Below, piece by piece: positions 1-64,000 of a stretch of DNA of 64,000 nt (positions within the stretch are counted from its first letter, which is position 1; every line of letters begins with the position of its first letter). Source of the DNA: Candidatus Desulfofervidaceae bacterium. Lineage in GTDB: Bacteria > Desulfobacterota > Desulfofervidia > Desulfofervidales > Desulfofervidaceae. The translations under genes and the position numbers were made by a program. The stretch spans positions 1-64,000 of the forward strand of contig JAMOPI010000029.1 in the NCBI GenBank assembly GCA_027064585.1, written 5' to 3'. The notes under the pieces were generated by a model. It made no database searches, was not told the origin of the DNA, and saw only the letters and a program-made list of their open reading frames with translations.

Positions 1-488
1 ATTGGTATACTCCTCTTCCTTAATATTTACTCAATTTATGCTGTCCTTTAGTAACCTCGCACCGCTCTTATGCTACACACAATACTACACGGTCAATATT
101 ATAGGGTCAAGCCTTAGCGTGATAAGCTATTGATCAAAACATTTGTATCTTGGCAGAGGCCGAAGCTCCAGGTAACTCCATTGCTGCTACCGCCAGAAAA
201 TAATTCGCTTTGCTTCTAATAGGCATTGTGCATTATTTGCATGTCCCCTTTTTCTATTTTAAAAATTTTCTTTTATGCTATCTAAAAGTATAATAAAATG
301 CAAATTAAAGCAGCTGAGAGGCATGATACAGAACCAAAATAGCAAAATAGGTCTCAGCTTTTGAAATTGCCCTTTTCTCTTTACTTACTGCAGAATAATG
401 AATATTAGCAGTTTGGCCATAAGGCTATGTAATAATTCAAAAATCAAGACCTGACCCCCAACTGGATGATGACACCCAGCCAAGTAAA
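1..488. other. Non-coding stretch, no gene recognised
   Basis: No convincing coding region is seen on either strand. An inverted repeat (AGCTGAGA at 312-319, TCTCAGCT at 352-359) is followed by a T-run and could be a terminator or a relic end of a mobile element. The right end carries one copy of a 28-bp repeat (431-458) that recurs at 1224-1251. Being the window edge, it may contain the tail of something lying outside. Confidence 0.5.
431..458. repeat. 28-bp direct repeat, left copy
   Basis: These 28 bases recur exactly at 1224-1251, 793 bp away on the same strand. The two copies bracket the DUF4258/YgiT-type pair. The repeat ends in AAGACCTGACCCC. From memory (not checked), motifs like GGGGTCAGGTCTT occur next to REP-associated Y1 transposases and their relics in several phyla, so these may be remnants of such elements. 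Confidence 0.8.
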
Positions 489-719
489 TTACCCGTAGGT
501 TCCGTCAAGAACTGGGACAGTGATCGTCTGTTCAGTATATTCTTTATTTTTAATCTTATTATACAACATTTGGCTTACTTCAGGTGAAAGAACTCTTTCC
601 CCGCAAGAACAACATTCCGCATAAGAGACATTTCTTACCAAATAGAGCTTGCCTCCGATTCTTAATTCAATTTCTCCCTTTTTCTTAACCATTTCACTAT
701 GGCAAGCAGCGCATTTCAT
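489..719 (-). CDS. YgiT-type zinc finger protein (putative antitoxin)
   Basis: A 76-residue protein with two CxxC pairs: CAAC at residues 3-6, then CSCGE after a short beta-rich segment ending YLVRNVSYAEC. This is the layout of the YgiT/MqsA N-terminal zinc-binding domain. The MqsA C-terminal HTH is absent, as is usual for short YgiT-type proteins paired with DUF4258. It overlaps the upstream DUF4258 gene by 4 nt (716-719), so the two are translationally coupled. By analogy it is probably the antitoxin or regulator of the pair, but no activity can be shown from sequence. A paralogous pair lies at 36702-37243. Confidence 0.85.
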   Translation of the reverse strand: MKCAACHSEMVKKKGEIELRIGGKLYLVRNVSYAECCSCGERVLSPEVSQMLYNKIKNKEYTEQTITVPVLDGTYG

Positions 720-1027
720 AATCTCTTCCGCCTCCTTTTAAAATCTTTCTCCCATTCCTCTGGACTTAAAGTTGGGTCATAGGCTGTAATAATCCAAACA
801 GGATCAATTGAACACTGGACGTGCAAAATTCTGCCTTCTTGGGTGATTCCATAGATAAGACAACTAGGCCCATATTTATCCTCCGGATAATCTTCAATAA
901 TCTCACCTGACATTATAGCATCTTTTATTTCACTTGGCGAGATACCACGCTGTACACATCTTTCAAAAGCGTGAATAGTAAATTGGTAATCGCCTGCTTT
1001 AACTCGTTTTTTGATAAGTTCTATCAT
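716..1027 (-). CDS. DUF4258 domain protein (putative toxin)
   Basis: A 103-residue protein of the DUF4258 family. Visible hallmarks are the N-terminal FTIHAFERCVQRGIS segment, the central GEIIEDYPEDKYGPSCL strand, LHVQCSID and VWIITAYDP, ending in a basic KRRRKR tail. DUF4258 proteins are small, often encoded directly upstream of YgiT-type zinc-finger genes, and are thought to be RelE/MqsR-like toxins, although the family is not well characterised. Gene order and the 4-nt overlap with the downstream YgiT-type gene match the pair at 36702-37243. The two DUF4258 proteins are clearly homologous but diverged, so this is not a recent local duplication. Confidence 0.8.
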   Translation of the reverse strand: MIELIKKRVKAGDYQFTIHAFERCVQRGISPSEIKDAIMSGEIIEDYPEDKYGPSCLIYGITQEGRILHVQCSIDPVWIITAYDPTLSPEEWEKDFKRRRKRL

Positions 1028-1200
1028 AGAATCATGTAGAATCTACTATCCAAGAAATAAAAAGGCAAGGGCAATCTTCTCTAAGGGATAGACTAAACCA
1101 ACGAGATAGACCGTAAATCGTAAAAAGTAAAGTGTTAGAAATCCAACTTTCCACCTACGAAGTGGAAGAAATGGGACCCTTCAACTAAAAATGTCAAATG

Positions 1201-1251
1201 TGAAGACCTGACCCCAGCTTTTAAATAATTCAAAAATCAAGACCTGACCCC
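1201..1251. repeat. Right copy of the 28-bp repeat plus a partial copy
   Basis: The exact second copy is at 1224-1251. A partial copy sharing only GAAGACCTGACCCC lies just before it at 1202-1215. With the copy at 431-458 this brackets the DUF4258/YgiT pair in direct orientation. A small hairpin (TTCCAC/GTGGAA, about 1149-1166) is also present. Nothing else is recognised between 1028 and 1286. Confidence 0.75.
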
Positions 1252-1286
1252 TGTTTCTTGCTTAAACTTTGCTAAAAACACTGGCA

Positions 1287-2228
1287 CTAGTCCACATGCC
1301 TATTGGTATTTTTTGCAGATGATGATTTGGTTTTAATATGGGGAAAATTAATTTTTAAAAATTTGCGAAAAAGATTAATTCTAGGGTCTTTAACCTTTTC
1401 TTCAAGATAAGCGAAATAAAAATATCTTTTGAGCCTTCCTTCAAAATCTAATATGTTGTAGTGCTGGGAAGATTCAGAAATAGCTATTTTGGATAAGACA
1501 CAAGCTCCCCATCCTTCCTTGACTGCTGCTTTGGCACAGGCATTACAGTGGACTATAGCTCGTATTTTAACTTTATTCCAACTTAGCTTATGTTTTAACA
1601 GATAATGTTTCCAACACCAAGTAACACCTGATTCCTCCTCCCGTATAATAAAAGGAAGTTCCAAAACATCTTTTAATTTTGGTGGGCTATCATTATAATT
1701 GTATTTTTTAGGGACAATTATTACTAATGGGTCTTCTAGGAATTCTTCATACTCCACTGAAGTAGATAAGGGATTTCCTACAATACCTATATCAATATCA
1801 CGGTTGGCCAGTCCTGATAAAATAGCCGGACTTTTACCAATCCTAAAACTAATTTTTATGTTGGGATAAGCTTCCCTAAATTTGATTAAAATCTTGGGCA
1901 ACAGGTATTCTCCAAAAGTGGAGCTTGCACCTATAATTAAATCCTTTTTCTCCCTTTGGTGCAGAATTCTTATACTGTTAACCAGTTCATCATTAAGTTT
2001 CAGAAATTTTTTAGCAAAATTGTAAAACATCTCCCCAGCCTTGGTTAATTTTAAGCCACCTTGCTCCCGAATAATAAAAGTCGAATTATACATGTTTTCT
2101 AAGGCCTTTATGTGAAAACTAACAGCAGGCTGAGTAATGAATAATTTTTTAGATGCCAATGAAAAACTATCTTCCTCAACTACGGTTATAAATACCTTTG
2201 CAGAAAATAAATCTAGATACATAGTCAC
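1287..2228 (-). CDS. LysR-family transcriptional regulator
   Basis: The protein is about 313 aa. The N-terminal winged HTH is clear (FSLASKKLFITQPAVSFHI, then KALE), and the substrate-binding domain follows (GASSTFGEYLLPKIL, then PNIKISFRIGKS). I place the start at the GTG at 2228 because AAGGTGG lies about 6 nt upstream. ATG at 2222 is the alternative. A longer ATG start at 2261 would put that Shine-Dalgarno sequence inside the gene. It is divergent from the decaheme cytochrome gene with about 130 bp between them, so it is a natural candidate regulator of the cytochrome-barrel pair. The effector is unknown; C-terminal cysteines (CNACAKA) are notable. Confidence 0.9.
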   Translation of the reverse strand: MTMYLDLFSAKVFITVVEEDSFSLASKKLFITQPAVSFHIKALENMYNSTFIIREQGGLKLTKAGEMFYNFAKKFLKLNDELVNSIRILHQREKKDLIIGASSTFGEYLLPKILIKFREAYPNIKISFRIGKSPAILSGLANRDIDIGIVGNPLSTSVEYEEFLEDPLVIIVPKKYNYNDSPPKLKDVLELPFIIREEESGVTWCWKHYLLKHKLSWNKVKIRAIVHCNACAKAAVKEGWGACVLSKIAISESSQHYNILDFEGRLKRYFYFAYLEEKVKDPRINLFRKFLKINFPHIKTKSSSAKNTNRHVD

Positions 2229-2271
2229 TTTATACCACCTTTTGACGTAAATGTAAATCACAACAAAAATT

Positions 2272-2287
2272 TTTATAGTTTTATAAA
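2272..2287. promoter_or_regulatory. Palindrome between lysR and cytochrome genes, candidate LysR operator
   Basis: A perfect palindrome of TTTATA, four bases, then TATAAA lies in the 130-bp divergent intergenic region. It fits the loose T-N11-A pattern of LysR operators, about 45 bp upstream of the lysR start and 70 bp upstream of the cytochrome start. AT-rich palindromes arise easily by chance in such a region, so this is only a candidate. Confidence 0.4.
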
Positions 2288-2357
2288 TATTTTCAATTGG
2301 ACTTTTGAAAGAAACTTGTGATAGAAGAAGATTGACTACATGAGAGGAGGGGAGAAA

Positions 2358-3326
2358 ATGGGCAAGTGTAATGTATGGAAGATTGGTAGTCTTTGTTTTG
2401 GGTTGATGTTTCTAGGTATGCTGGCTTGTCAAAGACCTTTTTTAAAGACTTCAACTCTTCCTACTATTCCTGGAGCTACTTATGTTGGGGATAAAACCTG
2501 CTTGGATTGCCATGAAGATGTAGTTTCAGCTTTTAAGAACACAGCTCACGGGAAGATTGCTGACTTTGAAGTGATAGGTAAAAAGGGTTGTGAGTCTTGT
2601 CATGGGCCCGGGAGCTTGCATGCTGAAGAAGGGGATGTTTCTAAAATATTAAGCTTTAAAAATCTTTCACCTTCAGAGGCCTCTAGTATCTGTCTTAGGT
2701 GTCATAAACAAGACTCAGAGTTAATGGACTGGTGGGGAAGTATGCACGCCAAAACCGGTGTGGGTTGTACATCCTGTCATGAAATCCATAAGAAAAAGGC
2801 TATTGTTATTACCCATCGTAGCCCGGCTGAGCCACAGCGGGCAAGCGTTTCTAAAGTCAGTTTGAAGGCCCCTGAGCCGGAGCTATGTTTTAAATGTCAC
2901 CGTGACATTCAGGCCCGCGTAAATTATCCCTCTCACCATCCTGTAAAGGAAGGAAAGATGAAATGTTCTGACTGTCATAATGTTCATAGTGGAGTAGTGA
3001 ATGGCTTAAAAACAGAAGAAAGGCTTAATGACCTTTGTTTTAATTGTCACTCAGATAAGCAAGGCCCTTTTACCTTTGAACATGAGCCAGTGGTAGAAGA
3101 TTGCACTATTTGTCATGAGCCTCATGGGACCGTAGCCAACAATCTGCTCAAGGTGAATGAACCTTTCCTTTGCTTACAATGCCATCATGTCCATTTTCAA
3201 ATCAATCATCATGAAGACGTAGCTATGACCGCCGCTCTGCGTTGCACCCAGTGTCATCCTCAAATTCATGGAGGTGATTATCCATCTGTTACAACTCCAG
3301 GTGGCGGTGATTCCCTAATGAGATAA
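2358..3326 (+). CDS. Decaheme c-type cytochrome, DmsE/MtrA type
   Basis: The protein is about 322 aa with ten CxxCH heme motifs: CLDCH, CESCH, CLRCH, CTSCH, CFKCH, CSDCH, CFNCH, CTICH, CLQCH and CTQCH. Extra histidines (e.g. HHPV, HHVHF, NHHE) are available as distal ligands. Ten hemes in about 300 residues is the size and layout of MtrA/DmsE cytochromes that plug an outer-membrane barrel. The N-terminus has a hydrophobic segment ending GMLAC, a possible lipobox, so it may be a lipoprotein. ATG 2358 is chosen because GAGGAGGGG precedes it; an in-frame ATG at 2340 lies upstream of that site. The barrel gene starts 43 nt downstream, strongly suggesting a porin-cytochrome conduit. Confidence 0.93.
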   Translation: MGKCNVWKIGSLCFGLMFLGMLACQRPFLKTSTLPTIPGATYVGDKTCLDCHEDVVSAFKNTAHGKIADFEVIGKKGCESCHGPGSLHAEEGDVSKILSFKNLSPSEASSICLRCHKQDSELMDWWGSMHAKTGVGCTSCHEIHKKKAIVITHRSPAEPQRASVSKVSLKAPEPELCFKCHRDIQARVNYPSHHPVKEGKMKCSDCHNVHSGVVNGLKTEERLNDLCFNCHSDKQGPFTFEHEPVVEDCTICHEPHGTVANNLLKVNEPFLCLQCHHVHFQINHHEDVAMTAALRCTQCHPQIHGGDYPSVTTPGGGDSLMR

Positions 3327-3353
3327 AAATTTTTTTGAGATAAAAATTTTTAA

Positions 3354-3369
3354 GGGGGGGGGAGAGATA
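3354..3369 (+). promoter_or_regulatory. Ribosome-binding site containing a run of nine G
   Basis: The Shine-Dalgarno region of the barrel gene is a tract of nine consecutive G (3354-3362) followed by AGAGATA and the ATG at 3370. Just upstream, GAGATAAAAATTTTT occurs twice in tandem (3320-3334 and 3337-3351), the first overlapping the cytochrome stop codon. A poly-G tract at the ribosome-binding site can slip in length and so change translation, but whether it does here is unknown. Confidence 0.6.
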
Positions 3370-5628
3370 ATGAAAGTGAGATGTTTGATATCATTGGTTT
3401 TAATTATGGTGGTGATGGTCTTTGGGCTTTCTTGGAATGCTTGGGCAGGCGAGGATACAGAAACCACTTTTAATGGGAAGGCCAAGATAGGCATTCATTT
3501 TGCACCTGTAGATGATTACAAAGGAAGAGTGGGAGAATTTGAATCCCTTACCAGTAATCCCAAACCCTATGTGGAAGCCATTGTGGAAGGAAAGAAAAAT
3601 GGGATAGCTGCTTCTGGTTATGCGCATTATTGGGATGACGACGAACAGATGTATGGAGCAGATTTGGACTTTAGGAGATATTTTAGGACTGACTTTGAAT
3701 ATAATAAGTTCATGCACCATTTAGACCATGATCCACTGGTTAATATTACGGGTGATTTAGGAAAGGTAATAAAACACGATTATGACCCTAACCATGACTA
3801 CATTATTAATCGCACAGAGATAAAGAGTCATACGCAGGTCATTTTTCCTAGTATTCCTTCTTTAAAGGCGGATTTTAATTATCGGGGGGAGATGAGGAGT
3901 GGTCATCGTCAGGCTATTGCCTTTTCTATGTGTGCTCGCTGCCATGTGATGGGTTATGGAAAGGGTATAAACCAAAGGATGGATGATTATGGTATAAAGC
4001 TTACCCACAGGAACAAATTATTCACCGTGGTCTATAACTTTTTCTATCGGATATTTAGGGAGCATGAACCTGCCCCAGAAGCAGATTATGTCCTGTCAGG
4101 TGACTATGACCCTGCCCAATATATTCCCAAATTATTGGGATGGCAGAAGAAGAATGGAAACGTAGAGCCTTACAATACTAATAGGGTTCTGTATCCTATT
4201 TATAATGCTTATCAGGTTGATGGTGAGTGGAAAAGCAATGCCTCTATGGGCAGACTTCCTTTTGATGCCGTCCCTGAGGTGAAAAAATTGAGAAATAGCC
4301 TCAAGGTAAGAGCTGACCTTCCTTATGAGACCACGGTTTATATGGGAGGGGCATATTCTTCTGTAAGTAACGAAAACAATGGAGCGGATCAGCAATTTGC
4401 TAGTTATGACTTAAGGTTTTCCAATCACTTCTTAAAACCTCTAAGCTTTACTGGTTTCTTCCGCTATGAATGGATTGATAATGATGATATTGAAAGTATC
4501 TGGGCAGATACACTCTCCAACTATATTACTCCTACCAGATTTCAGGGAACCGTGCCTCCAGGTATTGCAGCCCTTGGATATACCTCTCTTTATGACTGGT
4601 ATTGGGATATAGCTACGGCCCAAATAACCAATTCTGCCCTCTCTCGTAAGGTTTATACCTTTGGTTTTGATGTGAGCATGCCCTTACCTCTGCGCAGTTT
4701 GGTTAAGCTTTCTTATGAAAGGGAGGATATTGATCGTGCTCATTTTGAGACAGGCTCAACCATTAAAAACGAATGGAGGGTATTTTTAAGGTCCCGGCCC
4801 ATAAGGGATGTGAGTTTAAGAGGGGAATTCAAGTATGACTATATCTCCAATCCGTTTACCAATATCCGTGCTGCTGGTGAATCTCCTATGCCTTCAAGTT
4901 ATGCAGGTCTTCCCCAGGGCTATGTCTTGGGAATAGCAAATCCCAACCTAAGGACAGTAGACCTTTCCAATCAGCCCAATAGGATTTATGCCGTCAATGC
5001 CCAACTTTCTTGGAGAGCTTTGGCTAAGCTCTTTCTTTCCTTAAATGTAGACTATACACACAGCCTGAATGGAGATGTGGGTTGGGATGAAGAGTTGATT
5101 GTGCCCACTTTTAATGTAAATTATACCCTTTCACCAAAGCTTAGCCTAACCGCTGCCTATGGTTATCAGTGGATGGATTACGAAACTGCCTTTGTTATTC
5201 CAGCAATGGCATTGGGAACTGGATTATATAAGTATGATTTTGGACACCATGAAAGAAAGGAGAATTACGATGGCCGTGTCCACTTTATCATGTTGGGATT
5301 TGATTCTCCCTTGACCGAGAGATTCCGGGTATATGGTAATGCTACTTTTAATTTGAGTAGGGCCAGCTTTAATTGTGATGATTTGGGCGAACTAGAAGAA
5401 ATGGGGACAGAGCACTTTCATGAATGGCTGGGTGACATTGATGAATATTCTCAGTTACATATGGAGCAATATGAGATAAATCTGGGTGCTAGTTATCAAT
5501 TGACAAAAAGCCTGGCCCTTTCTGCCTCTATGAATTATTACGACTTCAATGATGTGGGAAAATACCTCTATGACCAGAGTGGTGAGGCTTGGGTAACTAC
5601 CTTAGCCATAAGCTGGAATGGTTTCTAA
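3370..5628 (+). CDS. MtrB/PioB-like outer-membrane beta-barrel protein with a CxxCH motif
   Basis: A 752-aa protein with a signal peptide (hydrophobic stretch to AWA, cleavage near residue 26). A long series of alternating amphipathic strands with many Tyr/Asp turns ends in Trp-Asn-Gly-Phe, a terminal aromatic residue typical of outer-membrane barrels. Position directly after a decaheme cytochrome and overall length match the MtrB/PioB family, which sheathes an MtrA-type cytochrome and carries electrons across the outer membrane. Unusually, a complete heme-binding motif CARCH lies at residues 188-192 (nt 3931-3945), in the N-terminal part before the repetitive strands. No MtrC-like extracellular cytochrome is encoded nearby. 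The exact subfamily is inferred from context, not from an alignment. Confidence 0.8.
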   Translation: MKVRCLISLVLIMVVMVFGLSWNAWAGEDTETTFNGKAKIGIHFAPVDDYKGRVGEFESLTSNPKPYVEAIVEGKKNGIAASGYAHYWDDDEQMYGADLDFRRYFRTDFEYNKFMHHLDHDPLVNITGDLGKVIKHDYDPNHDYIINRTEIKSHTQVIFPSIPSLKADFNYRGEMRSGHRQAIAFSMCARCHVMGYGKGINQRMDDYGIKLTHRNKLFTVVYNFFYRIFREHEPAPEADYVLSGDYDPAQYIPKLLGWQKKNGNVEPYNTNRVLYPIYNAYQVDGEWKSNASMGRLPFDAVPEVKKLRNSLKVRADLPYETTVYMGGAYSSVSNENNGADQQFASYDLRFSNHFLKPLSFTGFFRYEWIDNDDIESIWADTLSNYITPTRFQGTVPPGIAALGYTSLYDWYWDIATAQITNSALSRKVYTFGFDVSMPLPLRSLVKLSYEREDIDRAHFETGSTIKNEWRVFLRSRPIRDVSLRGEFKYDYISNPFTNIRAAGESPMPSSYAGLPQGYVLGIANPNLRTVDLSNQPNRIYAVNAQLSWRALAKLFLSLNVDYTHSLNGDVGWDEELIVPTFNVNYTLSPKLSLTAAYGYQWMDYETAFVIPAMALGTGLYKYDFGHHERKENYDGRVHFIMLGFDSPLTERFRVYGNATFNLSRASFNCDDLGELEEMGTEHFHEWLGDIDEYSQLHMEQYEINLGASYQLTKSLALSASMNYYDFNDVGKYLYDQSGEAWVTTLAISWNGF

Positions 5629-5697
5629 AAATATAGGTGTGGGAAATGTGAAGGTGTAATCAAGTTCACCACAGCAAAATGAGGCTTATGATATGTG

Positions 5698-5742
5698 GGC
5701 AGGAGGCAAACTTATAGATATAATGCCTCCTGCCTATTATTT
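5698..5742 (+). terminator. Probable terminator after the cytochrome-barrel operon
   Basis: An 11-bp perfect stem (GGCAGGAGGCA at 5698-5708 pairing with TGCCTCCTGCC at 5724-5734) with a 15-nt AT-rich loop is followed by TATTATTTCT. It lies 70 nt after the barrel stop codon and just before the left end of the IS256-type element. The U-tract is imperfect. Confidence 0.65.
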
Positions 5743-5784
5743 CTGGACGGCGCTTGTCAATAATTTTGTGTCCATCTAATTAAA

Positions 5785-7020
5785 TTAAAGCTGCAGCTCA
5801 TAGCGTTGTCTAAAGAGTTGTAATAATTCATATTGTCTCGCTTTCAATTCAGGGACGCCTTTACGCCAGCGGCCATTTTCTAGACGCTTAAACTGTAAAT
5901 ACACATTTATTTCCAACACTTCAGGAGACTGGAAGTAACCTCCAAGATTTATCCTGATGCGTTCTATCTGTCTATTTATATTTTCTACCAAATTGGTGGT
6001 GTAAAGGAACTTTCTTAGCTGTTCAGGATACTTAAAGAAGGCCAAATAATGTTCGGCTCTTTGTTTGAGATAGCCTATGAAGGCAGGATATTTATTTTCA
6101 TACCTTTCACATAAAGCTAAAAACTCATTTAAAGCTGTTTCAAAATCATAAGAAGCAAAACGCAATTTCTTTAACTCATAATTAAAAGTTTTTGCATCTT
6201 TCTTACCCATATTTTTTCGGACATTTCTTTGTAAGTGGACATAGCAGATTTGATGGTCTGCCTTTGGGAACAGGGTTTTAAAGGCAGAAATGAGGCCTGG
6301 GAAATCATCAGAAACGACAAGGACAACTTTGTTAAGACCTCTATTAATTAAATCATTAAGAATATGTAACCATTTTTCTTTTGTTTCTGCTCCTTCTATG
6401 ATGTAAAAACCTATAGGTATCTTTTTACCTTCGTTACTTATAGCGGCGATGACATAAAGACAGATATTTTTAGTCCTGCCTTTAATTTTCATGCGGGTAT
6501 GATATGCATCTATAAAAAGGGCAAAGAGTTCTGAAGGCAACTGCTGATTTTTAAAATCTTCTACCTTAATCATTAAATCCTGTTTAATTTTTGTAAGTTC
6601 TGCTTTAGAATAAGGCAGGTTAAGGGAATTAAAGAAGCTGTCCAGGAAAGCATCGGAATAACCGTTAGACATAAGGGCCTTTAAGAGTTCTGAATAAGAG
6701 GGATGGGTTCTCTGGTAAGGTGGAAGTAAAAGATGTGGTCTAAATTGAGCTGAGCGAACCCTTGGCACAGATAAACTTAATTCTCCTACAGATGTGGCCA
6801 GGTGACGATCATAATAGCCATTAGCCTTATCTTTGGTTTTTCCACTTTCTTGAAGATTTTGAAGAAAAATTTCTCTTTCAGAGAGCATTATTTGGTTATA
6901 GAGCTGTTCTAGTAATGTAGTCAATGCCATAAGGTAAGGATGATTATTTTGGCTATGAAAGTGATCAGAAACAAATTTTTGGACTATTTTTTCAATAGTT
7001 TCTTTGTCTAACATAAGCAC
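5785..7020 (-). CDS. IS256-family (mutator-type) transposase
   Basis: A 411-aa protein of the normal length for IS256/Mutator transposases. The DDE residues sit in the expected settings: Asp in FALFIDAYHTRMK, Asp in VVLVVSDDFPGL, and Glu in TTNLVENINRQIER. The upstream CxxH-like signature appears as QICYVHLQRNVR. ATG 7020 is preceded by AGGAGGTG, a strong ribosome-binding site. The reading frame is uninterrupted, so the enzyme is probably functional and the insertion fairly recent. The substitutions in the first Asp motif (DAYH rather than the common DATY) are mild. Confidence 0.95.
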   Translation of the reverse strand: MLMLDKETIEKIVQKFVSDHFHSQNNHPYLMALTTLLEQLYNQIMLSEREIFLQNLQESGKTKDKANGYYDRHLATSVGELSLSVPRVRSAQFRPHLLLPPYQRTHPSYSELLKALMSNGYSDAFLDSFFNSLNLPYSKAELTKIKQDLMIKVEDFKNQQLPSELFALFIDAYHTRMKIKGRTKNICLYVIAAISNEGKKIPIGFYIIEGAETKEKWLHILNDLINRGLNKVVLVVSDDFPGLISAFKTLFPKADHQICYVHLQRNVRKNMGKKDAKTFNYELKKLRFASYDFETALNEFLALCERYENKYPAFIGYLKQRAEHYLAFFKYPEQLRKFLYTTNLVENINRQIERIRINLGGYFQSPEVLEINVYLQFKRLENGRWRKGVPELKARQYELLQLFRQRYELQL

Positions 7021-7089
7021 CTCCTAGGTAAGATTTTTATGATTAAGTCTCTTGGCCAATTACCAGCAAGGGTTTAGCTAGTGAGGCCA

Positions 7090-7130
7090 GGGGTAATCCC
7101 CTTCGTTCTACGAACTTCGGGGATTACCCC
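7090..7130. other. Large hairpin at the 5' end of the insertion sequence
   Basis: GGGGTAATCCCC at 7090-7101 pairs perfectly with GGGGATTACCCC at 7119-7130, and the 17-nt loop can form a further short stem (TTCGT/ACGAA). It lies upstream of the transposase ATG. It could block read-through transcription into the transposase or sequester its start. There is no U-tract on either strand, so it is not a classical terminator. Confidence 0.7.
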
Positions 7131-7192
7131 TATTTAATTCATTCAGACACAGAATTAAATATACTCCCTGAATTTTACGCTACAGACCGACT

Positions 7193-7489
7193 ATGACAGG
7201 ATACGGCGAGTATATTGAACGGTTTTTAAAGATACTGGAAACCGCTGGTTTTAGGCAGAAAGAGATTAACAGTTTTGTAAGGCGTTTGAATTTAGAGGTT
7301 GACCCTATGGAATATGAAGTGGAGATGATGAAGGCGATTATTAAAAAGATAGGCCTTGTATATGACCAAATGTCTGTGGCAGAGTTAAATGATGTTTATA
7401 ATTTGGCGGATAAAGCAATTTTGCGTGATGAAGACTGCGAAAAATTAATTAACTGGATTCAACAATACAGGCTTGCTCAAAAGCCTTGA
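7193..7489 (+). CDS. Hypothetical protein, possibly cut at its 5' end by the IS
   Basis: A 98-aa, mostly helical, charged protein (e.g. FLKILETAGFRQKEINSFV) that I do not recognise. It has no signal peptide or membrane segment. It starts only about 15 nt outside the right end of the IS256 element, and no Shine-Dalgarno precedes the ATG, so the true gene may have been longer and been truncated by the insertion. It converges on and overlaps the next gene by 41 nt. It could alternatively be a non-expressed remnant. Confidence 0.5.
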   Translation: MTGYGEYIERFLKILETAGFRQKEINSFVRRLNLEVDPMEYEVEMMKAIIKKIGLVYDQMSVAELNDVYNLADKAILRDEDCEKLINWIQQYRLAQKP

Positions 7490-7709
7490 TTTCAGTAAGT
7501 AAGTCTTGTTTAAGCGACGGTTTTTTGACCCTTAAAGCTAGCTCTCTTGCCTTTTCTGGATCGTTATCTTTAAAAAGGGCAAGTGTAACTAAATCGTCAA
7601 GCTCTGCATCTTCTGGGGAGTAGTATTCTAAGCGTCTTTTTGCCCAGCGTTCATACCTTTCTTTCCCACCATGAATTTTATAAAGGGCTTCCAAGTCTTT
7701 TTTATCCAT
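7449..7709 (-). CDS. Small hypothetical protein
   Basis: An 86-aa acidic/basic helical protein starting MDKKDLEALYKIHGG, with a segment YERWAKRRLEYYSPEDAELDD; not recognised. The ATG at 7709 is preceded by AGAGGTT at a reasonable distance, supporting expression. Its 3' end overlaps the convergent gene at 7193-7489 by 41 nt. It lies between an IS element and a phage-derived gene, so a mobile-element origin is plausible but not shown. Confidence 0.55.
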   Translation of the reverse strand: MDKKDLEALYKIHGGKERYERWAKRRLEYYSPEDAELDDLVTLALFKDNDPEKARELALRVKKPSLKQDLLTEIKAFEQACIVESS

Positions 7710-7834
7710 TCTTAACCTCTTATTTCAGACTTTATTCACAATACTTTTTTAACTTATCTTCCTTCTCCTTTCAATTCCCTTTTATCAGCTTTTAGCAGAT
7801 TTTACACAAGGCGTTTTGATTTTTGTTAGGGTAT

Positions 7835-7866
7835 ATGCGTGTAAATGCGTAGATGCGTGGATGCGT
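7835..7866. repeat. Short tandem ATGCGT repeats
   Basis: ATGCGT recurs four times at 7835, 7845, 7853 and 7861, spaced 8-10 bp apart. The last copy ends just before the ribosome-binding site of the next gene. On the opposite strand it resembles the CATTCACGCATTTACT repeats at 50231-50262. Confidence 0.7.
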
Positions 7867-7880
7867 AAAAGGAGGCAAAG

Positions 7881-8183
7881 GTGCCCGTAGTTTTAAATCA
7901 GGCCGGGTATCGGCACGCTTTAAGTCTCATTAGACAGGGGAAGGTAAACAGGGATGATCCATGGAGCTTTACGGCAGAAGACGGTAATGCCTTGCTTGGA
8001 GACCCACCTGATTATGATACCTATAAAAAATGGTTTTTAGGACACGACACATCAAGCAATCCTGAAACCAAAGAGGCCTGGAAGTATCCGTTTGGCAAAA
8101 ACGGAAAGGTGTATAGAAGTGGGCTTATTGCCATTAGGCAAAGAGCCGCGCAGCAGAGAGAGCATTTTTACTCTACCATGTAA
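7881..8183 (+). CDS. Truncated phage head-maturation-protease-like protein
   Basis: A 100-aa protein starting at GTG 7881, five bases after a strong AAAAGGAGG. The stretch DDPWSFTAEDGNALLGD, then DTYKKWFLGHD, KYPFGKNGKVYRSGL and AIRQRAAQQ is the pattern I associate with N-terminal parts of tailed-phage prohead protease or capsid-region proteins. This is recognition from memory and not an alignment. Those proteins are much longer, so this is a relic. After the TAA stop the same frame stays open for 55 more codons (8184-8351), suggesting a broken longer gene. Base composition is more GC-rich than the neighbours. Confidence 0.55.
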   Translation: MPVVLNQAGYRHALSLIRQGKVNRDDPWSFTAEDGNALLGDPPDYDTYKKWFLGHDTSSNPETKEAWKYPFGKNGKVYRSGLIAIRQRAAQQREHFYSTM

Positions 8184-8365
8184 GGGGGAGTTCCCGGTCC
8201 CCCTGGAGCCTATGCCGCAGACCCCCACGCCCTGCGGACGGAACTTTTTGCGTACCGGGACACGCTCAGCTCAATCGCCGGGGGATTTTCCCATAGACCC
8301 ATAAAAAGTTTAAAACCACAAAAGGAGAAAGTCAAGCGTGATAGAGATTGAGTTTTTACTCTACC
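8165..8365. repeat. 13-bp direct repeat flanking a GC-rich segment
   Basis: TTTTTACTCTACC occurs at 8165-8177 and again at 8353-8365. The segment between is markedly more GC-rich than its surroundings. It stays open in the frame of the preceding gene after its stop (it would read GAYAADPHALRTELFAYRD). The repeats may mark a small insertion or a slippage event that truncated the upstream phage-like gene. Confidence 0.6.
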
Positions 8366-8601
8366 TATGAGGTATTGAAACGATTTCCTGCAAGAGTAAT
8401 CGCCAGAAAGAACAAAAGAAGAGCGCCAAGCAGGGTTAAAAAGACCATTAAGATCAGCCCTTGCCATGACCATGACAGCAGGTATGAAAGGAGATAAGAG
8501 ACTCTTTCTCGCAACGGTTTGGGAGCAATGAGCATAGTTAACAAGAGAATTTCAACAAGGAGAAGCCAGTATGTGAAAATAGTTTTAGCATTGATTTTCA
8601 T
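8365..8601 (-). CDS. Small two-helix membrane protein, unknown function
   Basis: A 78-aa protein with two predicted transmembrane helices, TYWLLLVEILLLTMLIA (about residues 10-27) and a second from about residue 47 (LILMVFLTLLGALLLFFLAI). It is not recognised. It lies downstream of mfd on the same strand, 64 nt after its stop, and could be co-transcribed with it. Expression is supported only by the coherent membrane pattern. Confidence 0.55.
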   Translation of the reverse strand: MKINAKTIFTYWLLLVEILLLTMLIAPKPLRERVSYLLSYLLSWSWQGLILMVFLTLLGALLLFFLAITLAGNRFNTS

Positions 8602-8665
8602 ATTTTGAGTATATTACAAGGATAAGGAAAGGTCAAGATCAAAATCAAAGCTATTTCTACTCTTC

Positions 8666-11600
8666 CTATAAGATGTTAAAAGATGGGAGCAAAGTGCTTA
8701 GACCTGAGATAACCTTTTCCGCCTTTATTAAAGGCACTTCTTTTTTCAAGGGTACAAGTAATTCTCCCTTGGGTGTGAAGCGATAACTAGGACGTTCAGC
8801 TAGGAACTTGATCATAGCCTTTGGCGGGATAATGCCATCAGGGCTGAATAAAAGACGTAGATATCCATCCTTGACATCCAGCCGTTCAATCCGCAGACGC
8901 CGACACCAGATTTTAAGGGCCATCAGCCGTAAGAGTTCTTCTACTGGGGACGGTAACCGGCCGTATCTATCTAATAACTCCTCCCTAATTTCTTCAAGAT
9001 CATGTTCGTCTCTTATCTGGCTAATACGTTTGTAAAACACGACCCGTTGTGTCTTATCCGGAATATAACTGGGCGGGATATAGGCCGTAAGGCGGAGTTT
9101 GATCTCTGGTTCTATCTCTTTGGTAACCTTTCCCTCCTTTAAGGTCTGGACGGTCTTTTGTAAAAGTTCTAGATACATCTCATAACCGACGGCGGCGATA
9201 TGTCCAGACTGGGCCATACCCAGAATATTACCTGCCCCCCGCATCTTTAAGTCATATAGAGCCAGCTTGTAGCCAGAAGAAAGCTCAGTGTGTTCTAAAA
9301 GGGCCTTTAGGCGTTTTTGGGCCTGTTTGGTAATAAGCTGACTGCCAGGGACAAGTAGGTAGGCATAGGCCTGCTGCGTGCCTCTTCCCACCCGGCCCCG
9401 CAAGTGATAGAGCTGGGCCAGGCCAAACATGTCAGCGCGGTTAATGATGATTGTATTCGCGTTGGGAATATCAAGGCCAGATTCAACAATACTTGTGCAT
9501 AAAAGGACATCTAGTTCATGGTGAAGAAACTGAAGCATAATTCGCTCAAGTTCCTTTTCAGGCATTTGTCCGTGGGCAATACCCAGTTTTATTTCTGGTA
9601 AGAGTCTCTTTAAAAAACGCGCTATCCCGCTAAGTCCCCTTATGCGTGGGTGGATAAAGAATACCTGTCCGCTCCGGGCAAGTTCTTGGGTAATCGCTTC
9701 TTTAATAAGGACAGGATTAAACTTTGCCAGATAGGTCTTTACTGGCCGCCGGCCTGGTGGGGGTGTTTCTATCAGGCTCATGTCCCGCACCCCTAACAAG
9801 GAAAGGTAAAGGGTACGGGGAATAGGGGTAGCGCTTAAGGTCAAGACATCTACCGTCGTCTTAAGCTGCTTCAGATGTTCCTTCTGCCTTACACCAAACC
9901 GATGTTCTTCGTCTATAATAAGCAAACCTAAATCCTTAAACACCACATCCTTTTGTAAAATCCGATGTGTGCCTACTACAATGTCTATCGTCCCCTTTTT
10001 TAAACCTTCTAAAATGGTCTTTTGCTCTTTCGCTGAGCGAAACCGGTTCAAACAGGCAATGTTTACCCCTAACCCTTCAAGCCGGGCCTTAAAGGTCAGA
10101 TAGTGTTGTTCAGCCAGAATCGTTGTAGGCACAAGGACTGCTACCTGCTTGCCGTCCAAGACGGCCTTAAAGGCTGCCCGCACTGCTACCTCTGTCTTGC
10201 CAAAGCCTACATCTCCGCAGACGAGGCGGTCCATCGGACGGGGTTTAAGCATATCTCCAATAACTTCCTCAATAGCCCTTTGTTGATCCGGGGTTTCGGT
10301 ATAGGGAAAGCTTAACACCAATTGGTTGAACATCTCATCTGGGGGAGAAAAGGCATAACCAGGCTGGGCCATACGCTTGGCATAGAGTTCAAGGAGTTCC
10401 TTGGCCACCTTTTCTACGGCCTTTTTCACCCGCTGTTTAGTGCGGGCAAAGGTCCGGCCTCCCAGCTTGTCTAAAGGAGGAGTTTTTTCCTCATCTACCC
10501 CTTTGTAGCGGTGGACCAAATGAAGTTTGTCTACGGGCAGGAAAAGCTTATCGCCATCCTGATATTCCAGCACCAAAAATTCTGAGGTGATACCACCACT
10601 GGTAATGGTCTGTAGTCCCAAATAACGCCCAATGCCGTGCTCTACATGGACAAGATAGTCTCCCTCCTTTAAGTCTTCAAAACTGCTGACAGGTAAAAGA
10701 TCCTTATAATCACGTTTGGACGGGGCAATAAAAGGTTCCTCCTTTACTTGCCAGTCTTCTTCGCCTAGCACAACCAACCCTTCGTCTATAAAAAGAAAGC
10801 CTTTATCTAACTCTCCCCGATAGACAAAGATGCCAGGTTGTTTTTTAAAGGGTGGGGTCATAATACTTACAGGTAAGTTCCATGTTTCTAAAAGACCCAG
10901 CCATCGTTTTTGGGCGAAAGAATGAGGAGTGGCCAAAAGGACACAAAACCGCATCTTGTGCCATTCTTCTAGTTTCTGCCGTAAAAGGGTGTGTTTGTTC
11001 GTATCCTCTGGGAGAGGGGATTTAAAAGAAAGGATAATGGGCCTTTTTTCTTCTGTCAGTAAGGGCAAGTTGGTGAAATAAAGATGTTTACTCCTTCCAA
11101 TACGCCCCTTGATATGTTTCCAATCAATGCAGATGGAGGAAAAGGGCAAAAAGGGTTGTCTTTTTCCTTCTAACTCCTCTAAATGGGCCTTTATCCTCGT
11201 TTCTAGCTCCTTTGCTTCTTTTTCAACCTCCTCTGGTTCAATAAGAGCAAACAGGCTATCTTTAGAAAGATAGTCAAAAAGGGTATGTGTATATTCATAA
11301 AACAAAGAGAAAAAATCCTCTAGCCCAGGTTGATGGGCTGGGATCTCAAGCAATGATAGGATTTTTTGTTTTACTTCTACAGGTAAAGAAATGTCTTTTA
11401 GCCGTTCTTGCGCTACCTTAAAGGCGACTTCATCTTGAGGAATAGGATTGGCAGGAATGAGGATAAATTCTTCTAAATGCCTTTCTGAGCGCTGCGTAAC
11501 CGGATTAAACAGCCGTATTGATTCTAAAACATCATCAAAAAACTCAAGGCGCAAAGGAAGAGGATAGAGGGGGCAAAAGATATCAATAATTTCTCCCCGG

Positions 11601-12115
11601 ACACTAAATTCGCCAATTCCCTCTACCAGATCTACCCGCTCATAGCCCAGTTGCTGCAAAAAAGTAATCAGGACATCCCTTGGGATTTCCTCGCCCCGCT
11701 GATAAATCTGAGTGCGTTGGTTAAAATTTTCCTTAGGCAGAAAGCGAGACATAAGTCCTTTAGGCGTAGTAACAACCAAGGGACAATTGGCATTAAGAAG
11801 ACCAAAAAGGGCGGCAAACTGCCTTCCCAAAACCTCTGGCCTAGGACTGAGGCCGGTATAAGGCAAAAAAGATTCTGTAGAAAGAAAGAAGACCTGTTCA
11901 TCCAGAGGTGAAACAGTGGTCTTAGAGCCTAAGAAAAAACGTAAATATCTATATATGCGTTCGGCCTCTTCTGCACTGGGAGAAATAATGAGAAATGGCC
12001 GTCTTAGGGCCTGCGCTAGTTCAAAAATAGCATAGCCCAGACTACTTCCTTGGACTCCACCTATCTGCACACAGATATCTTGTTTAAGACGATTACAGAT
12101 AAGTTTGATATTCAT
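8666..12115 (-). CDS. mfd: Transcription-repair coupling factor Mfd
   Basis: A 1149-aa protein, the usual length for Mfd, which removes stalled RNA polymerase from lesions and recruits UvrA. Order seen: N-terminal UvrB-like module (e.g. VRGEIIDIFCPL), RNA-polymerase-interacting domain beginning GDYLVHVEHGIGRYLG, superfamily 2 translocase with Walker A GDVGFGKTEVA, DEEH box (LLIIDEEHRFGVRQKE), SATPIPRTL, and motif VI-type LRGRVGRGTQQAYA, then the C-terminal TRCF domain (KIRLTAYIP-like segment, KLRLTAYIPPSY). The gene is complete and has no unusual substitution in the motifs inspected. A toxin-antitoxin-like pair lies directly upstream, on the same strand. Confidence 0.98.
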   Translation of the reverse strand: MNIKLICNRLKQDICVQIGGVQGSSLGYAIFELAQALRRPFLIISPSAEEAERIYRYLRFFLGSKTTVSPLDEQVFFLSTESFLPYTGLSPRPEVLGRQFAALFGLLNANCPLVVTTPKGLMSRFLPKENFNQRTQIYQRGEEIPRDVLITFLQQLGYERVDLVEGIGEFSVRGEIIDIFCPLYPLPLRLEFFDDVLESIRLFNPVTQRSERHLEEFILIPANPIPQDEVAFKVAQERLKDISLPVEVKQKILSLLEIPAHQPGLEDFFSLFYEYTHTLFDYLSKDSLFALIEPEEVEKEAKELETRIKAHLEELEGKRQPFLPFSSICIDWKHIKGRIGRSKHLYFTNLPLLTEEKRPIILSFKSPLPEDTNKHTLLRQKLEEWHKMRFCVLLATPHSFAQKRWLGLLETWNLPVSIMTPPFKKQPGIFVYRGELDKGFLFIDEGLVVLGEEDWQVKEEPFIAPSKRDYKDLLPVSSFEDLKEGDYLVHVEHGIGRYLGLQTITSGGITSEFLVLEYQDGDKLFLPVDKLHLVHRYKGVDEEKTPPLDKLGGRTFARTKQRVKKAVEKVAKELLELYAKRMAQPGYAFSPPDEMFNQLVLSFPYTETPDQQRAIEEVIGDMLKPRPMDRLVCGDVGFGKTEVAVRAAFKAVLDGKQVAVLVPTTILAEQHYLTFKARLEGLGVNIACLNRFRSAKEQKTILEGLKKGTIDIVVGTHRILQKDVVFKDLGLLIIDEEHRFGVRQKEHLKQLKTTVDVLTLSATPIPRTLYLSLLGVRDMSLIETPPPGRRPVKTYLAKFNPVLIKEAITQELARSGQVFFIHPRIRGLSGIARFLKRLLPEIKLGIAHGQMPEKELERIMLQFLHHELDVLLCTSIVESGLDIPNANTIIINRADMFGLAQLYHLRGRVGRGTQQAYAYLLVPGSQLITKQAQKRLKALLEHTELSSGYKLALYDLKMRGAGNILGMAQSGHIAAVGYEMYLELLQKTVQTLKEGKVTKEIEPEIKLRLTAYIPPSYIPDKTQRVVFYKRISQIRDEHDLEEIREELLDRYGRLPSPVEELLRLMALKIWCRRLRIERLDVKDGYLRLLFSPDGIIPPKAMIKFLAERPSYRFTPKGELLVPLKKEVPLIKAEKVISGLSTLLPSFNIL

Positions 12116-12165
12116 TTTTTCCTTTAGCCTGTTTAAGATATTTTTATCCTTATGTTACTATATTC

Positions 12166-12552
12166 CTATCTGGCTTTCTCTTTTATCGTACTTAAAATCT
12201 CCTCTAACACTTTTTCTAAACTTGCTTCGTTGGAAGGTAAAACCCTGTCTTTTAAATGTTTGTGGTGTGGGTATGTGCTTATTTCCGTATGGTGTTCTGC
12301 GTTATCAAACCTGAAAATTAGCTGTTTGTCCTTATCCTGGTAGTGGTAGGAATAAGCGACTTTGTGAAAGGTAGGCACGGTAATAAGATATTCTTTAAAA
12401 TGGAGCTCAGTTTCATCGGTAAATGTGATTTTGCCTTTGATATATAAGACTACATTACTTCTATTTTCTATGTTTATAGTAGCAGACAATTTAAAAGGTA
12501 ACTCATTTATGAGACGTTGTATCCTTTGCAAATATTCGTCTATGCCTAACAT
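12166..12552 (-). CDS. TumE-like (DUF6516) putative toxin
   Basis: A 128-aa protein with the features of the DUF6516/TumE family: AYSYHYQDKDKQLIFRFDNAEHH, then EISTYPHHKH, and a C-terminal helix with LEKVLEEIL. The histidine-rich YPHHKH segment is a family hallmark. It follows the 99-aa partner with a 7-nt overlap (12546-12552), so the partner is translated first. Members of this group act as type II toxins in the best studied pair (TumE/TumA); activity here is inferred. Confidence 0.75.
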   Translation of the reverse strand: MLGIDEYLQRIQRLINELPFKLSATINIENRSNVVLYIKGKITFTDETELHFKEYLITVPTFHKVAYSYHYQDKDKQLIFRFDNAEHHTEISTYPHHKHLKDRVLPSNEASLEKVLEEILSTIKEKAR

Positions 12553-12845
12553 ATTTCAATGCCTTCTAAAGTTTTAAGTTTTTCCTCTAATTCCTTTATT
12601 AACCTTGTCTCGGCCCACCAACTAAAAGTGTCATCATTTTCTTGTATTTCACCTTTTTTAAATTTTTCCAAAAAAACAGGGGTAGAAAGGCCATATTTGG
12701 TTTCATATTCTTTTATAGCTTTTAAAGACACTTTTAAGGCATATTCAAGCCTTTTTTTCTCCTCTGTAATGGCATTCAGGATTAAACCTTTGACAAGTTC
12801 GCTTTCTCCATATTTGCTTTTGACGCTTAACCTTAATATATTCAT
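12546..12845 (-). CDS. Putative antitoxin partner of the TumE-like protein
   Basis: A 99-aa protein, strongly helical and charged. A segment of about residues 28-50 (EEKKRLEYALKVSLKAIKEYE) is followed by KYGLSTPVFLEKFKKGE, ending with a leucine/glutamate helix (LIKELEEKLKTLEG). The layout matches the small helical proteins that precede DUF6516 toxins. AGGAGG lies 7 nt upstream of ATG 12845. It is first in a two-gene operon with the TumE-like gene. No DNA-binding motif is evident by eye. Confidence 0.65.
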   Translation of the reverse strand: MNILRLSVKSKYGESELVKGLILNAITEEKKRLEYALKVSLKAIKEYETKYGLSTPVFLEKFKKGEIQENDDTFSWWAETRLIKELEEKLKTLEGIEIC

Positions 12846-12926
12846 AAAAACCTCCTGACTCTTTAAATCTTAACCATTATGAAATAGAAGTTTACAAGAC
12901 AGGCTTTTTATAACCATAATTTTTCC

Positions 12927-13487
12927 TTAATGTTTTTCAAGAATAACCACATATTGTGAAGGACTAAGCGCGGAGACTAACTCTTGGCGAAAGCCAAAGG
13001 GCGAAAATATCTCCTTTATTTTTTCTGGTGAAAGGCGGATGTCAAGGGGTGGACCAGGAATTTCAGGTTGAGGCGGAAAATCCACGATGGCTATCCTGCC
13101 TTGGGGCTTTAAAATGAATGCAATTTGTTTTATGACCGCTTCTAACTCTTCATTGGCATAGAACCCATGGCCTACATCCACCATCAGCACAATGTCTATA
13201 GTCTCTTTCTTAAAAGGCAGTTTGTTAGCATCGGCTAAAACAGGCAAAACATTGGTAAATTTCTTCAGGGAAGCCTTAAAAAGCTTTACCACCTCTTTGT
13301 AAATATCCAACCCATACACCTTTCCTTTTTCCAGTATCTGGGCTGTCTGTAAAGAGAGATAACCATCTCCACACCCTAGATCCAAGATTGTTTCTTCTCC
13401 TTTAAGACCTAGAAGGGCAAATAACCTTTGCGGATCAAAAAGTCCCTTACTTGTATGCCCGGCGTGTTGATGTTTCTTCTTAGACAT
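12927..13487 (-). CDS. Class I SAM-dependent methyltransferase
   Basis: A 186-aa methyltransferase of the UbiE/Methyltransf_11 type. Motif I is LDLGCGDGYLSLQTA, the acidic residue after strand 2 is in VYGLDIYKE, and motif III is DIVLMVDVGH, followed by LKPQGRIAIVDF. The N-terminus is His/Lys-rich (KKKHQHAGH) and precedes FDPQRLFALLGL. The substrate cannot be told. It is divergent from the hxlAB operon, sharing a 70-130 bp intergenic region that contains a palindrome, so co-regulation is possible. Confidence 0.85.
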   Translation of the reverse strand: MSKKKHQHAGHTSKGLFDPQRLFALLGLKGEETILDLGCGDGYLSLQTAQILEKGKVYGLDIYKEVVKLFKASLKKFTNVLPVLADANKLPFKKETIDIVLMVDVGHGFYANEELEAVIKQIAFILKPQGRIAIVDFPPQPEIPGPPLDIRLSPEKIKEIFSPFGFRQELVSALSPSQYVVILEKH

Positions 13488-13533
13488 CTCTGATCAATTT
13501 TAATTTAACATACAATGTAAGGAATAAGCAAGT

Positions 13534-13557
13534 AGGTCTAGACTGACGTCAAGACCT
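13534..13557. promoter_or_regulatory. Nested palindrome upstream of hxlA, candidate operator
   Basis: A perfect 8-bp palindrome TGACGTCA (13544-13551) lies inside an outer inverted repeat AGGTCT (13534-13539) / AGACCT (13552-13557). It lies between the divergent methyltransferase and the hxlA-hxlB operon. A TACAAT hexamer that could serve as a -10 box lies about 20 bp before it. This is a candidate repressor site or leader hairpin; the regulator is unknown. Confidence 0.45.
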
Positions 13558-13614
13558 TTAATGAGTCAGGGTTTTTCCTTGCTTTTAAAGCTTAAGAGTG
13601 CTAGAAATATAGAT

Positions 13615-14259
13615 ATGAAAAGACCTTTGTTACAAGTTGCCCTTGATGTATTAGAAGAGAAAGTAGCCTTGGAGATTGCTGTTCAGATAGCGCCGGTGGT
13701 AGAAATTTTGGAGGTAGGAACACCCCTTTTAAAGGCGGTAGGGGCAAAGATTATAACGGAGTTAAAACAGCGTTTTCCTCAAAATCTTATTTTGGCCGAT
13801 ACTAAAACCATGGATGTAGGTGCCCTAGAGGCAGCTTTAGTCTTTGAGGCTGGTGCAGATTTTATGACCGTTTGTGCCGCCGCTCCTTTAGAAACTATTG
13901 AAGCGGCTATCGGTGAGGCAAAGAGGTGGAAGAGGAAGGTAGTTGTAGACTTTATCGGTATCAGAGATAAACTTAAACGAGCCAAAGATATTGTCCCTCT
14001 TGGTCCTGATTATTTTGGTCTACATACGGCCATTGATGTGCAAAGGACACAGGGAAAATCATTTAAGGAACTGGCGGTATTTAAGGAAGAGTTTAACATT
14101 CCGCTTGCTATTGCCGGAGGAATTACGCCTGAGGACATAAGGGAAATTATGACCTATTCTCCAGAAATTATCGTCGTAGGGGGATTTGTTACCAAGGCTA
14201 AGCATCCCTATGAGGCCGTGATGGCCTTAAGAAGGGAGATAGAATATGCATTATCGTAA
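13615..14259 (+). CDS. hxlA: 3-hexulose-6-phosphate synthase
   Basis: The protein is about 214 aa, an OMP-decarboxylase-like TIM barrel. Family signature residues are visible: LQVALDVLEEK at the start, EVGTPLLKAVG, LADTKTMDVGALEA (the Asp-x-Lys-x-x-Asp metal/phosphate motif), DFIGI and IAGGITPEDI with VVGG for phosphate binding. It catalyses condensation of formaldehyde with ribulose 5-phosphate, or the reverse for pentose supply. I choose ATG 13615 because family members begin at this point; ATG 13561 would add 18 residues and neither has a good Shine-Dalgarno. hxlB overlaps its end by 14 nt. Confidence 0.93.
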   Translation: MKRPLLQVALDVLEEKVALEIAVQIAPVVEILEVGTPLLKAVGAKIITELKQRFPQNLILADTKTMDVGALEAALVFEAGADFMTVCAAAPLETIEAAIGEAKRWKRKVVVDFIGIRDKLKRAKDIVPLGPDYFGLHTAIDVQRTQGKSFKELAVFKEEFNIPLAIAGGITPEDIREIMTYSPEIIVVGGFVTKAKHPYEAVMALRREIEYALS

Positions 14260-14809
14260 GATTTTACAAAAAATTACGGATATTACTGATAGGATTAAAC
14301 CAGAAGATTTTTGGGCCTTTGTGGAGACAATGAAAAACGCTCCTCGGGTTTATGTGGTTGGGGCCGGACGGTCTGGACTGGTAGCCAAGGCCTTTGCTAT
14401 GAGATTAGTTCATCTTGGTATTAAGGTTTTTGTGGTAGGCGAGACGGTAACTCCGGCCTTGAGAGAAGGGGATGTGCTTTTGGCTGTTTCGGGTTCAGGT
14501 AAAACGACCCTTGTTGTAGAGACCGCCAAGGCAGCTAAATCCTTGAAGGGAAAGGTAGTAGCGGTAACAAGTAATCCCAAATCCCCCTTGGCCAAGCTGG
14601 CAGACCTTCTTGTCCATATTCCTTCTGAAATCAGGGATAAAGATCACCCTCACTATGAAGTGGGAGAGTTAATGGGTTCGTCCCTTACGCCCTTGGGAAC
14701 GCTGTTTGAGCTATCGGCCATGATCTTTTTTGAGGCCTGTGTGGCCGAGTTGATGCGGCAGATGAATGTTAAAGAAGAAGAGATGCAAAGGGTGCACGCC
14801 AACCTATGA
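14246..14809 (+). CDS. hxlB: 6-phospho-3-hexuloisomerase
   Basis: A 187-aa SIS-domain isomerase, the normal length for PHI. VYVVGAGRSGLVAKAFAMRL near residue 36 and LAVSGSGKTTLVVETAK are the sugar-phosphate-binding segments. The catalytic-type Glu lies in the region HPHYEVGELMGSSLTPLGT, and the C-terminus is LMRQMNVKEEEMQRVHANL, characteristic of PHI. It interconverts 3-hexulose 6-phosphate and fructose 6-phosphate. Coupled to hxlA by a 14-nt overlap and to the following unknown gene by ATGA. Confidence 0.95.
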   Translation: MHYRKILQKITDITDRIKPEDFWAFVETMKNAPRVYVVGAGRSGLVAKAFAMRLVHLGIKVFVVGETVTPALREGDVLLAVSGSGKTTLVVETAKAAKSLKGKVVAVTSNPKSPLAKLADLLVHIPSEIRDKDHPHYEVGELMGSSLTPLGTLFELSAMIFFEACVAELMRQMNVKEEEMQRVHANL

Positions 14810-15633
14810 AAGAAGAAAATCTTAAAAGAATCAAACAACTGGCCAAAAGCTGTGCCAATTTTCAGGAGATGCTTCAGGCGTATATAAAGACAAAGGAAAA
14901 GTCAGATTCCCCCTTTGCCTTAGAAGGCCAACTTAAGGCTTTAGAGAAGGAATATAAAAGGCTTAAAAATCTCTTGCCCGTCCTAGAAGAGATTGGTCCT
15001 TGGTTTGAAGAGGCCAAAAAGGAGCTCTCTTTGGCCAAACAAGCCTATGTCGCCAAGTTGGGAGCCATCTTAGCCGAGGCATTGCCAGAGATAAAGATTG
15101 CCGGACAATTGCCCCAGTTAAAGGTAGGCATTTTAACCTTGGAGTTTATCCTTGCCAAGGATACAGTAAAAATCTGGTATGGGCCACAATATGAGTTAAT
15201 AGAAAGTGTTAACCTCCTTAAGACTGACCTGGCAGCAGAGATAAAGGCCATTTACCAGCGGCTGGAAGAGGGGGGGAAACGGGATGAGGCCCTGTTGGCC
15301 GTTCTTTTTAGGGCCTACCAGCTGGCCTTAAAAGAAATGAATCTACCCTTGGGCACGGCTGTAGAGATACATAAGCTTTTTCCTTATATCCTCTGGGGCA
15401 TGCAAAAAGATACCCTTTGGCAGTCGCCCAAACGCACCTATTTTTATGAATATCCCCGGTCTCAGCTAAGCTTTGACCTCTTCCGCACCAAAATCCGCAC
15501 TTATCAGGATTATGAAATGCGTCTTGTCATCGCTACGCGGGAACAGACGAAAAATAAGGCCCATTTTCTCTGGGTGCCAACCAACTGGCAGGGTGAAGGA
15601 TATTGTTTTGCGGCTATTGCTTTTAAAAAATAA
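14806..15633 (+). CDS. Unrecognised protein translationally coupled to hxlB
   Basis: A 275-aa protein that I do not recognise. The first 100 residues are helical and probably coiled-coil (LEKEYKRLKNLLPVLEEIG, LSLAKQAYVAKLGAILAEA). A mixed region follows with VKIWYGPQYELIE, and the C-terminal half is rich in aromatics (TYFYEYPRSQLSFDLF, HFLWVPTNWQGEGYCF). No signal peptide or membrane segment. The ATG overlaps the hxlB stop (ATGA), so the three genes form one operon and its product probably works with, or is at least expressed with, the RuMP enzymes. Function unknown. Confidence 0.85.
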   Translation: MKEENLKRIKQLAKSCANFQEMLQAYIKTKEKSDSPFALEGQLKALEKEYKRLKNLLPVLEEIGPWFEEAKKELSLAKQAYVAKLGAILAEALPEIKIAGQLPQLKVGILTLEFILAKDTVKIWYGPQYELIESVNLLKTDLAAEIKAIYQRLEEGGKRDEALLAVLFRAYQLALKEMNLPLGTAVEIHKLFPYILWGMQKDTLWQSPKRTYFYEYPRSQLSFDLFRTKIRTYQDYEMRLVIATREQTKNKAHFLWVPTNWQGEGYCFAAIAFKK

Positions 15634-15634
15634 C

Positions 15635-15662
15635 TTGACACACACTTGGCCTTATGTAAAAT
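15635..15662 (+). promoter_or_regulatory. Sigma-70-type promoter for panE-hpt
   Basis: TTGACA (15635-15640), 16-bp spacer, TAAAAT (15657-15662), starting directly after the stop codon of the preceding gene and 33 bp before the panE ATG. The match to consensus and placement are good. Confidence 0.7.
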
Positions 15663-15694
15663 GCAGTAAACATTGGCTGGTGGTTGGGAAATAA

Positions 15695-16654
15695 ATGAAT
15701 GTTCTTGTTTTTGGGCTTGGGGCCCTGGGGCATGTCTTTGCTGCTTTTCTGCAACGAGCAGGGCATCGGGTAGTAGGCATTGGGCGGCCTAAGGTGGTGG
15801 AGGTTGTTCGTCAGCAAGGGATTGCTGTTACCGGCATTTGGGGCGAGTTTCAAATCAAATTGACCGGTGTTTATGAAAGTGTGGACAAGATAAATGCAGA
15901 GAACTTTGATTTAATCTTGCTTACGGTGAAGTCCTATGACACCCAAACGGCCGTAGAGGCCTTAAGACCTATAGTAGGAGAAAAGACTATTTTGGTGTGT
16001 GCCCAAAATGGATATGGCAACTATGAAACGGCTGCCCAAATTCTAGGCGACGAGCATGTAGTCTTGGCCCGCGTCATCTTTGGCGCAGAGCTTTTGGCTT
16101 CAGGTCAAGTAAAGGTAACCGTCTGTGCCGATGACATGAAGATAGGTTCACCCAAAGGTGTTATTCCTAGGACCCGGTTGGAAGAAATCGCCGGATGTCT
16201 TTCCGATGCAGGCATTAGGACACAGGTGACAGAAAAGATTATTTCTTATCTTTGGGACAAAATTTTATACAACTGTGCCTTAAATCCCTTAGGTGCCATT
16301 TTAGAGGTGCCTTATGGCGTATTAGGAGATATACCGGCGCTAAGGGCCATTATGGATGAAATCGTAAAAGAAATATTTACCGTGGCCAAGGTCCATCAGG
16401 TACCCCTTTTTTGGAATACACCAGAGGACTATCTTAATCACTTTTACTCCCGTCTTCTTCCCCCCACGCGCAATCATCATCCCTCTATGCTTCAGGACAT
16501 TAGGCGGGGTAAAAGGACAGAAATTGATGCCCTCAATGGGGCGATTGTGTCTTTAGGAAAAAAGGCAGGTGTGGATACGCCGGTTAATGAAACTATCACT
16601 AGATTGATTAAGGCAAAGGAGCAGCTATGCAAACAAAAAAAGAACTGGTCTTAA
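15695..16654 (+). CDS. panE: 2-dehydropantoate 2-reductase (ketopantoate reductase)
   Basis: A 319-aa protein of the PanE/ApbA family, which reduces ketopantoate to pantoate with NADPH in coenzyme A synthesis. The Rossmann motif is at the very N-terminus (VFGLGALGHVFAAFL). LTVKSYDTQTAVEAL, VCAQNGYGNYE and the C-terminal catalytic Lys region DKILYNCALNPLGAIL are typical, as is HHPSMLQDIRRGKRTEIDALNG. It overlaps hpt by 28 nt. A GGAGxxG-type start is weak (GGTTGGGAAATAA precedes ATG). Confidence 0.93.
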   Translation: MNVLVFGLGALGHVFAAFLQRAGHRVVGIGRPKVVEVVRQQGIAVTGIWGEFQIKLTGVYESVDKINAENFDLILLTVKSYDTQTAVEALRPIVGEKTILVCAQNGYGNYETAAQILGDEHVVLARVIFGAELLASGQVKVTVCADDMKIGSPKGVIPRTRLEEIAGCLSDAGIRTQVTEKIISYLWDKILYNCALNPLGAILEVPYGVLGDIPALRAIMDEIVKEIFTVAKVHQVPLFWNTPEDYLNHFYSRLLPPTRNHHPSMLQDIRRGKRTEIDALNGAIVSLGKKAGVDTPVNETITRLIKAKEQLCKQKKNWS

Positions 16655-17148
16655 GTCAGGAACAAATTGCCAAACGTGTACAGGAACTAGGAGCTCAGAT
16701 TACAAAAGATTATCAGGGGCGGGCGCCTGTTTTTATTGGTATTTTAAAGGGTAGCTTTATCTTTTTAGCCGATCTTGTGCGGCAGGTGGATTTACCTTTA
16801 AAAATTGATTTTGTGCGTTTAGCCAGTTATGGAGATAAGGATTATAGTGATGGCAATGTGCAACTGGTAAAGGACATAGAGCTGCCGATAGAGGGAGAAG
16901 ATGTCATCATCGTAGAGGACATTGTAGACATCGGCTATACTTTGGCCTTTTTGGTAGAACATTTAAAGAAAAAACGCCCAGCTTCTTTAAAGATATGCGT
17001 TTTCATTGACAAACGAGAACGGCGTAGAGTAGAGGTAAAGCTTGATTATGTTGGCTTTGAAGCCAGTGGTTTTTTAGTCGGCTATGGGTTAGACTTTAGC
17101 GAACAATATCGCCACTTGCCGGCAGTATATAGACTGATAAAGAAATAA
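16627..17148 (+). CDS. hpt: Hypoxanthine phosphoribosyltransferase
   Basis: A 173-aa protein of standard length. The PRPP-binding motif reads VIIVEDIVDIGYTLAFLV (usually VEDIIDTG), and GILKGSFIFLADLVR and DYVGFEASGFLVGYGLD complete the family pattern. It salvages hypoxanthine and guanine to IMP and GMP. It starts inside the 3' end of panE. The next gene is purF, so purine salvage and synthesis are adjacent, although purF has its own promoter. Confidence 0.95.
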   Translation: MQTKKELVLSQEQIAKRVQELGAQITKDYQGRAPVFIGILKGSFIFLADLVRQVDLPLKIDFVRLASYGDKDYSDGNVQLVKDIELPIEGEDVIIVEDIVDIGYTLAFLVEHLKKKRPASLKICVFIDKRERRRVEVKLDYVGFEASGFLVGYGLDFSEQYRHLPAVYRLIKK

Positions 17149-17207
17149 AAACCACTCTTTATCTATAAGCAGAAGTGGTGAAATGGATAATGAAATCTCA
17201 AGGAGTC

Positions 17208-17235
17208 TTGTATTGGTTTTGCAGTTGGTTATAAT
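17208..17235 (+). promoter_or_regulatory. Sigma-70-type promoter for purF
   Basis: TTGTAT (17208-17213), 16-bp spacer, consensus TATAAT (17230-17235). Initiation would fall near 17242, giving a short leader before ATG 17270. No PurR box is recognised. Confidence 0.65.
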
Positions 17236-17269
17236 TGCTTTTCTTTAAAATTTGTTTTATATTGCAACC

Positions 17270-18667
17270 ATGCGAAGGTTTCCGCGCGAGTATTGTGGAA
17301 TATTTGGTGTATATGGCCACCCAGAGGCGGCCAAACTGACCTACTTTGGTCTTTATGCCTTACAGCACCGGGGCCAGGAGAGTGCAGGTATTGTTGCTTC
17401 TGACGGCAAAGAAGTGCACGAACATAAGGGTATGGGACTGGTATCAGAGGTGTTTACCGAACAGATACTAAATGCCCTTAAAGGACACATTGCCATTGGA
17501 CACGTGCGTTATTCTACTACTGGCTCTTCAACACTGCGTAATGCTCAACCTTTTGTTGTTTATCATTTAGGCAAGACCCTGGCTATCGGGCATAACGGCA
17601 ATATCATTAATGCCTATCAATTAAGGCGGCAGCTAGAAGAAGACGGTGCTATCTTTCAGTCCACCATGGACAGTGAGATCATCGTGCATCTGTGGGTACG
17701 CTATTTTCATCTGGGCATTGAGGAGGGTTTGGCCAAGGCCTTAAGTAAGGTAAAAGGGGCCTATTCCCTCGTCCTAATGACCGAGGATACCCTGATTGCG
17801 GCTAGGGATCCACTAGGTTTTCGTCCCCTTTGCTTGGGCAAATTGAAAAATGGAGGTTATGTTGTCGCTTCTGAGACTTGTGCCTTAGATCTTATAGAGG
17901 CCGAATATATTCGGGATGTTGAGCCTGGAGAAATTATCTTTATCAACGAAAAGGGAATGCAATCCCTTTATTTACCAAAGGCCTCTCGGTGTGCTCATTG
18001 TATCTTTGAGCTTATCTATTTTGCCCGTCCTGATAGTCAAATCTTTGGTCAGAATGTTTATCTCTTTCGCAAAAGGCAGGGGTATGAATTGGCCAAGGAG
18101 GTGCCTATTGAAGCCGATTTTGTTATGCCCTTCCCTGATTCAGGCAATTATGTTGCCCTGGGCTATGCTGAGGCTACCAAGTTGCCTTTTGAAATGGGTA
18201 TGATTCGTAACCACTATGTCGGGCGTACCTTTATCCAGCCTTCTCAAAGCATGCGTACCTTTGGGGTCAAGGTGAAATTAAACCCGGTAAAGGAGCTCTT
18301 AAAAGGCAAGCGCATTATTATTATGGAAGACTCTATTATTCGGGGAACCACCTGCCGAACAAGGGTTAAGACATTAAGGGCCATTGGCGTTAAAGAGATT
18401 CATCTACTTGTTAGTTGCCCTCCCCATCGCTTTCCTTGCTATTATGGTATTGACTTTTCTTCACGCGGAGAACTGATTGCTGCTTTTAAAAGCATAGAGG
18501 AAATCAGAAAGTACTTAGGCCTTGATACCCTTTATTACTTAAGCATGGAAGGACTTTTGAAAGCAACGCACATTCCTAAGGAGCACTTTTGTCTGGCCTG
18601 TTTTAACGGCGACTATCCTGTTAGTTTAGAAAAGGGGTTTTCTAAGGACTGGCTAGAAAGACAATGA
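17270..18667 (+). CDS. purF: Amidophosphoribosyltransferase
   Basis: The protein is about 465 aa and performs the first committed step of purine synthesis. The start MRRFPREYCGIFGVYG shows a short propeptide and the Cys nucleophile of the Ntn glutaminase domain at residue 9. The PRPP site is RIIIMEDSIIRGTTCR. Cysteines in SRCAHC, SCPPHRFPC and the C-terminal FCLAC match the ligands of the 4Fe-4S Bacillus-type enzyme, so an oxygen-sensitive cluster is likely. ATG 17270 is preferred over the TTG at 17252. It is coupled by ATGA to kdsD. Confidence 0.96.
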   Translation: MRRFPREYCGIFGVYGHPEAAKLTYFGLYALQHRGQESAGIVASDGKEVHEHKGMGLVSEVFTEQILNALKGHIAIGHVRYSTTGSSTLRNAQPFVVYHLGKTLAIGHNGNIINAYQLRRQLEEDGAIFQSTMDSEIIVHLWVRYFHLGIEEGLAKALSKVKGAYSLVLMTEDTLIAARDPLGFRPLCLGKLKNGGYVVASETCALDLIEAEYIRDVEPGEIIFINEKGMQSLYLPKASRCAHCIFELIYFARPDSQIFGQNVYLFRKRQGYELAKEVPIEADFVMPFPDSGNYVALGYAEATKLPFEMGMIRNHYVGRTFIQPSQSMRTFGVKVKLNPVKELLKGKRIIIMEDSIIRGTTCRTRVKTLRAIGVKEIHLLVSCPPHRFPCYYGIDFSSRGELIAAFKSIEEIRKYLGLDTLYYLSMEGLLKATHIPKEHFCLACFNGDYPVSLEKGFSKDWLERQ

Positions 18668-19641
18668 AAAAAAAGGTAGGCAAGATTTTAAGAAAGGCCA
18701 GGGAAGTCTTGCAGATAGAGGCCGAAGGCATTTTAGGTCTTATTGATAAGTTGGATGAAGACTTTGCTAAGGCGGTAGAGATTATCCTCAAGGCCGAAGG
18801 CAGGGTTATTGTCACGGGCGTGGGTAAATCTGGTATTATCGGCCGCAAAATCGTGGCTACCCTTAATAGTACAGGTACCCCAGCCTTATTTTTGCACCCA
18901 GTAGAGGCCATGCACGGCGATTTGGGCATGGTGACCCAAAAAGATGTGATTTTGGCCATTTCTAACAGTGGAGAAACAGGTGAAATTACTATCCTTATTC
19001 CTAGTTTTAAGCGCCTTAAAGCCCCCTTGATTGCCTTGACCGGTAATCCTGCTTCTACCTTGGCTAAGCATAGTGACGTTGTGATTAATACTGGAGTTAA
19101 GCGAGAGGCCTGTCCCTTGGGCCTAGCCCCTACCGCTAGTACAACAGCCACCTTGGCCATGGGCGATGCCTTAGCCGTAGTGTTGCTTGAAGAAAGAAAG
19201 TTTGGGCCAGAAGACTTTAAGCGTTTTCATCCAGGTGGCAACCTAGGGAAAAAATTGAGCCTTAAGACCAAGGATGTCATGCGGCCGGTAGAAAAATTGT
19301 CTCTTACTACTCCTAAAGCAAAGATAATAAAAATTTTATCTCTACTTACCGAAACAGATATTGTCTGGGTAGTCAAAAGGAAACAGTTAAAGGGCGTGAT
19401 TGATCCACAGGCAAAGACCAAGCTGATTTTGGAAGACAAGATTAAGTTCAAAACGGTGTGTAGTGAAGATATTATGCTGCCAGCGGAAGTAATTTCAGCT
19501 GATGTTTCTGCCTATGATGCCCTAGAGTTAATGCGAGAAAAGAAAGCAAATGCCCTTGGGGTCATAGATGAAAAAGGACATTTTGTGGGGGCGGTATTTT
19601 TACAGGATTTATTAAACAAAGCCAGTTTTTCTTTTAACTAG
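18664..19641 (+). CDS. kdsD: Arabinose-5-phosphate isomerase (KdsD/KpsF family)
   Basis: A 325-aa protein with an N-terminal SIS domain (VIVTGVGKSGIIGRKIVATLNS; HPVEAMHGDLGM; ISNSGETGEI; GNPASTLA; CPLGLAPTASTTATLAMGDALA) and two C-terminal CBS domains. The first CBS is poorly conserved (VMRPVEKLSLTTPKA onward), and the second is normal (LPAEVISADVSAYDALELM). It makes arabinose 5-phosphate for KDO, consistent with an LPS outer membrane. ATGA overlap with purF. Confidence 0.94.
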   Translation: MKKKVGKILRKAREVLQIEAEGILGLIDKLDEDFAKAVEIILKAEGRVIVTGVGKSGIIGRKIVATLNSTGTPALFLHPVEAMHGDLGMVTQKDVILAISNSGETGEITILIPSFKRLKAPLIALTGNPASTLAKHSDVVINTGVKREACPLGLAPTASTTATLAMGDALAVVLLEERKFGPEDFKRFHPGGNLGKKLSLKTKDVMRPVEKLSLTTPKAKIIKILSLLTETDIVWVVKRKQLKGVIDPQAKTKLILEDKIKFKTVCSEDIMLPAEVISADVSAYDALELMREKKANALGVIDEKGHFVGAVFLQDLLNKASFSFN

Positions 19642-19651
19642 GGATAAAACA

Positions 19652-20593
19652 ATGTTATTACCGAGAGGTCTTATTTGTCCATTGTTGACACCGCTTAAGC
19701 CCAATGGTGAAATAGACACTGTTGGTTTAAAACAGCTTTGGGAATATGTTGTCCCCCATGTAGATGGCCTTTCTTTAGGGAGTAGCTTTTCTTTAGAAGG
19801 CGTATATTTAAATTGTGAGCAAAAACAAGCCCTGTTTAAAATTGTTTCTGGCTTTTGGGACGAAAAGACTCCTCTTTTTCTTAATATTACGGGTGTGGAT
19901 GAGGCCTGTACCCTTCAGTTAGCCCAACTTACCGCTACCCTTTTTGCCTCCCATCTAGACAAAGTTGTTATTGAAGTGTTACCCCTGTGGTATAGGAGCA
20001 ATCGTGGTTTGCCTCAACATTTGGATAATTTGCACCTTCAAACCAAGGCCACATTTGTGATTGCCAATCATCCCTTAATCATCAAACAAAAAAGGCCTTT
20101 TTTAAAACATGCTAACATCCGTACGGCAGTCTTTAAAAAGATTGCCCAGCGAAAGTTTGTCAAAGGTATAATTTTCCAAGGAGATTTAAATCGTTTTTTT
20201 AACTATCAGCACGCCTTACATGGAAGGGATGATTTCTCCTTTTATGAAGGAGATGAAGTATCCTTCCTTAACCAACCTACCAGCGATGGGGTTGTAGCCT
20301 TTACGGCTAATTTTGTGCCTGTATTGTGGGAAAAACTGGTTAAACAAGTGTTAAATCCTGCTGGGATAGCCAAGAATGACTCTACGGCTATTTTTGCCCT
20401 AGGAGAAAAGTTAAGAGAGTTACAAAACATTTGCGCTTCTTCTCCAGCCATGCTAAAATGGGCCTTGGGAGAGATGGGAATTTTGAAAGAGGTTTATTCG
20501 CCTGTTCCTTTATCTTCAGAAGAAAACTTAAAAAAGTTAAAACAATGGCTTTCAAAGTATGGAATGCCGTCCAATCCTGAAAGTCAAGTCTAG
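19652..20593 (+). CDS. Dihydrodipicolinate synthase-like protein lacking the catalytic lysine
   Basis: A 313-aa protein with the DapA/NAL-superfamily barrel: LICPLLTPLKPNGEID, VDGLSLGSSFSLEGVYLN in place of the GTTGE loop, and FVIANHP. In the family the Schiff-base lysine lies in a GIKD-type motif after strand 6. Here the aligned stretch is VKGIIFQGDLNRF, with Ile174 where Lys should be. The YRSNRG stretch replaces the usual tyrosine region. It is therefore probably not a DHDPS aldolase. It lies 10 nt after kdsD and just before pfk, so it belongs to a purF-kdsD-x-pfk run. Substrate unknown. Confidence 0.75.
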   Translation: MLLPRGLICPLLTPLKPNGEIDTVGLKQLWEYVVPHVDGLSLGSSFSLEGVYLNCEQKQALFKIVSGFWDEKTPLFLNITGVDEACTLQLAQLTATLFASHLDKVVIEVLPLWYRSNRGLPQHLDNLHLQTKATFVIANHPLIIKQKRPFLKHANIRTAVFKKIAQRKFVKGIIFQGDLNRFFNYQHALHGRDDFSFYEGDEVSFLNQPTSDGVVAFTANFVPVLWEKLVKQVLNPAGIAKNDSTAIFALGEKLRELQNICASSPAMLKWALGEMGILKEVYSPVPLSSEENLKKLKQWLSKYGMPSNPESQV

Positions 20594-20605
20594 AGGAGTA
20601 TAACC

Positions 20606-21934
20606 ATGACAACAGAAACAATTGAAGACATAGAGACAGAAATTGCTTCTCTAGGGCTGGCTAAGGTAGATTCGCCCATCTTAACCAAAAGGGCGGATAT
20701 ATCCAGGCACTTTGTAGAAGAAAACGAGCGGGTCCTGGTCAATATCACCCAGCCTTATATTGATCAACGGTTAGAGAAAAAGGAAGGATTACTTTCCTTT
20801 GAATTGGCTGGCCCAAGGCGAAAGATATATTTTGATCCTACAAAACTGAAATGTGGTATTGTAACCTGTGGTGGGCTTTGTCCAGGTATTAATGATGTGA
20901 TTCGTGCCCTGGTGATGGAATTGTACCATGTCTATGGTGTGCGCAATATTTATGGGTTTAGATATGGCCTTCAAGGATTTATTCCTAAATATGGACATGA
21001 ACTAGTAGAACTGACTCCAGCTACGGTAGCCAATATTCATGAATTAGGGGGAACTATTTTAGGGACTTCAAGAGGGCACCAGGACATAGGTGAGATTGTA
21101 GATACCCTTGATCGGTTAAACATCGGGCTTCTCTTTATGATTGGAGGCGATGGCACCTTAAGGGCAGCGGCTAAGATTTCAGACGAAATTCTGCGTCGGG
21201 GGCTTAGGTGTAGTGTCATTGGGATTCCTAAAACCATTGATAACGATATCTTTCTTGTAGAACGCACCTTTGGTTTTGCCACGGCCGTAGAAAAGGCCAC
21301 TGAGGCCATACGGGCAGCCCATACCGAGGCCATTGCTGCCTATAACGGTATTGGGCTGGTAAAGCTGATGGGTAGATGTTCTGGTTTTATTGCTGCTTAC
21401 GCTACTTTGGGTCTAAGGGAAGTAAACTTTTGTCTTATCCCAGAAGTTGACTTTGATTTGGAAGGAGAAAATGGCCTTTTAGAGGCTCTGCGGCGCCGAC
21501 TTAAGGCAAGGAGACATGCCGTCATTGTTGTCGCCGAAGGGGCAGGGCAAAAATATTTTGCTGACCAGGATTTAGGTAGGGATCCTTCTGGTAATCCTAA
21601 GCTAGGTGACATTGGTAAGTTTCTGGTAGAACGGATCAAAGAATATTTTGCCTCTATTAAGATGCCTATCACGCTTAAATATATTGACCCCAGTTATATT
21701 ATCCGTAGTCTACCGGCCAATGCCGATGATCATATTTATTGTGGTTTTTTAGCCCAAAATGCCGTGCATGCAGGGATGGCCGGGAAGACAGCTATGCTTG
21801 TTTCGCGTTGGCACAATGTCTATGTACATGTGCCTATTAAAGCAGCGGTGCAAAAGAGAAAGACCATTGATCCTAATAGCAGTTTGTGGTTTAGCGTACT
21901 AGAAACTACTGGCCAGCCGAGTTTGAAGAATTAA
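20606..21934 (+). CDS. 6-phosphofructokinase (PfkA superfamily, ATP-type with PPi-like features)
   Basis: A 442-aa protein, longer than E. coli PfkA (about 320) by an N-terminal extension of about 90 residues. Substrate motifs: GIVTCGGLCPGINDVIR, FMIGGDGTLRAA, GIPKTIDNDI, KLMGRCSGFIA and PEVDFDLEGE. The Gly in GGDGT indicates ATP, whereas PKTIDND (Lys where classical ATP enzymes have Gly) is typical of the PPi-derived lineage. The same mix occurs in plant and trypanosome ATP-PFKs, so ATP is the more likely donor. AGAGGAG precedes the ATG. Confidence 0.93.
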   Translation: MTTETIEDIETEIASLGLAKVDSPILTKRADISRHFVEENERVLVNITQPYIDQRLEKKEGLLSFELAGPRRKIYFDPTKLKCGIVTCGGLCPGINDVIRALVMELYHVYGVRNIYGFRYGLQGFIPKYGHELVELTPATVANIHELGGTILGTSRGHQDIGEIVDTLDRLNIGLLFMIGGDGTLRAAAKISDEILRRGLRCSVIGIPKTIDNDIFLVERTFGFATAVEKATEAIRAAHTEAIAAYNGIGLVKLMGRCSGFIAAYATLGLREVNFCLIPEVDFDLEGENGLLEALRRRLKARRHAVIVVAEGAGQKYFADQDLGRDPSGNPKLGDIGKFLVERIKEYFASIKMPITLKYIDPSYIIRSLPANADDHIYCGFLAQNAVHAGMAGKTAMLVSRWHNVYVHVPIKAAVQKRKTIDPNSSLWFSVLETTGQPSLKN

Positions 21935-21979
21935 AATTTTTTCAAACAAGCGTAGATAAAAATAAAAAGATTTATAAAA

Positions 21980-22194
21980 ATGCAAAACTTAAATTTCTTG
22001 CAAAAAGGCAATATTGTAAAAATATTTGAAAACTTATCTATTGCTGAATTATTAGAGTTAAAGGAGGTAATTTTACAAATCATAAAAAGGAAGATAAAAA
22101 TAGAAAAAAACAAGAAGATTGGAAGAAAGATTTTCAAGAAATATCTGTTTGGGATCACCTTAACGACGAGGAAATAAAAGTTCTTTCATGGTAG
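21980..22194 (+). pseudogene. VapB-like antitoxin, frameshifted
   Basis: The frame from ATG 21980 encodes LSIAELLELKEVILQIIKRKIKIEK, then should continue in another frame as KQEDWKKDFQEISVWDHLNDEE, ending at TAG 22194. One A missing from the seven-A run at 22104-22110 explains the switch. The tail (WKKDFQEISVW) is typical of antitoxins preceding PIN toxins. The stop overlaps the toxin ATG at 22188. Possibly a sequencing indel at the homopolymer, but the downstream toxin is broken too. Confidence 0.7.
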
Positions 22195-22593
22195 ATAAAA
22201 GAGTTTTAGTAGATACCTCGGTAATTATTGATTTTTTGAGGAAACAAAATAAAAGAAAACATTATTGTGGAAATTAAAGGAAAAGAGTTATTCAATTGTA
22301 GTTTCTGCTATCACAGTATTTGAGCTATATGCAGGGGTTAAAACAGATAGGCACTACGAGGATTTGAAGAAGCTATTCAGATGGATATAGAGATAGAGGC
22401 TTTTACCGAAGGTATAGCAAAAATTTCAGGAGAAATTTATAGGGAGTTAAAAAGAGAAAATTTGATGATAGAATTTAGAGACATATTCATAGAGGGAACG
22501 GCTAGGGGTTTAGGTTTACCTTTAATAACTTTAAATGAGAAAGATTTTGAGAGAATAAAAGGTCTAGAATTATTGAAAATAAATGACATCTAA
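22188..22593 (+). pseudogene. VapC-like PIN-domain toxin, two frameshifts
   Basis: Frame 1 (from ATG 22188) reads VLVDTSVIIDFLRKQNK, with the first catalytic Asp of the PIN domain. A second frame from about 22256 reads SIVVSAITVFELYAGVKT with the conserved Glu. A third frame from about 22381 reads GIAKISGEIYRELKRE and FRDIFIEGTARGLGLPLIT to the stop at 22593. Joined, they make a normal PIN toxin of about 130 aa, missing the usual Asp pair wording (usual D-x-x-I-A). Breaks lie near 22235-22256 and 22378. The pair is dead unless these are assembly errors. Confidence 0.8.
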
Positions 22594-22627
22594 TGAATTG
22601 CTCTAACGAACGATAAGAGTAAACCAA

Positions 22628-23353
22628 ATGGATCCACTTCAGGTCAAAATAGAAGTATACGAAGGGCCACTTGATTTGTTGTTACACCTGGTCAAAAAGA
22701 ACCAGGTGGACATCTATGATATTCCTATAGCCCTAATTACCGAGCAATATCTGGAATATTTGCGTTTCATGAAGTCTTTAAACATTGATTTGGCCAGTGA
22801 ATATCTCTTAATGGCTGCTACATTAGTGCATATTAAGTCCCGTATGTTGCTGGCTTCACCAGAAGACGAGGAAGAAGACCCACGGGCAGAAATTACCCAG
22901 GCCCTGCTTGATTATGTTAAGGTAAAAGATATGGCCCATATGCTTGAAAATCAGGAGATCTTGCACCGGGATGTCTTTGTCCGCCATCACATTGAAGAGA
23001 TTGTGGGCGAGGAAAACTTTGTCTTTCCTACCCTTTTTGATTTGCTGGATGCCTTAAAACATATTATGGAGGCCTCTAAACTGACTGAGGCCGTTACAAG
23101 CACGGCTGAATCTATTAAATTAGAAGAAAAAATGGCTGAAATATACGATCTTTTACAAAAAGAACAAGAAATTTTATTTGATAAACTCTTTCTTTCTGCC
23201 AGAACAAAGGCCGAGGTGGTAGTAACCTTTGTTGCCATCTTGCATTTAGCTAAAGAAGGCCTTATTATTCTTTATCAGACTTCTCCCTTTGCTCCCATTC
23301 ACCTGAAGCTGGTTACGGAGCCGCCAAAACAAAGGCACCTGCAGGTGGTATGA
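22628..23353 (+). CDS. scpA: Segregation and condensation protein ScpA
   Basis: A 241-aa kleisin of the bacterial SMC-ScpAB complex. The N-terminal signature YEGPLDLLLHLVKKNQVDIYDIPIA and DLASEYLLMAATLVHIKSRMLL are diagnostic. The C-terminal winged helix (TKAEVVVTFVAILHLAKEGLI) that binds SMC is present. ScpB starts in its stop codon (ATGA, 23350), so the two are made together. The SMC gene is not in this window. Confidence 0.96.
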   Translation: MDPLQVKIEVYEGPLDLLLHLVKKNQVDIYDIPIALITEQYLEYLRFMKSLNIDLASEYLLMAATLVHIKSRMLLASPEDEEEDPRAEITQALLDYVKVKDMAHMLENQEILHRDVFVRHHIEEIVGEENFVFPTLFDLLDALKHIMEASKLTEAVTSTAESIKLEEKMAEIYDLLQKEQEILFDKLFLSARTKAEVVVTFVAILHLAKEGLIILYQTSPFAPIHLKLVTEPPKQRHLQVV

Positions 23354-23850
23354 ACCTAGAGGCCATTTTAGAGGCGTTATTATTTGTCAGTTCAGAACCC
23401 TTGAAAATTGAACGGCTTAAAAAGGTCTTGCCAGATCGTTCCACCCAGGAAATTAGGCAGACAATAAAACGGCTGCAGCAGAGATATGCTTCCTCTCAGC
23501 ATGGCATAGAACTGGTAGAAGTAGCAGGTGGGTATCGGCTTCAGACAAAGCCTGAGATGCGAGCCTATATTCAGGCCCTTAAACAGGGTCCTACCTTTCG
23601 TCTAAGCCGGGCTGCTTTGGAGACTCTAGCCATTATTGCCTATTGGCAGCCCATTACCAAAAAAGAGATTGAAAGCATAAAGGGCGTAGATGTATCTAGC
23701 TCTTTAAGGACCTTGCTTAGGCTAAACCTTGTTAAAACGGCTGGCCGTAGAGAGGGTAGTCGTGCCCTTCTTTACAAAACCACGCCTTATTTTTTAGAAG
23801 TCTTTGGCCTTAAAAGCCTGACTGATTTACCACAAATAGAAGAGTTATAA
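23350..23850 (+). CDS. scpB: Segregation and condensation protein ScpB
   Basis: A 166-aa protein with two winged-helix domains. ILEALLFVSSEPLKIERLK opens the first. The central ETLAIIAYWQPITKKEIESIKGVDVSSSLRTLL is the family hallmark of the second. TAGRREGSRALLYKTT and FLEVFGLKSLTDLP complete it. Overlaps scpA by 4 nt, with rluB starting 2 nt after its stop; the three form one operon, as is common. Confidence 0.96.
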   Translation: MNLEAILEALLFVSSEPLKIERLKKVLPDRSTQEIRQTIKRLQQRYASSQHGIELVEVAGGYRLQTKPEMRAYIQALKQGPTFRLSRAALETLAIIAYWQPITKKEIESIKGVDVSSSLRTLLRLNLVKTAGRREGSRALLYKTTPYFLEVFGLKSLTDLPQIEEL

Positions 23851-23852
23851 AC

Positions 23853-24593
23853 ATGCGGACGGAAGAACGCTTGCAGAAGGTATTGGCCCGGGCAGGGATT
23901 ACGTCCCGCCGGAAGGCAGAAGAGTTAATTCTAGCTGGACGGGTGCGGGTAGATGGTGAGGTAGTTACTACATTAGGAACAAAGATAAATCCATGGCGAC
24001 AAAAAATAGAGGTAGACGGTCGGCCAGTTAAAATCCCGCCACCGGTTTATCTCATGCTTTATAAGCCCAGGTATTACCTAACTACCCTTTATGATCCCAA
24101 GGGACGGCCCAAGGTAACAGACCTTTTAAAAGATATTCCTGTACGCGTCTATCCCATTGGACGGCTTGATTTTGATGCCGAGGGCCTTTTGCTTTTTACT
24201 AATGACGGTGAGTTTGCCAATCTTCTTATTCATCCCCGGTATAAGGTGCCAAAGACCTACCGGGTGCTCGTTAAAGGCATGCCAGATAAACGTGCCTTAC
24301 AACGGTTAAGGACAGGAGTAGAATTAGAAGATGGGCAAACCTTACCGGCCAAGGTAAGGGTTGTCCGAAAGTTAAAAGATAAATGTTGGCTTGAGTTGAC
24401 TATTTATGAAGGGCGCTACCGGCAGATAAAGAGGATGTGCGCCAAGGTAGGGCATTCAGTGCTCCGATTAAAACGCATACGCATTGGCCCTTTAGGGTTG
24501 GGTAACTTAAAACCTGGAGAATACCGCTATTTGACTCCTAGAGAAGTCAAACTGCTTAAGCATTCAGCAAGCAAACCGCATGTGAATCCATAA
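23853..24593 (+). CDS. rluB: 23S rRNA pseudouridine synthase, RluB/RsuA family
   Basis: A 246-aa protein. The N-terminal S4 domain (LQKVLARAGITSRRKAEELILAGRV) is followed by the RsuA-family catalytic domain with GRLDFDAEGLLLFTNDGE, containing the catalytic Asp. KTYRVLVKG and the C-terminal YEGRYRQIKRMC are also typical. By context (scpA-scpB-rluB) this is RluB, which modifies a uridine in the 23S peptidyl transferase region, but RsuA-family specificity is difficult to assign by eye. Its 3' end overlaps the convergent channel gene by 38 nt. Confidence 0.9.
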   Translation: MRTEERLQKVLARAGITSRRKAEELILAGRVRVDGEVVTTLGTKINPWRQKIEVDGRPVKIPPPVYLMLYKPRYYLTTLYDPKGRPKVTDLLKDIPVRVYPIGRLDFDAEGLLLFTNDGEFANLLIHPRYKVPKTYRVLVKGMPDKRALQRLRTGVELEDGQTLPAKVRVVRKLKDKCWLELTIYEGRYRQIKRMCAKVGHSVLRLKRIRIGPLGLGNLKPGEYRYLTPREVKLLKHSASKPHVNP

Positions 24594-25596
24594 TTTCTTC
24601 TAACTCTTTCAGCTTATCTGATTTGCCTAAAACGATAAGGATGTCTCCAGGCTGAATGATAGCTTCTGAAGGGGGATTGAAGATCATCTCACCTCCAGCC
24701 TTTTTAATTGCTACGACAATGATATTAAATTTTTCCCTTAAGCCCGATTCACGTAGACTTACATCCTTTATCTGGGCCTGTGGTCCCACTGGTACCTCTT
24801 CTAATTGTAAATCAACCCCTTGATAAACGGCTAGTTCAATAAAGTCAGTTACCAAGGGGCGGGTAATGGTAAAAGCAATCTTTCTAGCGGCAATCGTATA
24901 AAGGGGAATAATCTTATTGGCCCCAGCCCGTTTGAGTTTGCTTACGGCCTCTTCTTTATCAGCCCTGGCAACAATTTGAATGTTGGGGTTTAATTCTCTG
25001 GCCGTAAGGACAACATAAACATTATCTGCATCTGAGCCAAGCACGGCTAAAAGCCCTGCTGCTTGTTTTACCCCTGCCTTTAATAAAACTTCGTCTTCTG
25101 TTGCTTCCCCTTGCACATAAAGTAGATTTTGCTTTTCAATTTCAGCAATAACTTCTGGATCGTGTTCTATTACCACCAATGGCCGCTTCTCTCGCTTTAA
25201 TTCTTCACAAACACCCTTACCCACACGTCCATATCCACACACGATATAGTGTCCCCTCAATTTATCAATCTTTTTTTGCATAGCCCTTCTCTCCAGTATC
25301 TTTTTGATGTGTCCTTCTACCATAAACTGGGCAACACTACCAATAGTATAGGCTACCACACCTATACCCATAAAAATAAGAAAAATGGTAAAGATTTCTC
25401 CTTTTGGCGAAAGCGGATGTACTTCTCCAAATCCGACTGTGCTTAGGGTAATAATGGTCATGTAAAGGGATTCTAAAAACGACCAGTGTTCAATAAACAT
25501 GTAACCTACCGCACCAATGAAGATAACAAGGAAAGAGAGAATGAGTAAGAAGAGAATTTTTTTAAAATCTAAACTTGTTATATCCATATTAAACAA
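24556..25596 (-). CDS. Potassium channel with TrkA-N/TrkA-C (RCK) domain
   Basis: A 346-aa protein. Two transmembrane helices (FLLILSFLVIFIGAVGYMF and a second near IFTIFLIFMGIGVVAYTIG) flank a pore loop LSTVGFGEVHPLS, a variant of the TVGYGD filter with Phe and Glu. The cytosolic RCK domain carries the Rossmann motif IVCGYGRVGKGVCEEL, and a TrkA-C domain ends it (AIIQPGDILIVLGKSDKL). A ligand-gated K+ channel of the MthK/Kch type is likely. It is coupled to addA: the ATG at 25596 lies 8 nt inside the addA 3' end. Confidence 0.9.
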   Translation of the reverse strand: MFNMDITSLDFKKILFLLILSFLVIFIGAVGYMFIEHWSFLESLYMTIITLSTVGFGEVHPLSPKGEIFTIFLIFMGIGVVAYTIGSVAQFMVEGHIKKILERRAMQKKIDKLRGHYIVCGYGRVGKGVCEELKREKRPLVVIEHDPEVIAEIEKQNLLYVQGEATEDEVLLKAGVKQAAGLLAVLGSDADNVYVVLTARELNPNIQIVARADKEEAVSKLKRAGANKIIPLYTIAARKIAFTITRPLVTDFIELAVYQGVDLQLEEVPVGPQAQIKDVSLRESGLREKFNIIVVAIKKAGGEMIFNPPSEAIIQPGDILIVLGKSDKLKELEEIMDSHAVCLLNA

Positions 25597-28500
25597 TTTG
25601 TATTTCTATCTGGTCTTTTAGGACATACACCAAATAACCTTCTATAGGTCTTTGGGGATAGAGCCTTTGTAAAAGGTTCTTATAGGCATTTACCTGCTGC
25701 ACGTGTATTTCCTTTTCTTCACCAGTTTTGTAATCTATAACAACAACCTTGTCCTTCGTAAAGACAATGCGATCGGCCCGATAGGCCTTAAGGCTATCCT
25801 GAGAAGAAAGAAAGGGTACCTCATTAAGCACCTTCATACCTGGTTTAAAAAAAGGCTTTAAGGCGGGATGATTTAATACCATTTCGGCCCGCTGTTTTAT
25901 ATCTTCCCATTCTGTTTCCTTAATGTAAAGTCCAAATACTGCCTTAGCCTTACTTATGGCCTTAGCCAAGCTATCTCTTTCGGTGCGTAGATAGCTCATA
26001 ACATAATGAAAGGCCTCGCCAAACTTCTGTTCTTTCATAGGTAGTCTTAAATCTTTCAGCTTAATTTCTCCTTTTACTGGCTGGGCTTCTCGTTGGAGTG
26101 GTATTTTAGACCTTTCCCAGACAAATGTAGATTTTGCCTTATTTTCGTTTGCCTCCTTTTTATAAACTGGCAATCTCCCATCTTCAAAAATGCAAGTCGG
26201 CAGGGACTTAAGACACACCTTTATATCCTTACCCAAAGCAGCAGCAATAAAGTTTGCCCAGCAGTAAGAAGGTAAAAAAAGACCATTTTTTCTCCTTTGA
26301 GGTCGTCCTAGCAGGTATAAGGCCGTTTTGGTACGGGTAAGGGCAACATAAAAAAGGTTGAGTTCATCTTGTAGTTGCCTCTTTAAGGCATATTCCTTTA
26401 TGTTTTTGAGGGTTGAACTTAAAGCCACTTCATTCTTTTTTGGATTCATATAAATTCCTTTTAAGGAAAAGTTTGTTTCATCGTATTGAAAGATTAATCT
26501 ATTTTTCATATCGTTCTGACAGTCATAGGTGATTTCAGGCAGAATCACGGCCTCAAACTCAAGACCCTTGGCCTTGTGCACGGTCATAACCTGGATGGCC
26601 TCACTTAAGGCCTCTTTGGCCTGAAGGAGGTGGTTTTGATTGGTTTCTAAGTAATCCAGAAATGCCCTTAAGGAACGGGGATGTTTCTGTTCAAACTGAT
26701 ACGCCACCTCTAACAGTTGCCATAAATTTGGCCTATCTTTGTAGACCTCAAAGAGATTAAAGGTGCGGTAAATCCGTTCTAAAAGGGTGGGGAGGGGCAC
26801 AAAGTCTACCATATCCCTTATTTCTTTAAGGGCCTTCTCTTCAAACCTTCCCTTTAGTGCCAGCCCTTCTAATTCTTTGTCTCCTTTACCTAGGCTTTTC
26901 AGGAAGTGAACAAGATCAAGTTTGCGGCTTTTATCGTCTAGATAACGCAAAAGCGAAACTACGGCCCTTACAGCCGGAGCGGCCAAAAGCAACACTTCTG
27001 TCTCAGTCTGCACTGGAATACCTGCTTCTTTTAGTACCGGCAAAAAACGATCAGCCATCTGTTTTCTCCGCACCAAAATGGCCATTTCACGATAAGAAAG
27101 ACCTGCCTTGAGCAGTGTTTTTATCTTTTCTAAAATGGCCTTTCCCAACTCTGTTTCTTCTGGAGGAATCAATTCAAATCGGATGTAATAAGGGACATCC
27201 TTTTTCTCCTCATCAGGCACTTGCGGGCTAAAGGGAAAAGAAAACTCTCTGTTTAAAAAATCTCCTATTTTATTTACAAACTCTACTAAACCACCCGCAC
27301 TCCGGTAATTCTTCGGCAAGGTTTCAGCCCGGATAAAGCCATTAAAGCGTTTTTTTACATAATCAAAGAGTTCTGGCTCGCCTCCTCTAAAGCGATAAAT
27401 GGCCTGCTTTTTGTCCCCTACATAAAAGAAACTACCTGCTGTATCCCTTGTGCCAATACCAGCAATAAGTTCATTAACCAAGGGTTCAAGCACCTGCCAT
27501 TGCATGATGCTTGTATCCTGAAATTCGTCTAAAAGGAGGTGCTTTACCTTTCTGTCTAGGCGATAATAAAAGAAGTCCCGTCTTTCTTCAAACAACCCTT
27601 GCTTGACCAAAAGGCGATAGGTGAGGGCAGAGAGGTCGGCAAAGGTAATACAGTTTTCCCTTTTCTTAATCTCGCTGTAATACCGATAAAAGCGCCGATA
27701 GAGCCTGAAGAGCAGTTCTACCTGCCAGTGGTTGCTGGCAAGAAAATACGCCTCTAAGGCCTGTTTTAAGCGGGAAAAAGCCTCTTCACAGACCGAGGGG
27801 AGGTTTTTAAAATAGTTATGAACCTCCAGACAGGGGCGGGACAAAAGGTTGATCTGTATGACCTCTTTTAAAGAGCGGGCCATAGCCATCTTTTTTAAAA
27901 TATCCTTTGCCCCTTTGTGTTTAACCTGCGGTTCAAGGGTGCGGATAAATGCCTTTAGCGCCTTCCACGCCTCCTGTTCCAAGGCCTTTAGGTCAGTCTG
28001 AGGTGGGTTCTCAAACTCTTCCAAGGCTTCCTGGTGTTGAAGAAAGACGGTAAAGACTTCTTTAAGCCAGTATCTGGGGTGTGATGAGGGCAACTGTTGG
28101 CGGTAGGCTTCTAGGATAGCTGCCTTTAATTCAGGGTCAGATGAAACTTCTACCAAGAGCCGATCTAAGGCTTCGTTAAACATATCCCTTTCGCTGGCCT
28201 CGTCGGCAATCTCTACATCCAACCTGATACCTAGCTCAAAGGGAAAGAGCCGGATGATGCTGGCCATAAAACTGTCTAGGGTAGAGATTTCCAGTAAAGA
28301 AAAGTGTTCTAAAAGCAGATGATAAAGCCGTTTGGCCCGTTCTTTAAGGACATTTATATCGGGTTCGAGGGCGAAAAGAGGGGCGTATTTTCCCTCGTCT
28401 TTATGTCTTTCGGCCTGCATGGCCGTTTTGATCCAGCCAAGTAGTCTTTCCTTCATCTCTTGGGCGGCCTTGTTGGTAAAGGTGAGGGCGACGACTTCCT

Positions 28501-28645
28501 GGAGGGATGCAGGGTCCGGAGGAGAGGTAAGAGGGATTTGCTTTAAGAGGATGTTTAAAAGGCGCAGGGTAAGGGTGTAGGTTTTACCTGTCCCGGCACT
28601 GGCCTCCAGGGCAATGTGGTGTTTGGGATCAAAGAGTACATTCAT
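25589..28645 (-). CDS. addA: UvrD/AddA-like helicase-nuclease
   Basis: A 1018-aa superfamily 1 helicase with a C-terminal RecB-type nuclease. Motif I EASAGTGKTYTLTLR, motif Ia ALTFTNKAAQEM, DEFQDTSIMQW (Walker B), VTVHKAKGLEFEAVILP (motif V), FYVALTRTKTALYL (motif VI), and the nuclease Asp-Tyr-Lys in VVVIDYKTGEE. With the next gene it forms a convergent-free operon (17-nt overlap) that looks like AddAB, which resects double-strand breaks for RecA. The name AddA, as opposed to RecB-like, rests on pairing and length. Confidence 0.85.
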   Translation of the reverse strand: MNVLFDPKHHIALEASAGTGKTYTLTLRLLNILLKQIPLTSPPDPASLQEVVALTFTNKAAQEMKERLLGWIKTAMQAERHKDEGKYAPLFALEPDINVLKERAKRLYHLLLEHFSLLEISTLDSFMASIIRLFPFELGIRLDVEIADEASERDMFNEALDRLLVEVSSDPELKAAILEAYRQQLPSSHPRYWLKEVFTVFLQHQEALEEFENPPQTDLKALEQEAWKALKAFIRTLEPQVKHKGAKDILKKMAMARSLKEVIQINLLSRPCLEVHNYFKNLPSVCEEAFSRLKQALEAYFLASNHWQVELLFRLYRRFYRYYSEIKKRENCITFADLSALTYRLLVKQGLFEERRDFFYYRLDRKVKHLLLDEFQDTSIMQWQVLEPLVNELIAGIGTRDTAGSFFYVGDKKQAIYRFRGGEPELFDYVKKRFNGFIRAETLPKNYRSAGGLVEFVNKIGDFLNREFSFPFSPQVPDEEKKDVPYYIRFELIPPEETELGKAILEKIKTLLKAGLSYREMAILVRRKQMADRFLPVLKEAGIPVQTETEVLLLAAPAVRAVVSLLRYLDDKSRKLDLVHFLKSLGKGDKELEGLALKGRFEEKALKEIRDMVDFVPLPTLLERIYRTFNLFEVYKDRPNLWQLLEVAYQFEQKHPRSLRAFLDYLETNQNHLLQAKEALSEAIQVMTVHKAKGLEFEAVILPEITYDCQNDMKNRLIFQYDETNFSLKGIYMNPKKNEVALSSTLKNIKEYALKRQLQDELNLFYVALTRTKTALYLLGRPQRRKNGLFLPSYCWANFIAAALGKDIKVCLKSLPTCIFEDGRLPVYKKEANENKAKSTFVWERSKIPLQREAQPVKGEIKLKDLRLPMKEQKFGEAFHYVMSYLRTERDSLAKAISKAKAVFGLYIKETEWEDIKQRAEMVLNHPALKPFFKPGMKVLNEVPFLSSQDSLKAYRADRIVFTKDKVVVIDYKTGEEKEIHVQQVNAYKNLLQRLYPQRPIEGYLVYVLKDQIEIQIV

Positions 28646-31370
28646 TTATTCGCTCCGCTTCTAATTCCTTTTCCCACGCACAGATGTCCTGATAATCACA
28701 ATGCTCACACTCCTTTCCTGGTCGCCTTTCCCAGGGATTGTCTGGGGCAAAGATTTCCTTTAGCGTTTCCTTAAGCCAGGCCTCAAATAGTTCCATGTAA
28801 TGGATGGGATCGGCGGCAAAGGCCTTGTAGGTGTCCTTTATTTTAAACTGGTTTTTAAGGTCATAAAAACCAAGCATTTCGCACCTTTCATAAAGAAGGC
28901 CGTATTTCTTTTTTAAGAGCAAAAGGTAAAAAGGCAACTGGATGCCTCTAAAATCCTCGCTGATTTCGCATTCCTTGATGGTAGGAATGCGGCCGGTCTT
29001 GTAATCTAAGATCCGAAAGACCTCTCCCTTTCGGTCCACTCTGTCTGGAATCCCTTTTAGGATGATGCCTTCAAACTCTACTTCTATCTCCCTTTCTATG
29101 AGCCGGATGTCTGGACGCCAGCCTTCTTTAAAGAAGTCTAACTCCTGCTGCACAAAGAGAGGGAGCTTATCCAGCAGGATTTCTATTTCCAGCCTGGCCG
29201 CTGGTTGCTGGTGAAACTGGGGTAATTGTTCAAAGTAAAAGAGAAGGCGGTCTTTAAGGGCTGTTAAAAATTGCTCTTCTTTCTCCCAGATACGGTCTTT
29301 ATAAAGCTCTTTTAGGGCTTGGTGGAAGATGAGTCCCCTGTCTTGAGGGGTAATGTATTCGCTAATCTTTGGAGGTGGTTGGAGGTTTAAGAGATAACGC
29401 AGGTAAAACTTATAAGGACAGATCTGATAGCAGAGAAGAGATGAAGGGCTGAACTTAAGCGTCTTTAACTTGCTAGAGACAAGCTCTGGATTAACGGCAG
29501 GAAGTCTGATTTTAAGAGAGCGGGAAAGATGGTGCAGGAGGTAGGGACGGTAATCTTTGATCTTCTCTTCAAGGGTGCTGTCTTGTATTACTTGTTTAAA
29601 GATCATTGCCTCTAAAAACCGGCTTCTTACCCCCCTTTCAGGGCTATCTACATAGGCAAAGTAGGCCTGTTTTGCCCCTTTAAGCAGGCGTTCAAAGTAA
29701 TAGCAAAAGAGTCCTTCCCTTTCTTTATAAGTAGGTAGACCGAGGCGCTGGCGGATGGTGGTATTTAAAAACATGTCTTTTTCACTGTACGCCGGGAAGA
29801 GCCCTTCGTTCATGTCAGGCATAATGAGAATATCAAACTGTAAATTTCTTGTTTCTAAAATTTCCATGACCTGAATGGCACCAGTCAAACGGCCTGGCAG
29901 GGGATAAGTTTGGGTAGCAAGGTGTGCTAAGACAAAGTGGAGATAATCTAAAAAATTGTCTTTTCCAAGGCTTACAGCCAACTGATCCAGAGTGGCAATC
30001 TCAGCTAGGTTCTCCCAGATCTTACTAAGGCCAATGGCTTCATGATGATGGGTAAAAATGGGTTTTAATTCAGGGTGTCCCTGCCACTGCTGCAAAAGCA
30101 AGCTTAACTGTTGACAAAAGGCACCAATACTTTCGCTTTGAAGCATGGTCTTTATCTCTTCTAAAAATACAAAGAGTGGGTCTTTCGGTGTAGGTTGGAT
30201 GTAAATTAAATTATGGCTTAAAATTTTTTCTTGCCATTCCTGACAGGTCTGTTTTAACATCTTTTTTAATACCGGATGTCCAAGGAGTTTCATAAAGGGG
30301 CGATGATAAAAGCCATAATCGGTCTCGGTGCTAAAGAGTTCATAAAGGTTATGTAAAAGGCTATAAGTAAGGGTATGCTTTATATCAAGACCCATCGTGA
30401 GGTTAAGATTATCTTCAGGGATATAGCCTAAAAGCACGTACTTAAAAGAGGCATCAGGTAAAATGATACCAATTTTATGCGGTTTAATGCCTGCATTTAA
30501 GGCCTCTTCAATTCCTTTAAGCACAAGCCCTATTTGGGCCGTGGCACTGGGAAAGGCCTTGATTATGGTTGGCGGATTGGCATCTCTAGGTGGCTGGGAG
30601 TCATATAACCAATGCACATCCTCTTTCTCCTTGTTCCAGCGTTTTAAAATTATTTCCTGGTGAGGGATAAGTTTTTCTGCCTGAAAGAAAACAATTAAAG
30701 GCACATAGCTAGAGACGGCCTTAAAAAAGGCCGTCTCAGTCCGGGTCATAGTAATAGGGCCAACTAAATAAACGGCCTTAAACTGCCTTAAAAACTCCTC
30801 ATCAAGCAAGAGGGCTGTTTCCTTTAAAACGGGGTCAATCAGGCCGTTTTTTCTTAAAATGTCCGTATACTTATACCAGATTTTTTCTAAAATTTCTATG
30901 TGCCTTTCATAATCTGTATAAAGGGCCTCTTTTTTAAGGGACGAAAAGGAAACTTGCTCCCGCAAGAGCTCATCATAAAAACGCAGGAGTCGGTTGCCCA
31001 CACTGACAAAGCTAAAAAAGTCCTCGGCCCAGGTATCTATCTGCTGACCAAAGAGATCAGACAGACCTTCTTTTGCTTGAAAAATGGCTTCTTTTAAGAA
31101 AAAGTTGCGCTGCCAGTTATTAATCAGGATGCCGACATAAGGGCTTAAGGTGGCTTCCTTGATAAACTCGCTTATCTCAAAAAGCCGTGGCAAAAGAAGG
31201 ACATCCTTGCCGGTGACTTCCTGCAAATATTGCTGAAAATAAAGCTTATTGCGCTGGGTCGGAAAGACGAGGGCAATGTCTTCCAGAGAGGACCAATTTT
31301 CTAAAAGATGCTTGCCTACTGCTTTCAAAATATCAACATTAAACGGAACGGCAAAAATACAAAAAGACAT
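28629..31370 (-). CDS. addB: AddB-like nuclease subunit (PD-(D/E)XK family)
   Basis: The protein is about 913 aa. The C-terminal nuclease has FRILDYKTGRIPT and Glu in EVEFEGIILKGIPDRVD. Cysteines at CYQICPYKFYLRYLL and CEHCDYQDIC match the four ligands of the AddB 4Fe-4S cluster. No Walker A motif is visible in the N-terminal region (FPTQRNKLYFQQYL), as in the inactive helicase part of several AddB-like proteins. Start at ATG 31370 is chosen because AAGGGGGAAA precedes it; the longer frame to 31406 has no such site. It overlaps addA by 17 nt. Confidence 0.82.
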   Translation of the reverse strand: MSFCIFAVPFNVDILKAVGKHLLENWSSLEDIALVFPTQRNKLYFQQYLQEVTGKDVLLLPRLFEISEFIKEATLSPYVGILINNWQRNFFLKEAIFQAKEGLSDLFGQQIDTWAEDFFSFVSVGNRLLRFYDELLREQVSFSSLKKEALYTDYERHIEILEKIWYKYTDILRKNGLIDPVLKETALLLDEEFLRQFKAVYLVGPITMTRTETAFFKAVSSYVPLIVFFQAEKLIPHQEIILKRWNKEKEDVHWLYDSQPPRDANPPTIIKAFPSATAQIGLVLKGIEEALNAGIKPHKIGIILPDASFKYVLLGYIPEDNLNLTMGLDIKHTLTYSLLHNLYELFSTETDYGFYHRPFMKLLGHPVLKKMLKQTCQEWQEKILSHNLIYIQPTPKDPLFVFLEEIKTMLQSESIGAFCQQLSLLLQQWQGHPELKPIFTHHHEAIGLSKIWENLAEIATLDQLAVSLGKDNFLDYLHFVLAHLATQTYPLPGRLTGAIQVMEILETRNLQFDILIMPDMNEGLFPAYSEKDMFLNTTIRQRLGLPTYKEREGLFCYYFERLLKGAKQAYFAYVDSPERGVRSRFLEAMIFKQVIQDSTLEEKIKDYRPYLLHHLSRSLKIRLPAVNPELVSSKLKTLKFSPSSLLCYQICPYKFYLRYLLNLQPPPKISEYITPQDRGLIFHQALKELYKDRIWEKEEQFLTALKDRLLFYFEQLPQFHQQPAARLEIEILLDKLPLFVQQELDFFKEGWRPDIRLIEREIEVEFEGIILKGIPDRVDRKGEVFRILDYKTGRIPTIKECEISEDFRGIQLPFYLLLLKKKYGLLYERCEMLGFYDLKNQFKIKDTYKAFAADPIHYMELFEAWLKETLKEIFAPDNPWERRPGKECEHCDYQDICAWEKELEAERINECTL

Positions 31371-31899
31371 TTTCCCCCTTTTACAAACTTTTTTCATTAT
31401 AATCATTTGGCTTTAAAAATCAATTTCAGGATTAGTTTTATCTACGCTGCAATTTACTTGACATCCCAAAATCCGCAATTACCTTAAAAGAAACCCCGTA
31501 AGTGTGCTGTAATAAACAATTTTTTTAAAAAAAATACCTTTCACCTAAAAGGTGAGAAAACATTTATCTTTTCCTAAAGCCCAATCATAATTATAGCGCC
31601 TCCGCTTGCTTTGCGGTCAAGGCCAAACCCTGCGGGTGGCTGACGAACTACCTTGACCTCGCTCGCTTCAGCGCAAACTTCTTTTTGAGGCCAGAAGGAA
31701 AGAGGAAAAGAAAAAATTTTTCCCTTCCCCCTTCCGATTTTTTCTTTTTTGCCAAGGCCGAGTGTGCTCAAGGGCAAGCCCGAAGGCGCGTGTCGGAGCG
31801 AGTGAAGCGAGCAGAGCCCCTTGAGCACCTAACGAGGCCTTGCGTATACTTACTGTAAGTAGGGAGGAAGGGAAACTCATTAATGCTGAATATTATAAA
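31371..31899. other. Non-coding interval with a GC-rich folded element
   Basis: No protein gene is credible in these 530 bases; open frames here have low-complexity products. The 5' third is AT-rich. From about 31597 to 31850 the composition shifts to GC-rich blocks separated by A/T tracts. These contain nested inverted repeats: GGTCAAGG (31615-31622) with CCTTGACC (31651-31658), GTGCTCAAGGGC (31764-31775) with GCCCCTTGAGCAC (31816-31828), and AAGGCC (31754-31759) with GGCCTT (31836-31841). It separates the PAP2 gene from addB, both on the minus strand. It could be a structured RNA or a mobile-element relic. Confidence 0.55.
31754..31841. ncRNA. Candidate structured RNA or palindromic element
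   Basis: An 88-nt unit closed by AAGGCC/GGCCTT, then a 12-bp stem GTGCTCAAGGGC/GCCCCTTGAGCAC (one bulged C), enclosing a 40-nt GC-rich head with a GCC-CGAA-GGC mini-hairpin. T-tracts precede it on the plus strand, i.e. follow it on the minus strand (GGCAAAAAAG reading), so no U-tract terminator follows on either strand. I do not recognise tmRNA, RNase P, SRP or 6S features. It may be a repeat element instead. Confidence 0.4.
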
Positions 31900-32463
31900 T
31901 CAACCACGGATTTTGGGTATCTTTTTCCGCCAAAGATACATGACCAAACTAAAACTACTGCCGATAATGGCACCACAAAGGACGTCTAAGGGATAATGCA
32001 CGCCGGCGTAAATCCGGGCTAGGCCTACCAGGCAGGCAAGTCCGATAAAAAGTATCCAAAGCCGTCGGAAAATCAAGGCTAAATAAGTGCCCACGGCAAA
32101 GGCCGTTTGGGTATGGCCTGAGGGAAAGGAGCGACATTTTAAGGCCGGACCGATATTATGAATATGCACCTTGCCAGCCGCAATTAAAGGGGCAAAGGCC
32201 GCTAAAGGGCGTGGTCGATTAAAGAGGTCTTTTAGACCTATGACCACCAGGCCACTTAAAAGCATGGCCAGCATCATCCAGAACCAGTGCCTTTTAAAGG
32301 CTTGGGGTGAATAAACCCAAAGGCCTATTCCTGTAAGTATGGCCACGACCCAGCCATTGCCTAGCCAGTTAAGAAAGTAAAATACAGGATCCAACCAACT
32401 GTGCGTCAGATGATTGTTAAGCCACAAAAATAATGTTTTGTCCCAGGCAATAACGGTATTCAT
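31900..32463 (-). CDS. PAP2-family membrane phosphatase
   Basis: A 187-aa protein with about five transmembrane helices. The three phosphatase motifs are clear: KDLFNRPRPL, SFPSGHTQTAFAVG and ARIYAGVHYPLDVLCG. Small bacterial PAP2 proteins often dephosphorylate undecaprenyl pyrophosphate (BcrC type) or lipid A/phosphatidylglycerol phosphate. Nothing in the sequence separates these. It follows the small unknown gene with a 4-nt overlap and lies in a leftward run with ddl, so a cell-wall lipid-carrier role is plausible. Confidence 0.88.
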   Translation of the reverse strand: MNTVIAWDKTLFLWLNNHLTHSWLDPVFYFLNWLGNGWVVAILTGIGLWVYSPQAFKRHWFWMMLAMLLSGLVVIGLKDLFNRPRPLAAFAPLIAAGKVHIHNIGPALKCRSFPSGHTQTAFAVGTYLALIFRRLWILFIGLACLVGLARIYAGVHYPLDVLCGAIIGSSFSLVMYLWRKKIPKIRG

Positions 32464-32792
32464 GTCTTAATTTTTAGCCTTTCTAAGAGCTGGTCGGCAA
32501 AGTCCAGGATATAAGCGCGTTGTTCCTTATTGGCATAACGAATGCAGGAACAATGAAGCTTTTGCCGACTGCGGATGAGAAATTCTATACGCAGATAATC
32601 TCTTCCTACCTCGGCGGCAAAGTAAAAAGGCTGGCAGTCCTTATGTTCCCTCTGCACTTCATCATAAAGCTCCTCTGGAAGGTCTATCCAAAAAATTTCT
32701 CCTAAAGGAGAAGGCGTTGCCTTTTTATGCAGATAACGCTTTATCTTTTTGACGTCTTCTTCCCGGATTTCGTCAAATAATAATTGGCGCAT
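32460..32792 (-). CDS. Small conserved-looking hypothetical protein
   Basis: A 110-aa soluble protein that I do not recognise. It has basic/helical N-terminal segment VKKIKRYLHKKATPSPLG, then FWIDLPEELYDEVQREHKDC and a strand-rich part FYFAAEVGRDYLRIEFLIRS ending CSCIRYANKEQRAYILDF. It overlaps the DnaG-like gene by 52 nt and the PAP2 gene by 4 nt, so it is firmly in the operon. Nothing indicates function. Long overlap suggests a later start may be used, but no better site is seen. Confidence 0.7.
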   Translation of the reverse strand: MRQLLFDEIREEDVKKIKRYLHKKATPSPLGEIFWIDLPEELYDEVQREHKDCQPFYFAAEVGRDYLRIEFLIRSRQKLHCSCIRYANKEQRAYILDFADQLLERLKIKT

Positions 32793-33565
32793 TCTTCTCT
32801 CCTCTTTTTCTCCATGTCTTGCAAAACTTCAAGTCCGACTTCTATTAAACGTTTATAACCTTTATTGTTTAGCTCCGGCAAGGCCTTTTTTAGGGTTGCT
32901 AGAGGAGTAGCTTGTATTTCTATTTCCAGGACATCCAAATAGGTATCTATTTCTTCTGGGAGTGTCTGACCGATAAGAATTACTTGATCTACTCCTAAAT
33001 CTTCTAGCCGTTCAAAGATAAAATTATTTAGGCCCTTAAGACAGGCAAGAGAGGGATTAAAGCCTGTAGGAAAGAGAAGACGGTTGAAGTGGAAAAAGGT
33101 CTTTATATCGGGCAACAAAAAGACCATTTTGTGGTCAGTGATGCAGTAACTTTCCTGCCAGAGGCCAAAAAGGGCAAGCTTGTCTTCAGGACACAAAAGT
33201 CGCCATCCCTTCTTTTGGTGAAAGAGGGCGACATTAAACAAAGCCCCCTTTTCATCAAAACAAGGGAAAAAATAGTAACCTTCTAGGGCGTCTTTAAGAC
33301 CTTGTTCATCTTCTTTTATAATCCCTAGTTCCTTTAATGCCTCTCGTATAGGGGTATAGGTAGTAAGGATTTCTTTATAATGCCTTACAAATGAGTTTGT
33401 ATCTGGACAGTAACCTACTTTATATTTTCTTAAGTCAGGTTGTTCCATGTCCCAGGCGGCTAAGAAATCCCATTGGGCTTCATACTGCGGCCTGTTTTTA
33501 TAAAGCAGATCATGATAGAATTTAACGGCCATATTGAGTAGTTTCTTTATTTGTTCGTCATACAT
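32741..33565 (-). CDS. DnaG primase-core-like protein without a recognisable TOPRIM site
   Basis: The protein is about 274 aa. The first 110 residues resemble the DnaG core N-terminal subdomain: FYHDLLYKNRPQYEAQWDFL, then KYKVGYCPDTNSF (DnaG: FxxGYAP), a leucine/glycine turn (LKELGIIKEDEQG) and GYYFFPCFDEKGAL (DnaG: FPI-D-G). In DnaG the TOPRIM fold with EGxxD follows; here I see only weak equivalents (HKMVFLLPDIKTFF; VDQVILIGQT). No zinc-binding CHC2 domain precedes it. ATG 33565 has GGAGG seven bases upstream and overlaps ddl by 8 nt. Function unclear; possibly a nucleotide- or RNA-binding derivative. Confidence 0.6.
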   Translation of the reverse strand: MYDEQIKKLLNMAVKFYHDLLYKNRPQYEAQWDFLAAWDMEQPDLRKYKVGYCPDTNSFVRHYKEILTTYTPIREALKELGIIKEDEQGLKDALEGYYFFPCFDEKGALFNVALFHQKKGWRLLCPEDKLALFGLWQESYCITDHKMVFLLPDIKTFFHFNRLLFPTGFNPSLACLKGLNNFIFERLEDLGVDQVILIGQTLPEEIDTYLDVLEIEIQATPLATLKKALPELNNKGYKRLIEVGLEVLQDMEKKRREECANYYLTKSGKKTSKR

Positions 33566-34496
33566 GTCTTTCCTCCAGTGCGAGTTCAATTAGTCTTTCT
33601 AACAGCGACGAGAAGGACATACCCATGGCCTTTGCCGCTTGGGGGAAAAGGCTGGTTTCGGTCATTCCAGGGATTGTATTTGTTTCTAACACATATATCT
33701 CCTCTTCCTTTAAAATCATATCTGTACGGCTATATCCCTTACAACCAAGGGCCTTGTGTGCCTTTAAGGCATAGGCCTGCGCCTTTTGCGTAAGATGCTC
33801 TGGCAGTGAGGCAGGGCAGATCTCTTTTGTGGCCCCAGGGGTATATTTGGCCTCATAATCAAAGAAGCGGTGTTTAGCCTGGGGAACGATTTCTACAATG
33901 GGCAGAGCAATTAAATCCTTATTTCCCAGCACCCCGCCGGTAATTTCCCTACCGGCAATGTATTCTTCTACCAGCACCGTTTCACTATGGGCAAAGGCAT
34001 CTTCTATTGCTTGTGTCAATTCCTCTTCTGAATTTGCCATATTTAACGCAATGGATGATCCACCATCAGCCGGTTTGACCATTAAAGGCCATCCCAGCTT
34101 AGCTACAATTTTGGCTGTGTTGTATGGTTCGCCCCGCCTTAATACCACATCTTTAGGCACTTGTAACCCCGCCATTTTAAATATCCGCTTGGACATAACC
34201 TTATCCATCGCCAGGGCACTGGCCAGCACCCCAGAACATTGGTAGGGAATGCCAAGAAGGTCAAGAAGCCCTTGGATAGTGCCATCTTCGCCATAACGTC
34301 CGTGCAGCATGACCAAAGCCACATCTATCTCAGAAGCATCCTGCACAAGCTTGGCTAGGTCAGAAGCCGGGTCGTAAATAATGACTTCATATTTATCTTC
34401 AGGCAGGGCCTTCTTTACCTGCATCCCGCTTTTTAAAGAGATTTCTCTTTCACTTGATTTTCCCCCACAAAGCAGGGCCACACGCAGGCGTTTCAT
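33558..34496 (-). CDS. ddl: D-alanine--D-alanine ligase
   Basis: A 312-aa ATP-grasp enzyme, usual length. Motifs: VALLCGGKSSEREISLKSG at the N-terminus, MLHGRYGEDGTIQGLLDLLG, LGWPLMVKPADGGSSIAL, VLVEEYIAGREITGGVLG, and the Mg2+/ATP site GCKGYSRTDM with VLETNTIPGMTETS. It makes the D-Ala-D-Ala dipeptide of peptidoglycan. A Tyr at GYS rather than Gly-x-Ala-R-x-D is within family variation. ATGA overlap (34493-34496) with the upstream HD gene. Confidence 0.95.
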   Translation of the reverse strand: MKRLRVALLCGGKSSEREISLKSGMQVKKALPEDKYEVIIYDPASDLAKLVQDASEIDVALVMLHGRYGEDGTIQGLLDLLGIPYQCSGVLASALAMDKVMSKRIFKMAGLQVPKDVVLRRGEPYNTAKIVAKLGWPLMVKPADGGSSIALNMANSEEELTQAIEDAFAHSETVLVEEYIAGREITGGVLGNKDLIALPIVEIVPQAKHRFFDYEAKYTPGATKEICPASLPEHLTQKAQAYALKAHKALGCKGYSRTDMILKEEEIYVLETNTIPGMTETSLFPQAAKAMGMSFSSLLERLIELALEERHV

Positions 34497-35083
34497 TTGT
34501 TCTTTCCTAAACGGTTGATAAATGCAGGTGAAAAGGGGAGGTGTTTAAAGATCATCCTTTCTACCTCTTTAGTGCGTTCATAAAGCCTTTTAATAAACCT
34601 TCGCCGGGCCTCTGTCTTGCCGTAACGGGCAAGCAGATCCTCAAATCGCTCTTCTAAAGAGACAATCTGGTCGTGTTTTACTCGTTTATCTGCATAATTA
34701 ACAATGGCCCGTTCATCCAAGGCTATCGGTTCAGGCAATTCTACATGTGAGGCCACAATTTCGGCTACGGCTGGATAACCAAGTTTGCGCACCCACTCTG
34801 CCCCTTTGGCCGCATGATCAACGCCCGGATGTTCAATGCTGTAGGTCTTGGCAATATCATGCAAAAGGGCCCCGGCCTCTATGAGAGAAATATTTAGCCT
34901 GATCCCTTGTTTTTCTAGCTCTCTGCCCAAAAAGAGGGCAACTTTGGTTACCTGCTTTATATGGGCAATAATATGGGGATAGGTGCCAAAGCGTTTTAGC
35001 AATTCTAGACAAAATTCAGCCGATGGAATTTCTATTGATTTTGCTTGAGAAGTTCCTTTAAGCCTTTCAAGGTGCCCTTCCAC
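34493..35083 (-). CDS. HD-domain phosphohydrolase
   Basis: A 196-aa HDIG-type protein with the metal-binding residues H (YPHIIAHIKQV), HD (LIEAGALLHDIAKT), further His (HPGVDHAAKGAEW, VASHVELPE) and a late Asp (IVNYADKRVKHDQ). Such stand-alone HD proteins hydrolyse nucleotides or phosphomonoesters; the closest setting resembles the HD domains fused to or near nucleotide enzymes. Substrate cannot be assigned. The start overlaps the upstream small gene by 52 nt and lacks an obvious alternative. Coupled by ATGA to ddl. Confidence 0.82.
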   Translation of the reverse strand: MEGHLERLKGTSQAKSIEIPSAEFCLELLKRFGTYPHIIAHIKQVTKVALFLGRELEKQGIRLNISLIEAGALLHDIAKTYSIEHPGVDHAAKGAEWVRKLGYPAVAEIVASHVELPEPIALDERAIVNYADKRVKHDQIVSLEERFEDLLARYGKTEARRRFIKRLYERTKEVERMIFKHLPFSPAFINRLGKNK

Positions 35084-35259
35084 TGCACATCTCCTATGAC
35101 TAAGTGAATGACCGGATTTTTTTCGGCAATTAACTCAAAGTGAAAGTCATCTTCCCCTTCTATCTTAAACAAACACTCGGCCCACATCTCGGCCGGTAGC
35201 CCAATAACCTCACAATCATAATCGGTCCTTACCTCGGCCGTCATTTTGATCTCAGCCAT
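35032..35259 (-). CDS. Small hypothetical protein before the HD gene
   Basis: A 75-aa acidic protein (MAEIKMTAEVRTDYDCEV start) with alternating strands and a C-terminal helix (GTLKGLKELLKQ); not recognised. Its ATG at 35259 is preceded by AGGAGGAGTAAGTC, a strong ribosome-binding site, which supports expression. The 52-nt overlap with the HD-domain gene suggests translational coupling. It is first gene of the leftward run HD-ddl-DnaG-like-PAP2. Confidence 0.7.
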   Translation of the reverse strand: MAEIKMTAEVRTDYDCEVIGLPAEMWAECLFKIEGEDDFHFELIAEKNPVIHLVIGDVQWKGTLKGLKELLKQNQ

Positions 35260-35286
35260 GACTTACTCCTCCTAAAAATATTTATT

Positions 35287-36348
35287 TCAACTTATCAGCT
35301 CCATTACTGCCCTTTCAAGCAACCGACTCTGCAAACGCACCGTTCCTTCTACTGGATTGTAAAATAATATGTTTTCTTCTATCAAAAACTTCAAGCACCG
35401 TCCTTTTAACTCTATATCTTCTACCTCTTTCCTTTCCCTAAAGACTTTTAAGACTTCCTTTAGTTCCTTTATTGAAGGACCTGCCTTTTCACCTTCTTCT
35501 ACCAACCTTAACATCCACCGAAGCCTTCTCTTTTCATCTCTAAGCATCCGCGTAAGGGCCTCTCTTTCTTTATATCCTTGCTTTTTTCCCTCAAAAAGGA
35601 TAACCATATCACCCACTTTTCCTCCTATGTAGTCCCACACTAACTCTTTGTCCTCAAACCCAAAACCTTCATACACCTCATAAGCTTTATCCCTTGTTAA
35701 ATCATCCACTAATAAATATTTCGCCCGTCCCTCAAGCCTTGCGTTGCTATACGCCTCCTCCACAAACAAACAATCACTTGTCGCACATAAACAATGCGTC
35801 AGGTGTGTTTCCTTTGTCATTCTTACTAAAAAGTTGAATAAATCATGCAATACCGGCCCGTCCTTTTTTACTTCCCTCAACATCTGTAACTCATCCAAGA
35901 CGAATACCGGCTTCTTCCCTCTCTCTACCAGCCTCCTCATTACCTCTTCTAAATACTTGAAACAATCCATTTCCCCTTCTTCTCCTCTTACCAACGCCCG
36001 CAATAACTCCCTCGGTACTGGTAGTGTATAATTCAGTTTTTTCGCCACCTCCTCTAAAAACTTTACCCCTCCCAACAACAAATCTCCTTTCTCCTTAATC
36101 TTCTCCCATACGCCTTGATACCTCACCGTAAAAAGGGCTCTTACAAAATCTTCATATCTACTCGTCTCAAGGCCACGGAAATTTATGTAAAATACCCGAT
36201 ACTCCTCTGGTAACTCCTCAAGCACTTTCATCAATAGTGCCGTTTTTCCGCTATTTATTGGCCCATATACAAAGTAAACCAGATTAGGCTCTCCGGAAAG
36301 AACCGCCTTCATCCGCCTTATGTCTTCCTCTCGGTTATAAAATGGCAT
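35287..36348 (-). CDS. Archaeal-type ATPase (ATPase_2/AAA family)
   Basis: A 353-aa protein starting MPFYNREEDIRRMK, the typical opening of archaeal-type (PF01637) ATPases. Walker A is YGPINSGKTALLMKVL and Walker B is PVFVLDELQML. A sensor-like CATSD follows, and a C-terminal winged-helix-like region ends with FYNPVEGTVRLQSRLLERA. This family is abundant in archaea and thermophilic bacteria, usually with unknown role and irregular distribution, so horizontal transfer is likely. It sits beside a folE2 fragment and a toxin-antitoxin pair. Confidence 0.88.
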   Translation of the reverse strand: MPFYNREEDIRRMKAVLSGEPNLVYFVYGPINSGKTALLMKVLEELPEEYRVFYINFRGLETSRYEDFVRALFTVRYQGVWEKIKEKGDLLLGGVKFLEEVAKKLNYTLPVPRELLRALVRGEEGEMDCFKYLEEVMRRLVERGKKPVFVLDELQMLREVKKDGPVLHDLFNFLVRMTKETHLTHCLCATSDCLFVEEAYSNARLEGRAKYLLVDDLTRDKAYEVYEGFGFEDKELVWDYIGGKVGDMVILFEGKKQGYKEREALTRMLRDEKRRLRWMLRLVEEGEKAGPSIKELKEVLKVFRERKEVEDIELKGRCLKFLIEENILFYNPVEGTVRLQSRLLERAVMELIS

Positions 36349-36358
36349 ATTTTATCTC

Positions 36359-36718
36359 CTACTTTCTCCATATTTCAATTCTTTCTACCCTTACCAGCTT
36401 TATAAAGGTTTTGTTAAGTCTTCCTTTTTCCGCATTGTTCACTTTATCCCTTTCAATACAGGCATACGCACTGTGGTTGTGGATGGACTCAAAGTTTTCG
36501 GCCTCTACGGCAAACCAGGTAATATTATCATCAGCCAAAAGGCGCTGGGCGATTTCCCTGACCACATCCTCTACAAATTTTGGATTTTGGCAAGCATGTT
36601 CAGTAACATATTTTTCATCCACCCGTTTTAACACCGAATAAAGCTCAGACGAGCCGGCTCCTTCTACAAGTTTGATAATATCCTCAAGCCAGATAAACTT
36701 TTTAAGCAGCCTTTGCAT
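36359..36718 (-). pseudogene. Duplicated 3' fragment of folE2
   Basis: A 119-codon frame. Residues 6-93 or so ([20 protein letters not shown] to SAYACIERD) are almost identical to the C-terminus of the intact folE2 at 37250-38029. The corresponding DNA, 36443-36705, matches 37256-37518 at 255 of 263 positions. The frame then runs on with a non-homologous tail ([20 protein letters not shown]). Its ATG lies in the 3' end of the YgiT-type gene. The catalytic cysteine region of FolE2 is missing, so no enzyme activity is expected. It looks like the stranded original 3' end of folE2. Confidence 0.88.
36443..36705. repeat. 263-bp direct repeat, distal copy (folE2 3' end)
   Basis: Matches 37256-37518 with no gaps at a constant offset of 813 bp. 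I count eight mismatches, six of them within 25 bp, and all eight are transitions. The repeats bracket the DUF4258/YgiT pair exactly, with the pair occupying the 550 bp between them. Confidence 0.95.
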
Positions 36719-36929
36719 ATTCTACAAATCCTAGTAACATTCCATTAGCAATAGCGGTATTTAAAAGTCTTTCTGCCTCTTTGGCTACTTCCATTTTTAT
36801 AAACACCTCACCACATTGTTCACATATCAAGGCAGGCACATTTCTTAAGACAATTAACTTCTCTCCCACTTCATAAGGAAGACTTGTTTTACCTTCTTTC
36901 ATTTCTCCTCTACACAAAGGGCACTTCAT
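36702..36929 (-). CDS. YgiT-type zinc finger protein (putative antitoxin), second copy
   Basis: A 75-aa protein with CPLC at residues 3-6 and CEQCGEVF, and the family core [19 protein letters not shown]. Compared with the copy at 489-719, the arrangement is the same and sequence is clearly homologous but diverged. The 3' end (FVEYAKAA) runs into the repeat copy, and the stop codon uses the repeat's first bases. It overlaps the upstream DUF4258 gene by 4 nt. Confidence 0.87.
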
Positions 36930-37243
36930 GATTTCCTCCTTTGTTTAAAATCTGAGGTCCATAGTTCCAAACTAGGCTCATACACAGTTATTATCCAGAT
37001 AGCCTTTTGTTCTTTATCAATGGCCGTTACTATATGTAAAGGTCTTTTCCTGTTTGTCCAGCCTAGGATAAGTTTACTAGGCAAGGGAGTATCGTTAGGA
37101 TAGACTTCTATAACTTCTCCATTTAATAGTGCCTCTTTTACTTCCTCAACGGTAATTTGTCTTTTCTGCATTCGTAACAAAGCATGTTTTCTAAAAAATA
37201 TGTTTTCTTTTCTAGTTATTTCCTTAATTTCTTGTTGGCTCAT
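36926..37243 (-). CDS. DUF4258 domain protein (putative toxin), second copy
   Basis: A 105-aa DUF4258 protein: FFRKHALLRMQKRQITVEEV, GEVIEVYPNDTPLPSKL, PLHIVTAID and IWIITVYEPSLELWTSDFKQRRK. It starts 7 nt after the stop of the intact folE2 and may depend on folE2 transcription. The ribosome-binding site is weak (AAGTAAGAGA). With the following YgiT-type gene it is the only content between the two copies of the folE2 3' end, so it was brought by the insertion event. Confidence 0.85.
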   Translation of the reverse strand: MSQQEIKEITRKENIFFRKHALLRMQKRQITVEEVKEALLNGEVIEVYPNDTPLPSKLILGWTNRKRPLHIVTAIDKEQKAIWIITVYEPSLELWTSDFKQRRKS

Positions 37244-37249
37244 TTTCTC

Positions 37250-38029
37250 TTACTTTTTATTCCTTTCAATACAGGCATACGCACTGTGGTTGTGGATGGA
37301 CTCAAAGTTTTCGGCCTCTACGGCAAACCAGGTAATATTATCATCAGCCAAAAGGCGCTGGGCGATTTCCCTGACCACATCCTCTACAAACTTTGGGTTT
37401 TGATAGGCGTGTTCAGTAACATATTTTTCATCCACCCGTTTTAACACCGAATAAAGCTCAGACGAGCCGGCTTCTTCTACAAGTTTGATAATATCCTCAA
37501 GCCAGATAAACTTTTTAAAACGCAGGCGGAGCTTAACAATGCCCCGCTGGTTGTGAGCACCAAAGTCGCTGATCTCTTTAGAGCAGGGACAAAGAGTGCA
37601 TATTGGCACCTGGACGCCGACTTCTAAGTCAATCTTTTCTTTGAGACTGCCAACAAAACGGCAGCGGTATTCCATCAGACCTTCTGTGCCAGAAACCGGT
37701 GCTCTTTTGGCAATAAAATAGGGAAATTCTATCTCTAAATGGGCAGAAACGGCATTGAGCCTTTCTTTCATTTTACGCAGGATTTCTTTCATGCTTTTTA
37801 GGCTGATGAGTTCTCCCCGGTATTCATTTAAGATCTCCACAAACCGGCTCATGTGTGTACCCTTAAATTGGTGCGGCAGGCCCACATACATATTGATAGA
37901 GGCAACGGTGTGTTGCCTTCCGTTGGCCCGATCTAGGACGGTAATGGGATAACGGATGTCCTTAATGCCTACCTTATCAATTTCAATGCGGCGTTTATCC
38001 AGCAGATTCTGCACATCAATCATTTCCAT
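37250..38029 (-). CDS. folE2: GTP cyclohydrolase FolE2 (type IB)
   Basis: A 259-aa COG1469-type GTP cyclohydrolase, making 7,8-dihydroneopterin triphosphate for folate or queuosine precursors, metal-flexible compared with FolE. The catalytic cysteine region ICTLCPCSKEISDFGAHNQRG is intact, as are VGLPHQFKGTHMSRFVE and the C-terminal [11 protein letters not shown]. The last two codons (KK) derive from the junction with the toxin-antitoxin module. The complete 3' end is duplicated downstream (36443-36705). Divergent from the MFS gene. Confidence 0.96.
   Translation of the reverse strand: MEMIDVQNLLDKRRIEIDKVGIKDIRYPITVLDRANGRQHTVASINMYVGLPHQFKGTHMSRFVEILNEYRGELISLKSMKEILRKMKERLNAVSAHLEIEFPYFIAKRAPVSGTEGLMEYRCRFVGSLKEKIDLEVGVQVPICTLCPCSKEISDFGAHNQRGIVKLRLRFKKFIWLEDIIKLVEEAGSSELYSVLKRVDEKYVTEHAYQNPKFVEDVVREIAQRLLADDNITWFAVEAENFESIHNHSAYACIERNKK
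37256..37518. repeat. 263-bp direct repeat, proximal copy (folE2 3' end)
   Basis: This copy forms the 3' end of the functional folE2 gene. See the partner at 36443-36705. The repeat ends abruptly two codons before the folE2 stop. Confidence 0.95.
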
Positions 38030-38177
38030 ACGCCATTTTTACAATAGAAAAAAGGGGGTGTCAAAGGGAAGTTTATAGCCATTTCTAAGCAGAAAGTCTT
38101 TTTTACTCCCTATTGCCTTTGAAAATGAGCATACTTACTAAGCTTTATCTGGAAAAAAATGTTTGAGGTCCTTAGGT

Positions 38178-39656
38178 ATGAGATTTGAGGTTAAGGACGT
38201 TTTAACGGAAGAGGAAATTCAAAAAGGGCTTAAGGCCGTTATTGGGGATGGGCTTGCCTTTCAGGCAATGATCACCCTTACCGGTGGGGTTTTTTTAGTT
38301 GATTTTGCCTTAAAACTAGGGGCCTCAAACTTTGTTATTGGCCTCCTTGCCTCTATTCCTTTTTTGGCCCAATTCACACAATTACCAGCCATTTATCTCG
38401 TGGAAGCGATCAGAATTAGAAGGGAAATTTGTGTCTTTGCGGCTACGCTTAACAGGCTTTGCGTTTTAGGTATTGTCATTATTCCTTGGTTGCCCCAAAA
38501 TATAAGATTGTCCTTTCTTCTCATTATGCTTTCTTTTCATGCCATCTGTGGGGCTGTAAGTAGTGCTAGCTGGAATTCCTGGATGCGTGACCTTGTGCCC
38601 GAAGAACAACTGGGTAGATTTTTTTCTAAAAGAATGAGTTTATCCATGTTTCTGAGTATCGGGCTTAACCTAGGGGCAGCCGTTTTTATTGATTTTTGGA
38701 AAAAGTTTTTTCCGCAGAAAGAGTTATATGGCTATGCAATTCTTTTCTTCTTGGGATTTCTGGCTGGTATAGTCAGTGTGTATTTCATTACCCAAATTCC
38801 TGAACCCCGGCTAAGGCAGATAGAAACGCATAAAAATCTTTTCAAACTCATCAGACGGCCATTTAAAGATGAGAACTTCAAGGCCCTTATCTTTTCCCTC
38901 TGTCTTTGGAATTTTGCCATCAATTTGGCCGCTCCCTTTTTTACTGTTTACATGTTGAAAAGGCTACAATTAACCATGTCGTTTATCATTACCCTGACGG
39001 TGTTAAACCAACTTATAAATGTTATCTTCTTAAGAATTTGGGGTAAACTTGCGGATCAGTTTAGCAATAAAACCGTATTTTCAGTAAATGCCCCTTTATT
39101 CTTAACTTGTATTTTAGGATGGACCTTTACTACCCTTCCTGAAAGATATTTTCTTACAAAACCATTGTTGGTTATCCTGCATATCCTCATGGGTATAGCC
39201 AGTGCTGGCATAAGCTTAGCTGCTGGTAATCTTGCCCTTAAGCTTGCCCCTAAAGGTGAGGCTACGGCCTATCTCGCAGCAAACAACTTGGCCAATGCCT
39301 TTGCTGCTGGTATAGCCTCTATTCTTGGGGGTAAGACAGCGGATTTTTTGCGTAAATTAGAATTTGGCATATCCCTTCGTTGGCGGAGTCCAGGCATAGA
39401 AATAAATACTCCCCTGCTTGATTTAAAACACTGGGATTTTCTCTTTTTTATCTCCTTTTTTGTGGGTTTATGTGCCTTGCGTATGTTAAATGAAGTTAAA
39501 GAAACCGGCGAAAGCAGAAGAAAGATACTTGTGGAAGAAATTTTGACCGAGATAAGAAGACCTTTAAGGAGTTTTTCTACAATTTCAGGGCTATCCCGGA
39601 TGAGCTATTTTCCCTTGCGTAAGCTTCTCCCAAAGGGCTGTAAAGGAGAATCTTAA
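38178..39656 (+). CDS. MFS-type transporter
   Basis: The protein is about 492 aa with roughly 11-12 transmembrane helices. MFS-like features are the loop after helix 2 (SNFVIGLLASIPFLAQFTQLP) and the charged loop SWNSWMRDLVPEEQLGRFF, a form of the A-motif region found in the group of prokaryotic permeases with a GRFFSKR-type loop. Substrate unknown. A long hydrophilic C-terminal tail (TGESRRKILVEEILTEIRRPLRS) is unusual. I choose ATG 38178 over the TTG at 38163, but neither has a strong ribosome-binding site. Confidence 0.85.
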   Translation: MRFEVKDVLTEEEIQKGLKAVIGDGLAFQAMITLTGGVFLVDFALKLGASNFVIGLLASIPFLAQFTQLPAIYLVEAIRIRREICVFAATLNRLCVLGIVIIPWLPQNIRLSFLLIMLSFHAICGAVSSASWNSWMRDLVPEEQLGRFFSKRMSLSMFLSIGLNLGAAVFIDFWKKFFPQKELYGYAILFFLGFLAGIVSVYFITQIPEPRLRQIETHKNLFKLIRRPFKDENFKALIFSLCLWNFAINLAAPFFTVYMLKRLQLTMSFIITLTVLNQLINVIFLRIWGKLADQFSNKTVFSVNAPLFLTCILGWTFTTLPERYFLTKPLLVILHILMGIASAGISLAAGNLALKLAPKGEATAYLAANNLANAFAAGIASILGGKTADFLRKLEFGISLRWRSPGIEINTPLLDLKHWDFLFFISFFVGLCALRMLNEVKETGESRRKILVEEILTEIRRPLRSFSTISGLSRMSYFPLRKLLPKGCKGES

Positions 39657-39710
39657 AGAATGCAGCCAGCTTTGCTTGAGAAAACCTTTTAAGTGTGATA
39701 AAAATTGAAT

Positions 39711-41075
39711 ATGGAAGAGCTTTCCCTTTTTTCGGTTCCACAGCCTAAGGTCTACACGGTAAGTGAGCTTACGCAGGCAATAAAGGAAATTTTAGAGGCA
39801 GAGTTCCCTTTGGTCTGGGTAGAAGGAGAAATTTCTAATGCCAGACGTCCCCTTTCTGGACACCTTTATTTTACCCTAAAGGACGAAGGGGCCCAGCTTG
39901 GGGCTATTCTGTTTAAGAATACCCAGCGCTGGCTTAAGTTTGATCTTCAGGATGGACTAAAGGTTGTCTGTCAGGGACGGTTAAGTGTTTATCCCCCTCA
40001 CGGAAACTATCGTCTGATTGTAGAGTATATTGAGCCAAAGGGATATGGTGCCTTACAGCTTGCTTTTGAACAGTTAAAGACAAAACTGGCCCAAGAGGGT
40101 CTCTTTGCCGAGGAACACAAAAAGCCCCTTCCCCTTTTACCCCGACATATTGCCGTCGTTACCTCACCAGCAGGGGCAGCTATAAGAGACTTTTTGCGTG
40201 TGCTCCTTAAGAAATTCCCTAATGTCAATGTAAGGATTTATCCGGTAAAGGTGCAGGGAGAAGGAGCGGCGCAAGAGATCGCCAAGGCTATTTATGAACT
40301 TAATCGCCTCAAGTGGGCCGAAGTCATCGTCGTTACCAGAGGAGGTGGCTCTTTAGAAGATCTTTGGGCCTTTAACGAAGAGATTGTCGCTAGGGCCATT
40401 TATGCCTCTAAAATTCCGGTTGTATCTGCCGTGGGGCATGAGGTAGATTTTACTATCTCTGATATGGTGGCCGATCTGCGGGCACCTACCCCTACGGCCG
40501 CTGCTGAGATGATCATCCAAAGGCGAGAAGACATTGAAAATTTATTAAACGATGCCTTCAATCGCTTGCCCCGTGCCTTAAAAAAACAAATAGAGACTCA
40601 AAGGTTGAATTTAGGCCATTTGCTTAAACGGCTACAGTCTTTGAGGCAGCGGTTTGAGTATGCCTATTTAAAGCTAGACGACCTCTCTCAGGCCCTTTTA
40701 AAGGCCATGCGCCATCTGCAAGAAAGACACTGGACCAATTTAAATAATTTAAACAAAAGGCTTGTTCTTTCTCATCCCAGCCGGCAGTTTAAACAGTATC
40801 GGGAGACGCTTAATCAAAAAGAACATACGTTAACTCTTCGCCTTAAACACCTGTTACAACAAAAGAACCAGCATTTACACCAATTACAAAAATCCCTTGA
40901 GGCCCTTAGCCCCTTAAATGTCCTCAAAAGGGGTTATGCCCTAGCCTTTACATATCCTGAAAAAAGGCTTATTAAATCCATAAAACAGGTAAAACCCGCT
41001 GTTTCTTTGCTTGTCAGGGTAGCTGATGGTGAAATAAAGGCACAAGTGGAGGAAAGACATGAACTTGAGCTTTGA
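39711..41075 (+). CDS. xseA: Exodeoxyribonuclease VII large subunit
   Basis: The protein is about 454 aa, usual length. An N-terminal OB domain (FPLVWVEGEISNARRPLSGHLYFTLKDEGAQL) leads into the catalytic region GAAIRDFLRVL, VVTRGGGSLEDLWAFNEE and AVGHEVDFTISD, then a long coiled-coil and a C-terminal LNVLKRGYALAF segment. It degrades single-stranded DNA with XseB. xseB starts 17 nt inside its 3' end. ATG 39711 is used; the TTG three codons upstream is less likely. Confidence 0.96.
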   Translation: MEELSLFSVPQPKVYTVSELTQAIKEILEAEFPLVWVEGEISNARRPLSGHLYFTLKDEGAQLGAILFKNTQRWLKFDLQDGLKVVCQGRLSVYPPHGNYRLIVEYIEPKGYGALQLAFEQLKTKLAQEGLFAEEHKKPLPLLPRHIAVVTSPAGAAIRDFLRVLLKKFPNVNVRIYPVKVQGEGAAQEIAKAIYELNRLKWAEVIVVTRGGGSLEDLWAFNEEIVARAIYASKIPVVSAVGHEVDFTISDMVADLRAPTPTAAAEMIIQRREDIENLLNDAFNRLPRALKKQIETQRLNLGHLLKRLQSLRQRFEYAYLKLDDLSQALLKAMRHLQERHWTNLNNLNKRLVLSHPSRQFKQYRETLNQKEHTLTLRLKHLLQQKNQHLHQLQKSLEALSPLNVLKRGYALAFTYPEKRLIKSIKQVKPAVSLLVRVADGEIKAQVEERHELEL

Positions 41076-41304
41076 AGAGGCAATTAAACGTTTAGAAACA
41101 ATTGTCCATAGACTAGAAGCAGGTAATACCCCCTTAGAAGAATCACTAAAATTATTTGAAGAAGGGATGGGCCTTATTCGGCATTGTCAGCAGAAACTTG
41201 ATGAGGTAGAGAAAAAAGTAGAACTGCTTATTAAAAACGAACAAGGCGAATACGAAACGAAACCCTTTGACCCCAGTCGTAGCCGCACAGAAACACAGGT
41301 ATAG
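41059..41304 (+). CDS. xseB: Exodeoxyribonuclease VII small subunit
   Basis: An 81-aa protein, typical XseB: SFEEAIKRLETIVHRLEAGNTPLEESLKLFEEG is the family signature, followed by a coiled-coil with CQQKLDEVEKKVELL. Acts as the multiple small subunit of ExoVII. Overlaps xseA by 17 nt, so synthesis is coupled. Confidence 0.96.
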   Translation: MNLSFEEAIKRLETIVHRLEAGNTPLEESLKLFEEGMGLIRHCQQKLDEVEKKVELLIKNEQGEYETKPFDPSRSRTETQV

Positions 41305-41385
41305 ATCTCTTTTAGATAACAAAAGTTTTTTGAATGTTCTAAACCGCTTATCCCATAGCCTTTTCTTCGGAAATTTTACTCTTAC

Positions 41386-41413
41386 CTTGACTACCGCCGG
41401 TAAATAGTATAAT
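41386..41413 (+). promoter_or_regulatory. Promoter of tRNA-Leu
   Basis: TTGACT (41386-41391), 16-bp spacer, perfect TATAAT (41408-41413), 12 nt before the mature tRNA 5' end. No discriminator preference noted. Confidence 0.75.
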
Positions 41414-41425
41414 TTTTAATCCAAA

Positions 41426-41510
41426 GCGAGAGTGGCGGAATTGGCAGACGCGCCAGACTTAGGATCTGGTGGGTTATCCCGTGCGGGTTCGAGTCCCGCC
41501 TCTCGCACCA
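41426..41510 (+). tRNA. tRNA-Leu (anticodon UAG)
   Basis: An 85-nt class II tRNA with encoded CCA. The acceptor stem GCGAGAG pairs with CTCTCGC, the anticodon stem CCAGA/TCTGG closes the loop CTTAGGA with TAG, and a long variable arm (TGGGTTATCCCGT) precedes the T arm GCGGGTTCGAGTCCCGC. The D arm contains GGCGGAATTGGCAGACGC. It reads CUN codons. It lies between xseB and tig with its own promoter. Confidence 0.97.
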
Positions 41511-41553
41511 AATTTTTTATTTGCTAAATTTTTTGTGGGAATGAGGAGGAAGA

Positions 41554-42882
41554 ATGGAAATCCATGTAGAAGAGATTAGTCCAGCCAAACGTAAGTTAGA
41601 GGTAACGTTACCCAAGGAAGAAGTAAATGCTGAGATTAACAGTCTCTATCAAGACATGCGAAGACGGGCACGGCTTAAAGGATTTCGGCCCGGCAAGGTT
41701 CCTATGTCCATTATTAAATCCCTTTATAAAGACCAAGTTATCGCTACGGCCATCCACAACCTTATTGAGAGGACATACCCAGAAGCCTTAAAAAAAGCTC
41801 AGCTTCAGCCTATAAAAGAGAGGAATATAGAACCAGGGGCCCTGAAAGAAGACGACGAGTTTGAATATATTGTCACCCTTGAGGTTATCCCTGAGTTTGA
41901 ACTCCCTCCTTATAAGGGTATAGAGGTGGAAGTAACTCCAATAGAGGTAACGGAGAAGGAAGTAGAGGCCGAGATTAATCGGCTGCGGGAGATGCATGCG
42001 GAGTTAAAGACCATTGAGGAACCGCGGCCCTTAAAGGCAGGTGATTATGTTGTTTTGGACTTTCAGGGCTATCAAGATGGTAAGCCATTAGGAAATTTTA
42101 AGGCCCAAGACTACATGGCCGAATTGGGAAAAGGCCAACTGCATGAGAATATTGAAAAAGAACTTATTGGGGCCAAAGTAGGAGAAGAAAAGATTGTTAA
42201 GCTGGAGTATCCCAAGGACTTTCAAAATAAGGAATTGGCCGGCAAAAAAATAGAACTTCATCTTAAGATCAAAGAGGCTAAAGAAAAGATTTTACCTGAA
42301 TTAGACGAGGATTTTATAAAAACATTGGGTGATTATAAGACGGTAGAAGATTTTAAAAAGGCTATATATCAGCAAATTAAAGAAAAAAAAGAAATTGTTC
42401 GGGATGAATATGTCAAGAATTACATTTTGACCCAGTTGACGGAAAAAACAGAGATTGACCTTCCTGAAAGTCTTGTAGAGGAAGAACTAGAGGATATGCT
42501 TAACCGAGCCTTTCAATTTACTACCCCAGAAGTAAGAAAAAAACTTGACCTAGAAAAATATAAAAAGGAATTGCGTCCGACGGCCGAACAAAAGGTAAAG
42601 GCCAAATTAATCTTAGGAAAGATTGCTAAAGAGGAAAACATTACGGCCGAAAAGGACGAAATAGAGGAAGAGTTAAAGTTGATGGCTGAGAATTTGAAAG
42701 TACCGCTAGAGCAAATGCGCGTGCCCTATGTTATTTCTCGGATTGAAAGTCGTATTATTGGTGAGAAGGTACTTGCCTTTTTAAAGGAAAAGGCTGAAAT
42801 TAAAGAAGTAGAGAAAAAGGAAGAGGCGAAGGAAGGAACAAAAGAGGAAGAAGTAAAAGAAACTGAGGAGAAAAAGGAGTAG
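41554..42882 (+). CDS. tig: Trigger factor
   Basis: A 442-aa ribosome-associated chaperone and prolyl isomerase. The ribosome-binding signature appears as GFRPGKVPMSIIKSLYKDQV. The FKBP-like domain (GDYVVLDFQGYQDGKPL) follows, then the C-terminal chaperone arms. A highly charged Lys/Glu tail (KKEEAKEGTKEEEVKETEEKKE region, residues about 420-442) is a lineage extension. GAGGAGG precedes the ATG. First gene of the conserved tig-clpP-clpX-lon run. Confidence 0.96.
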   Translation: MEIHVEEISPAKRKLEVTLPKEEVNAEINSLYQDMRRRARLKGFRPGKVPMSIIKSLYKDQVIATAIHNLIERTYPEALKKAQLQPIKERNIEPGALKEDDEFEYIVTLEVIPEFELPPYKGIEVEVTPIEVTEKEVEAEINRLREMHAELKTIEEPRPLKAGDYVVLDFQGYQDGKPLGNFKAQDYMAELGKGQLHENIEKELIGAKVGEEKIVKLEYPKDFQNKELAGKKIELHLKIKEAKEKILPELDEDFIKTLGDYKTVEDFKKAIYQQIKEKKEIVRDEYVKNYILTQLTEKTEIDLPESLVEEELEDMLNRAFQFTTPEVRKKLDLEKYKKELRPTAEQKVKAKLILGKIAKEENITAEKDEIEEELKLMAENLKVPLEQMRVPYVISRIESRIIGEKVLAFLKEKAEIKEVEKKEEAKEGTKEEEVKETEEKKE

Positions 42883-42885
42883 TGA

Positions 42886-43491
42886 ATGCATTTAATTCCC
42901 ATTGTGATTGAACAAACAGGAAGGGGCGAGAGGGCCTATGATATATATTCACGGCTTTTAAAAGATAGGATTATCCTTTTAGGTAGTCCGATAGATGACG
43001 ATGTAGCCAATCTAATTATTGCCCAGCTGCTTTTTTTGGAATCTCAAGATCCAGATAAAGAAATCCATTTTTATATCAATTCCCCTGGTGGTTCCGTAAC
43101 TGCTGGTTTGGCCATTTATGACACTATGCAATATATTAAGGCGCCTGTCTGTACCTATTGTGTGGGGCAGGCGGCCAGTATGGCAGCGGTGTTGTTGGCG
43201 GCGGGAGAAAAAGGTAAGCGTTATGCCTTACCCCATGCGCGTGTGCTTATTCATCAGCCCTTAGGTGGATTTCAGGGGCAGGCAACGGAAGTAGAAATTC
43301 ATGCGCGTGAAATTTTACGCATACGTCAAGTGATTAATGAAATTTTAGCCTTTCATACTTCGCAGCCTTTAAAAAAGATAGAAGAGGACACCGAAAGGGA
43401 CTTTTATATGGATAGCAAAGAGGCCAAAGAATATGGTATCATAGATCAAGTAATTTCAGGCCGTATACAAGGTAAGCCAAAGGAGGAGTAG
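42886..43491 (+). CDS. clpP: ATP-dependent Clp protease proteolytic subunit
   Basis: A 201-aa ClpP. The catalytic Ser is in [14 protein letters not shown], His in [12 protein letters not shown] and Asp in [12 protein letters not shown]. The N-terminal [21 protein letters not shown] is the family opening. It forms the 14-mer chamber working with ClpX, encoded directly next. Starts 4 nt after tig. Confidence 0.97.
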
Positions 43492-44751
43492 ATGGGTAGA
43501 ATATCTGGCGGGAGGGGGAGAGATAAAAAGTTATATTGTTCTTTTTGTGGTAAAAGTCAGGATGAGGTGCGCAAGCTGATCGCTGGGCCTTCAGTATATA
43601 TTTGTGATGAGTGTATTGAGTTGTGTAATGAAATTCTGGCTGAAGAATATGAAAGGGACGAGTTTGAGCCAGATTTTACCCTTCCCAAGCCTACGGAGAT
43701 AAAGGCCTTTTTGGATGAATATGTAATCGGGCAAGAGCAGGCCAAAAAGATTCTTTCAGTAGCGGTTTACAATCACTATAAACGGATTCATAGCCGGCCT
43801 GATCTGGATGGAGTAGAGGTCCAAAAGAGCAATATTTTGCTTATTGGACCTACTGGGTGTGGGAAAACCCTGTTGGCTCAAACGTTGGCCAAACTTTTAA
43901 ATGTGCCTTTTACTATCGCTGATGCGACTACGCTGACTGAGGCAGGATATGTAGGCGAGGATGTAGAAAATATTCTTCTTTCCCTTGTTCAGGCGGCCGA
44001 TTATGATATAGAGAGGGCCTCACAGGGTATTATTTACATTGATGAAATTGACAAGATTGCACGCAAGTCTGGAGATAGTCCTTCTATCACCAGGGATGTC
44101 TCTGGTGAAGGTGTACAGCAGGCCCTTTTAAAGATTGTAGAAGGCACCATTGCCAATATTCCCCCTAAAGGCGGAAGAAAACATCCTCAACAGGAATTTT
44201 TGCGGCTAGATACGACCAATATTCTCTTTATCTGTGGAGGTGCCTTCGTTGGGTTGGAAGATATTATTCGGGCCCGTATCGGCAAGAAGGGATTGGGTTT
44301 TGGCGCTGAGATAAAGAGCAGAAAGAAGGAAAGTATTGGAAAAATTTTAAGGCATGTCCAACCAGAAGATTTGATTCGTTATGGTCTTATTCCCGAATTT
44401 GTAGGACGATTTCCGGTGGTAGCGACGATTAATGATCTCTCTGAAGACGACTTGATAAAGATCTTGGTAGAACCTAAAAACTCAGTCGTACGCCAATACC
44501 AAAAGTTATTTAAGATGGAAGGAGTGGAATTAAAGTTCACAGAGGAAGCCTTAAGAGCCATTGCTCGCGAGGCCATTAGACGCAATACCGGTGCACGTGG
44601 ACTTAAAAGCATTATTGAGAATGTGCTTTTGGATATTATGTTTGTTCTGCCTGATTTAGAAGATGCACGTGAATGTGTAATCAACGAGGATGTTATTTTA
44701 AAGGGCAAACAGCCCCTTATTATTTATGGACGGCAGGCAAAGACGGCCTAG
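43492..44751 (+). CDS. clpX: ATP-dependent Clp protease ATP-binding subunit ClpX
   Basis: A 419-aa unfoldase. The zinc-binding domain [19 protein letters not shown] with CDECIELC is intact, then the AAA+ core with Walker [17 protein letters not shown], Walker [12 protein letters not shown] and sensor regions ([10 protein letters not shown]-type segment [10 protein letters not shown]). Directly adjacent to clpP (AGGAGG overlaps the end of clpP). Complete and ordinary. Confidence 0.97.
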
Positions 44752-44879
44752 GCTTTTTTTTATGAGAGACGAGTTTCCAAAGCTGGCTTTATCTGTCTAT
44801 CTCTGGATCTGCTCTTCCCTTAGCTATCAAAAATGTTTATTGTTTAAAGTGTCAGTAAATAAAGAAGGAGGAGTCATAT

Positions 44880-47333
44880 ATGTTTCTTTTTGGACGTAAT
44901 AAAGACAACAGAGAAGAACAAAAAGAAGAAATGGAGAAAAAAGAAATGAAAATTTTACCCCTTTTACCTTTACGTGATGTGGTTGTTTTCCCCCACATGG
45001 TCATTCCTCTCTTTGTAGGGCGCAAGAAGTCTATTGCCGCCCTAGAACATGCCATGACCATGGGGAAAAGGCTTTTTTTGGCTGCTCAAAAGAGTGCCCA
45101 GATTGATGAGCCTGATCAGAAGGACATTTTTACCGTAGGCACCGTGGGTAAAATTTTGCAGCTCTTAAAGCTACCGGATGGAACCGTCAAGGTACTGATA
45201 GAGGGCGTCAAAAGAGGAAAAATTATTAAATATTTACCTAATCCAGACTTTTTCCTTGTAGAAATTGAAGAATTAGAGGATATTCTTGAATCTACAGTAG
45301 AAACAGAGGCCTTAAAGCGTTCTCTTGTTTCTGCCTTTGAGGAATACGCCCATCTTAATCCCAAAATTACGCAAGAGATTTTAAATGCTGTTACTTCTAT
45401 TGAAGAACCTGATCGGTTGAGTAATACAGTGGCTGCCCATCTGGCGGTAAAGTTAGAGCACAAACAGAAGGTGCTTGAGACAAACGATGTGAATAAGCGG
45501 CTTGAACTAGTCCTTGGACTGACGCGGGGTGAAATTGCCATTATCAAAACAGAACAGCGGATTAAAGCCCGGGTAAAGAAGCAGATGGAAAAGACACAGC
45601 GGGAATATTACCTGACCGAGCAGATGAAGGCCATCCAAAAGGAGATGGGCGAGGATGGCAGTTTTCAGGATGAGATCAAAGAATTAGAGCGTAAGATCAA
45701 GAGCACGCCGATGTCCAAAGAGGCTAAACAAAAGGCCATGCATGAGCTGAAGAAGCTAAAACTAATGGCTCCCATGTCGGCTGAGGCCACCGTGGTCAGG
45801 AATTATATAGACTGGCTTATTTCCTTACCTTGGAAACGCCGGGCGAAGACCAGATTGGATATTGATGAAGCCAAGCGTATTTTAGACGAAGATCACTATG
45901 GATTGAAGGAGCCTAAGGAGAGGATTTTGGAATATCTAGCCGTGCAACATTTGGCCAAGAAAGTAAAAGGCCCAATTCTCTGCTTTGTTGGTCCTCCAGG
46001 AGTAGGAAAGACCTCTCTGGCCAAATCGGTAGCGAGGGCAACAGGAAGAGAGTTTGTGCGTTTGTCCTTAGGTGGTGTCAGGGATGAGGCCGAAATCAGA
46101 GGGCACCGCCGCACCTATATCGGTGCCATGCCAGGTAAGATTATTCAGTCCCTACGCAAGGTTAAGACCAATAATCCCGTCTTCTGCTTGGATGAGATTG
46201 ATAAGCTTGGCGTAGACTTTAGAGGTGATCCAGCAGCGGCTCTGTTGGAAGTGCTTGATCCAGAACAAAATTATGCCTTTAATGACCACTACTTAGATGT
46301 GGACTACGACCTCTCTGATATCCTCTTTATTACTACGGCCAATACCTTGCATACCATTCCGTTGCCCTTGCAGGACAGAATGGAGATTATTCGCATACCG
46401 GGCTATACCGAATACGAAAAGTATCATATTGCTACTAAATTCCTGATTCCCAAGCAGATTAAGGCAGCTGGACTTAAGCCAGAAAACATTTCTTTCTCAG
46501 ATAACGCCATTTATGAAATCATCCGGTCTTACACAAAAGAGGCCGGTGTGAGGAATTTGGAGCGTTGTATTGCCTCTATCTGCCGTAAAGTAGCCAAAGA
46601 AATTGTGAAGAAAGGGAAGGAGACGAGAGTAAGAATTACGCGTAAAAGTTTAGCTAAATATCTAGGTGTGCCCAAATACCGGTTTGGTCAGACAGAAGAA
46701 AAGGATGAGATTGGTGTGGTGACGGGCTTGGCCTGGACAGAAGTAGGAGGAGAGCTCTTGCAGACAGAAGTGGCCATTATGCCAGGTGAAGGTAAGTTGA
46801 TTACCACTGGAAAATTAGGTGAGGTTATGCAAGAATCGGCCCGGGCGGCCCTAAGCTATGTGCGGACACGGGCAGAACAGTTAGGACTTGAGCCTGACTT
46901 TTACAAAAAATATGATATCCATATCCACGTGCCTGAAGGGGCTGTACCTAAAGATGGGCCCTCGGCCGGTATTACCATGGCTACGGCCCTGGTTTCGGCC
47001 CTAGCCAAGATACCCGTGCGTAAGGACATAGCCATGACCGGTGAAATTACCCTGCGCGGACGTGTCTTGCCCATTGGCGGACTGAAGGAAAAACTTTTGG
47101 CCGCCCATCGGGGACGGGTAAAGAAGGTGATTATCCCTAAGGACAATGAAAAGGATCTAAAGGAGATTCCGAGTAAGATCCTTAAGGCCTTGGAGATTGT
47201 AACCGTTACTCACATGGATGAAGTCCTAAAAGAGGCACTGGTTTCGCCCATTTCGGTGAAAGAACCTCCGTCTGCAACTAAACCCGTGCCGCAAAAGTAT
47301 CCTTCTGACAGACCGCCAGCCGTAATGCAGTAA
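44880..47333 (+). CDS. lon: ATP-dependent protease La (Lon)
   Basis: An 817-aa LonA. An N-terminal LON substrate domain ([22 protein letters not shown]), the AAA+ module ([29 protein letters not shown]) and the protease domain with catalytic Ser in [14 protein letters not shown] and Lys in [14 protein letters not shown] are all present. The extreme N-terminus has an additional basic/acidic stretch [29 protein letters not shown] precedes ATG. A strong terminator follows. Confidence 0.97.
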
Positions 47334-47336
47334 AAA

Positions 47337-47374
47337 AATGGCCCTGACCTTCAGGTCAGGGCCATTGTTTTTTT
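47337..47374 (+). terminator. Rho-independent terminator after lon
   Basis: A 14-bp stem (AATGGCCCTGACCT at 47337-47350 with AGGTCAGGGCCATT at 47353-47366) with a 2-nt apex, effectively a TTCA tetraloop, is followed by GTTTTTTTT. The next gene's ATG follows within 5 nt, so the U-tract overlaps its leader. Confidence 0.9.
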
Positions 47375-47377
47375 TAA

Positions 47378-48088
47378 ATGAAACAGTATCACTTTTTAGG
47401 AGTAGATATTGCTGGCCCTAAGAATACTTGGGTTTGCGAATTGATATGGGATCAGGAGAAACTGATCCTTCCTTATCTGCCCTATATTGAAGGCAGCTTA
47501 GGCAAAATTGTTGCCCTTGTACAAAAACATAACTTTGTTGCCTGTGCCATTGATGCCCCTTTAAGCTTTTCCCCTTCATCTATTGGCGGCTGGAGACTCT
47601 CAGATAAGGAATTAAGACATTTGCTTCCTTCGCCTTTTAAAAACATTGTTGTTTCCCAGGATGCCTTGACGGCTGTTACCTCTAGAGGAATGCAACTGGC
47701 CAGTTTGTTAAGGCCCTTTTTAGGCACTTTGATAGAGACCCACCCCCGGGCTTCTTTAGTCTTTCTTACTCAAACAGAGCCAGCGTTAAATAAGCATGTA
47801 AAGACTTACAAAGGAAAATCACCCAATCCTGAAAGTCAGTGCCTTCTCTGGAATTTTCTGACCAGTGGAAGGTTTATAAAAAGAGTGTGTGGTCCTAAAA
47901 TTAGATTTAAAACCTTGTCGTTTGCGCAAATAGAGAGGCACCCCAAGCTAGATGGGGTTATTGATGCCCTTATGTGTGCCCTTATTGCTTTTCTTTACAT
48001 CTACAGACATTCATTGTTGCTTAAACTTCCCAGCGAGCTAGACATCCGGGGCTATGCCCCCTTTTATGTCATCTCCCCTTCTGTTTAA
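47378..48088 (+). CDS. DUF429 domain protein
   Basis: A 236-aa protein of the DUF429 family, an RNase H-like fold of unknown reaction. Visible are FLGVDIAGPKNTWVCEL at the start (the Asp of the first strand), CAIDAPLSF with Asp/Pro, IETHPRASLVFLTQ, and DGVIDALMCALIAFLY with conserved Asp near the end, which match the order of acidic residues in the RNase H-like fold. No ribosome-binding site is visible between terminator and ATG, so it may be translated from its own transcript starting elsewhere. It overlaps the convergent gene by 20 nt. Confidence 0.8.
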   Translation: MKQYHFLGVDIAGPKNTWVCELIWDQEKLILPYLPYIEGSLGKIVALVQKHNFVACAIDAPLSFSPSSIGGWRLSDKELRHLLPSPFKNIVVSQDALTAVTSRGMQLASLLRPFLGTLIETHPRASLVFLTQTEPALNKHVKTYKGKSPNPESQCLLWNFLTSGRFIKRVCGPKIRFKTLSFAQIERHPKLDGVIDALMCALIAFLYIYRHSLLLKLPSELDIRGYAPFYVISPSV

Positions 48089-48782
48089 GCTCCCATAAAG
48101 GGCGCATCCGCCTGATTTGCTTGTTGCTCAGGACCTCCCAGGGAATATAGCTGGGCTTGGGCCAAAGGGGTTCTGTTTTAATGATTTCTTGTGGGGTAAT
48201 AATGTAATCTATAGGGACATCTTTTTCGTCCATCGGTATGTCTTCCATGATCTGAAGTTCGTGCACAAGGGCAATGACAGGTGTGTTTTCATCAATACAG
48301 CCAAGCTCTCTTAAGATTACATACTCTAAATCAAAAAAACCGGCTCCCTTTCCCAGTCTAGCCCCAGTCCTGGTCACGGCTACAGCCCCAGTAACCAAAA
48401 GGTCTATCCTACCGATGGCCTTTTTGTTGGTAGCTAGCCTTATGCCAAAGTCCTTTACGCCATAGGTCTGAATGGCCCTTAGCCAAAAACGCCGTGGCAG
48501 ACGCTTGGGGTCTAGGAGATAAAAGCCATCGTGCAGGCCAGCAGTTGCCATAATCAGACGCTTTCCGTCCATTAAGGCATTAAATCGCACTTGTTTTTGG
48601 GCTTCATCCGGTGGCACCATGATGCATCGTGCCTGCTTGTAAATAGGCAAACGACGCAGGCGCTCAGCGGCCTTATTTTGCCCCCTAAATGGAGGAATGC
48701 GCTGAAAAGGAGAGGGAGAAATACCTTTTTCGGCAAGCAATTGCCAGATGCGTTCTCGGCATTGTTGTTTGGATGTACTCAT
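48069..48782 (-). CDS. 5-formyltetrahydrofolate cyclo-ligase family protein
   Basis: The protein is about 237 aa. The family signature is RTGARLGKGAGFFDLEYV (GKGxGFxD), with ALVHELQIMEDIPMDEKDVPIDYIITPQEI at the C-terminus. It converts 5-formyl-THF to methenyl-THF. Length is slightly above E. coli YgfA owing to a C-terminal extension. ATG 48782 is chosen since it overlaps the upstream stop (ATGA) as in a coupled operon; ATG 48800 is the alternative. Confidence 0.9.
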   Translation of the reverse strand: MSTSKQQCRERIWQLLAEKGISPSPFQRIPPFRGQNKAAERLRRLPIYKQARCIMVPPDEAQKQVRFNALMDGKRLIMATAGLHDGFYLLDPKRLPRRFWLRAIQTYGVKDFGIRLATNKKAIGRIDLLVTGAVAVTRTGARLGKGAGFFDLEYVILRELGCIDENTPVIALVHELQIMEDIPMDEKDVPIDYIITPQEIIKTEPLWPKPSYIPWEVLSNKQIRRMRPLWELKQKGR

Positions 48783-50044
48783 TGAAGCAACCACTTCCAT
48801 AAAGGATAGATTTTTATCTTTTTGGCATTGACCTTTTGTTCTCCTTCTTCGTCCCAGGTGATAATGAGAAGATGATTACATTTTAATTCTTCTGAAGCCT
48901 TTAATAGGGCTTTAAACTCTCTTTTTTCAGTTTTTTCATCTTTAAGAGAATAGCAGACCTGAATAAGTTGTCTTATTTCCAAACCTTCTTTGATCAGAAA
49001 GTTTACTTCATAATTAGGCTGAGAGTAGAAATAAATTTCTTTACCTCGCCGTTTTAGTTCCAAAAATACCAGATTTTCTATTAGCTTTCCATAATTTTGC
49101 GTGATTTTAGGCACAAGGGCATTTATTAAACCTGTATCTATAGCATAAATCTTTTTGAGTTGCTTAAACTGCCTTTTTAACTTAAAAGAGAAGGGCACAA
49201 TTTGAAATAAAAGATAGGCTTCTTGCAGATAATCAAGGTAGTTTTTTACCGTATGAACACTTTTTATTTCAAAAATGTTTTTTATTTTATGATAGGAAAT
49301 TCTACTGGCAAAATTAGAGATGGCATAAAGAGCAATTTTTTTTAAATCCCTAGCGTATCTGATATTATACCTTAAGATAATATCTCTCATAACTATTTTA
49401 TCGTAAAGTTCTCTTAAGTATTGACTTTTATACTCTAGTTTCAAAACTTCAGGGAAGCCACCGAATTCTAAATATTCTTCAAGTAGTCTTTTGCATTGTG
49501 CTCTTTTTTCAGTAATATAAAAATCCGTTTCTTTTACAGAAAGACCCTTGTAGGTCAAAAACTCTTTAAAAGAAAATGGGAAAAGTTCAATTTTAAAGTG
49601 TCTTCCTGTTAGGTGGGTAGCTAGTTCTTTACTTAAAAGCTTGGCATTACTACCTGAAATGACGATATTATATCCCCTTCTTCTCAACCGATTAACAAAA
49701 AGCTCCCACCCATCAACATTTTGGATTTCATCAAATAATAAATACTCGGCTTCTGGCTCTATTTCCTTTAAAATTTCTAAAAAATCATTTAAATCTTGAG
49801 GCTTTGTACCAATTAATCTCTCGTCGTCAAAATTGACATAACCGTATTTTTTCCCTTTTAGCAATTGGTGAGCCAATACAGATTTTCCACACCTTCTTAC
49901 TCCCATAATTACCTTAATTAAATCCGATGCCAGAAGTTTATTAGCATTTTCTTCAATCTCTCTTTTGATAATCTTTTCTTGAAAAATCCTACTAATTTCT
50001 TCCCTTTGCTCCAAAAGTACCTGTTTAATTAAATGTCTTTGCAT
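48779..50044 (-). CDS. AAA ATPase with DUF4143 domain
   Basis: A 421-aa protein. An N-terminal P-loop VIMGVRRCGKSVLAHQLL (typical GVRRxGKS), Walker B YLLFDEIQNVDGWELF, then SGSNAKLLSKELATHLTGRH and a C-terminal DUF4143 domain ending with LVFLELKRRGKEIYFYSQPNYEVNFLI, which contains nuclease-like Glu/Lys residues. The family is widespread in anaerobes and archaea and of unknown role, frequently transferred. It is at the head of a leftward pair with the cyclo-ligase gene. Confidence 0.88.
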   Translation of the reverse strand: MQRHLIKQVLLEQREEISRIFQEKIIKREIEENANKLLASDLIKVIMGVRRCGKSVLAHQLLKGKKYGYVNFDDERLIGTKPQDLNDFLEILKEIEPEAEYLLFDEIQNVDGWELFVNRLRRRGYNIVISGSNAKLLSKELATHLTGRHFKIELFPFSFKEFLTYKGLSVKETDFYITEKRAQCKRLLEEYLEFGGFPEVLKLEYKSQYLRELYDKIVMRDIILRYNIRYARDLKKIALYAISNFASRISYHKIKNIFEIKSVHTVKNYLDYLQEAYLLFQIVPFSFKLKRQFKQLKKIYAIDTGLINALVPKITQNYGKLIENLVFLELKRRGKEIYFYSQPNYEVNFLIKEGLEIRQLIQVCYSLKDEKTEKREFKALLKASEELKCNHLLIITWDEEGEQKVNAKKIKIYPLWKWLLQ

Positions 50045-50365
50045 AATTTTTAATCAAAATGAACAAAAATTTCAAAATTTGTGCATTACGATGCAAACTG
50101 TAAAAAAATGTGCTGTTGTCAAGAAGAGTAAACAGTGATTAGTCTATTCACCATTTACTTCTTTAATTCCGAGCTTTGGTATCACAAGCTTATTTTAATA
50201 ACAGATAAGGAGAATACCATCAGTCTTGCTCATTCACGCATTTACTCATTCACACATTTAAATAGCTATGATCATGGTTGTGGCTTTAGACAAAGCAAAA
50301 AGTGATTACAGTTAAGGTAGGGCAAGCTTGACTTTCTCCCTTTTTCCCGCTAGCATGGGCGTAAG
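50045..50365. other. Intergenic region with a short 16-bp tandem repeat
   Basis: No gene is seen between these divergent genes. At 50231-50262 a 16-bp unit of the form CATTCAC(G/A)CATTTA is repeated twice. On the other strand it resembles the ATGCGT repeats at 7835-7866. Otherwise AT-rich, presumably holding promoters for both neighbours that I cannot pin down. Confidence 0.6.
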
Positions 50366-51175
50366 ATGCAGACACTAAAGGAATTGGTCTTCTTTTCCCT
50401 GGCCGACTTTTTGCGTCGCATCTCTTCCCCGGCAAGGCCTGAAGAGGTGTGGCCACAGATTGAAAAACATCCTTTGTATAGGCATTACATCGCTAAATGG
50501 CATGAGCTTTCTCCCCGCAAGCAACGCAAGGCCTGGGAGAAACTCAGCCAACTCATTGCTAAGGTAGGCTATGCCACCCGACCATATTGTATCCGGTGTG
50601 GGGAATGCTGTAAAAACGGTAGTCCCTCTCTTTATCTAGAAGATGCCTTTTTGATCAATTCTGGCCATCTGCCTAAAGATGCCCTTTTTACTATCCGTAC
50701 AGGAGAGCTGGCCTATTCTAACGAAGAAGGAAGGTTAGTGAGGGCCAAAACAGAGTTGATAAAGATAAAAGAACACAAGGGCAGACAGTGTATCTTCTTT
50801 CAGGAAGAAGACAACAAGTGTGAGATTTATCCCCATCGGCCCCTGCAGTGTCGGGTGATGGCCTGCTGGCAGCCTGAGGAGTTTAAGGCACTAAAGAAAA
50901 AAAGGCCCTTACAACGCAAGCATCTCATTGGTACGAATACTCCCCTTTGGGCCGTGATCTCTTTGCATGAAAGGCGATGTTCGGTGACGGAGCTAATAAA
51001 TTTGTTAAGACAAAAAGACAAAAAGGCCAATGAGCGCCTGCAGGAAATGGCTTACTATGACCTGCAAATCCGCCATTTTTTAAAAGAAAACTTTCAAATC
51101 CCAACACAAGAATTGGAATTTTACTTGGGCCGTCCCATAAGCACTCTTATTAGGCTGTATCAAAATGCGGTATAA
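50366..51175 (+). CDS. YkgJ-type cysteine-cluster protein
   Basis: A 269-aa protein of the YkgJ/CxxCxxCC family: RPYCIRCGECCKNGSPSL, GRQCIFFQEEDNKCEIYPHRPLQCRVMACW, with the remaining conserved cysteines. Such proteins are thought to bind metal, probably zinc or a Fe-S cluster, with unknown function. About 80 extra residues on each side are specific to this protein. A shorter relative is at 62269-62697. Its 3' end overlaps the convergent ModA-like gene by 26 nt. Confidence 0.8.
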   Translation: MQTLKELVFFSLADFLRRISSPARPEEVWPQIEKHPLYRHYIAKWHELSPRKQRKAWEKLSQLIAKVGYATRPYCIRCGECCKNGSPSLYLEDAFLINSGHLPKDALFTIRTGELAYSNEEGRLVRAKTELIKIKEHKGRQCIFFQEEDNKCEIYPHRPLQCRVMACWQPEEFKALKKKRPLQRKHLIGTNTPLWAVISLHERRCSVTELINLLRQKDKKANERLQEMAYYDLQIRHFLKENFQIPTQELEFYLGRPISTLIRLYQNAV

Positions 51176-51998
51176 AACCATACTTTTGATAGACAGCCTG
51201 TGCTTCTTTAGAGCGGATAAACTCTAAGAATCTTTTGGCATTCTCAGGATGAGGGGCATCTTTTAAAGCCGTAATAAAGTAATTGACATTTTTTCTTTGA
51301 TCCAGTTCTTCACCTACATCTACCATTTCTACCTTTAATCCCTGTTTTTGGGCCGTTAAGACCTCAGTGGCCCAGACTGGACCCACATCCACCGTGTCCT
51401 TGCGCAGGCGTAAAGGGGTCTCCCGATGGTGGACAATGGTAAAGATGGTTGTGCCTTCTGCCCTTTTTTCTTCCATGATCCGGTAGACCAGTTCTTCACC
51501 CCCTGCCTGCCGGTACATGTTGACGATGTGCACGCCAATATCTTCCAGTTCGGGATTGGGTTGAGATACCCGCACTTCATCCCTAGCCAGATCCAGAACC
51601 GAATGGATGTTTAACGGATTGCCTTCTTTGACCATTAAAACAATGCGGTTGTGAAGGTAGATAAAGTAATCTCCCTTTTCAATCAAACCCGCTTCTTCCA
51701 ATTTATACATGGCCTCTTCGTTGACAGAGGCATAGACATCTGGTTTGCCAGGTAAGATTTTATCCTGAAAAACGGCCCCTCCTGCTAAGATTTGTTTTAA
51801 CTCCAAGCCTGGAGGTAAAGTTTCATAAAAGATGTGTTTTATATCTGGATGTTTTTCTCTAAAAAGCGCCAATAACTCTTCCATGAGCATAAACTGATTT
51901 CCGGCAACAAAAAGAATTAAGTCGGCCTTATCCAAAATATCCAAATTGTGAATATCATCTGCCCGATTGGCTGGAATAATGGGTAAATTTCCTTTCAT
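51150..51998 (-). CDS. ModA/solute-binding-like protein without a signal peptide
   Basis: A 282-aa periplasmic-binding-protein fold: DLILFVAGNQFMLMEELLALF, GGAVFQDKILPGKPDVYAS, RIVLMVKEGNPLNIHSVLDLA, TVDVGPVWATEVLTAQ and FLEFIRSKEAQAVYQKYGF match the molybdate/tungstate-binding (ModA) type. However the N-terminus (MKGNLPIIPANRADD) has no signal peptide and no ABC permease or ATPase lies nearby. It may act in the cytoplasm as an oxyanion or metabolite binder. AGGAGGAGAAGC precedes ATG 51998, so the start is well supported. Confidence 0.8.
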   Translation of the reverse strand: MKGNLPIIPANRADDIHNLDILDKADLILFVAGNQFMLMEELLALFREKHPDIKHIFYETLPPGLELKQILAGGAVFQDKILPGKPDVYASVNEEAMYKLEEAGLIEKGDYFIYLHNRIVLMVKEGNPLNIHSVLDLARDEVRVSQPNPELEDIGVHIVNMYRQAGGEELVYRIMEEKRAEGTTIFTIVHHRETPLRLRKDTVDVGPVWATEVLTAQKQGLKVEMVDVGEELDQRKNVNYFITALKDAPHPENAKRFLEFIRSKEAQAVYQKYGFIPHFDTA

Positions 51999-52279
51999 AG
52001 CTTCTCCTCCTATACTTTAGCCTTATTATAATTAGGTCCTTTTTTAGGGGCAAGAAAAATGTTGGTTGCTTTTTTATCTAGTCTAACCAACCGTTTTATT
52101 GATATATAAAAAAAATAAGCACAAAACCTTGCAATTTGTGGGTTTATAGGTAAATGGGTCAAGACAATGTTCTGCATGACTTCGTTTTCAGGTGTGTATC
52201 CAACAGAGATTTGATTTTCACACTGTTTGGATCCATATAACCCTTTGGCAAATTCTTTAATCTATGTTAAAAACAGGGC

Positions 52280-52864
52280 ATGTATAAGGTAAAGGATGCC
52301 TACTTTAAGCGGGCCAAGAAGGAAGGTTACTTGGCCCGTTCAGTGTATAAGCTCAAGGAGATTGATCAGCGTTATAGGCTTTTTAAGAAGGGCAACCGGG
52401 TGTTGGATTTGGGGGCCTCGCCTGGTTCCTGGCTGCAGTATATTGCTCAAGTTGTGGGGCCAAAAGGCCGTGTGCTTGGCCTTGATTTAAACCCCATTAG
52501 GTGGGAAAATCCTCCGGCCTTTGTCCAGTTCTGGGAGCGGGATGTGTTAAAGTGGGATGTTAATGAGGCCAAAAAGGTGGCCGATGCATTTGATGTGGTT
52601 GTGAGTGATATGGCACCGGCGACTACGGGCATTAAGGATGTAGATACCTTTCGCTCTATTAAACTGGCCAATCGTGCCCTAGAGATTGCCCTTGCCCTTT
52701 TAAGACTGCAAGGACATTTTGTGTGTAAGGTGTTAGAGGGTGGAGAAATGAAGGATTTTTTGTTAAAATGCAAACAACAATTTTCCTTTGTTAAGGTGTT
52801 TAAACCGCAAAGTTCACGCCGTGAAAGCCGAGAAGTGTTTGTGGTGGCCTTAAAGAAAAAATAA
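52280..52864 (+). CDS. rlmE: 23S rRNA 2'-O-methyltransferase RlmE
   Basis: A 194-aa FtsJ/RrmJ protein. The order is [34 protein letters not shown] (SAM motif I), [20 protein letters not shown] and [12 protein letters not shown], giving the K-D-K-E catalytic residues. Methylates U2552 of 23S rRNA in known members. Next gene yebC begins 13 nt later in the same direction, forming rlmE-yebC-ruvCAB. Confidence 0.95.
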
Positions 52865-52877
52865 GGAGGTTTTTAAG

Positions 52878-53630
52878 ATGGCTGGTCATTCCAAATGGGC
52901 ACAGATAAAGAGAAAAAAGGCGGCTACAGACGCCAAGCGGGGTAAGATTTTCACTAAACTTATCCGGGAGATCATGACCGCTGCCCGTCTGGGCGGAGGT
53001 GATCCAGCAGGCAATCCTCGTCTGCGCGCGGCCATTGAAGCAGCCAAGGCGGAGAATATGCCTAAGGAAAACATTGAGCGGGCGATTAAAAAGGGCACCG
53101 GTGAACTTGAAGGTACGCATTATGAAGAAGTCTCCTATGAAGGCTATGGGCCAGGTGGTATTGCCGTCTTAATCTCGGCCCTTACCGACAACCGCAACCG
53201 CACCGTCGGCGAGTTAAGATACATTTTTAGCAAATACGGCGGTAACTTGGGAGAAACAGGGTGCGTATCTTGGATGTTTGAAAAGAAGGGTGTGATTGCC
53301 TTTGCTAAAGATAAGGTAGATGAAGAAAAAATTATGGAAATTGCCCTGGAGGCCGGGGCCGAAGATGTAAAGGAAGAAGGAGAAGAATACGAAGTTATTA
53401 CTCTGCCAGAGAATTTTGAAACGGTCAAAGGGGCCTTTGAAGAGGCAGGAATTGCCTACGTGCGGGCCGAAATTACTATGATTTGCCAAAATACCGTGCA
53501 AATTACTGACCGCGCCCAGGCGGAGCGGATACTTAAATTCATGGAGGCTTTGGAAGATCACGATGATGTGCAGAAGGTTTGGACGAACTTTGACATTCCA
53601 GAGGAAATCATGGAGGCCGAAGCGGCTTGA
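52878..53630 (+). CDS. yebC: YebC/PmpR-family protein
   Basis: A 250-aa protein with the diagnostic start [24 protein letters not shown] and [26 protein letters not shown] and a C-terminal [16 protein letters not shown]. YebC proteins regulate transcription and aid translation at poly-proline. Synteny with ruvC is conserved. The stop overlaps the ruvC ATG by one base. GGAGG lies 8 nt before ATG. Confidence 0.97.
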
Positions 53631-54103
53631 TGCGAGTAGTAGGCATAGACTTGGGCTCGCGGCGTAGTGGTTATGGAGTGGTAGAAAGGCAAGGGCAGGC
53701 GATTTTTTGTATAAGTTGGGGGGAAATAAAACTTTCTTCTAATAAAAAGAAGTTGTCCCAGAGACTTTGTAGTTTTTATGACCACTTGGAGGCCATTATT
53801 AAACAGTATCTACCTCAAGAGGTGGTAATTGAAGACCTCTATGTCGCCCGCAATGTAAAGACGGCCTTTGTTCTGGGACACCTAAAGGGTGTAGCCATGC
53901 TTCTGGCCGAAAAGATGAGTCTGCCAGTATTTACCTATTCACCCTCGGAAATAAAAAAGGCGGTCGTAGGCTATGGCCGGGCAGATAAGGAACAAGTAAG
54001 GGCAATGGTGCAAAGGCTACTTCAACTTCCAGAGATGCCGGGCGAACATGCGGCTGATGCCTTGGCCGCGGCCCTGTGTCATTTACATACTTTAAGACTA
54101 TGA
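53630..54103 (+). CDS. ruvC: Holliday junction resolvase RuvC
   Basis: The protein is about 157 aa. Acidic catalytic residues: Asp in VVGIDLGSRRSGYGVV, Glu in VVIEDLYVARNVKTAF, and the pair in HAADALAAALCH, with Lys in ADKEQVRAMV. Resolves four-way junctions with RuvAB, encoded immediately downstream. ATG 53630 is preferred over the TTG one codon earlier; the TGATG overlap with yebC supports coupling. Confidence 0.96.
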   Translation: MRVVGIDLGSRRSGYGVVERQGQAIFCISWGEIKLSSNKKKLSQRLCSFYDHLEAIIKQYLPQEVVIEDLYVARNVKTAFVLGHLKGVAMLLAEKMSLPVFTYSPSEIKKAVVGYGRADKEQVRAMVQRLLQLPEMPGEHAADALAAALCHLHTLRL

Positions 54104-54107
54104 TTCT

Positions 54108-54698
54108 ATGATTGGATATTTAAAAGGACATCTGTTTTTAAAGACGCCAACATCTATTATTCTTTTAACCAATGGAGTAGGCTATGAGCTTGAAGTGTCT
54201 TTAAGCACTTTCTCTTCTCTGCCTGAAACTGGGCATGAGGTGTCTTTGTATGTTTATACTTATGTCAAAGAAAACGCCTTAAAGCTGTTTGGTTTTTCTA
54301 CCTTTGAGGAAAAAAGGTTGTTTGCCAAGCTAATGGACATTTCTGGCATTGGCCCAAGGCTGGCCTTAAATATCCTTTCTCGTATCTCACCTGAGGCATT
54401 TAATGAAATTGTGCAAACTGGGGATATAAAACAGCTAAAGGCTATCCCTGGCATTGGCCGTAAAATGGCGCAGCGCATTTTACTTGAGTTGAAGGATAAG
54501 TGGGAGATGCCCATAGAAAAGAAGGCTAGACCCAAAGAAGAAATTAAGTCGGATTTAATTGATGATGTTGTCTCTGCCCTGGTAAATTTAGGTTATCAGA
54601 AGAAAGAGGCCCTTAAAGCAGTGCAAAAGGCCATAGCCCATTTTAATTCACCACCAAGCTTAGAAGATTTAATTAAAGAGACCTTAAGGCAGTTGTAA
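54108..54698 (+). CDS. ruvA: Holliday junction branch migration protein RuvA
   Basis: A 196-aa protein. The OB domain ([28 protein letters not shown]), two helix-hairpin-helix segments ([36 protein letters not shown]) and a C-terminal RuvB-binding domain ([15 protein letters not shown]) are all in place. Lies 4 nt after ruvC and overlaps ruvB by 1 nt (TAATG). Confidence 0.97.
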
Positions 54699-55711
54699 TG
54701 AACGAGCGGCTGGTAAGCCCTATATCTCTAGTTAATGATCTAGGTGAAGAAATAACACTTAGGCCGCAAAGTCTAAAAGAATTTTGCGGGCAGGAACAGG
54801 TTAAAAAAAAGCTTAAGATCTTCATTGAAGCGGCCAAGGCGAGAGGAGAGGCCTTGGATCATGTCCTTTTACACGGCTGCCCTGGCTTGGGTAAGACAAC
54901 TCTGGCAGTTATTATTTCCAAGGAACTGAATGTTAATATTAAAACTACCTCTGGCCCTGTGTTAGAGAGGCCAGGAGATTTGGCGGCCATCTTGACTAAC
55001 TTAAGCCCTGGCGATGTCCTGTTTATTGACGAAATTCACCGTCTACACCCAATGGTAGAGGAAATTCTTTATCCAGCCATGGAGGACTTTAAGCTTGATC
55101 TCGTCATTGGCCAGGGGCCAAACGCACGGGTGGTCAAGATTGACCTGCCCCGGTTCACCCTGGTCGGGGCTACTACGCGGACCGGACTTTTAACCTCGCC
55201 TTTAAGAGACAGGTTTGGTGTTATCTTACATCTTGACCTCTATAAGCCAGAAGAGCTGCAAGAAATTATCATCAAGGCTGCCCAAAGGCTGAATGTCAGT
55301 ATTGATCCAGAGGGGGCCTTTGAGATCGCCCGGCGGGCGCGAGGTACACCTAGAGTAGCCCTTAGACTCTTAAAGCGGGTGCGGGACTACGCTCAGGTAA
55401 AAGGCAATGGACACATTGACAAAAAAACGGCCGCTGGGGCCCTTACCTTATTAGAGATTGACGAACATGGTCTTGATCCCTTGGACAGAAAGATCCTTTT
55501 AACCATTATTGAAAAATTTGATGGTGGCCCTGTGGGACTTGAAACTCTGTCTGCCGCCATTGGTGAAGAAAAGGATACGATTCAAGAGGTCTATGAACCT
55601 TATTTAGTACAGATGGGCCTTTTGCAGAGAACACCCCGTGGCCGCATGACTACCCCTTTGGCCTATAAGCACCTAGGAAAAAACATAAAAAAACAAGGCC
55701 GGCTGTTTTGA
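54698..55711 (+). CDS. ruvB: Holliday junction branch migration ATPase RuvB
   Basis: A 337-aa AAA+ motor. [19 protein letters not shown], Walker [18 protein letters not shown] (Cys where Pro-Pro is common), Walker [25 protein letters not shown], sensor [20 protein letters not shown], and the C-terminal winged helix ([16 protein letters not shown]). Drives branch migration with RuvA. The end overlaps the permease start by TGATG. Confidence 0.97.
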
Positions 55712-56934
55712 TGAAAAATCTTGGCCTCCTTTTTTTAAAACAATACTTTTTTTTAAAGGAAATCTTAGCCGCCCTTTCCTTTTACCGCCTGCGGCTGTTT
55801 TTTTCTATCTTAAGCGTGGCCTTGGGTATAGGCACGATAGTTCTTATTGTAGGGGCCACAGATGGGGCCAATAAAAGGGTAAGTGAGCTCTTTGAAATGT
55901 TTGGCCCAGATGCCATTTTGGTTATTAGTGGTGGGAGGAAGACTATATTAAGAGGGCGTAAAGACACCCTTACCTGGAAGGATGTCAAGAGCATCAAAAA
56001 TAACATTCCAGGGGTATATGAAGTTGTTCCTATGGATATAGATAGGGGAATTGTAAAATACAAGAATAAAAAGTGGCTTACCTCCATTGTAGGGACTACA
56101 CCTGCGTATTTTTCTTCCTGGCAGTGGTATCCCCAAGAAGGTGTTATCTTTACCCAAAGGGATGTTGAAGAAAAACGGGCTGTCTGTGTTATCGGAATAG
56201 AGGTAAAAAAAGAGTTATTCCCTCATACCTCACCGCTTGGCAAATATATTTTAGTAAAAAGGCTACCGGTACAGGTCATCGGTGTGTTAAAAGAAAGAGG
56301 AACAAGTACCGGTCATCACCATTTGGATGATAGGATTATCATGCCTATCACGACCCTTATGCAGCGTCTTTTAAATGATGACAAATATATCACCTTACTG
56401 CGCGTACGGACCCACGACGATCTGAAACAAACCGAGGGAAATATCAGGGCCTTGTTAAGGTATAATCACAAGTTAGGCCCATTGGCCCAAGATGACTTTG
56501 ATATGTTTAGTGCGGCCGAGGTCAAGCAAATTTTACAGGTTATCTCTGGCAGTTTGCTTCTCTTTTTAGGTAGTGCGGGGTTGATTGCCTTAATCGTTGG
56601 CGGTTTTATTCTGGCAAACCTCTCTTATCTCTCTATTAGACAGCGACGTCGGGAGATTGGGATAAAACGAGCATGTGGAGCAAAAAAGATAAATATCGCT
56701 GCCTCTTTTTTGTTAGAAATTCTCCTTACCACCCTTCTCGGAGGCATAGTAGGAGTAGGTTTGGCCTTAGGTGGCGGGGTTATTTTAGAAAGGTTTGGAC
56801 AGATACCTATGATCTTTTCTGCCAAGATATGGGAATTGGCCCTGGGGTTGAGTTTGCTGGTAGGGCTTACCTTTGGTCTTCGTCCGGCCTTAAAGGCCGC
56901 AAGTATTGACCCCATTAAGGCCATTAAAGGATAA
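55711..56934 (+). CDS. MacB/FtsX-type ABC permease 1
   Basis: The protein is about 407 aa. An N-terminal helix (FFSILSVALGIGTIVLIVG), a periplasmic MacB-PCD-like domain of about 220 residues (ADGA region, VYEVVPMD, VIGIEVKKELFP) and three C-terminal helices of the FtsX domain (LIVGGFILANLSYLSIRQRRREIGIKRACGA; LLGGIVGVGLALGGGVILERF; LALGLSLLVGLTFGLRPAL, ending IDPIKAIKG). Encodes only the membrane subunit; no ABC ATPase is in the vicinity. Starts in the ruvB stop codon, so it is in the ruv operon by position. Its partner follows. Confidence 0.88.
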   Translation: MKNLGLLFLKQYFFLKEILAALSFYRLRLFFSILSVALGIGTIVLIVGATDGANKRVSELFEMFGPDAILVISGGRKTILRGRKDTLTWKDVKSIKNNIPGVYEVVPMDIDRGIVKYKNKKWLTSIVGTTPAYFSSWQWYPQEGVIFTQRDVEEKRAVCVIGIEVKKELFPHTSPLGKYILVKRLPVQVIGVLKERGTSTGHHHLDDRIIMPITTLMQRLLNDDKYITLLRVRTHDDLKQTEGNIRALLRYNHKLGPLAQDDFDMFSAAEVKQILQVISGSLLLFLGSAGLIALIVGGFILANLSYLSIRQRRREIGIKRACGAKKINIAASFLLEILLTTLLGGIVGVGLALGGGVILERFGQIPMIFSAKIWELALGLSLLVGLTFGLRPALKAASIDPIKAIKG

Positions 56935-56939
56935 GCATA

Positions 56940-58160
56940 ATGCGTCCAACAAGACTTCTTTTAAACTCCATCTTACAAGTGCTAAAGGAGCACAAACAGC
57001 GAAGTATCCTCTCTATGCTAGGGGTGTTGTTTGGTATTCTTTCCCTTGTGGGCGTGGGCAATATCTCTTCGGCTATGACAAGAAAGGTAAAAGAGACTCT
57101 TAACCAGTTTGGTCCTAACTTGATTATTGTCAGGGCAGGAGAAGTGCGGGTTACGGGGCGGGGTATAAGGCAGTTCAGTACGGCCCAAACCTTAAAGTTT
57201 AGTGATGTACAGGCCATCAAGCAGTCTATAAGAGGGATAAAGGAAGTCGTGCCTATTGCTGAATTCTTTTTCCCCCTTCGCTATAAACAAAATGTTATCA
57301 ATGTCAATATTATCGGTGCTCCTCGCAGTATCGCAAAAATAAGAAATCTGGTCCTCCAGGATGGATATTTTTATGGGAAAAAGGACGAACAAAGGCGGGC
57401 CAAAACGCTTGTTTTGGGCTACAAGATATGGGAAACCTTGTTTGGTAATAAACGGGCCTTTGGGAAAACCATCTTGGCCCGGCGGGTGCCCTGTAAGGTT
57501 GTGGGTGTCTTGGCTCCAAAGGGGGCAGATTTGGCAGGCGAAGACTTAGACAGACTGGTATATATGCCCCTGCAAACAGTCTTACGGCGTTTTTTGAACG
57601 CCGATTATCTTTCGGCTATCTTTATTCAGGCCCAGAGAGAGGTAGATATTCCCAGGATTGAGGTAGAAATTAAAAAATTACTAAGAAGGCGCCATGGTTT
57701 AGGTCCGATGGAAAAAGATGATTTTAGTATCTATTCCCCTGCAGATATTGCCAAAACAAAACAAAAAGGATTGGCTTTGGTTTCTGTTCTAAGTAAAATG
57801 GCGGCTGCCATCTCCTTTACTATTGGCGGACTGGGAATCTTTGCAGTCATGCTTTTGGCCGTAAATGAGAGACAAAGAGAAATCGGCATCAGGCGGGCCG
57901 TGGGGGCAAAGAAAAAAGATATCCTCTGGCAATTTTTAGGAGAAGCCTGTGTAATTTCTTTAATCGGAGGTATATTAGGCACTGCCCTTGGGCTGGGCAT
58001 AGGAATATTGGTTAGTCTCATTGGCTCTTTGCCTATCGTGTTCGCTTGGAAAAGCTTACTTTTTGGCCTTTTGATCAGTGTAGGCCTTGGGCTTGTAGCT
58101 GGAGTATATCCGGCCTATGTAGCGGCTTCCCTTATGCCCCTTGAGGTGTTAAGGAACTAG
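56940..58160 (+). CDS. MacB/FtsX-type ABC permease 2
   Basis: A 406-aa paralogue of the preceding gene with the same layout: N-terminal helix (RSILSMLGVLFGILSLVGVGNI), periplasmic domain (FGPNLIIVRAG, LVLGYKIWETLFG, VVGVLAPKGADLAG), and C-terminal FtsX domain (LGIFAVMLLAVNERQREIGIRRAVGAKKKDIL, then VSLIGSLPIVFAWKSLLFG and ending YPAYVAASLMPLEVLRN). Together the two may form a heterodimer that needs a separately encoded ATPase. Five nt separate them. Confidence 0.88.
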   Translation: MRPTRLLLNSILQVLKEHKQRSILSMLGVLFGILSLVGVGNISSAMTRKVKETLNQFGPNLIIVRAGEVRVTGRGIRQFSTAQTLKFSDVQAIKQSIRGIKEVVPIAEFFFPLRYKQNVINVNIIGAPRSIAKIRNLVLQDGYFYGKKDEQRRAKTLVLGYKIWETLFGNKRAFGKTILARRVPCKVVGVLAPKGADLAGEDLDRLVYMPLQTVLRRFLNADYLSAIFIQAQREVDIPRIEVEIKKLLRRRHGLGPMEKDDFSIYSPADIAKTKQKGLALVSVLSKMAAAISFTIGGLGIFAVMLLAVNERQREIGIRRAVGAKKKDILWQFLGEACVISLIGGILGTALGLGIGILVSLIGSLPIVFAWKSLLFGLLISVGLGLVAGVYPAYVAASLMPLEVLRN

Positions 58161-58678
58161 GCAATCTTTGCCCCAAGGATCTTTTCCATCCTTTCTAAGG
58201 CAAAGGCATGGGCCTTGGCATCAAAGTCAGCCACTCCCCCTTTATGCACATAGACTTCATATTCGCGTGCGCAAAGGTCGCTCACTGTCTCCATAACACA
58301 GATAGAGGTGCAAACCCCAACCACATGTACAGTTTTGATCCCTTCTTTTTGTAACACCTCTTCTAGGTTGGTCTGAAAGAAGCCACTAAAACGCCGCTTA
58401 GGGATGACATAATCTTCTGGGGCCGGTTTTAACTCCGGAATAACCTCAGCCCCCTTGGTGCCTTGAACACAATGCGGAGGAAAGCGTTTAAATTCAGTAT
58501 CGTCAGGGGGATGGTTATCGGCTAAATAGATAATCACGGCCCCTTCCTTTCTCTTTTTTTCTACAAGTCCTTGGATATAAGGGATAATCTTGCGGGCTTC
58601 TTCCCCACAATAAAGGGCCCCTTCGGGGCTAACGAAGTCATTAAGCATATCTATAACCAAGACGGCCTCTTTAGACAT
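58157..58678 (-). CDS. Isochorismatase-family cysteine hydrolase
   Basis: A 173-aa protein with the catalytic triad of the family: Asp10 (VLVIDMLNDFV), Lys in VIPKRRFSGFFQTNLEEVL and Cys in VVGVCTSICVMETVSDL. The metal-binding-type segment YLADNHPPDDTEFKRFPPHCVQGTKG resembles nicotinamidases, so nicotinamidase (PncA) is the likely activity, but related hydrolases cannot be excluded. It converges on permease 2 and overlaps its 3' end by 4 nt. Confidence 0.88.
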   Translation of the reverse strand: MSKEAVLVIDMLNDFVSPEGALYCGEEARKIIPYIQGLVEKKRKEGAVIIYLADNHPPDDTEFKRFPPHCVQGTKGAEVIPELKPAPEDYVIPKRRFSGFFQTNLEEVLQKEGIKTVHVVGVCTSICVMETVSDLCAREYEVYVHKGGVADFDAKAHAFALERMEKILGAKIA

Positions 58679-58901
58679 TGTTTCCCTCCTTTCTCCTTAA
58701 AAGCCTGCGTCCAAATAAAAGATAACCCAATCCTCCTATATAAGGAACAAGCACAACCACAACCAACCACAAAAACTTAGTGTAAACGGCCTTGGTCTGA
58801 AGTCGCATGAGGTCAATTAAGGCCCAAAAGGTAAGGATGATAAAGGGCATACTTAGAATAAAAAAGAGCAAAAATGCCTTTAGATTCAGCGTAGGTTGCA
58901 A
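58671..58901 (-). CDS. Small PLDc_N-type membrane protein
   Basis: A 76-aa protein with two transmembrane helices (AFLLFFILSMPFIILTFWALIDL and FLWLVVVVLVPYIGGLGYLLFG) ending in a basic RRLLRRKEG tail, the pattern of the phospholipase-D-nuclease N-terminal (PLDc_N) family of short membrane proteins. Overlaps the isochorismatase-family gene by 8 nt. AAAGGAGGGG upstream of ATG supports expression. Function unknown. Confidence 0.75.
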   Translation of the reverse strand: MQPTLNLKAFLLFFILSMPFIILTFWALIDLMRLQTKAVYTKFLWLVVVVLVPYIGGLGYLLFGRRLLRRKEGNNV

Positions 58902-58994
58902 TTTTCCCCTCCTTTTTAGGTCTATTTAATATAGCATTTGGGGAATTTGTCAAATCCTCTTGCCATTTTATTCTGCTTATGGCAAGCTATTTTT

Positions 58995-61280
58995 ATGCGC
59001 ATTTTAACGAAGATTTTTCTTTTTATCCTTTGGCCTATCCTTTTAGGGGCCAAGACGCAACCTCCCTTACCTACCATCTCTTCTCCAGTAGAAGAGGGTT
59101 TTTTCACTGGTTCGGTGGGCGAAATAAAGGAATTTATTGAAAAGAAACAACAAGAAATTCAATCTGTTCTTACCTATTTACAAACTCTTCTAAAAGAAAA
59201 AGAAATTAGCCCTGCTAATAAGACTACGCTCAAAACAGCTATAGAATTACTTAATATCCTCCCTTGGCAATTTAAAAAGATTATTAATAAACTTTCTACT
59301 CCATCTGTTTCTGTCAATATTGTCCTCCCCACCTTAAAGGGGCCACCCTATAACCTTCAAGAATATTATCAGCTTTTAAATACCTATCAGGCCATTATAA
59401 CCCAAACAGAAGAAGTTAAACATCAACTTACCTTAACCCAAAGGGAACTAACATTTCTAAACAATGATCTTAAACATCTTTTTGGCGATTATACTGAACT
59501 TCTTAACCAAAGACAATTAGCCAATTTTTATCTGGTCTATGCCCAGATGCTGAGCATGCAGACAAGATATGCCCTAAAAAAGATTTCTACTGCTCAACTG
59601 GAAAAGGCCCTTGATCGTTTAGAGGAAACTAAGACTCGGTGTTTAGAGAAAATGACGCTGGTCTTTAAGCACTTAAATATCACGTCCGCCGATCTTAAAA
59701 AGGCTAAGTCTCTCGCCCAGCAGGCCCAAAAGGAAGAAGAAAGGAAAAAGGCGAAGATTGAAAGAGAAATAGAGCAGATTGAAAGGAATCTGGTCTTTGT
59801 AGAAATGAAGATTGACGAAATTTCCCAACAACTAAACTTAAAACAATCTGTAAAAGTCTTAAGCTTAATTAAACAACAATATGAAATGCGGCGGCTATGT
59901 TTGCAGGTAACTAAGGAAAAGCTAGAAAATGAACTTCTTTTAACCCACATAAAGACCCAAAAATTACTGTTTAGGACCCAGTGGTTACAGCTTTATACGG
60001 GTAGAGGTAAACTTGATAAAAGTAAAGTTTTTTTGAATTGGACTGACATGGCCGAAAGCTGGCAGAGGGTCCAAGACCGTTTTAATACCCTTTTGGCCCA
60101 GACCCAGCTTAGGGCGAATCTGATCAACGAAAAGCTGACAGCGGTAAGGCAAATTAAGGAAACCGAGAAGTCCTCTCAGAAAGTCATTACCAATTTTATC
60201 GTAGAGGGCAAAAGAACCCTGCGGGTGTTAAACTCATATATGACCTTTTTGCAGAAGGCAAATAAGGACTTAAAGGCAACTATTTTAGAAATAAATCTTA
60301 CCATAGAATTACTTAAGGCCCATATTCACATCTGGGAAAAGGTTTCTTTTTGGTTTAAGGAAAAAGGAGTAAAGACTTGGAAGCGCATAAAAAGCGTATT
60401 ATATTATCCCTTATTTACCATAGGGACTACCCCCTTTTCCTGCGCTACCCTAATCAAGTTTTTATTAACCGTTAGTATTGGTATCTATCTTTTAAGGTGG
60501 TTTAAAAGACGCTTATTAAGAGCACTACAGAAAATGCCTGATTTTTACTCCAGTTCTGTTAATTCTGTCATTACCCTTGTTTATTATATAGGTATCGCCA
60601 TCATCCTTACGGTTAGTCTTTCCGTTGTAGGCATAAACCTCAAACAACTTACCATTTTATTTGGTGCCCTGGGTGTGGGCATTGGCTTTGGCCTTCAGAC
60701 AGTTACCAATAATTTTATCAGTGGGATTATCTTACTCTTTGAGCGAGCGATAAAGGTAGGAGACATCGTAGAGGTTGGGGAAAACCTTGCCGGCGTTGTC
60801 AGGCGGATTAACATTCGATCCACTGTAATCAGGACCTATGATGGTCTGGACGTCATTGTCCCCAATTCTGAATTTATCGCCAACCGTGTTACTACTTGGA
60901 CTTATGATGATGATTGGAGGCGTCTGCAAATCCCCTTTGGCGTGGCCTATGGCAGTAACGTGGATTTGGTAGCTGAGCTCGCTGCGCAGGCTGCGCGTTC
61001 TCTTCCTTATACGCAAGAAGACAGAACGCATAAACTTAACGTTGTCTTTACCGGTTTTGGAGATAGCTCTTTAGACTTCCGTCTTATTGTTTGGTGCCGT
61101 ATGTATAAGCTAGATAAAACTATAAAAGAAGTGATTAGTGAGTACTATTTTGCCCTCTATAAGGCCTTTACCAAGGCCGGGATTGAAATCCCCTTCCCGC
61201 AAAGGGATTTGCATATTCGTTCTTTTTCTGAAGAAACTATCAAAAAAATAGTAGAGTGTTCTAAAAAAGGAAATAATTAG
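58995..61280 (+). CDS. Large mechanosensitive channel of the MscS family
   Basis: The protein is about 761 aa, well above MscS (286 aa), resembling the MscK/YnaI-type large homologues. An N-terminal signal-like segment (RILTKIFLFILWPILLGAK) is followed by about 400 residues of coiled-coil periplasmic region (e.g. KKAKIEREIEQIERNLVFVE), several helices, and the conserved channel (GALGVGIGFGLQTVTNNFISGIILLFERAIKVGDIVEV) with cytosolic beta and C-terminal domains. I start at ATG 58995 since the signal peptide begins there; ATG 58938 would add 19 residues. Protects against osmotic down-shock. Confidence 0.87.
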   Translation: MRILTKIFLFILWPILLGAKTQPPLPTISSPVEEGFFTGSVGEIKEFIEKKQQEIQSVLTYLQTLLKEKEISPANKTTLKTAIELLNILPWQFKKIINKLSTPSVSVNIVLPTLKGPPYNLQEYYQLLNTYQAIITQTEEVKHQLTLTQRELTFLNNDLKHLFGDYTELLNQRQLANFYLVYAQMLSMQTRYALKKISTAQLEKALDRLEETKTRCLEKMTLVFKHLNITSADLKKAKSLAQQAQKEEERKKAKIEREIEQIERNLVFVEMKIDEISQQLNLKQSVKVLSLIKQQYEMRRLCLQVTKEKLENELLLTHIKTQKLLFRTQWLQLYTGRGKLDKSKVFLNWTDMAESWQRVQDRFNTLLAQTQLRANLINEKLTAVRQIKETEKSSQKVITNFIVEGKRTLRVLNSYMTFLQKANKDLKATILEINLTIELLKAHIHIWEKVSFWFKEKGVKTWKRIKSVLYYPLFTIGTTPFSCATLIKFLLTVSIGIYLLRWFKRRLLRALQKMPDFYSSSVNSVITLVYYIGIAIILTVSLSVVGINLKQLTILFGALGVGIGFGLQTVTNNFISGIILLFERAIKVGDIVEVGENLAGVVRRINIRSTVIRTYDGLDVIVPNSEFIANRVTTWTYDDDWRRLQIPFGVAYGSNVDLVAELAAQAARSLPYTQEDRTHKLNVVFTGFGDSSLDFRLIVWCRMYKLDKTIKEVISEYYFALYKAFTKAGIEIPFPQRDLHIRSFSEETIKKIVECSKKGNN

Positions 61281-61337
61281 TCGTTTCTTAAAAACTCTGT
61301 TTAGCTTTCAACCGGCCCAAGTTGCTTTTCATAATGC

Positions 61338-61479
61338 TCATTCCAGGCCAAGACAAAAAGAACAAATAAAAATCCTATCGTTTCCTGCATCCATTTTTTT
61401 GAAGTTAAAGGCAGTTGCTGCAAGCATCAAATTGATGCTATTGTTCCGCTTCAGTTGGAATTGGACAAACGGGCTATCT
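61338..61479 (-). pseudogene. Remnant of an IS5-type transposase C-terminus
   Basis: On the minus strand the frame ending at the TGA at 61338 reads KRNNSINLMLAATAFNFKKM. The NLMLAATAFNFKK stretch matches the conserved C-terminal ending of IS5/IS1182-type transposases (NLLLAAxAFNxKK). Only the last 30-40 codons of similarity remain and the tail is unlike. No inverted repeats are visible. Confidence 0.55.
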
Positions 61480-61584
61480 GTGATAAGGTGTAAAAAAAGA
61501 GGGGAAAGATGACTATGTCCTGCCCCTCATGGGGGGCAGGACACGCCCGAAGGTAGAGGTATAATAAACTCCTCTACTAATGCT

Positions 61585-62046
61585 TTGGCCTATGGTGCTC
61601 CTTCTAAAAAAGAAGCCTTGCTTAAGGCAGAAATTGAAAGACGTAAAAAGGTTATCACCAAGCAGGTGCTGCAGATTGAGGTATTAAAAAAAACGAGGAG
61701 TTATTCGGGACAAGATAGGAGCGGTGAAGAAACTGGTGAAAACAGGTTTTACGATCAAGGATGTGTGTTTTGGTTTAGGAATTAGCCGAAGTAGATATTA
61801 TGAAGTTTTATCCAAGAGGTCAGGTGGAAATAGTAAAGTTAAGCAAATTGGCAAAAATAAGGAAGGAAAACTCAGTCAAAGTAATAGGGAAATTCTTTAA
61901 AAGATTAAAAGACCATAAAAGCGGAGCATCCCTTATGGGGTTATAGGCGAGTTACGGCGTGGTTAAGACGAAGGGATGAAGGTAAATCGTAAGCGGATTT
62001 AAGTTAATGAAAGAAAATGGACTTAGTGAAGCAAGCAGGGAGTTAT
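61585..62046 (+). pseudogene. Decayed IS3-family transposase
   Basis: Fragments in shifting frames rebuild an IS3-type OrfA/OrfB transposase. Helical KEALLKAEIERRKKVITKQ (61600-61660); KIGAVKKLVKTGFTIKDVC and LGISRSRYYEVLSKRSGG (frame 2, from 61700), the classic OrfB N-terminal; then EHPLWGYRRVTAWLRRR (about 61926-61980), the hallmark of OrfB; and KLMKENGLSEASREL near 62004-62048. At least three frameshifts and stops interrupt it and the catalytic DDE part is missing. An eight-A run near 61686-61693 may be an old programmed frameshift site. Confidence 0.8.
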
Positions 62047-62268
62047 GAGCGGATAAAGAGTTATGAGCTTGCGTGTTTGTGTTGGCTAAATTTGCTCTTT
62101 TCAACCTTTGCGCTCTTGCTTTGTTAATTACTTTGTTTTATCCCTTGTTATGGATGTTGTGGCTTTTGTCTTGCGCTTGCTTACGATGGATTTTTCAAAC
62201 AGCCTCTTTTGGGCTTTGACATTAAGAAGAAAAAATATTAAAAATAAAAACTCTAATCAAGAGGGAAA
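62047..62268. other. Intergenic, no gene recognised
   Basis: AT-rich with an overlapping open frame that looks spurious. Possibly further transposon debris; nothing identifiable beyond the remnants listed to the left. Confidence 0.5.
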
Positions 62269-62697
62269 ATGGCAAAGGTTTTTGTGTGTAAAATGTGCGG
62301 TGAGTGTTGTAAGGGAGAAGGAGGGATAAGGGTTACTTTACCCGAGATTGAGACTATGGCCAGGTATCTAAAAATAAACAAGGAAGAATTTATAAAAAAT
62401 TACTGTAAATACCAAAATGGCCATTATTATATTCGGGAAAAAGAAGTAAATGGAGAAAAGGTTTGTGTATTTTTACAAGAAAACGGTGGTTGTGCCGTCC
62501 ATTCCTGTAAGCCTCTTCCGTGTAAACTTTGGCCATATTGGCGAGGGATTTTAAACAGTGAATTGGATTGGCGCGCCCTTAAGACCTTTTGTAAAGGTTT
62601 TAACCCAAATGCAAGTTTTGCGGAGTTTGTTGAAGAGGGAAAAAAAGTCCGTCAAGCATTACTAGGAAATAAAAAAGATGAAAGAGAATATTTGTGA
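62269..62697 (+). CDS. YkgJ-type cysteine-cluster protein, short form
   Basis: A 142-aa protein opening VFVCKMCGECCKGEGGI, with CVFLQENGGCAVHSCKPLPCKLWPYW, the YkgJ/CxxCxxCC family in its compact form. TLPEIETMARYLKINKEEF is the conserved helix. Metal or Fe-S binding likely, function unknown. It overlaps pyrF by 20 nt, so the two are transcribed together. The ATG is preceded by AGAGGGAA. Confidence 0.85.
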   Translation: MAKVFVCKMCGECCKGEGGIRVTLPEIETMARYLKINKEEFIKNYCKYQNGHYYIREKEVNGEKVCVFLQENGGCAVHSCKPLPCKLWPYWRGILNSELDWRALKTFCKGFNPNASFAEFVEEGKKVRQALLGNKKDEREYL

Positions 62698-63421
62698 AGA
62701 AGCCCAAAAACGACTCATCTTTGCCTTAGATGTGCCTGACAAAAAGAAGGCCTTTTTTTGGGTTGATTTACTTAAGGGTAAAATAGGTGTATTTAAAATA
62801 GGGATAGAGCTTTTTCTTAGTACAGGCCCTCACATTATTAGAGAAATAAAAAAGAGAGCAGGGGCCCAAATATTCCTTGACCTGAAACTTCACGATATTC
62901 CAGCTACTGTCTTGGCTGCCTGTCGGCAGGCGGTGTTTTACGGTGTGGATTTTTTTACCGTGCATGTGCCTCCCTATAAAGGGCTGTTTAATGAATTTTC
63001 GTCTACACGAACAAAAATTATTGGCGTAACGGTTTTAACTAGCCTTGAAACGGAAGACTTGCTTAATCTAGGTATTGCGCGTGAGCTAGCTATTCATCCT
63101 GAAAAATTAGCCCTAAAAAGGGCGCAGTTGGCTAAAGAGGCAGGTTGTGCTGGTGTCGTTTGTTCTGGGAAAGAGGTCAAAAAGATAAAAGAGCTATTTG
63201 GAGAGGATTTTATTACCATCACTCCTGGTATTCGCCTAAAACAAGATAATGTGCATGATCAAAAAAGGGTAGTAACGCCCTATATGGCCATCCGAAACGG
63301 CAGTGACTACATTGTTGTAGGCAGAAGCATCCGGCATACACCGAATCCTCTGAATGCTGTTAGACAGATAACGGCTGAAATTGCTTCTGCCTTAAAGGAA
63401 ATCACCCCCCCACGGGGCTAG
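62678..63421 (+). CDS. pyrF: Orotidine 5'-phosphate decarboxylase
   Basis: A 247-aa TIM barrel. Motifs: KRLIFALDVPDKKKAFFWV, FKIGIELFLSTGP, IFLDLKLHDIPATVLAA (the DxKxxD catalytic network), TVHVPPY, and ITPGIRL with DYIVVGRSIRHTPNP for phosphate. Last step of UMP synthesis. The gene overlaps the preceding YkgJ-type gene by 20 nt. Unrelated to nearby hxlA except by fold. Confidence 0.95.
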   Translation: MKENICEEAQKRLIFALDVPDKKKAFFWVDLLKGKIGVFKIGIELFLSTGPHIIREIKKRAGAQIFLDLKLHDIPATVLAACRQAVFYGVDFFTVHVPPYKGLFNEFSSTRTKIIGVTVLTSLETEDLLNLGIARELAIHPEKLALKRAQLAKEAGCAGVVCSGKEVKKIKELFGEDFITITPGIRLKQDNVHDQKRVVTPYMAIRNGSDYIVVGRSIRHTPNPLNAVRQITAEIASALKEITPPRG

Positions 63422-63614
63422 GGACGCTTGATAGATCAGGTAGGACAAGGATTGGGACTGGTGGCAGGATTTTTAGGAGAAACTAAAAACCTTTTCTTAG
63501 AATTGGTTTTAACAAATATTTTTTTAAACTTTTTCCACCACTGTTTCAATTTAGCCATAAATTCTATATACACCAAAAGCGACACAATGGCAAATCCTTT
63601 AGCAGGTGAAAAAA

Positions 63615-64000
63615 ATGCCCATTTATGACGCCTTTCATCGTGCAATTACTTACTTACGCGTTTCCATAACCGATCGCTGTAATTTGCGCTGTCGTTATTG
63701 TGTGCCTAAGGAGGGGATAAAAAAGTTGCCCCATGAAGAAATTCTGCGCTATGAGGAAATTCTGCGTATCGTAAAAATAGCGGCGCAGATGGGCTTTAAA
63801 AAGGTGAGAATTACAGGTGGAGAACCTCTCGTCCGAAAAAATCTTGTTTATCTGATTGAAAAGATAGGAAAAATAGAGGGAATTGAAAAGGTCTGTCTTA
63901 CGACAAACGGAGTGCTTCTGCCTGAAATGGCCGCGGATTTGTATAAGGCTGGCCTAAGACATATTAATATTAGCTTGGATACCCTTAATCCTGAAAAATA
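63615..64000 (+). CDS. moaA: GTP 3',8-cyclase MoaA (5' part, runs off the window)
   Basis: 128 complete codons are visible, then the window ends. The radical SAM motif CNLRCRYC lies near residue 22, with ITGGEPLVRKNLVYLIEKI and SLDTLNPEK following. This is the standard N-terminus of MoaA (MPIYDAFHRAITYLRVSITD), the first enzyme of molybdopterin synthesis. AGGTGA precedes ATG 63615. The C-terminal cluster-binding region lies outside. Confidence 0.95.
   Translation, partial: MPIYDAFHRAITYLRVSITDRCNLRCRYCVPKEGIKKLPHEEILRYEEILRIVKIAAQMGFKKVRITGGEPLVRKNLVYLIEKIGKIEGIEKVCLTTNGVLLPEMAADLYKAGLRHINISLDTLNPEK

Follow-up and report, generated by a model that had tools for sequence, protein, structure and literature searches.

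Does the barrel of an outer-membrane electron conduit carry a heme of its own? The question is raised by a locus of a Candidatus Desulfofervidaceae bacterium in which an MtrB/PioB-type barrel gene lies beside the gene for a decaheme cytochrome (Table 1). A sequence-only reading of the 64,000-nucleotide stretch analysed here (the window; contig JAMOPI010000029.1) had noted CARCH at residues 188–192 of this barrel and proposed that the barrel is itself a cytochrome. The motif is present in the sequence. The mature barrel, from about residue 27, contains three cysteines (188, 191 and 669), and a CxxCH arose in 0.00045 of 20,000 shuffles of this mature protein. Ten CxxCH are found in the adjacent decaheme ORF; outside the conduit genes, the sole CxxCH in the 64 kb, among open stretches of at least 60 codons, lies in one 82-codon stretch on the minus strand.

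Table 1 Features of the conduit locus in the 64-kb window (positions are those of the window)
Feature	Position	Strand	Basis
MtrB/PioB-type 26-strand outer-membrane barrel, OmcL/GSU2204 family	3370–5628	+	752 aa; NF041027, PF11854, AlphaFold model
CARCH codons, residues 188–192, putative heme c attachment site	3931–3945	+	53/53 homologues; model
Invariant His116, possible but unspecific candidate for second axial ligand	3715–3717	+	Alignment A1
Loop residues 614–623, Sec in most relatives; Sec/Cys absent here	5209–5238	+	Alignment, model
Cys669, start of next surface loop after Sec-site loop	5374–5376	+	Sequence, model
Decaheme c-type cytochrome, OmcK/GSU2203 family, MtrA/DmsE-like	2340–3326	+	NF041028, TIGR03508, MtrA 6r2q_A
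Divergent LysR-type regulator	1287–2261	-	Best model NF040786, under cut-off
Mutator-family transposase, directly downstream of conduit genes	5785–7020	-	
82-codon open stretch with one CxxCH	492–737	-	

The gene pair belongs to the OmcKL families

The barrel belongs to an already catalogued family; the CXXCH was noted by the curators and forms part of the family name. It scored 396 bits (cut-off 350) against NF041027, 'GSU2204 family CXXCH-containing (seleno)protein', with its CXXCH at the family position; the bracketed 'seleno' marks selenocysteine (Sec) as optional. PF11854 matched at 52.9 bits (gathering cut-off 23), and TIGR03509 at 35.1 bits, below its cut-off of 240.05. The decaheme protein matched NF041028 (GSU2203 family; 403 bits, cut-off 325), TIGR03508 (DmsE family; 240.5 bits, cut-off 192.2) and MtrA (6r2q_A; E 2.6e-43).

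The same two curated families contain the OmcKL pair (GSU2203/GSU2204 in Geobacter sulfurreducens; HS1_RS02760/02765 in Ca. Desulfofervidus auxilii), from which the window barrel differs in having no Sec codon. The accessible part of PMC4070692 names GSU2203 as OmcK, tables GSU2204 as 'cytochrome c family protein, putative' and reports both as upregulated on hematite and magnetite. PMC10553843 describes a conduit made of OmcK/OmcL for both Geobacter and Ca. Desulfofervidus auxilii, with OmcL as the porin, OmcK as the cytochrome and no additional adjacent periplasmic cytochrome; it also gives OmcKL expression as four-fold over OetABI in a partner of methane-oxidizing archaea and proposes cytochrome filaments as partners. 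OmcK is placed extracellularly in that text; its resemblance to MtrA in sequence points instead to a wire within the barrel. Neither the CxxCH nor the Sec of the barrel is mentioned in the portions of these two papers that were covered, and two reviews list, in their accessible parts, an MtrB/PioB selenoprotein with the Sec location not given.

The CxxCH is constant across homologues

A profile search with NF041027 of 395 genomes of the window's phylum gave matches in 90, above the cut-off in 39. The 53 loci that scored at least 181 bits and spanned the motif, the window's own genome included, formed a first set, and all 53 carried C-x-x-C-H in a single alignment column; NF041027 was itself built from CXXCH proteins, the motif being a small fraction of its 580 positions. 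No orthologue lacking the motif was thus seen in this set, and such constancy indicates that the window CARCH is no chance quirk of one protein. Among 13 outsider loci ranked lower in the same list, one had CxxCH (L058), one CxxxCH (L062) and 11 no Cys at this place. In a second collection, drawn with a profile built on eight close relatives and having several genomes in common with the first set, the motif was present in 23 of 24 loci, the remaining one being truncated before it; the bearers included metagenome-bin records labelled, as given, Armatimonadota, Acidobacteria and Arcobacter.

C188, C191 and H192 make up three of the nine invariant columns among homologues that are 22–29% identical to the window protein. 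The middle residues of the motif vary (SA, SG, TP, LA, GG, AR, SQ), as they do in heme sites, and in two relatives (L049 and L051) the mature barrel has no Cys beyond the CxxCH. A tree was built by a quick method from 50 barrels with the motif and 11 without (61 in all), with L062 and L012 on long branches; on it the motif states required two changes. The divergent L062 barrel has CxxxCH at the motif site, and its partner decaheme starts with a CxxxCH heme site as well.

The L062 barrel (G243:C14) contains an N-terminal CTQCH at residues 66–70 as well as its loop CTTNCH at 230–235, perhaps giving two hemes on one barrel. The decahemes of L057–L062 and L067 likewise have CxxxCH as their first heme site, and a plain CxxCH count gives nine. 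This tenth site in the apparently nine-heme partners of the heme-less sister clade rules out the idea that a heme moved from decaheme to barrel.

Conservation did not single out a second axial ligand. His116 is invariant (32/32) in alignment A1, yet it is present in 10 of 11 heme-less barrels and was rejected as a heme-specific ligand; comparison with these 11 barrels yielded no second ligand particular to the heme-type barrels.

The motif is predicted to lie in a surface loop

An AlphaFold model of the window barrel (pLDDT 77; 32 sequences) showed 26 main strands by manual count from DSSP output, preceded by an N-terminal hydrophobic helix (residues 2–25), in line with a CxxCH in an exported protein. 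Its best solved match was MtrB (6r2q_B; Z 27.8 over 574 residues), with the next entry at 18.2, in a match list in which a family's absence was not counted as evidence. A PDB sequence search with family profile A1 returned no matches, so that MtrB was found through fold alone. CARCH forms the tip of a hairpin between strands 7 and 8 (residues 165–185 and 192–214), and the turns at the opposite end are short; pLDDT is below 50 at residues 187–190 of this heme-free model. In a model of the Sec-type relative L033 (pLDDT 72.8), the equivalent loop holds the CxxCH (240–244), of which 241–244 form a helical turn, and Sec 649 lies on the same side in a loop between strands 624–646 and 657–680. Burial of the motif in a strand, which would have spoken against heme ligation, was looked for in two models, and in both the motif was in a loop.

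The periplasmic turns of MtrB are tight; its extracellular loops are long and constrict the outer opening to about 15 Å (PMC7198977). By homology to MtrB, a motif that follows an odd-numbered strand and precedes an even-numbered one falls on the surface-loop side, and the CxxCH and Sec loops of the models are thus most likely both outward-facing. For the same reason, a link from the barrel to periplasmic donors, one role that the sequence-only reading had offered for the heme, appears unlikely. The two loops follow strands 7 and 21 of 26, about half a barrel apart by strand count.

Comparison with solved and described systems set the motif apart. The window pair shares barrel fold and decaheme partner with MtrCAB of Shewanella (6r2q), in which MtrC sits on top of MtrAB; the window has no gene for such a protein. 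The expectation that MtrB has a CxxC lacking a complete heme site at the same place did not hold: MtrB carries its CxxC near the N terminus (C42/C45; PMC12175506), and the stretch of MtrB that matches the CARCH loop, reached via L065, contains no Cys, which rules out CARCH as the counterpart of the MtrB CxxC. PioAB and MtoAB are, like the window pair, two-part systems of barrel and decaheme, and the decaheme alone is described as heme-bearing in the part of PMC6831781 available. The fused cytochrome–porin Cyc2 resembles the window barrel in having a single CxxCH in an outer-membrane barrel protein. Cyc2, however, has 16 strands and a separate N-terminal periplasmic cytochrome domain (PMC8406198, in part), as opposed to 26 strands and a motif between barrel strands with no such N-terminal domain, and the AXPXFAR signature directly before the Cyc2 CXXCH (same portion) is absent from the window barrel, which reads RQAIAFSM there. 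A search of the literature, partial in that subscription papers lay mostly outside it, found no description of a heme on an MtrB-type barrel or family member.

Most relatives have selenocysteine in a second loop

An in-frame TGA falls in one column about 145 residues before the end in 36 barrel ORFs of the first set, including one fragment that lacks the motif; such genes, annotated without Sec decoding, would stop about 145 residues early. On the tree, 35 of the 50 motif-bearing barrels had TGA in this column, two Cys and one Gly; the rest, to which the window protein belongs together with L012 and the short clade L049–L056, had another residue or a gap. The states of the column required four changes. 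The window barrel has Leu/Gly at the aligned place and no in-frame UGA. In L002–L048 and L070–L092 the Sec column mostly belongs to a C-x6-U motif (YCIAxYDGU) in a predicted surface loop.

A hairpin 16–32 nt 3′ of the TGA paired in 88% of cells in a group of 27 distinct sequences and in 92% in a group of 8 distinct ones, compared with 6–73% when slid by 1–3 bases, and one pair showed GC/AT/CG exchange. Because the groups were picked for best fit, and because the codons in this stretch are conserved themselves, we take the hairpin as support, not proof. A tRNA-Sec match above the cut-off was found in 32 of 34 genomes, including the window's own at 79 bits; RF01852 also weakly matches other tRNAs and all 14 controls, so high scores alone count. 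The strong match in the window genome rules out a want of tRNA-Sec as the reason for the missing Sec. Sec as a substitute for a Cys of the CxxCH was also ruled out, since the UGA lies about 410 residues further on.

The CxxCH is retained where Sec is lost. In the window barrel (Cys669) and in the Sec-less L012 (residue 698), the following surface loop contains a Cys that might take over from the lost Sec. The short Sec-less clade L049–L056 has a conserved His (mostly KTYH) at the Sec column, a possible alternative ligand. In one genome, a C-terminal piece of a Sec-type barrel (L013; G017:C34) lies beside the complete Sec-less barrel L012. In the literature searched, which was available in part, we found neither an outward position for heme site and Sec, nor a CxxCH kept constant despite Sec loss, nor a Sec-less OmcL member like the window barrel.

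In many loci the decaheme is the sole multiheme ORF

Of 53 loci, 52 have a decaheme ORF immediately 5′ of the barrel; the remaining one is cut by its contig. In long-type loci, with up to 4–5 kb of flank, the decaheme was the sole ORF with at least three CxxCH in 30 of 30 (23 + 7; a few genomes are shared and some loci are cut by contig ends). In the short clade, additional multiheme ORFs with up to 20 motifs were found in 6 of 7 loci, the cut locus L052 being excluded; this contrast between long and short clades counts as one event on the tree. One long Sec-type member, L002, has a 12-motif ORF 129 bases downstream. A single PF11854 barrel and a single paired-CXXCH protein are encoded in the window's genome, both at this locus, along with some 8-motif proteins elsewhere.

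No MtrC-like gene over the decaheme/barrel pair is present within the window. The statement that no extracellular cytochrome is encoded nearby stands for the window, which begins with the contig at base 1 and includes 2.3 kb of sequence 5′ of the conduit operon. The LysR regulator scored 224.5 bits against NF040786, a selenium-metabolism LysR model with a cut-off of 250, so that a selenium-metabolism-like regulator, albeit below the cut-off, adjoins a Sec-less barrel gene. The ribosome-binding region ahead of the barrel gene holds a run of nine G (3354–3362) that follows repeated GAGATAAAAATTTTT; variation in the length of this run could tune translation of the barrel.

A proposed heme-bearing barrel and competing readings

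Heme c attachment takes place in the periplasm, and the barrel must transit there unfolded. We propose, as a reading somewhat more likely than not, a self-capped conduit of the OmcKL type in which the barrel is a monoheme c-type cytochrome whose covalent surface heme trades electrons with the decaheme's final heme. By homology to MtrAB, the OmcK-like decaheme protein would sit inside the 26-strand barrel. One heme would be attached to CARCH during periplasmic transit and, after insertion, would lie in surface loop 4 at the outer pore mouth, a position that we infer to be near the decaheme exit heme. Electrons would run along the decaheme, with the barrel heme as the last (or first) station outside, handing them between the wire and the outside; which way they flow, the second ligand of the iron and the substrate all belong to the proposal. 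Minerals, filaments or partner cells would be fitting exchange partners for a surface heme. Covalent attachment itself is probable, judged from the invariant Cys, Cys and His and their predicted loop position, and to that extent the earlier suggestion of a barrel cytochrome is supported; should the heme be attached, it very probably faces outward.

With an outer barrel heme, the pair may be able to dispense with an MtrC-like cytochrome in many hosts. The two-gene loci are consistent with the earlier idea that the barrel heme replaces part of an extracellular cytochrome; the extra multiheme ORFs in six of seven short-clade loci and the 12-heme ORF of L002 count against it, and the cap idea is not universal. 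A bolder version is possible though doubtful: OmcL-type barrels would be distinct self-terminating conduits in which one surface-loop heme and, in most members, a Sec in a loop on the far side of the pore mouth jointly form an extracellular terminal site on the barrel, with Sec catalytic or even axial, such that two genes do the three-gene job of MtrCAB. The Sec-free window member would then work with heme alone, possibly helped by Cys669.

A reading of the CxxCH as a thiol/disulfide or metal site, with a C188–C191 disulfide fixing the loop or the site serving as a redox switch, perhaps in concert with the Sec of the other loop, is unlikely. The 35 of 50 motif-bearing barrels with Sec in a same-side loop would fit it, as would the failure to find a heme-specific second ligand and the disulfide or redox-switch role proposed for MtrB C42 (PMC12175506, in part). 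A disulfide, however, needs neither an invariant His nor a fixed CxxCH spacing with free middle residues, the motif is kept in every Sec-less clade, and L062 uses a CxxxCH that matches its own decaheme.

A heme that is attached but periplasmic, as an entry heme or a mere mark of folding or assembly, is improbable. Such a heme would be in keeping with periplasmic attachment to a barrel that passes unfolded, and barrel orientation is known here by homology alone; against it, the motif (strands 7/8) and Sec (strands 21/22) are both on the long-loop side and the opposite turns are short. Less probable still is a relic from a heme-bearing ancestor, idle in the window member, for although this protein and L012 are Sec-less on long branches and a transposase follows the conduit genes directly, the CxxCH and decaheme partner are intact, the frame is open and both Sec-less relatives on that branch retain C, C and H.

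Implications for the OmcKL family

The Sec loop, predicted on the side of the heme loop, offers a second, independent handle on OmcL barrels. How electrons leave conduits that lack an MtrC-like cap is a question to which an outer heme on the barrel, if true, would be a direct answer for OmcKL, and the 'insulating sheath' would then be a redox protein throughout a family.
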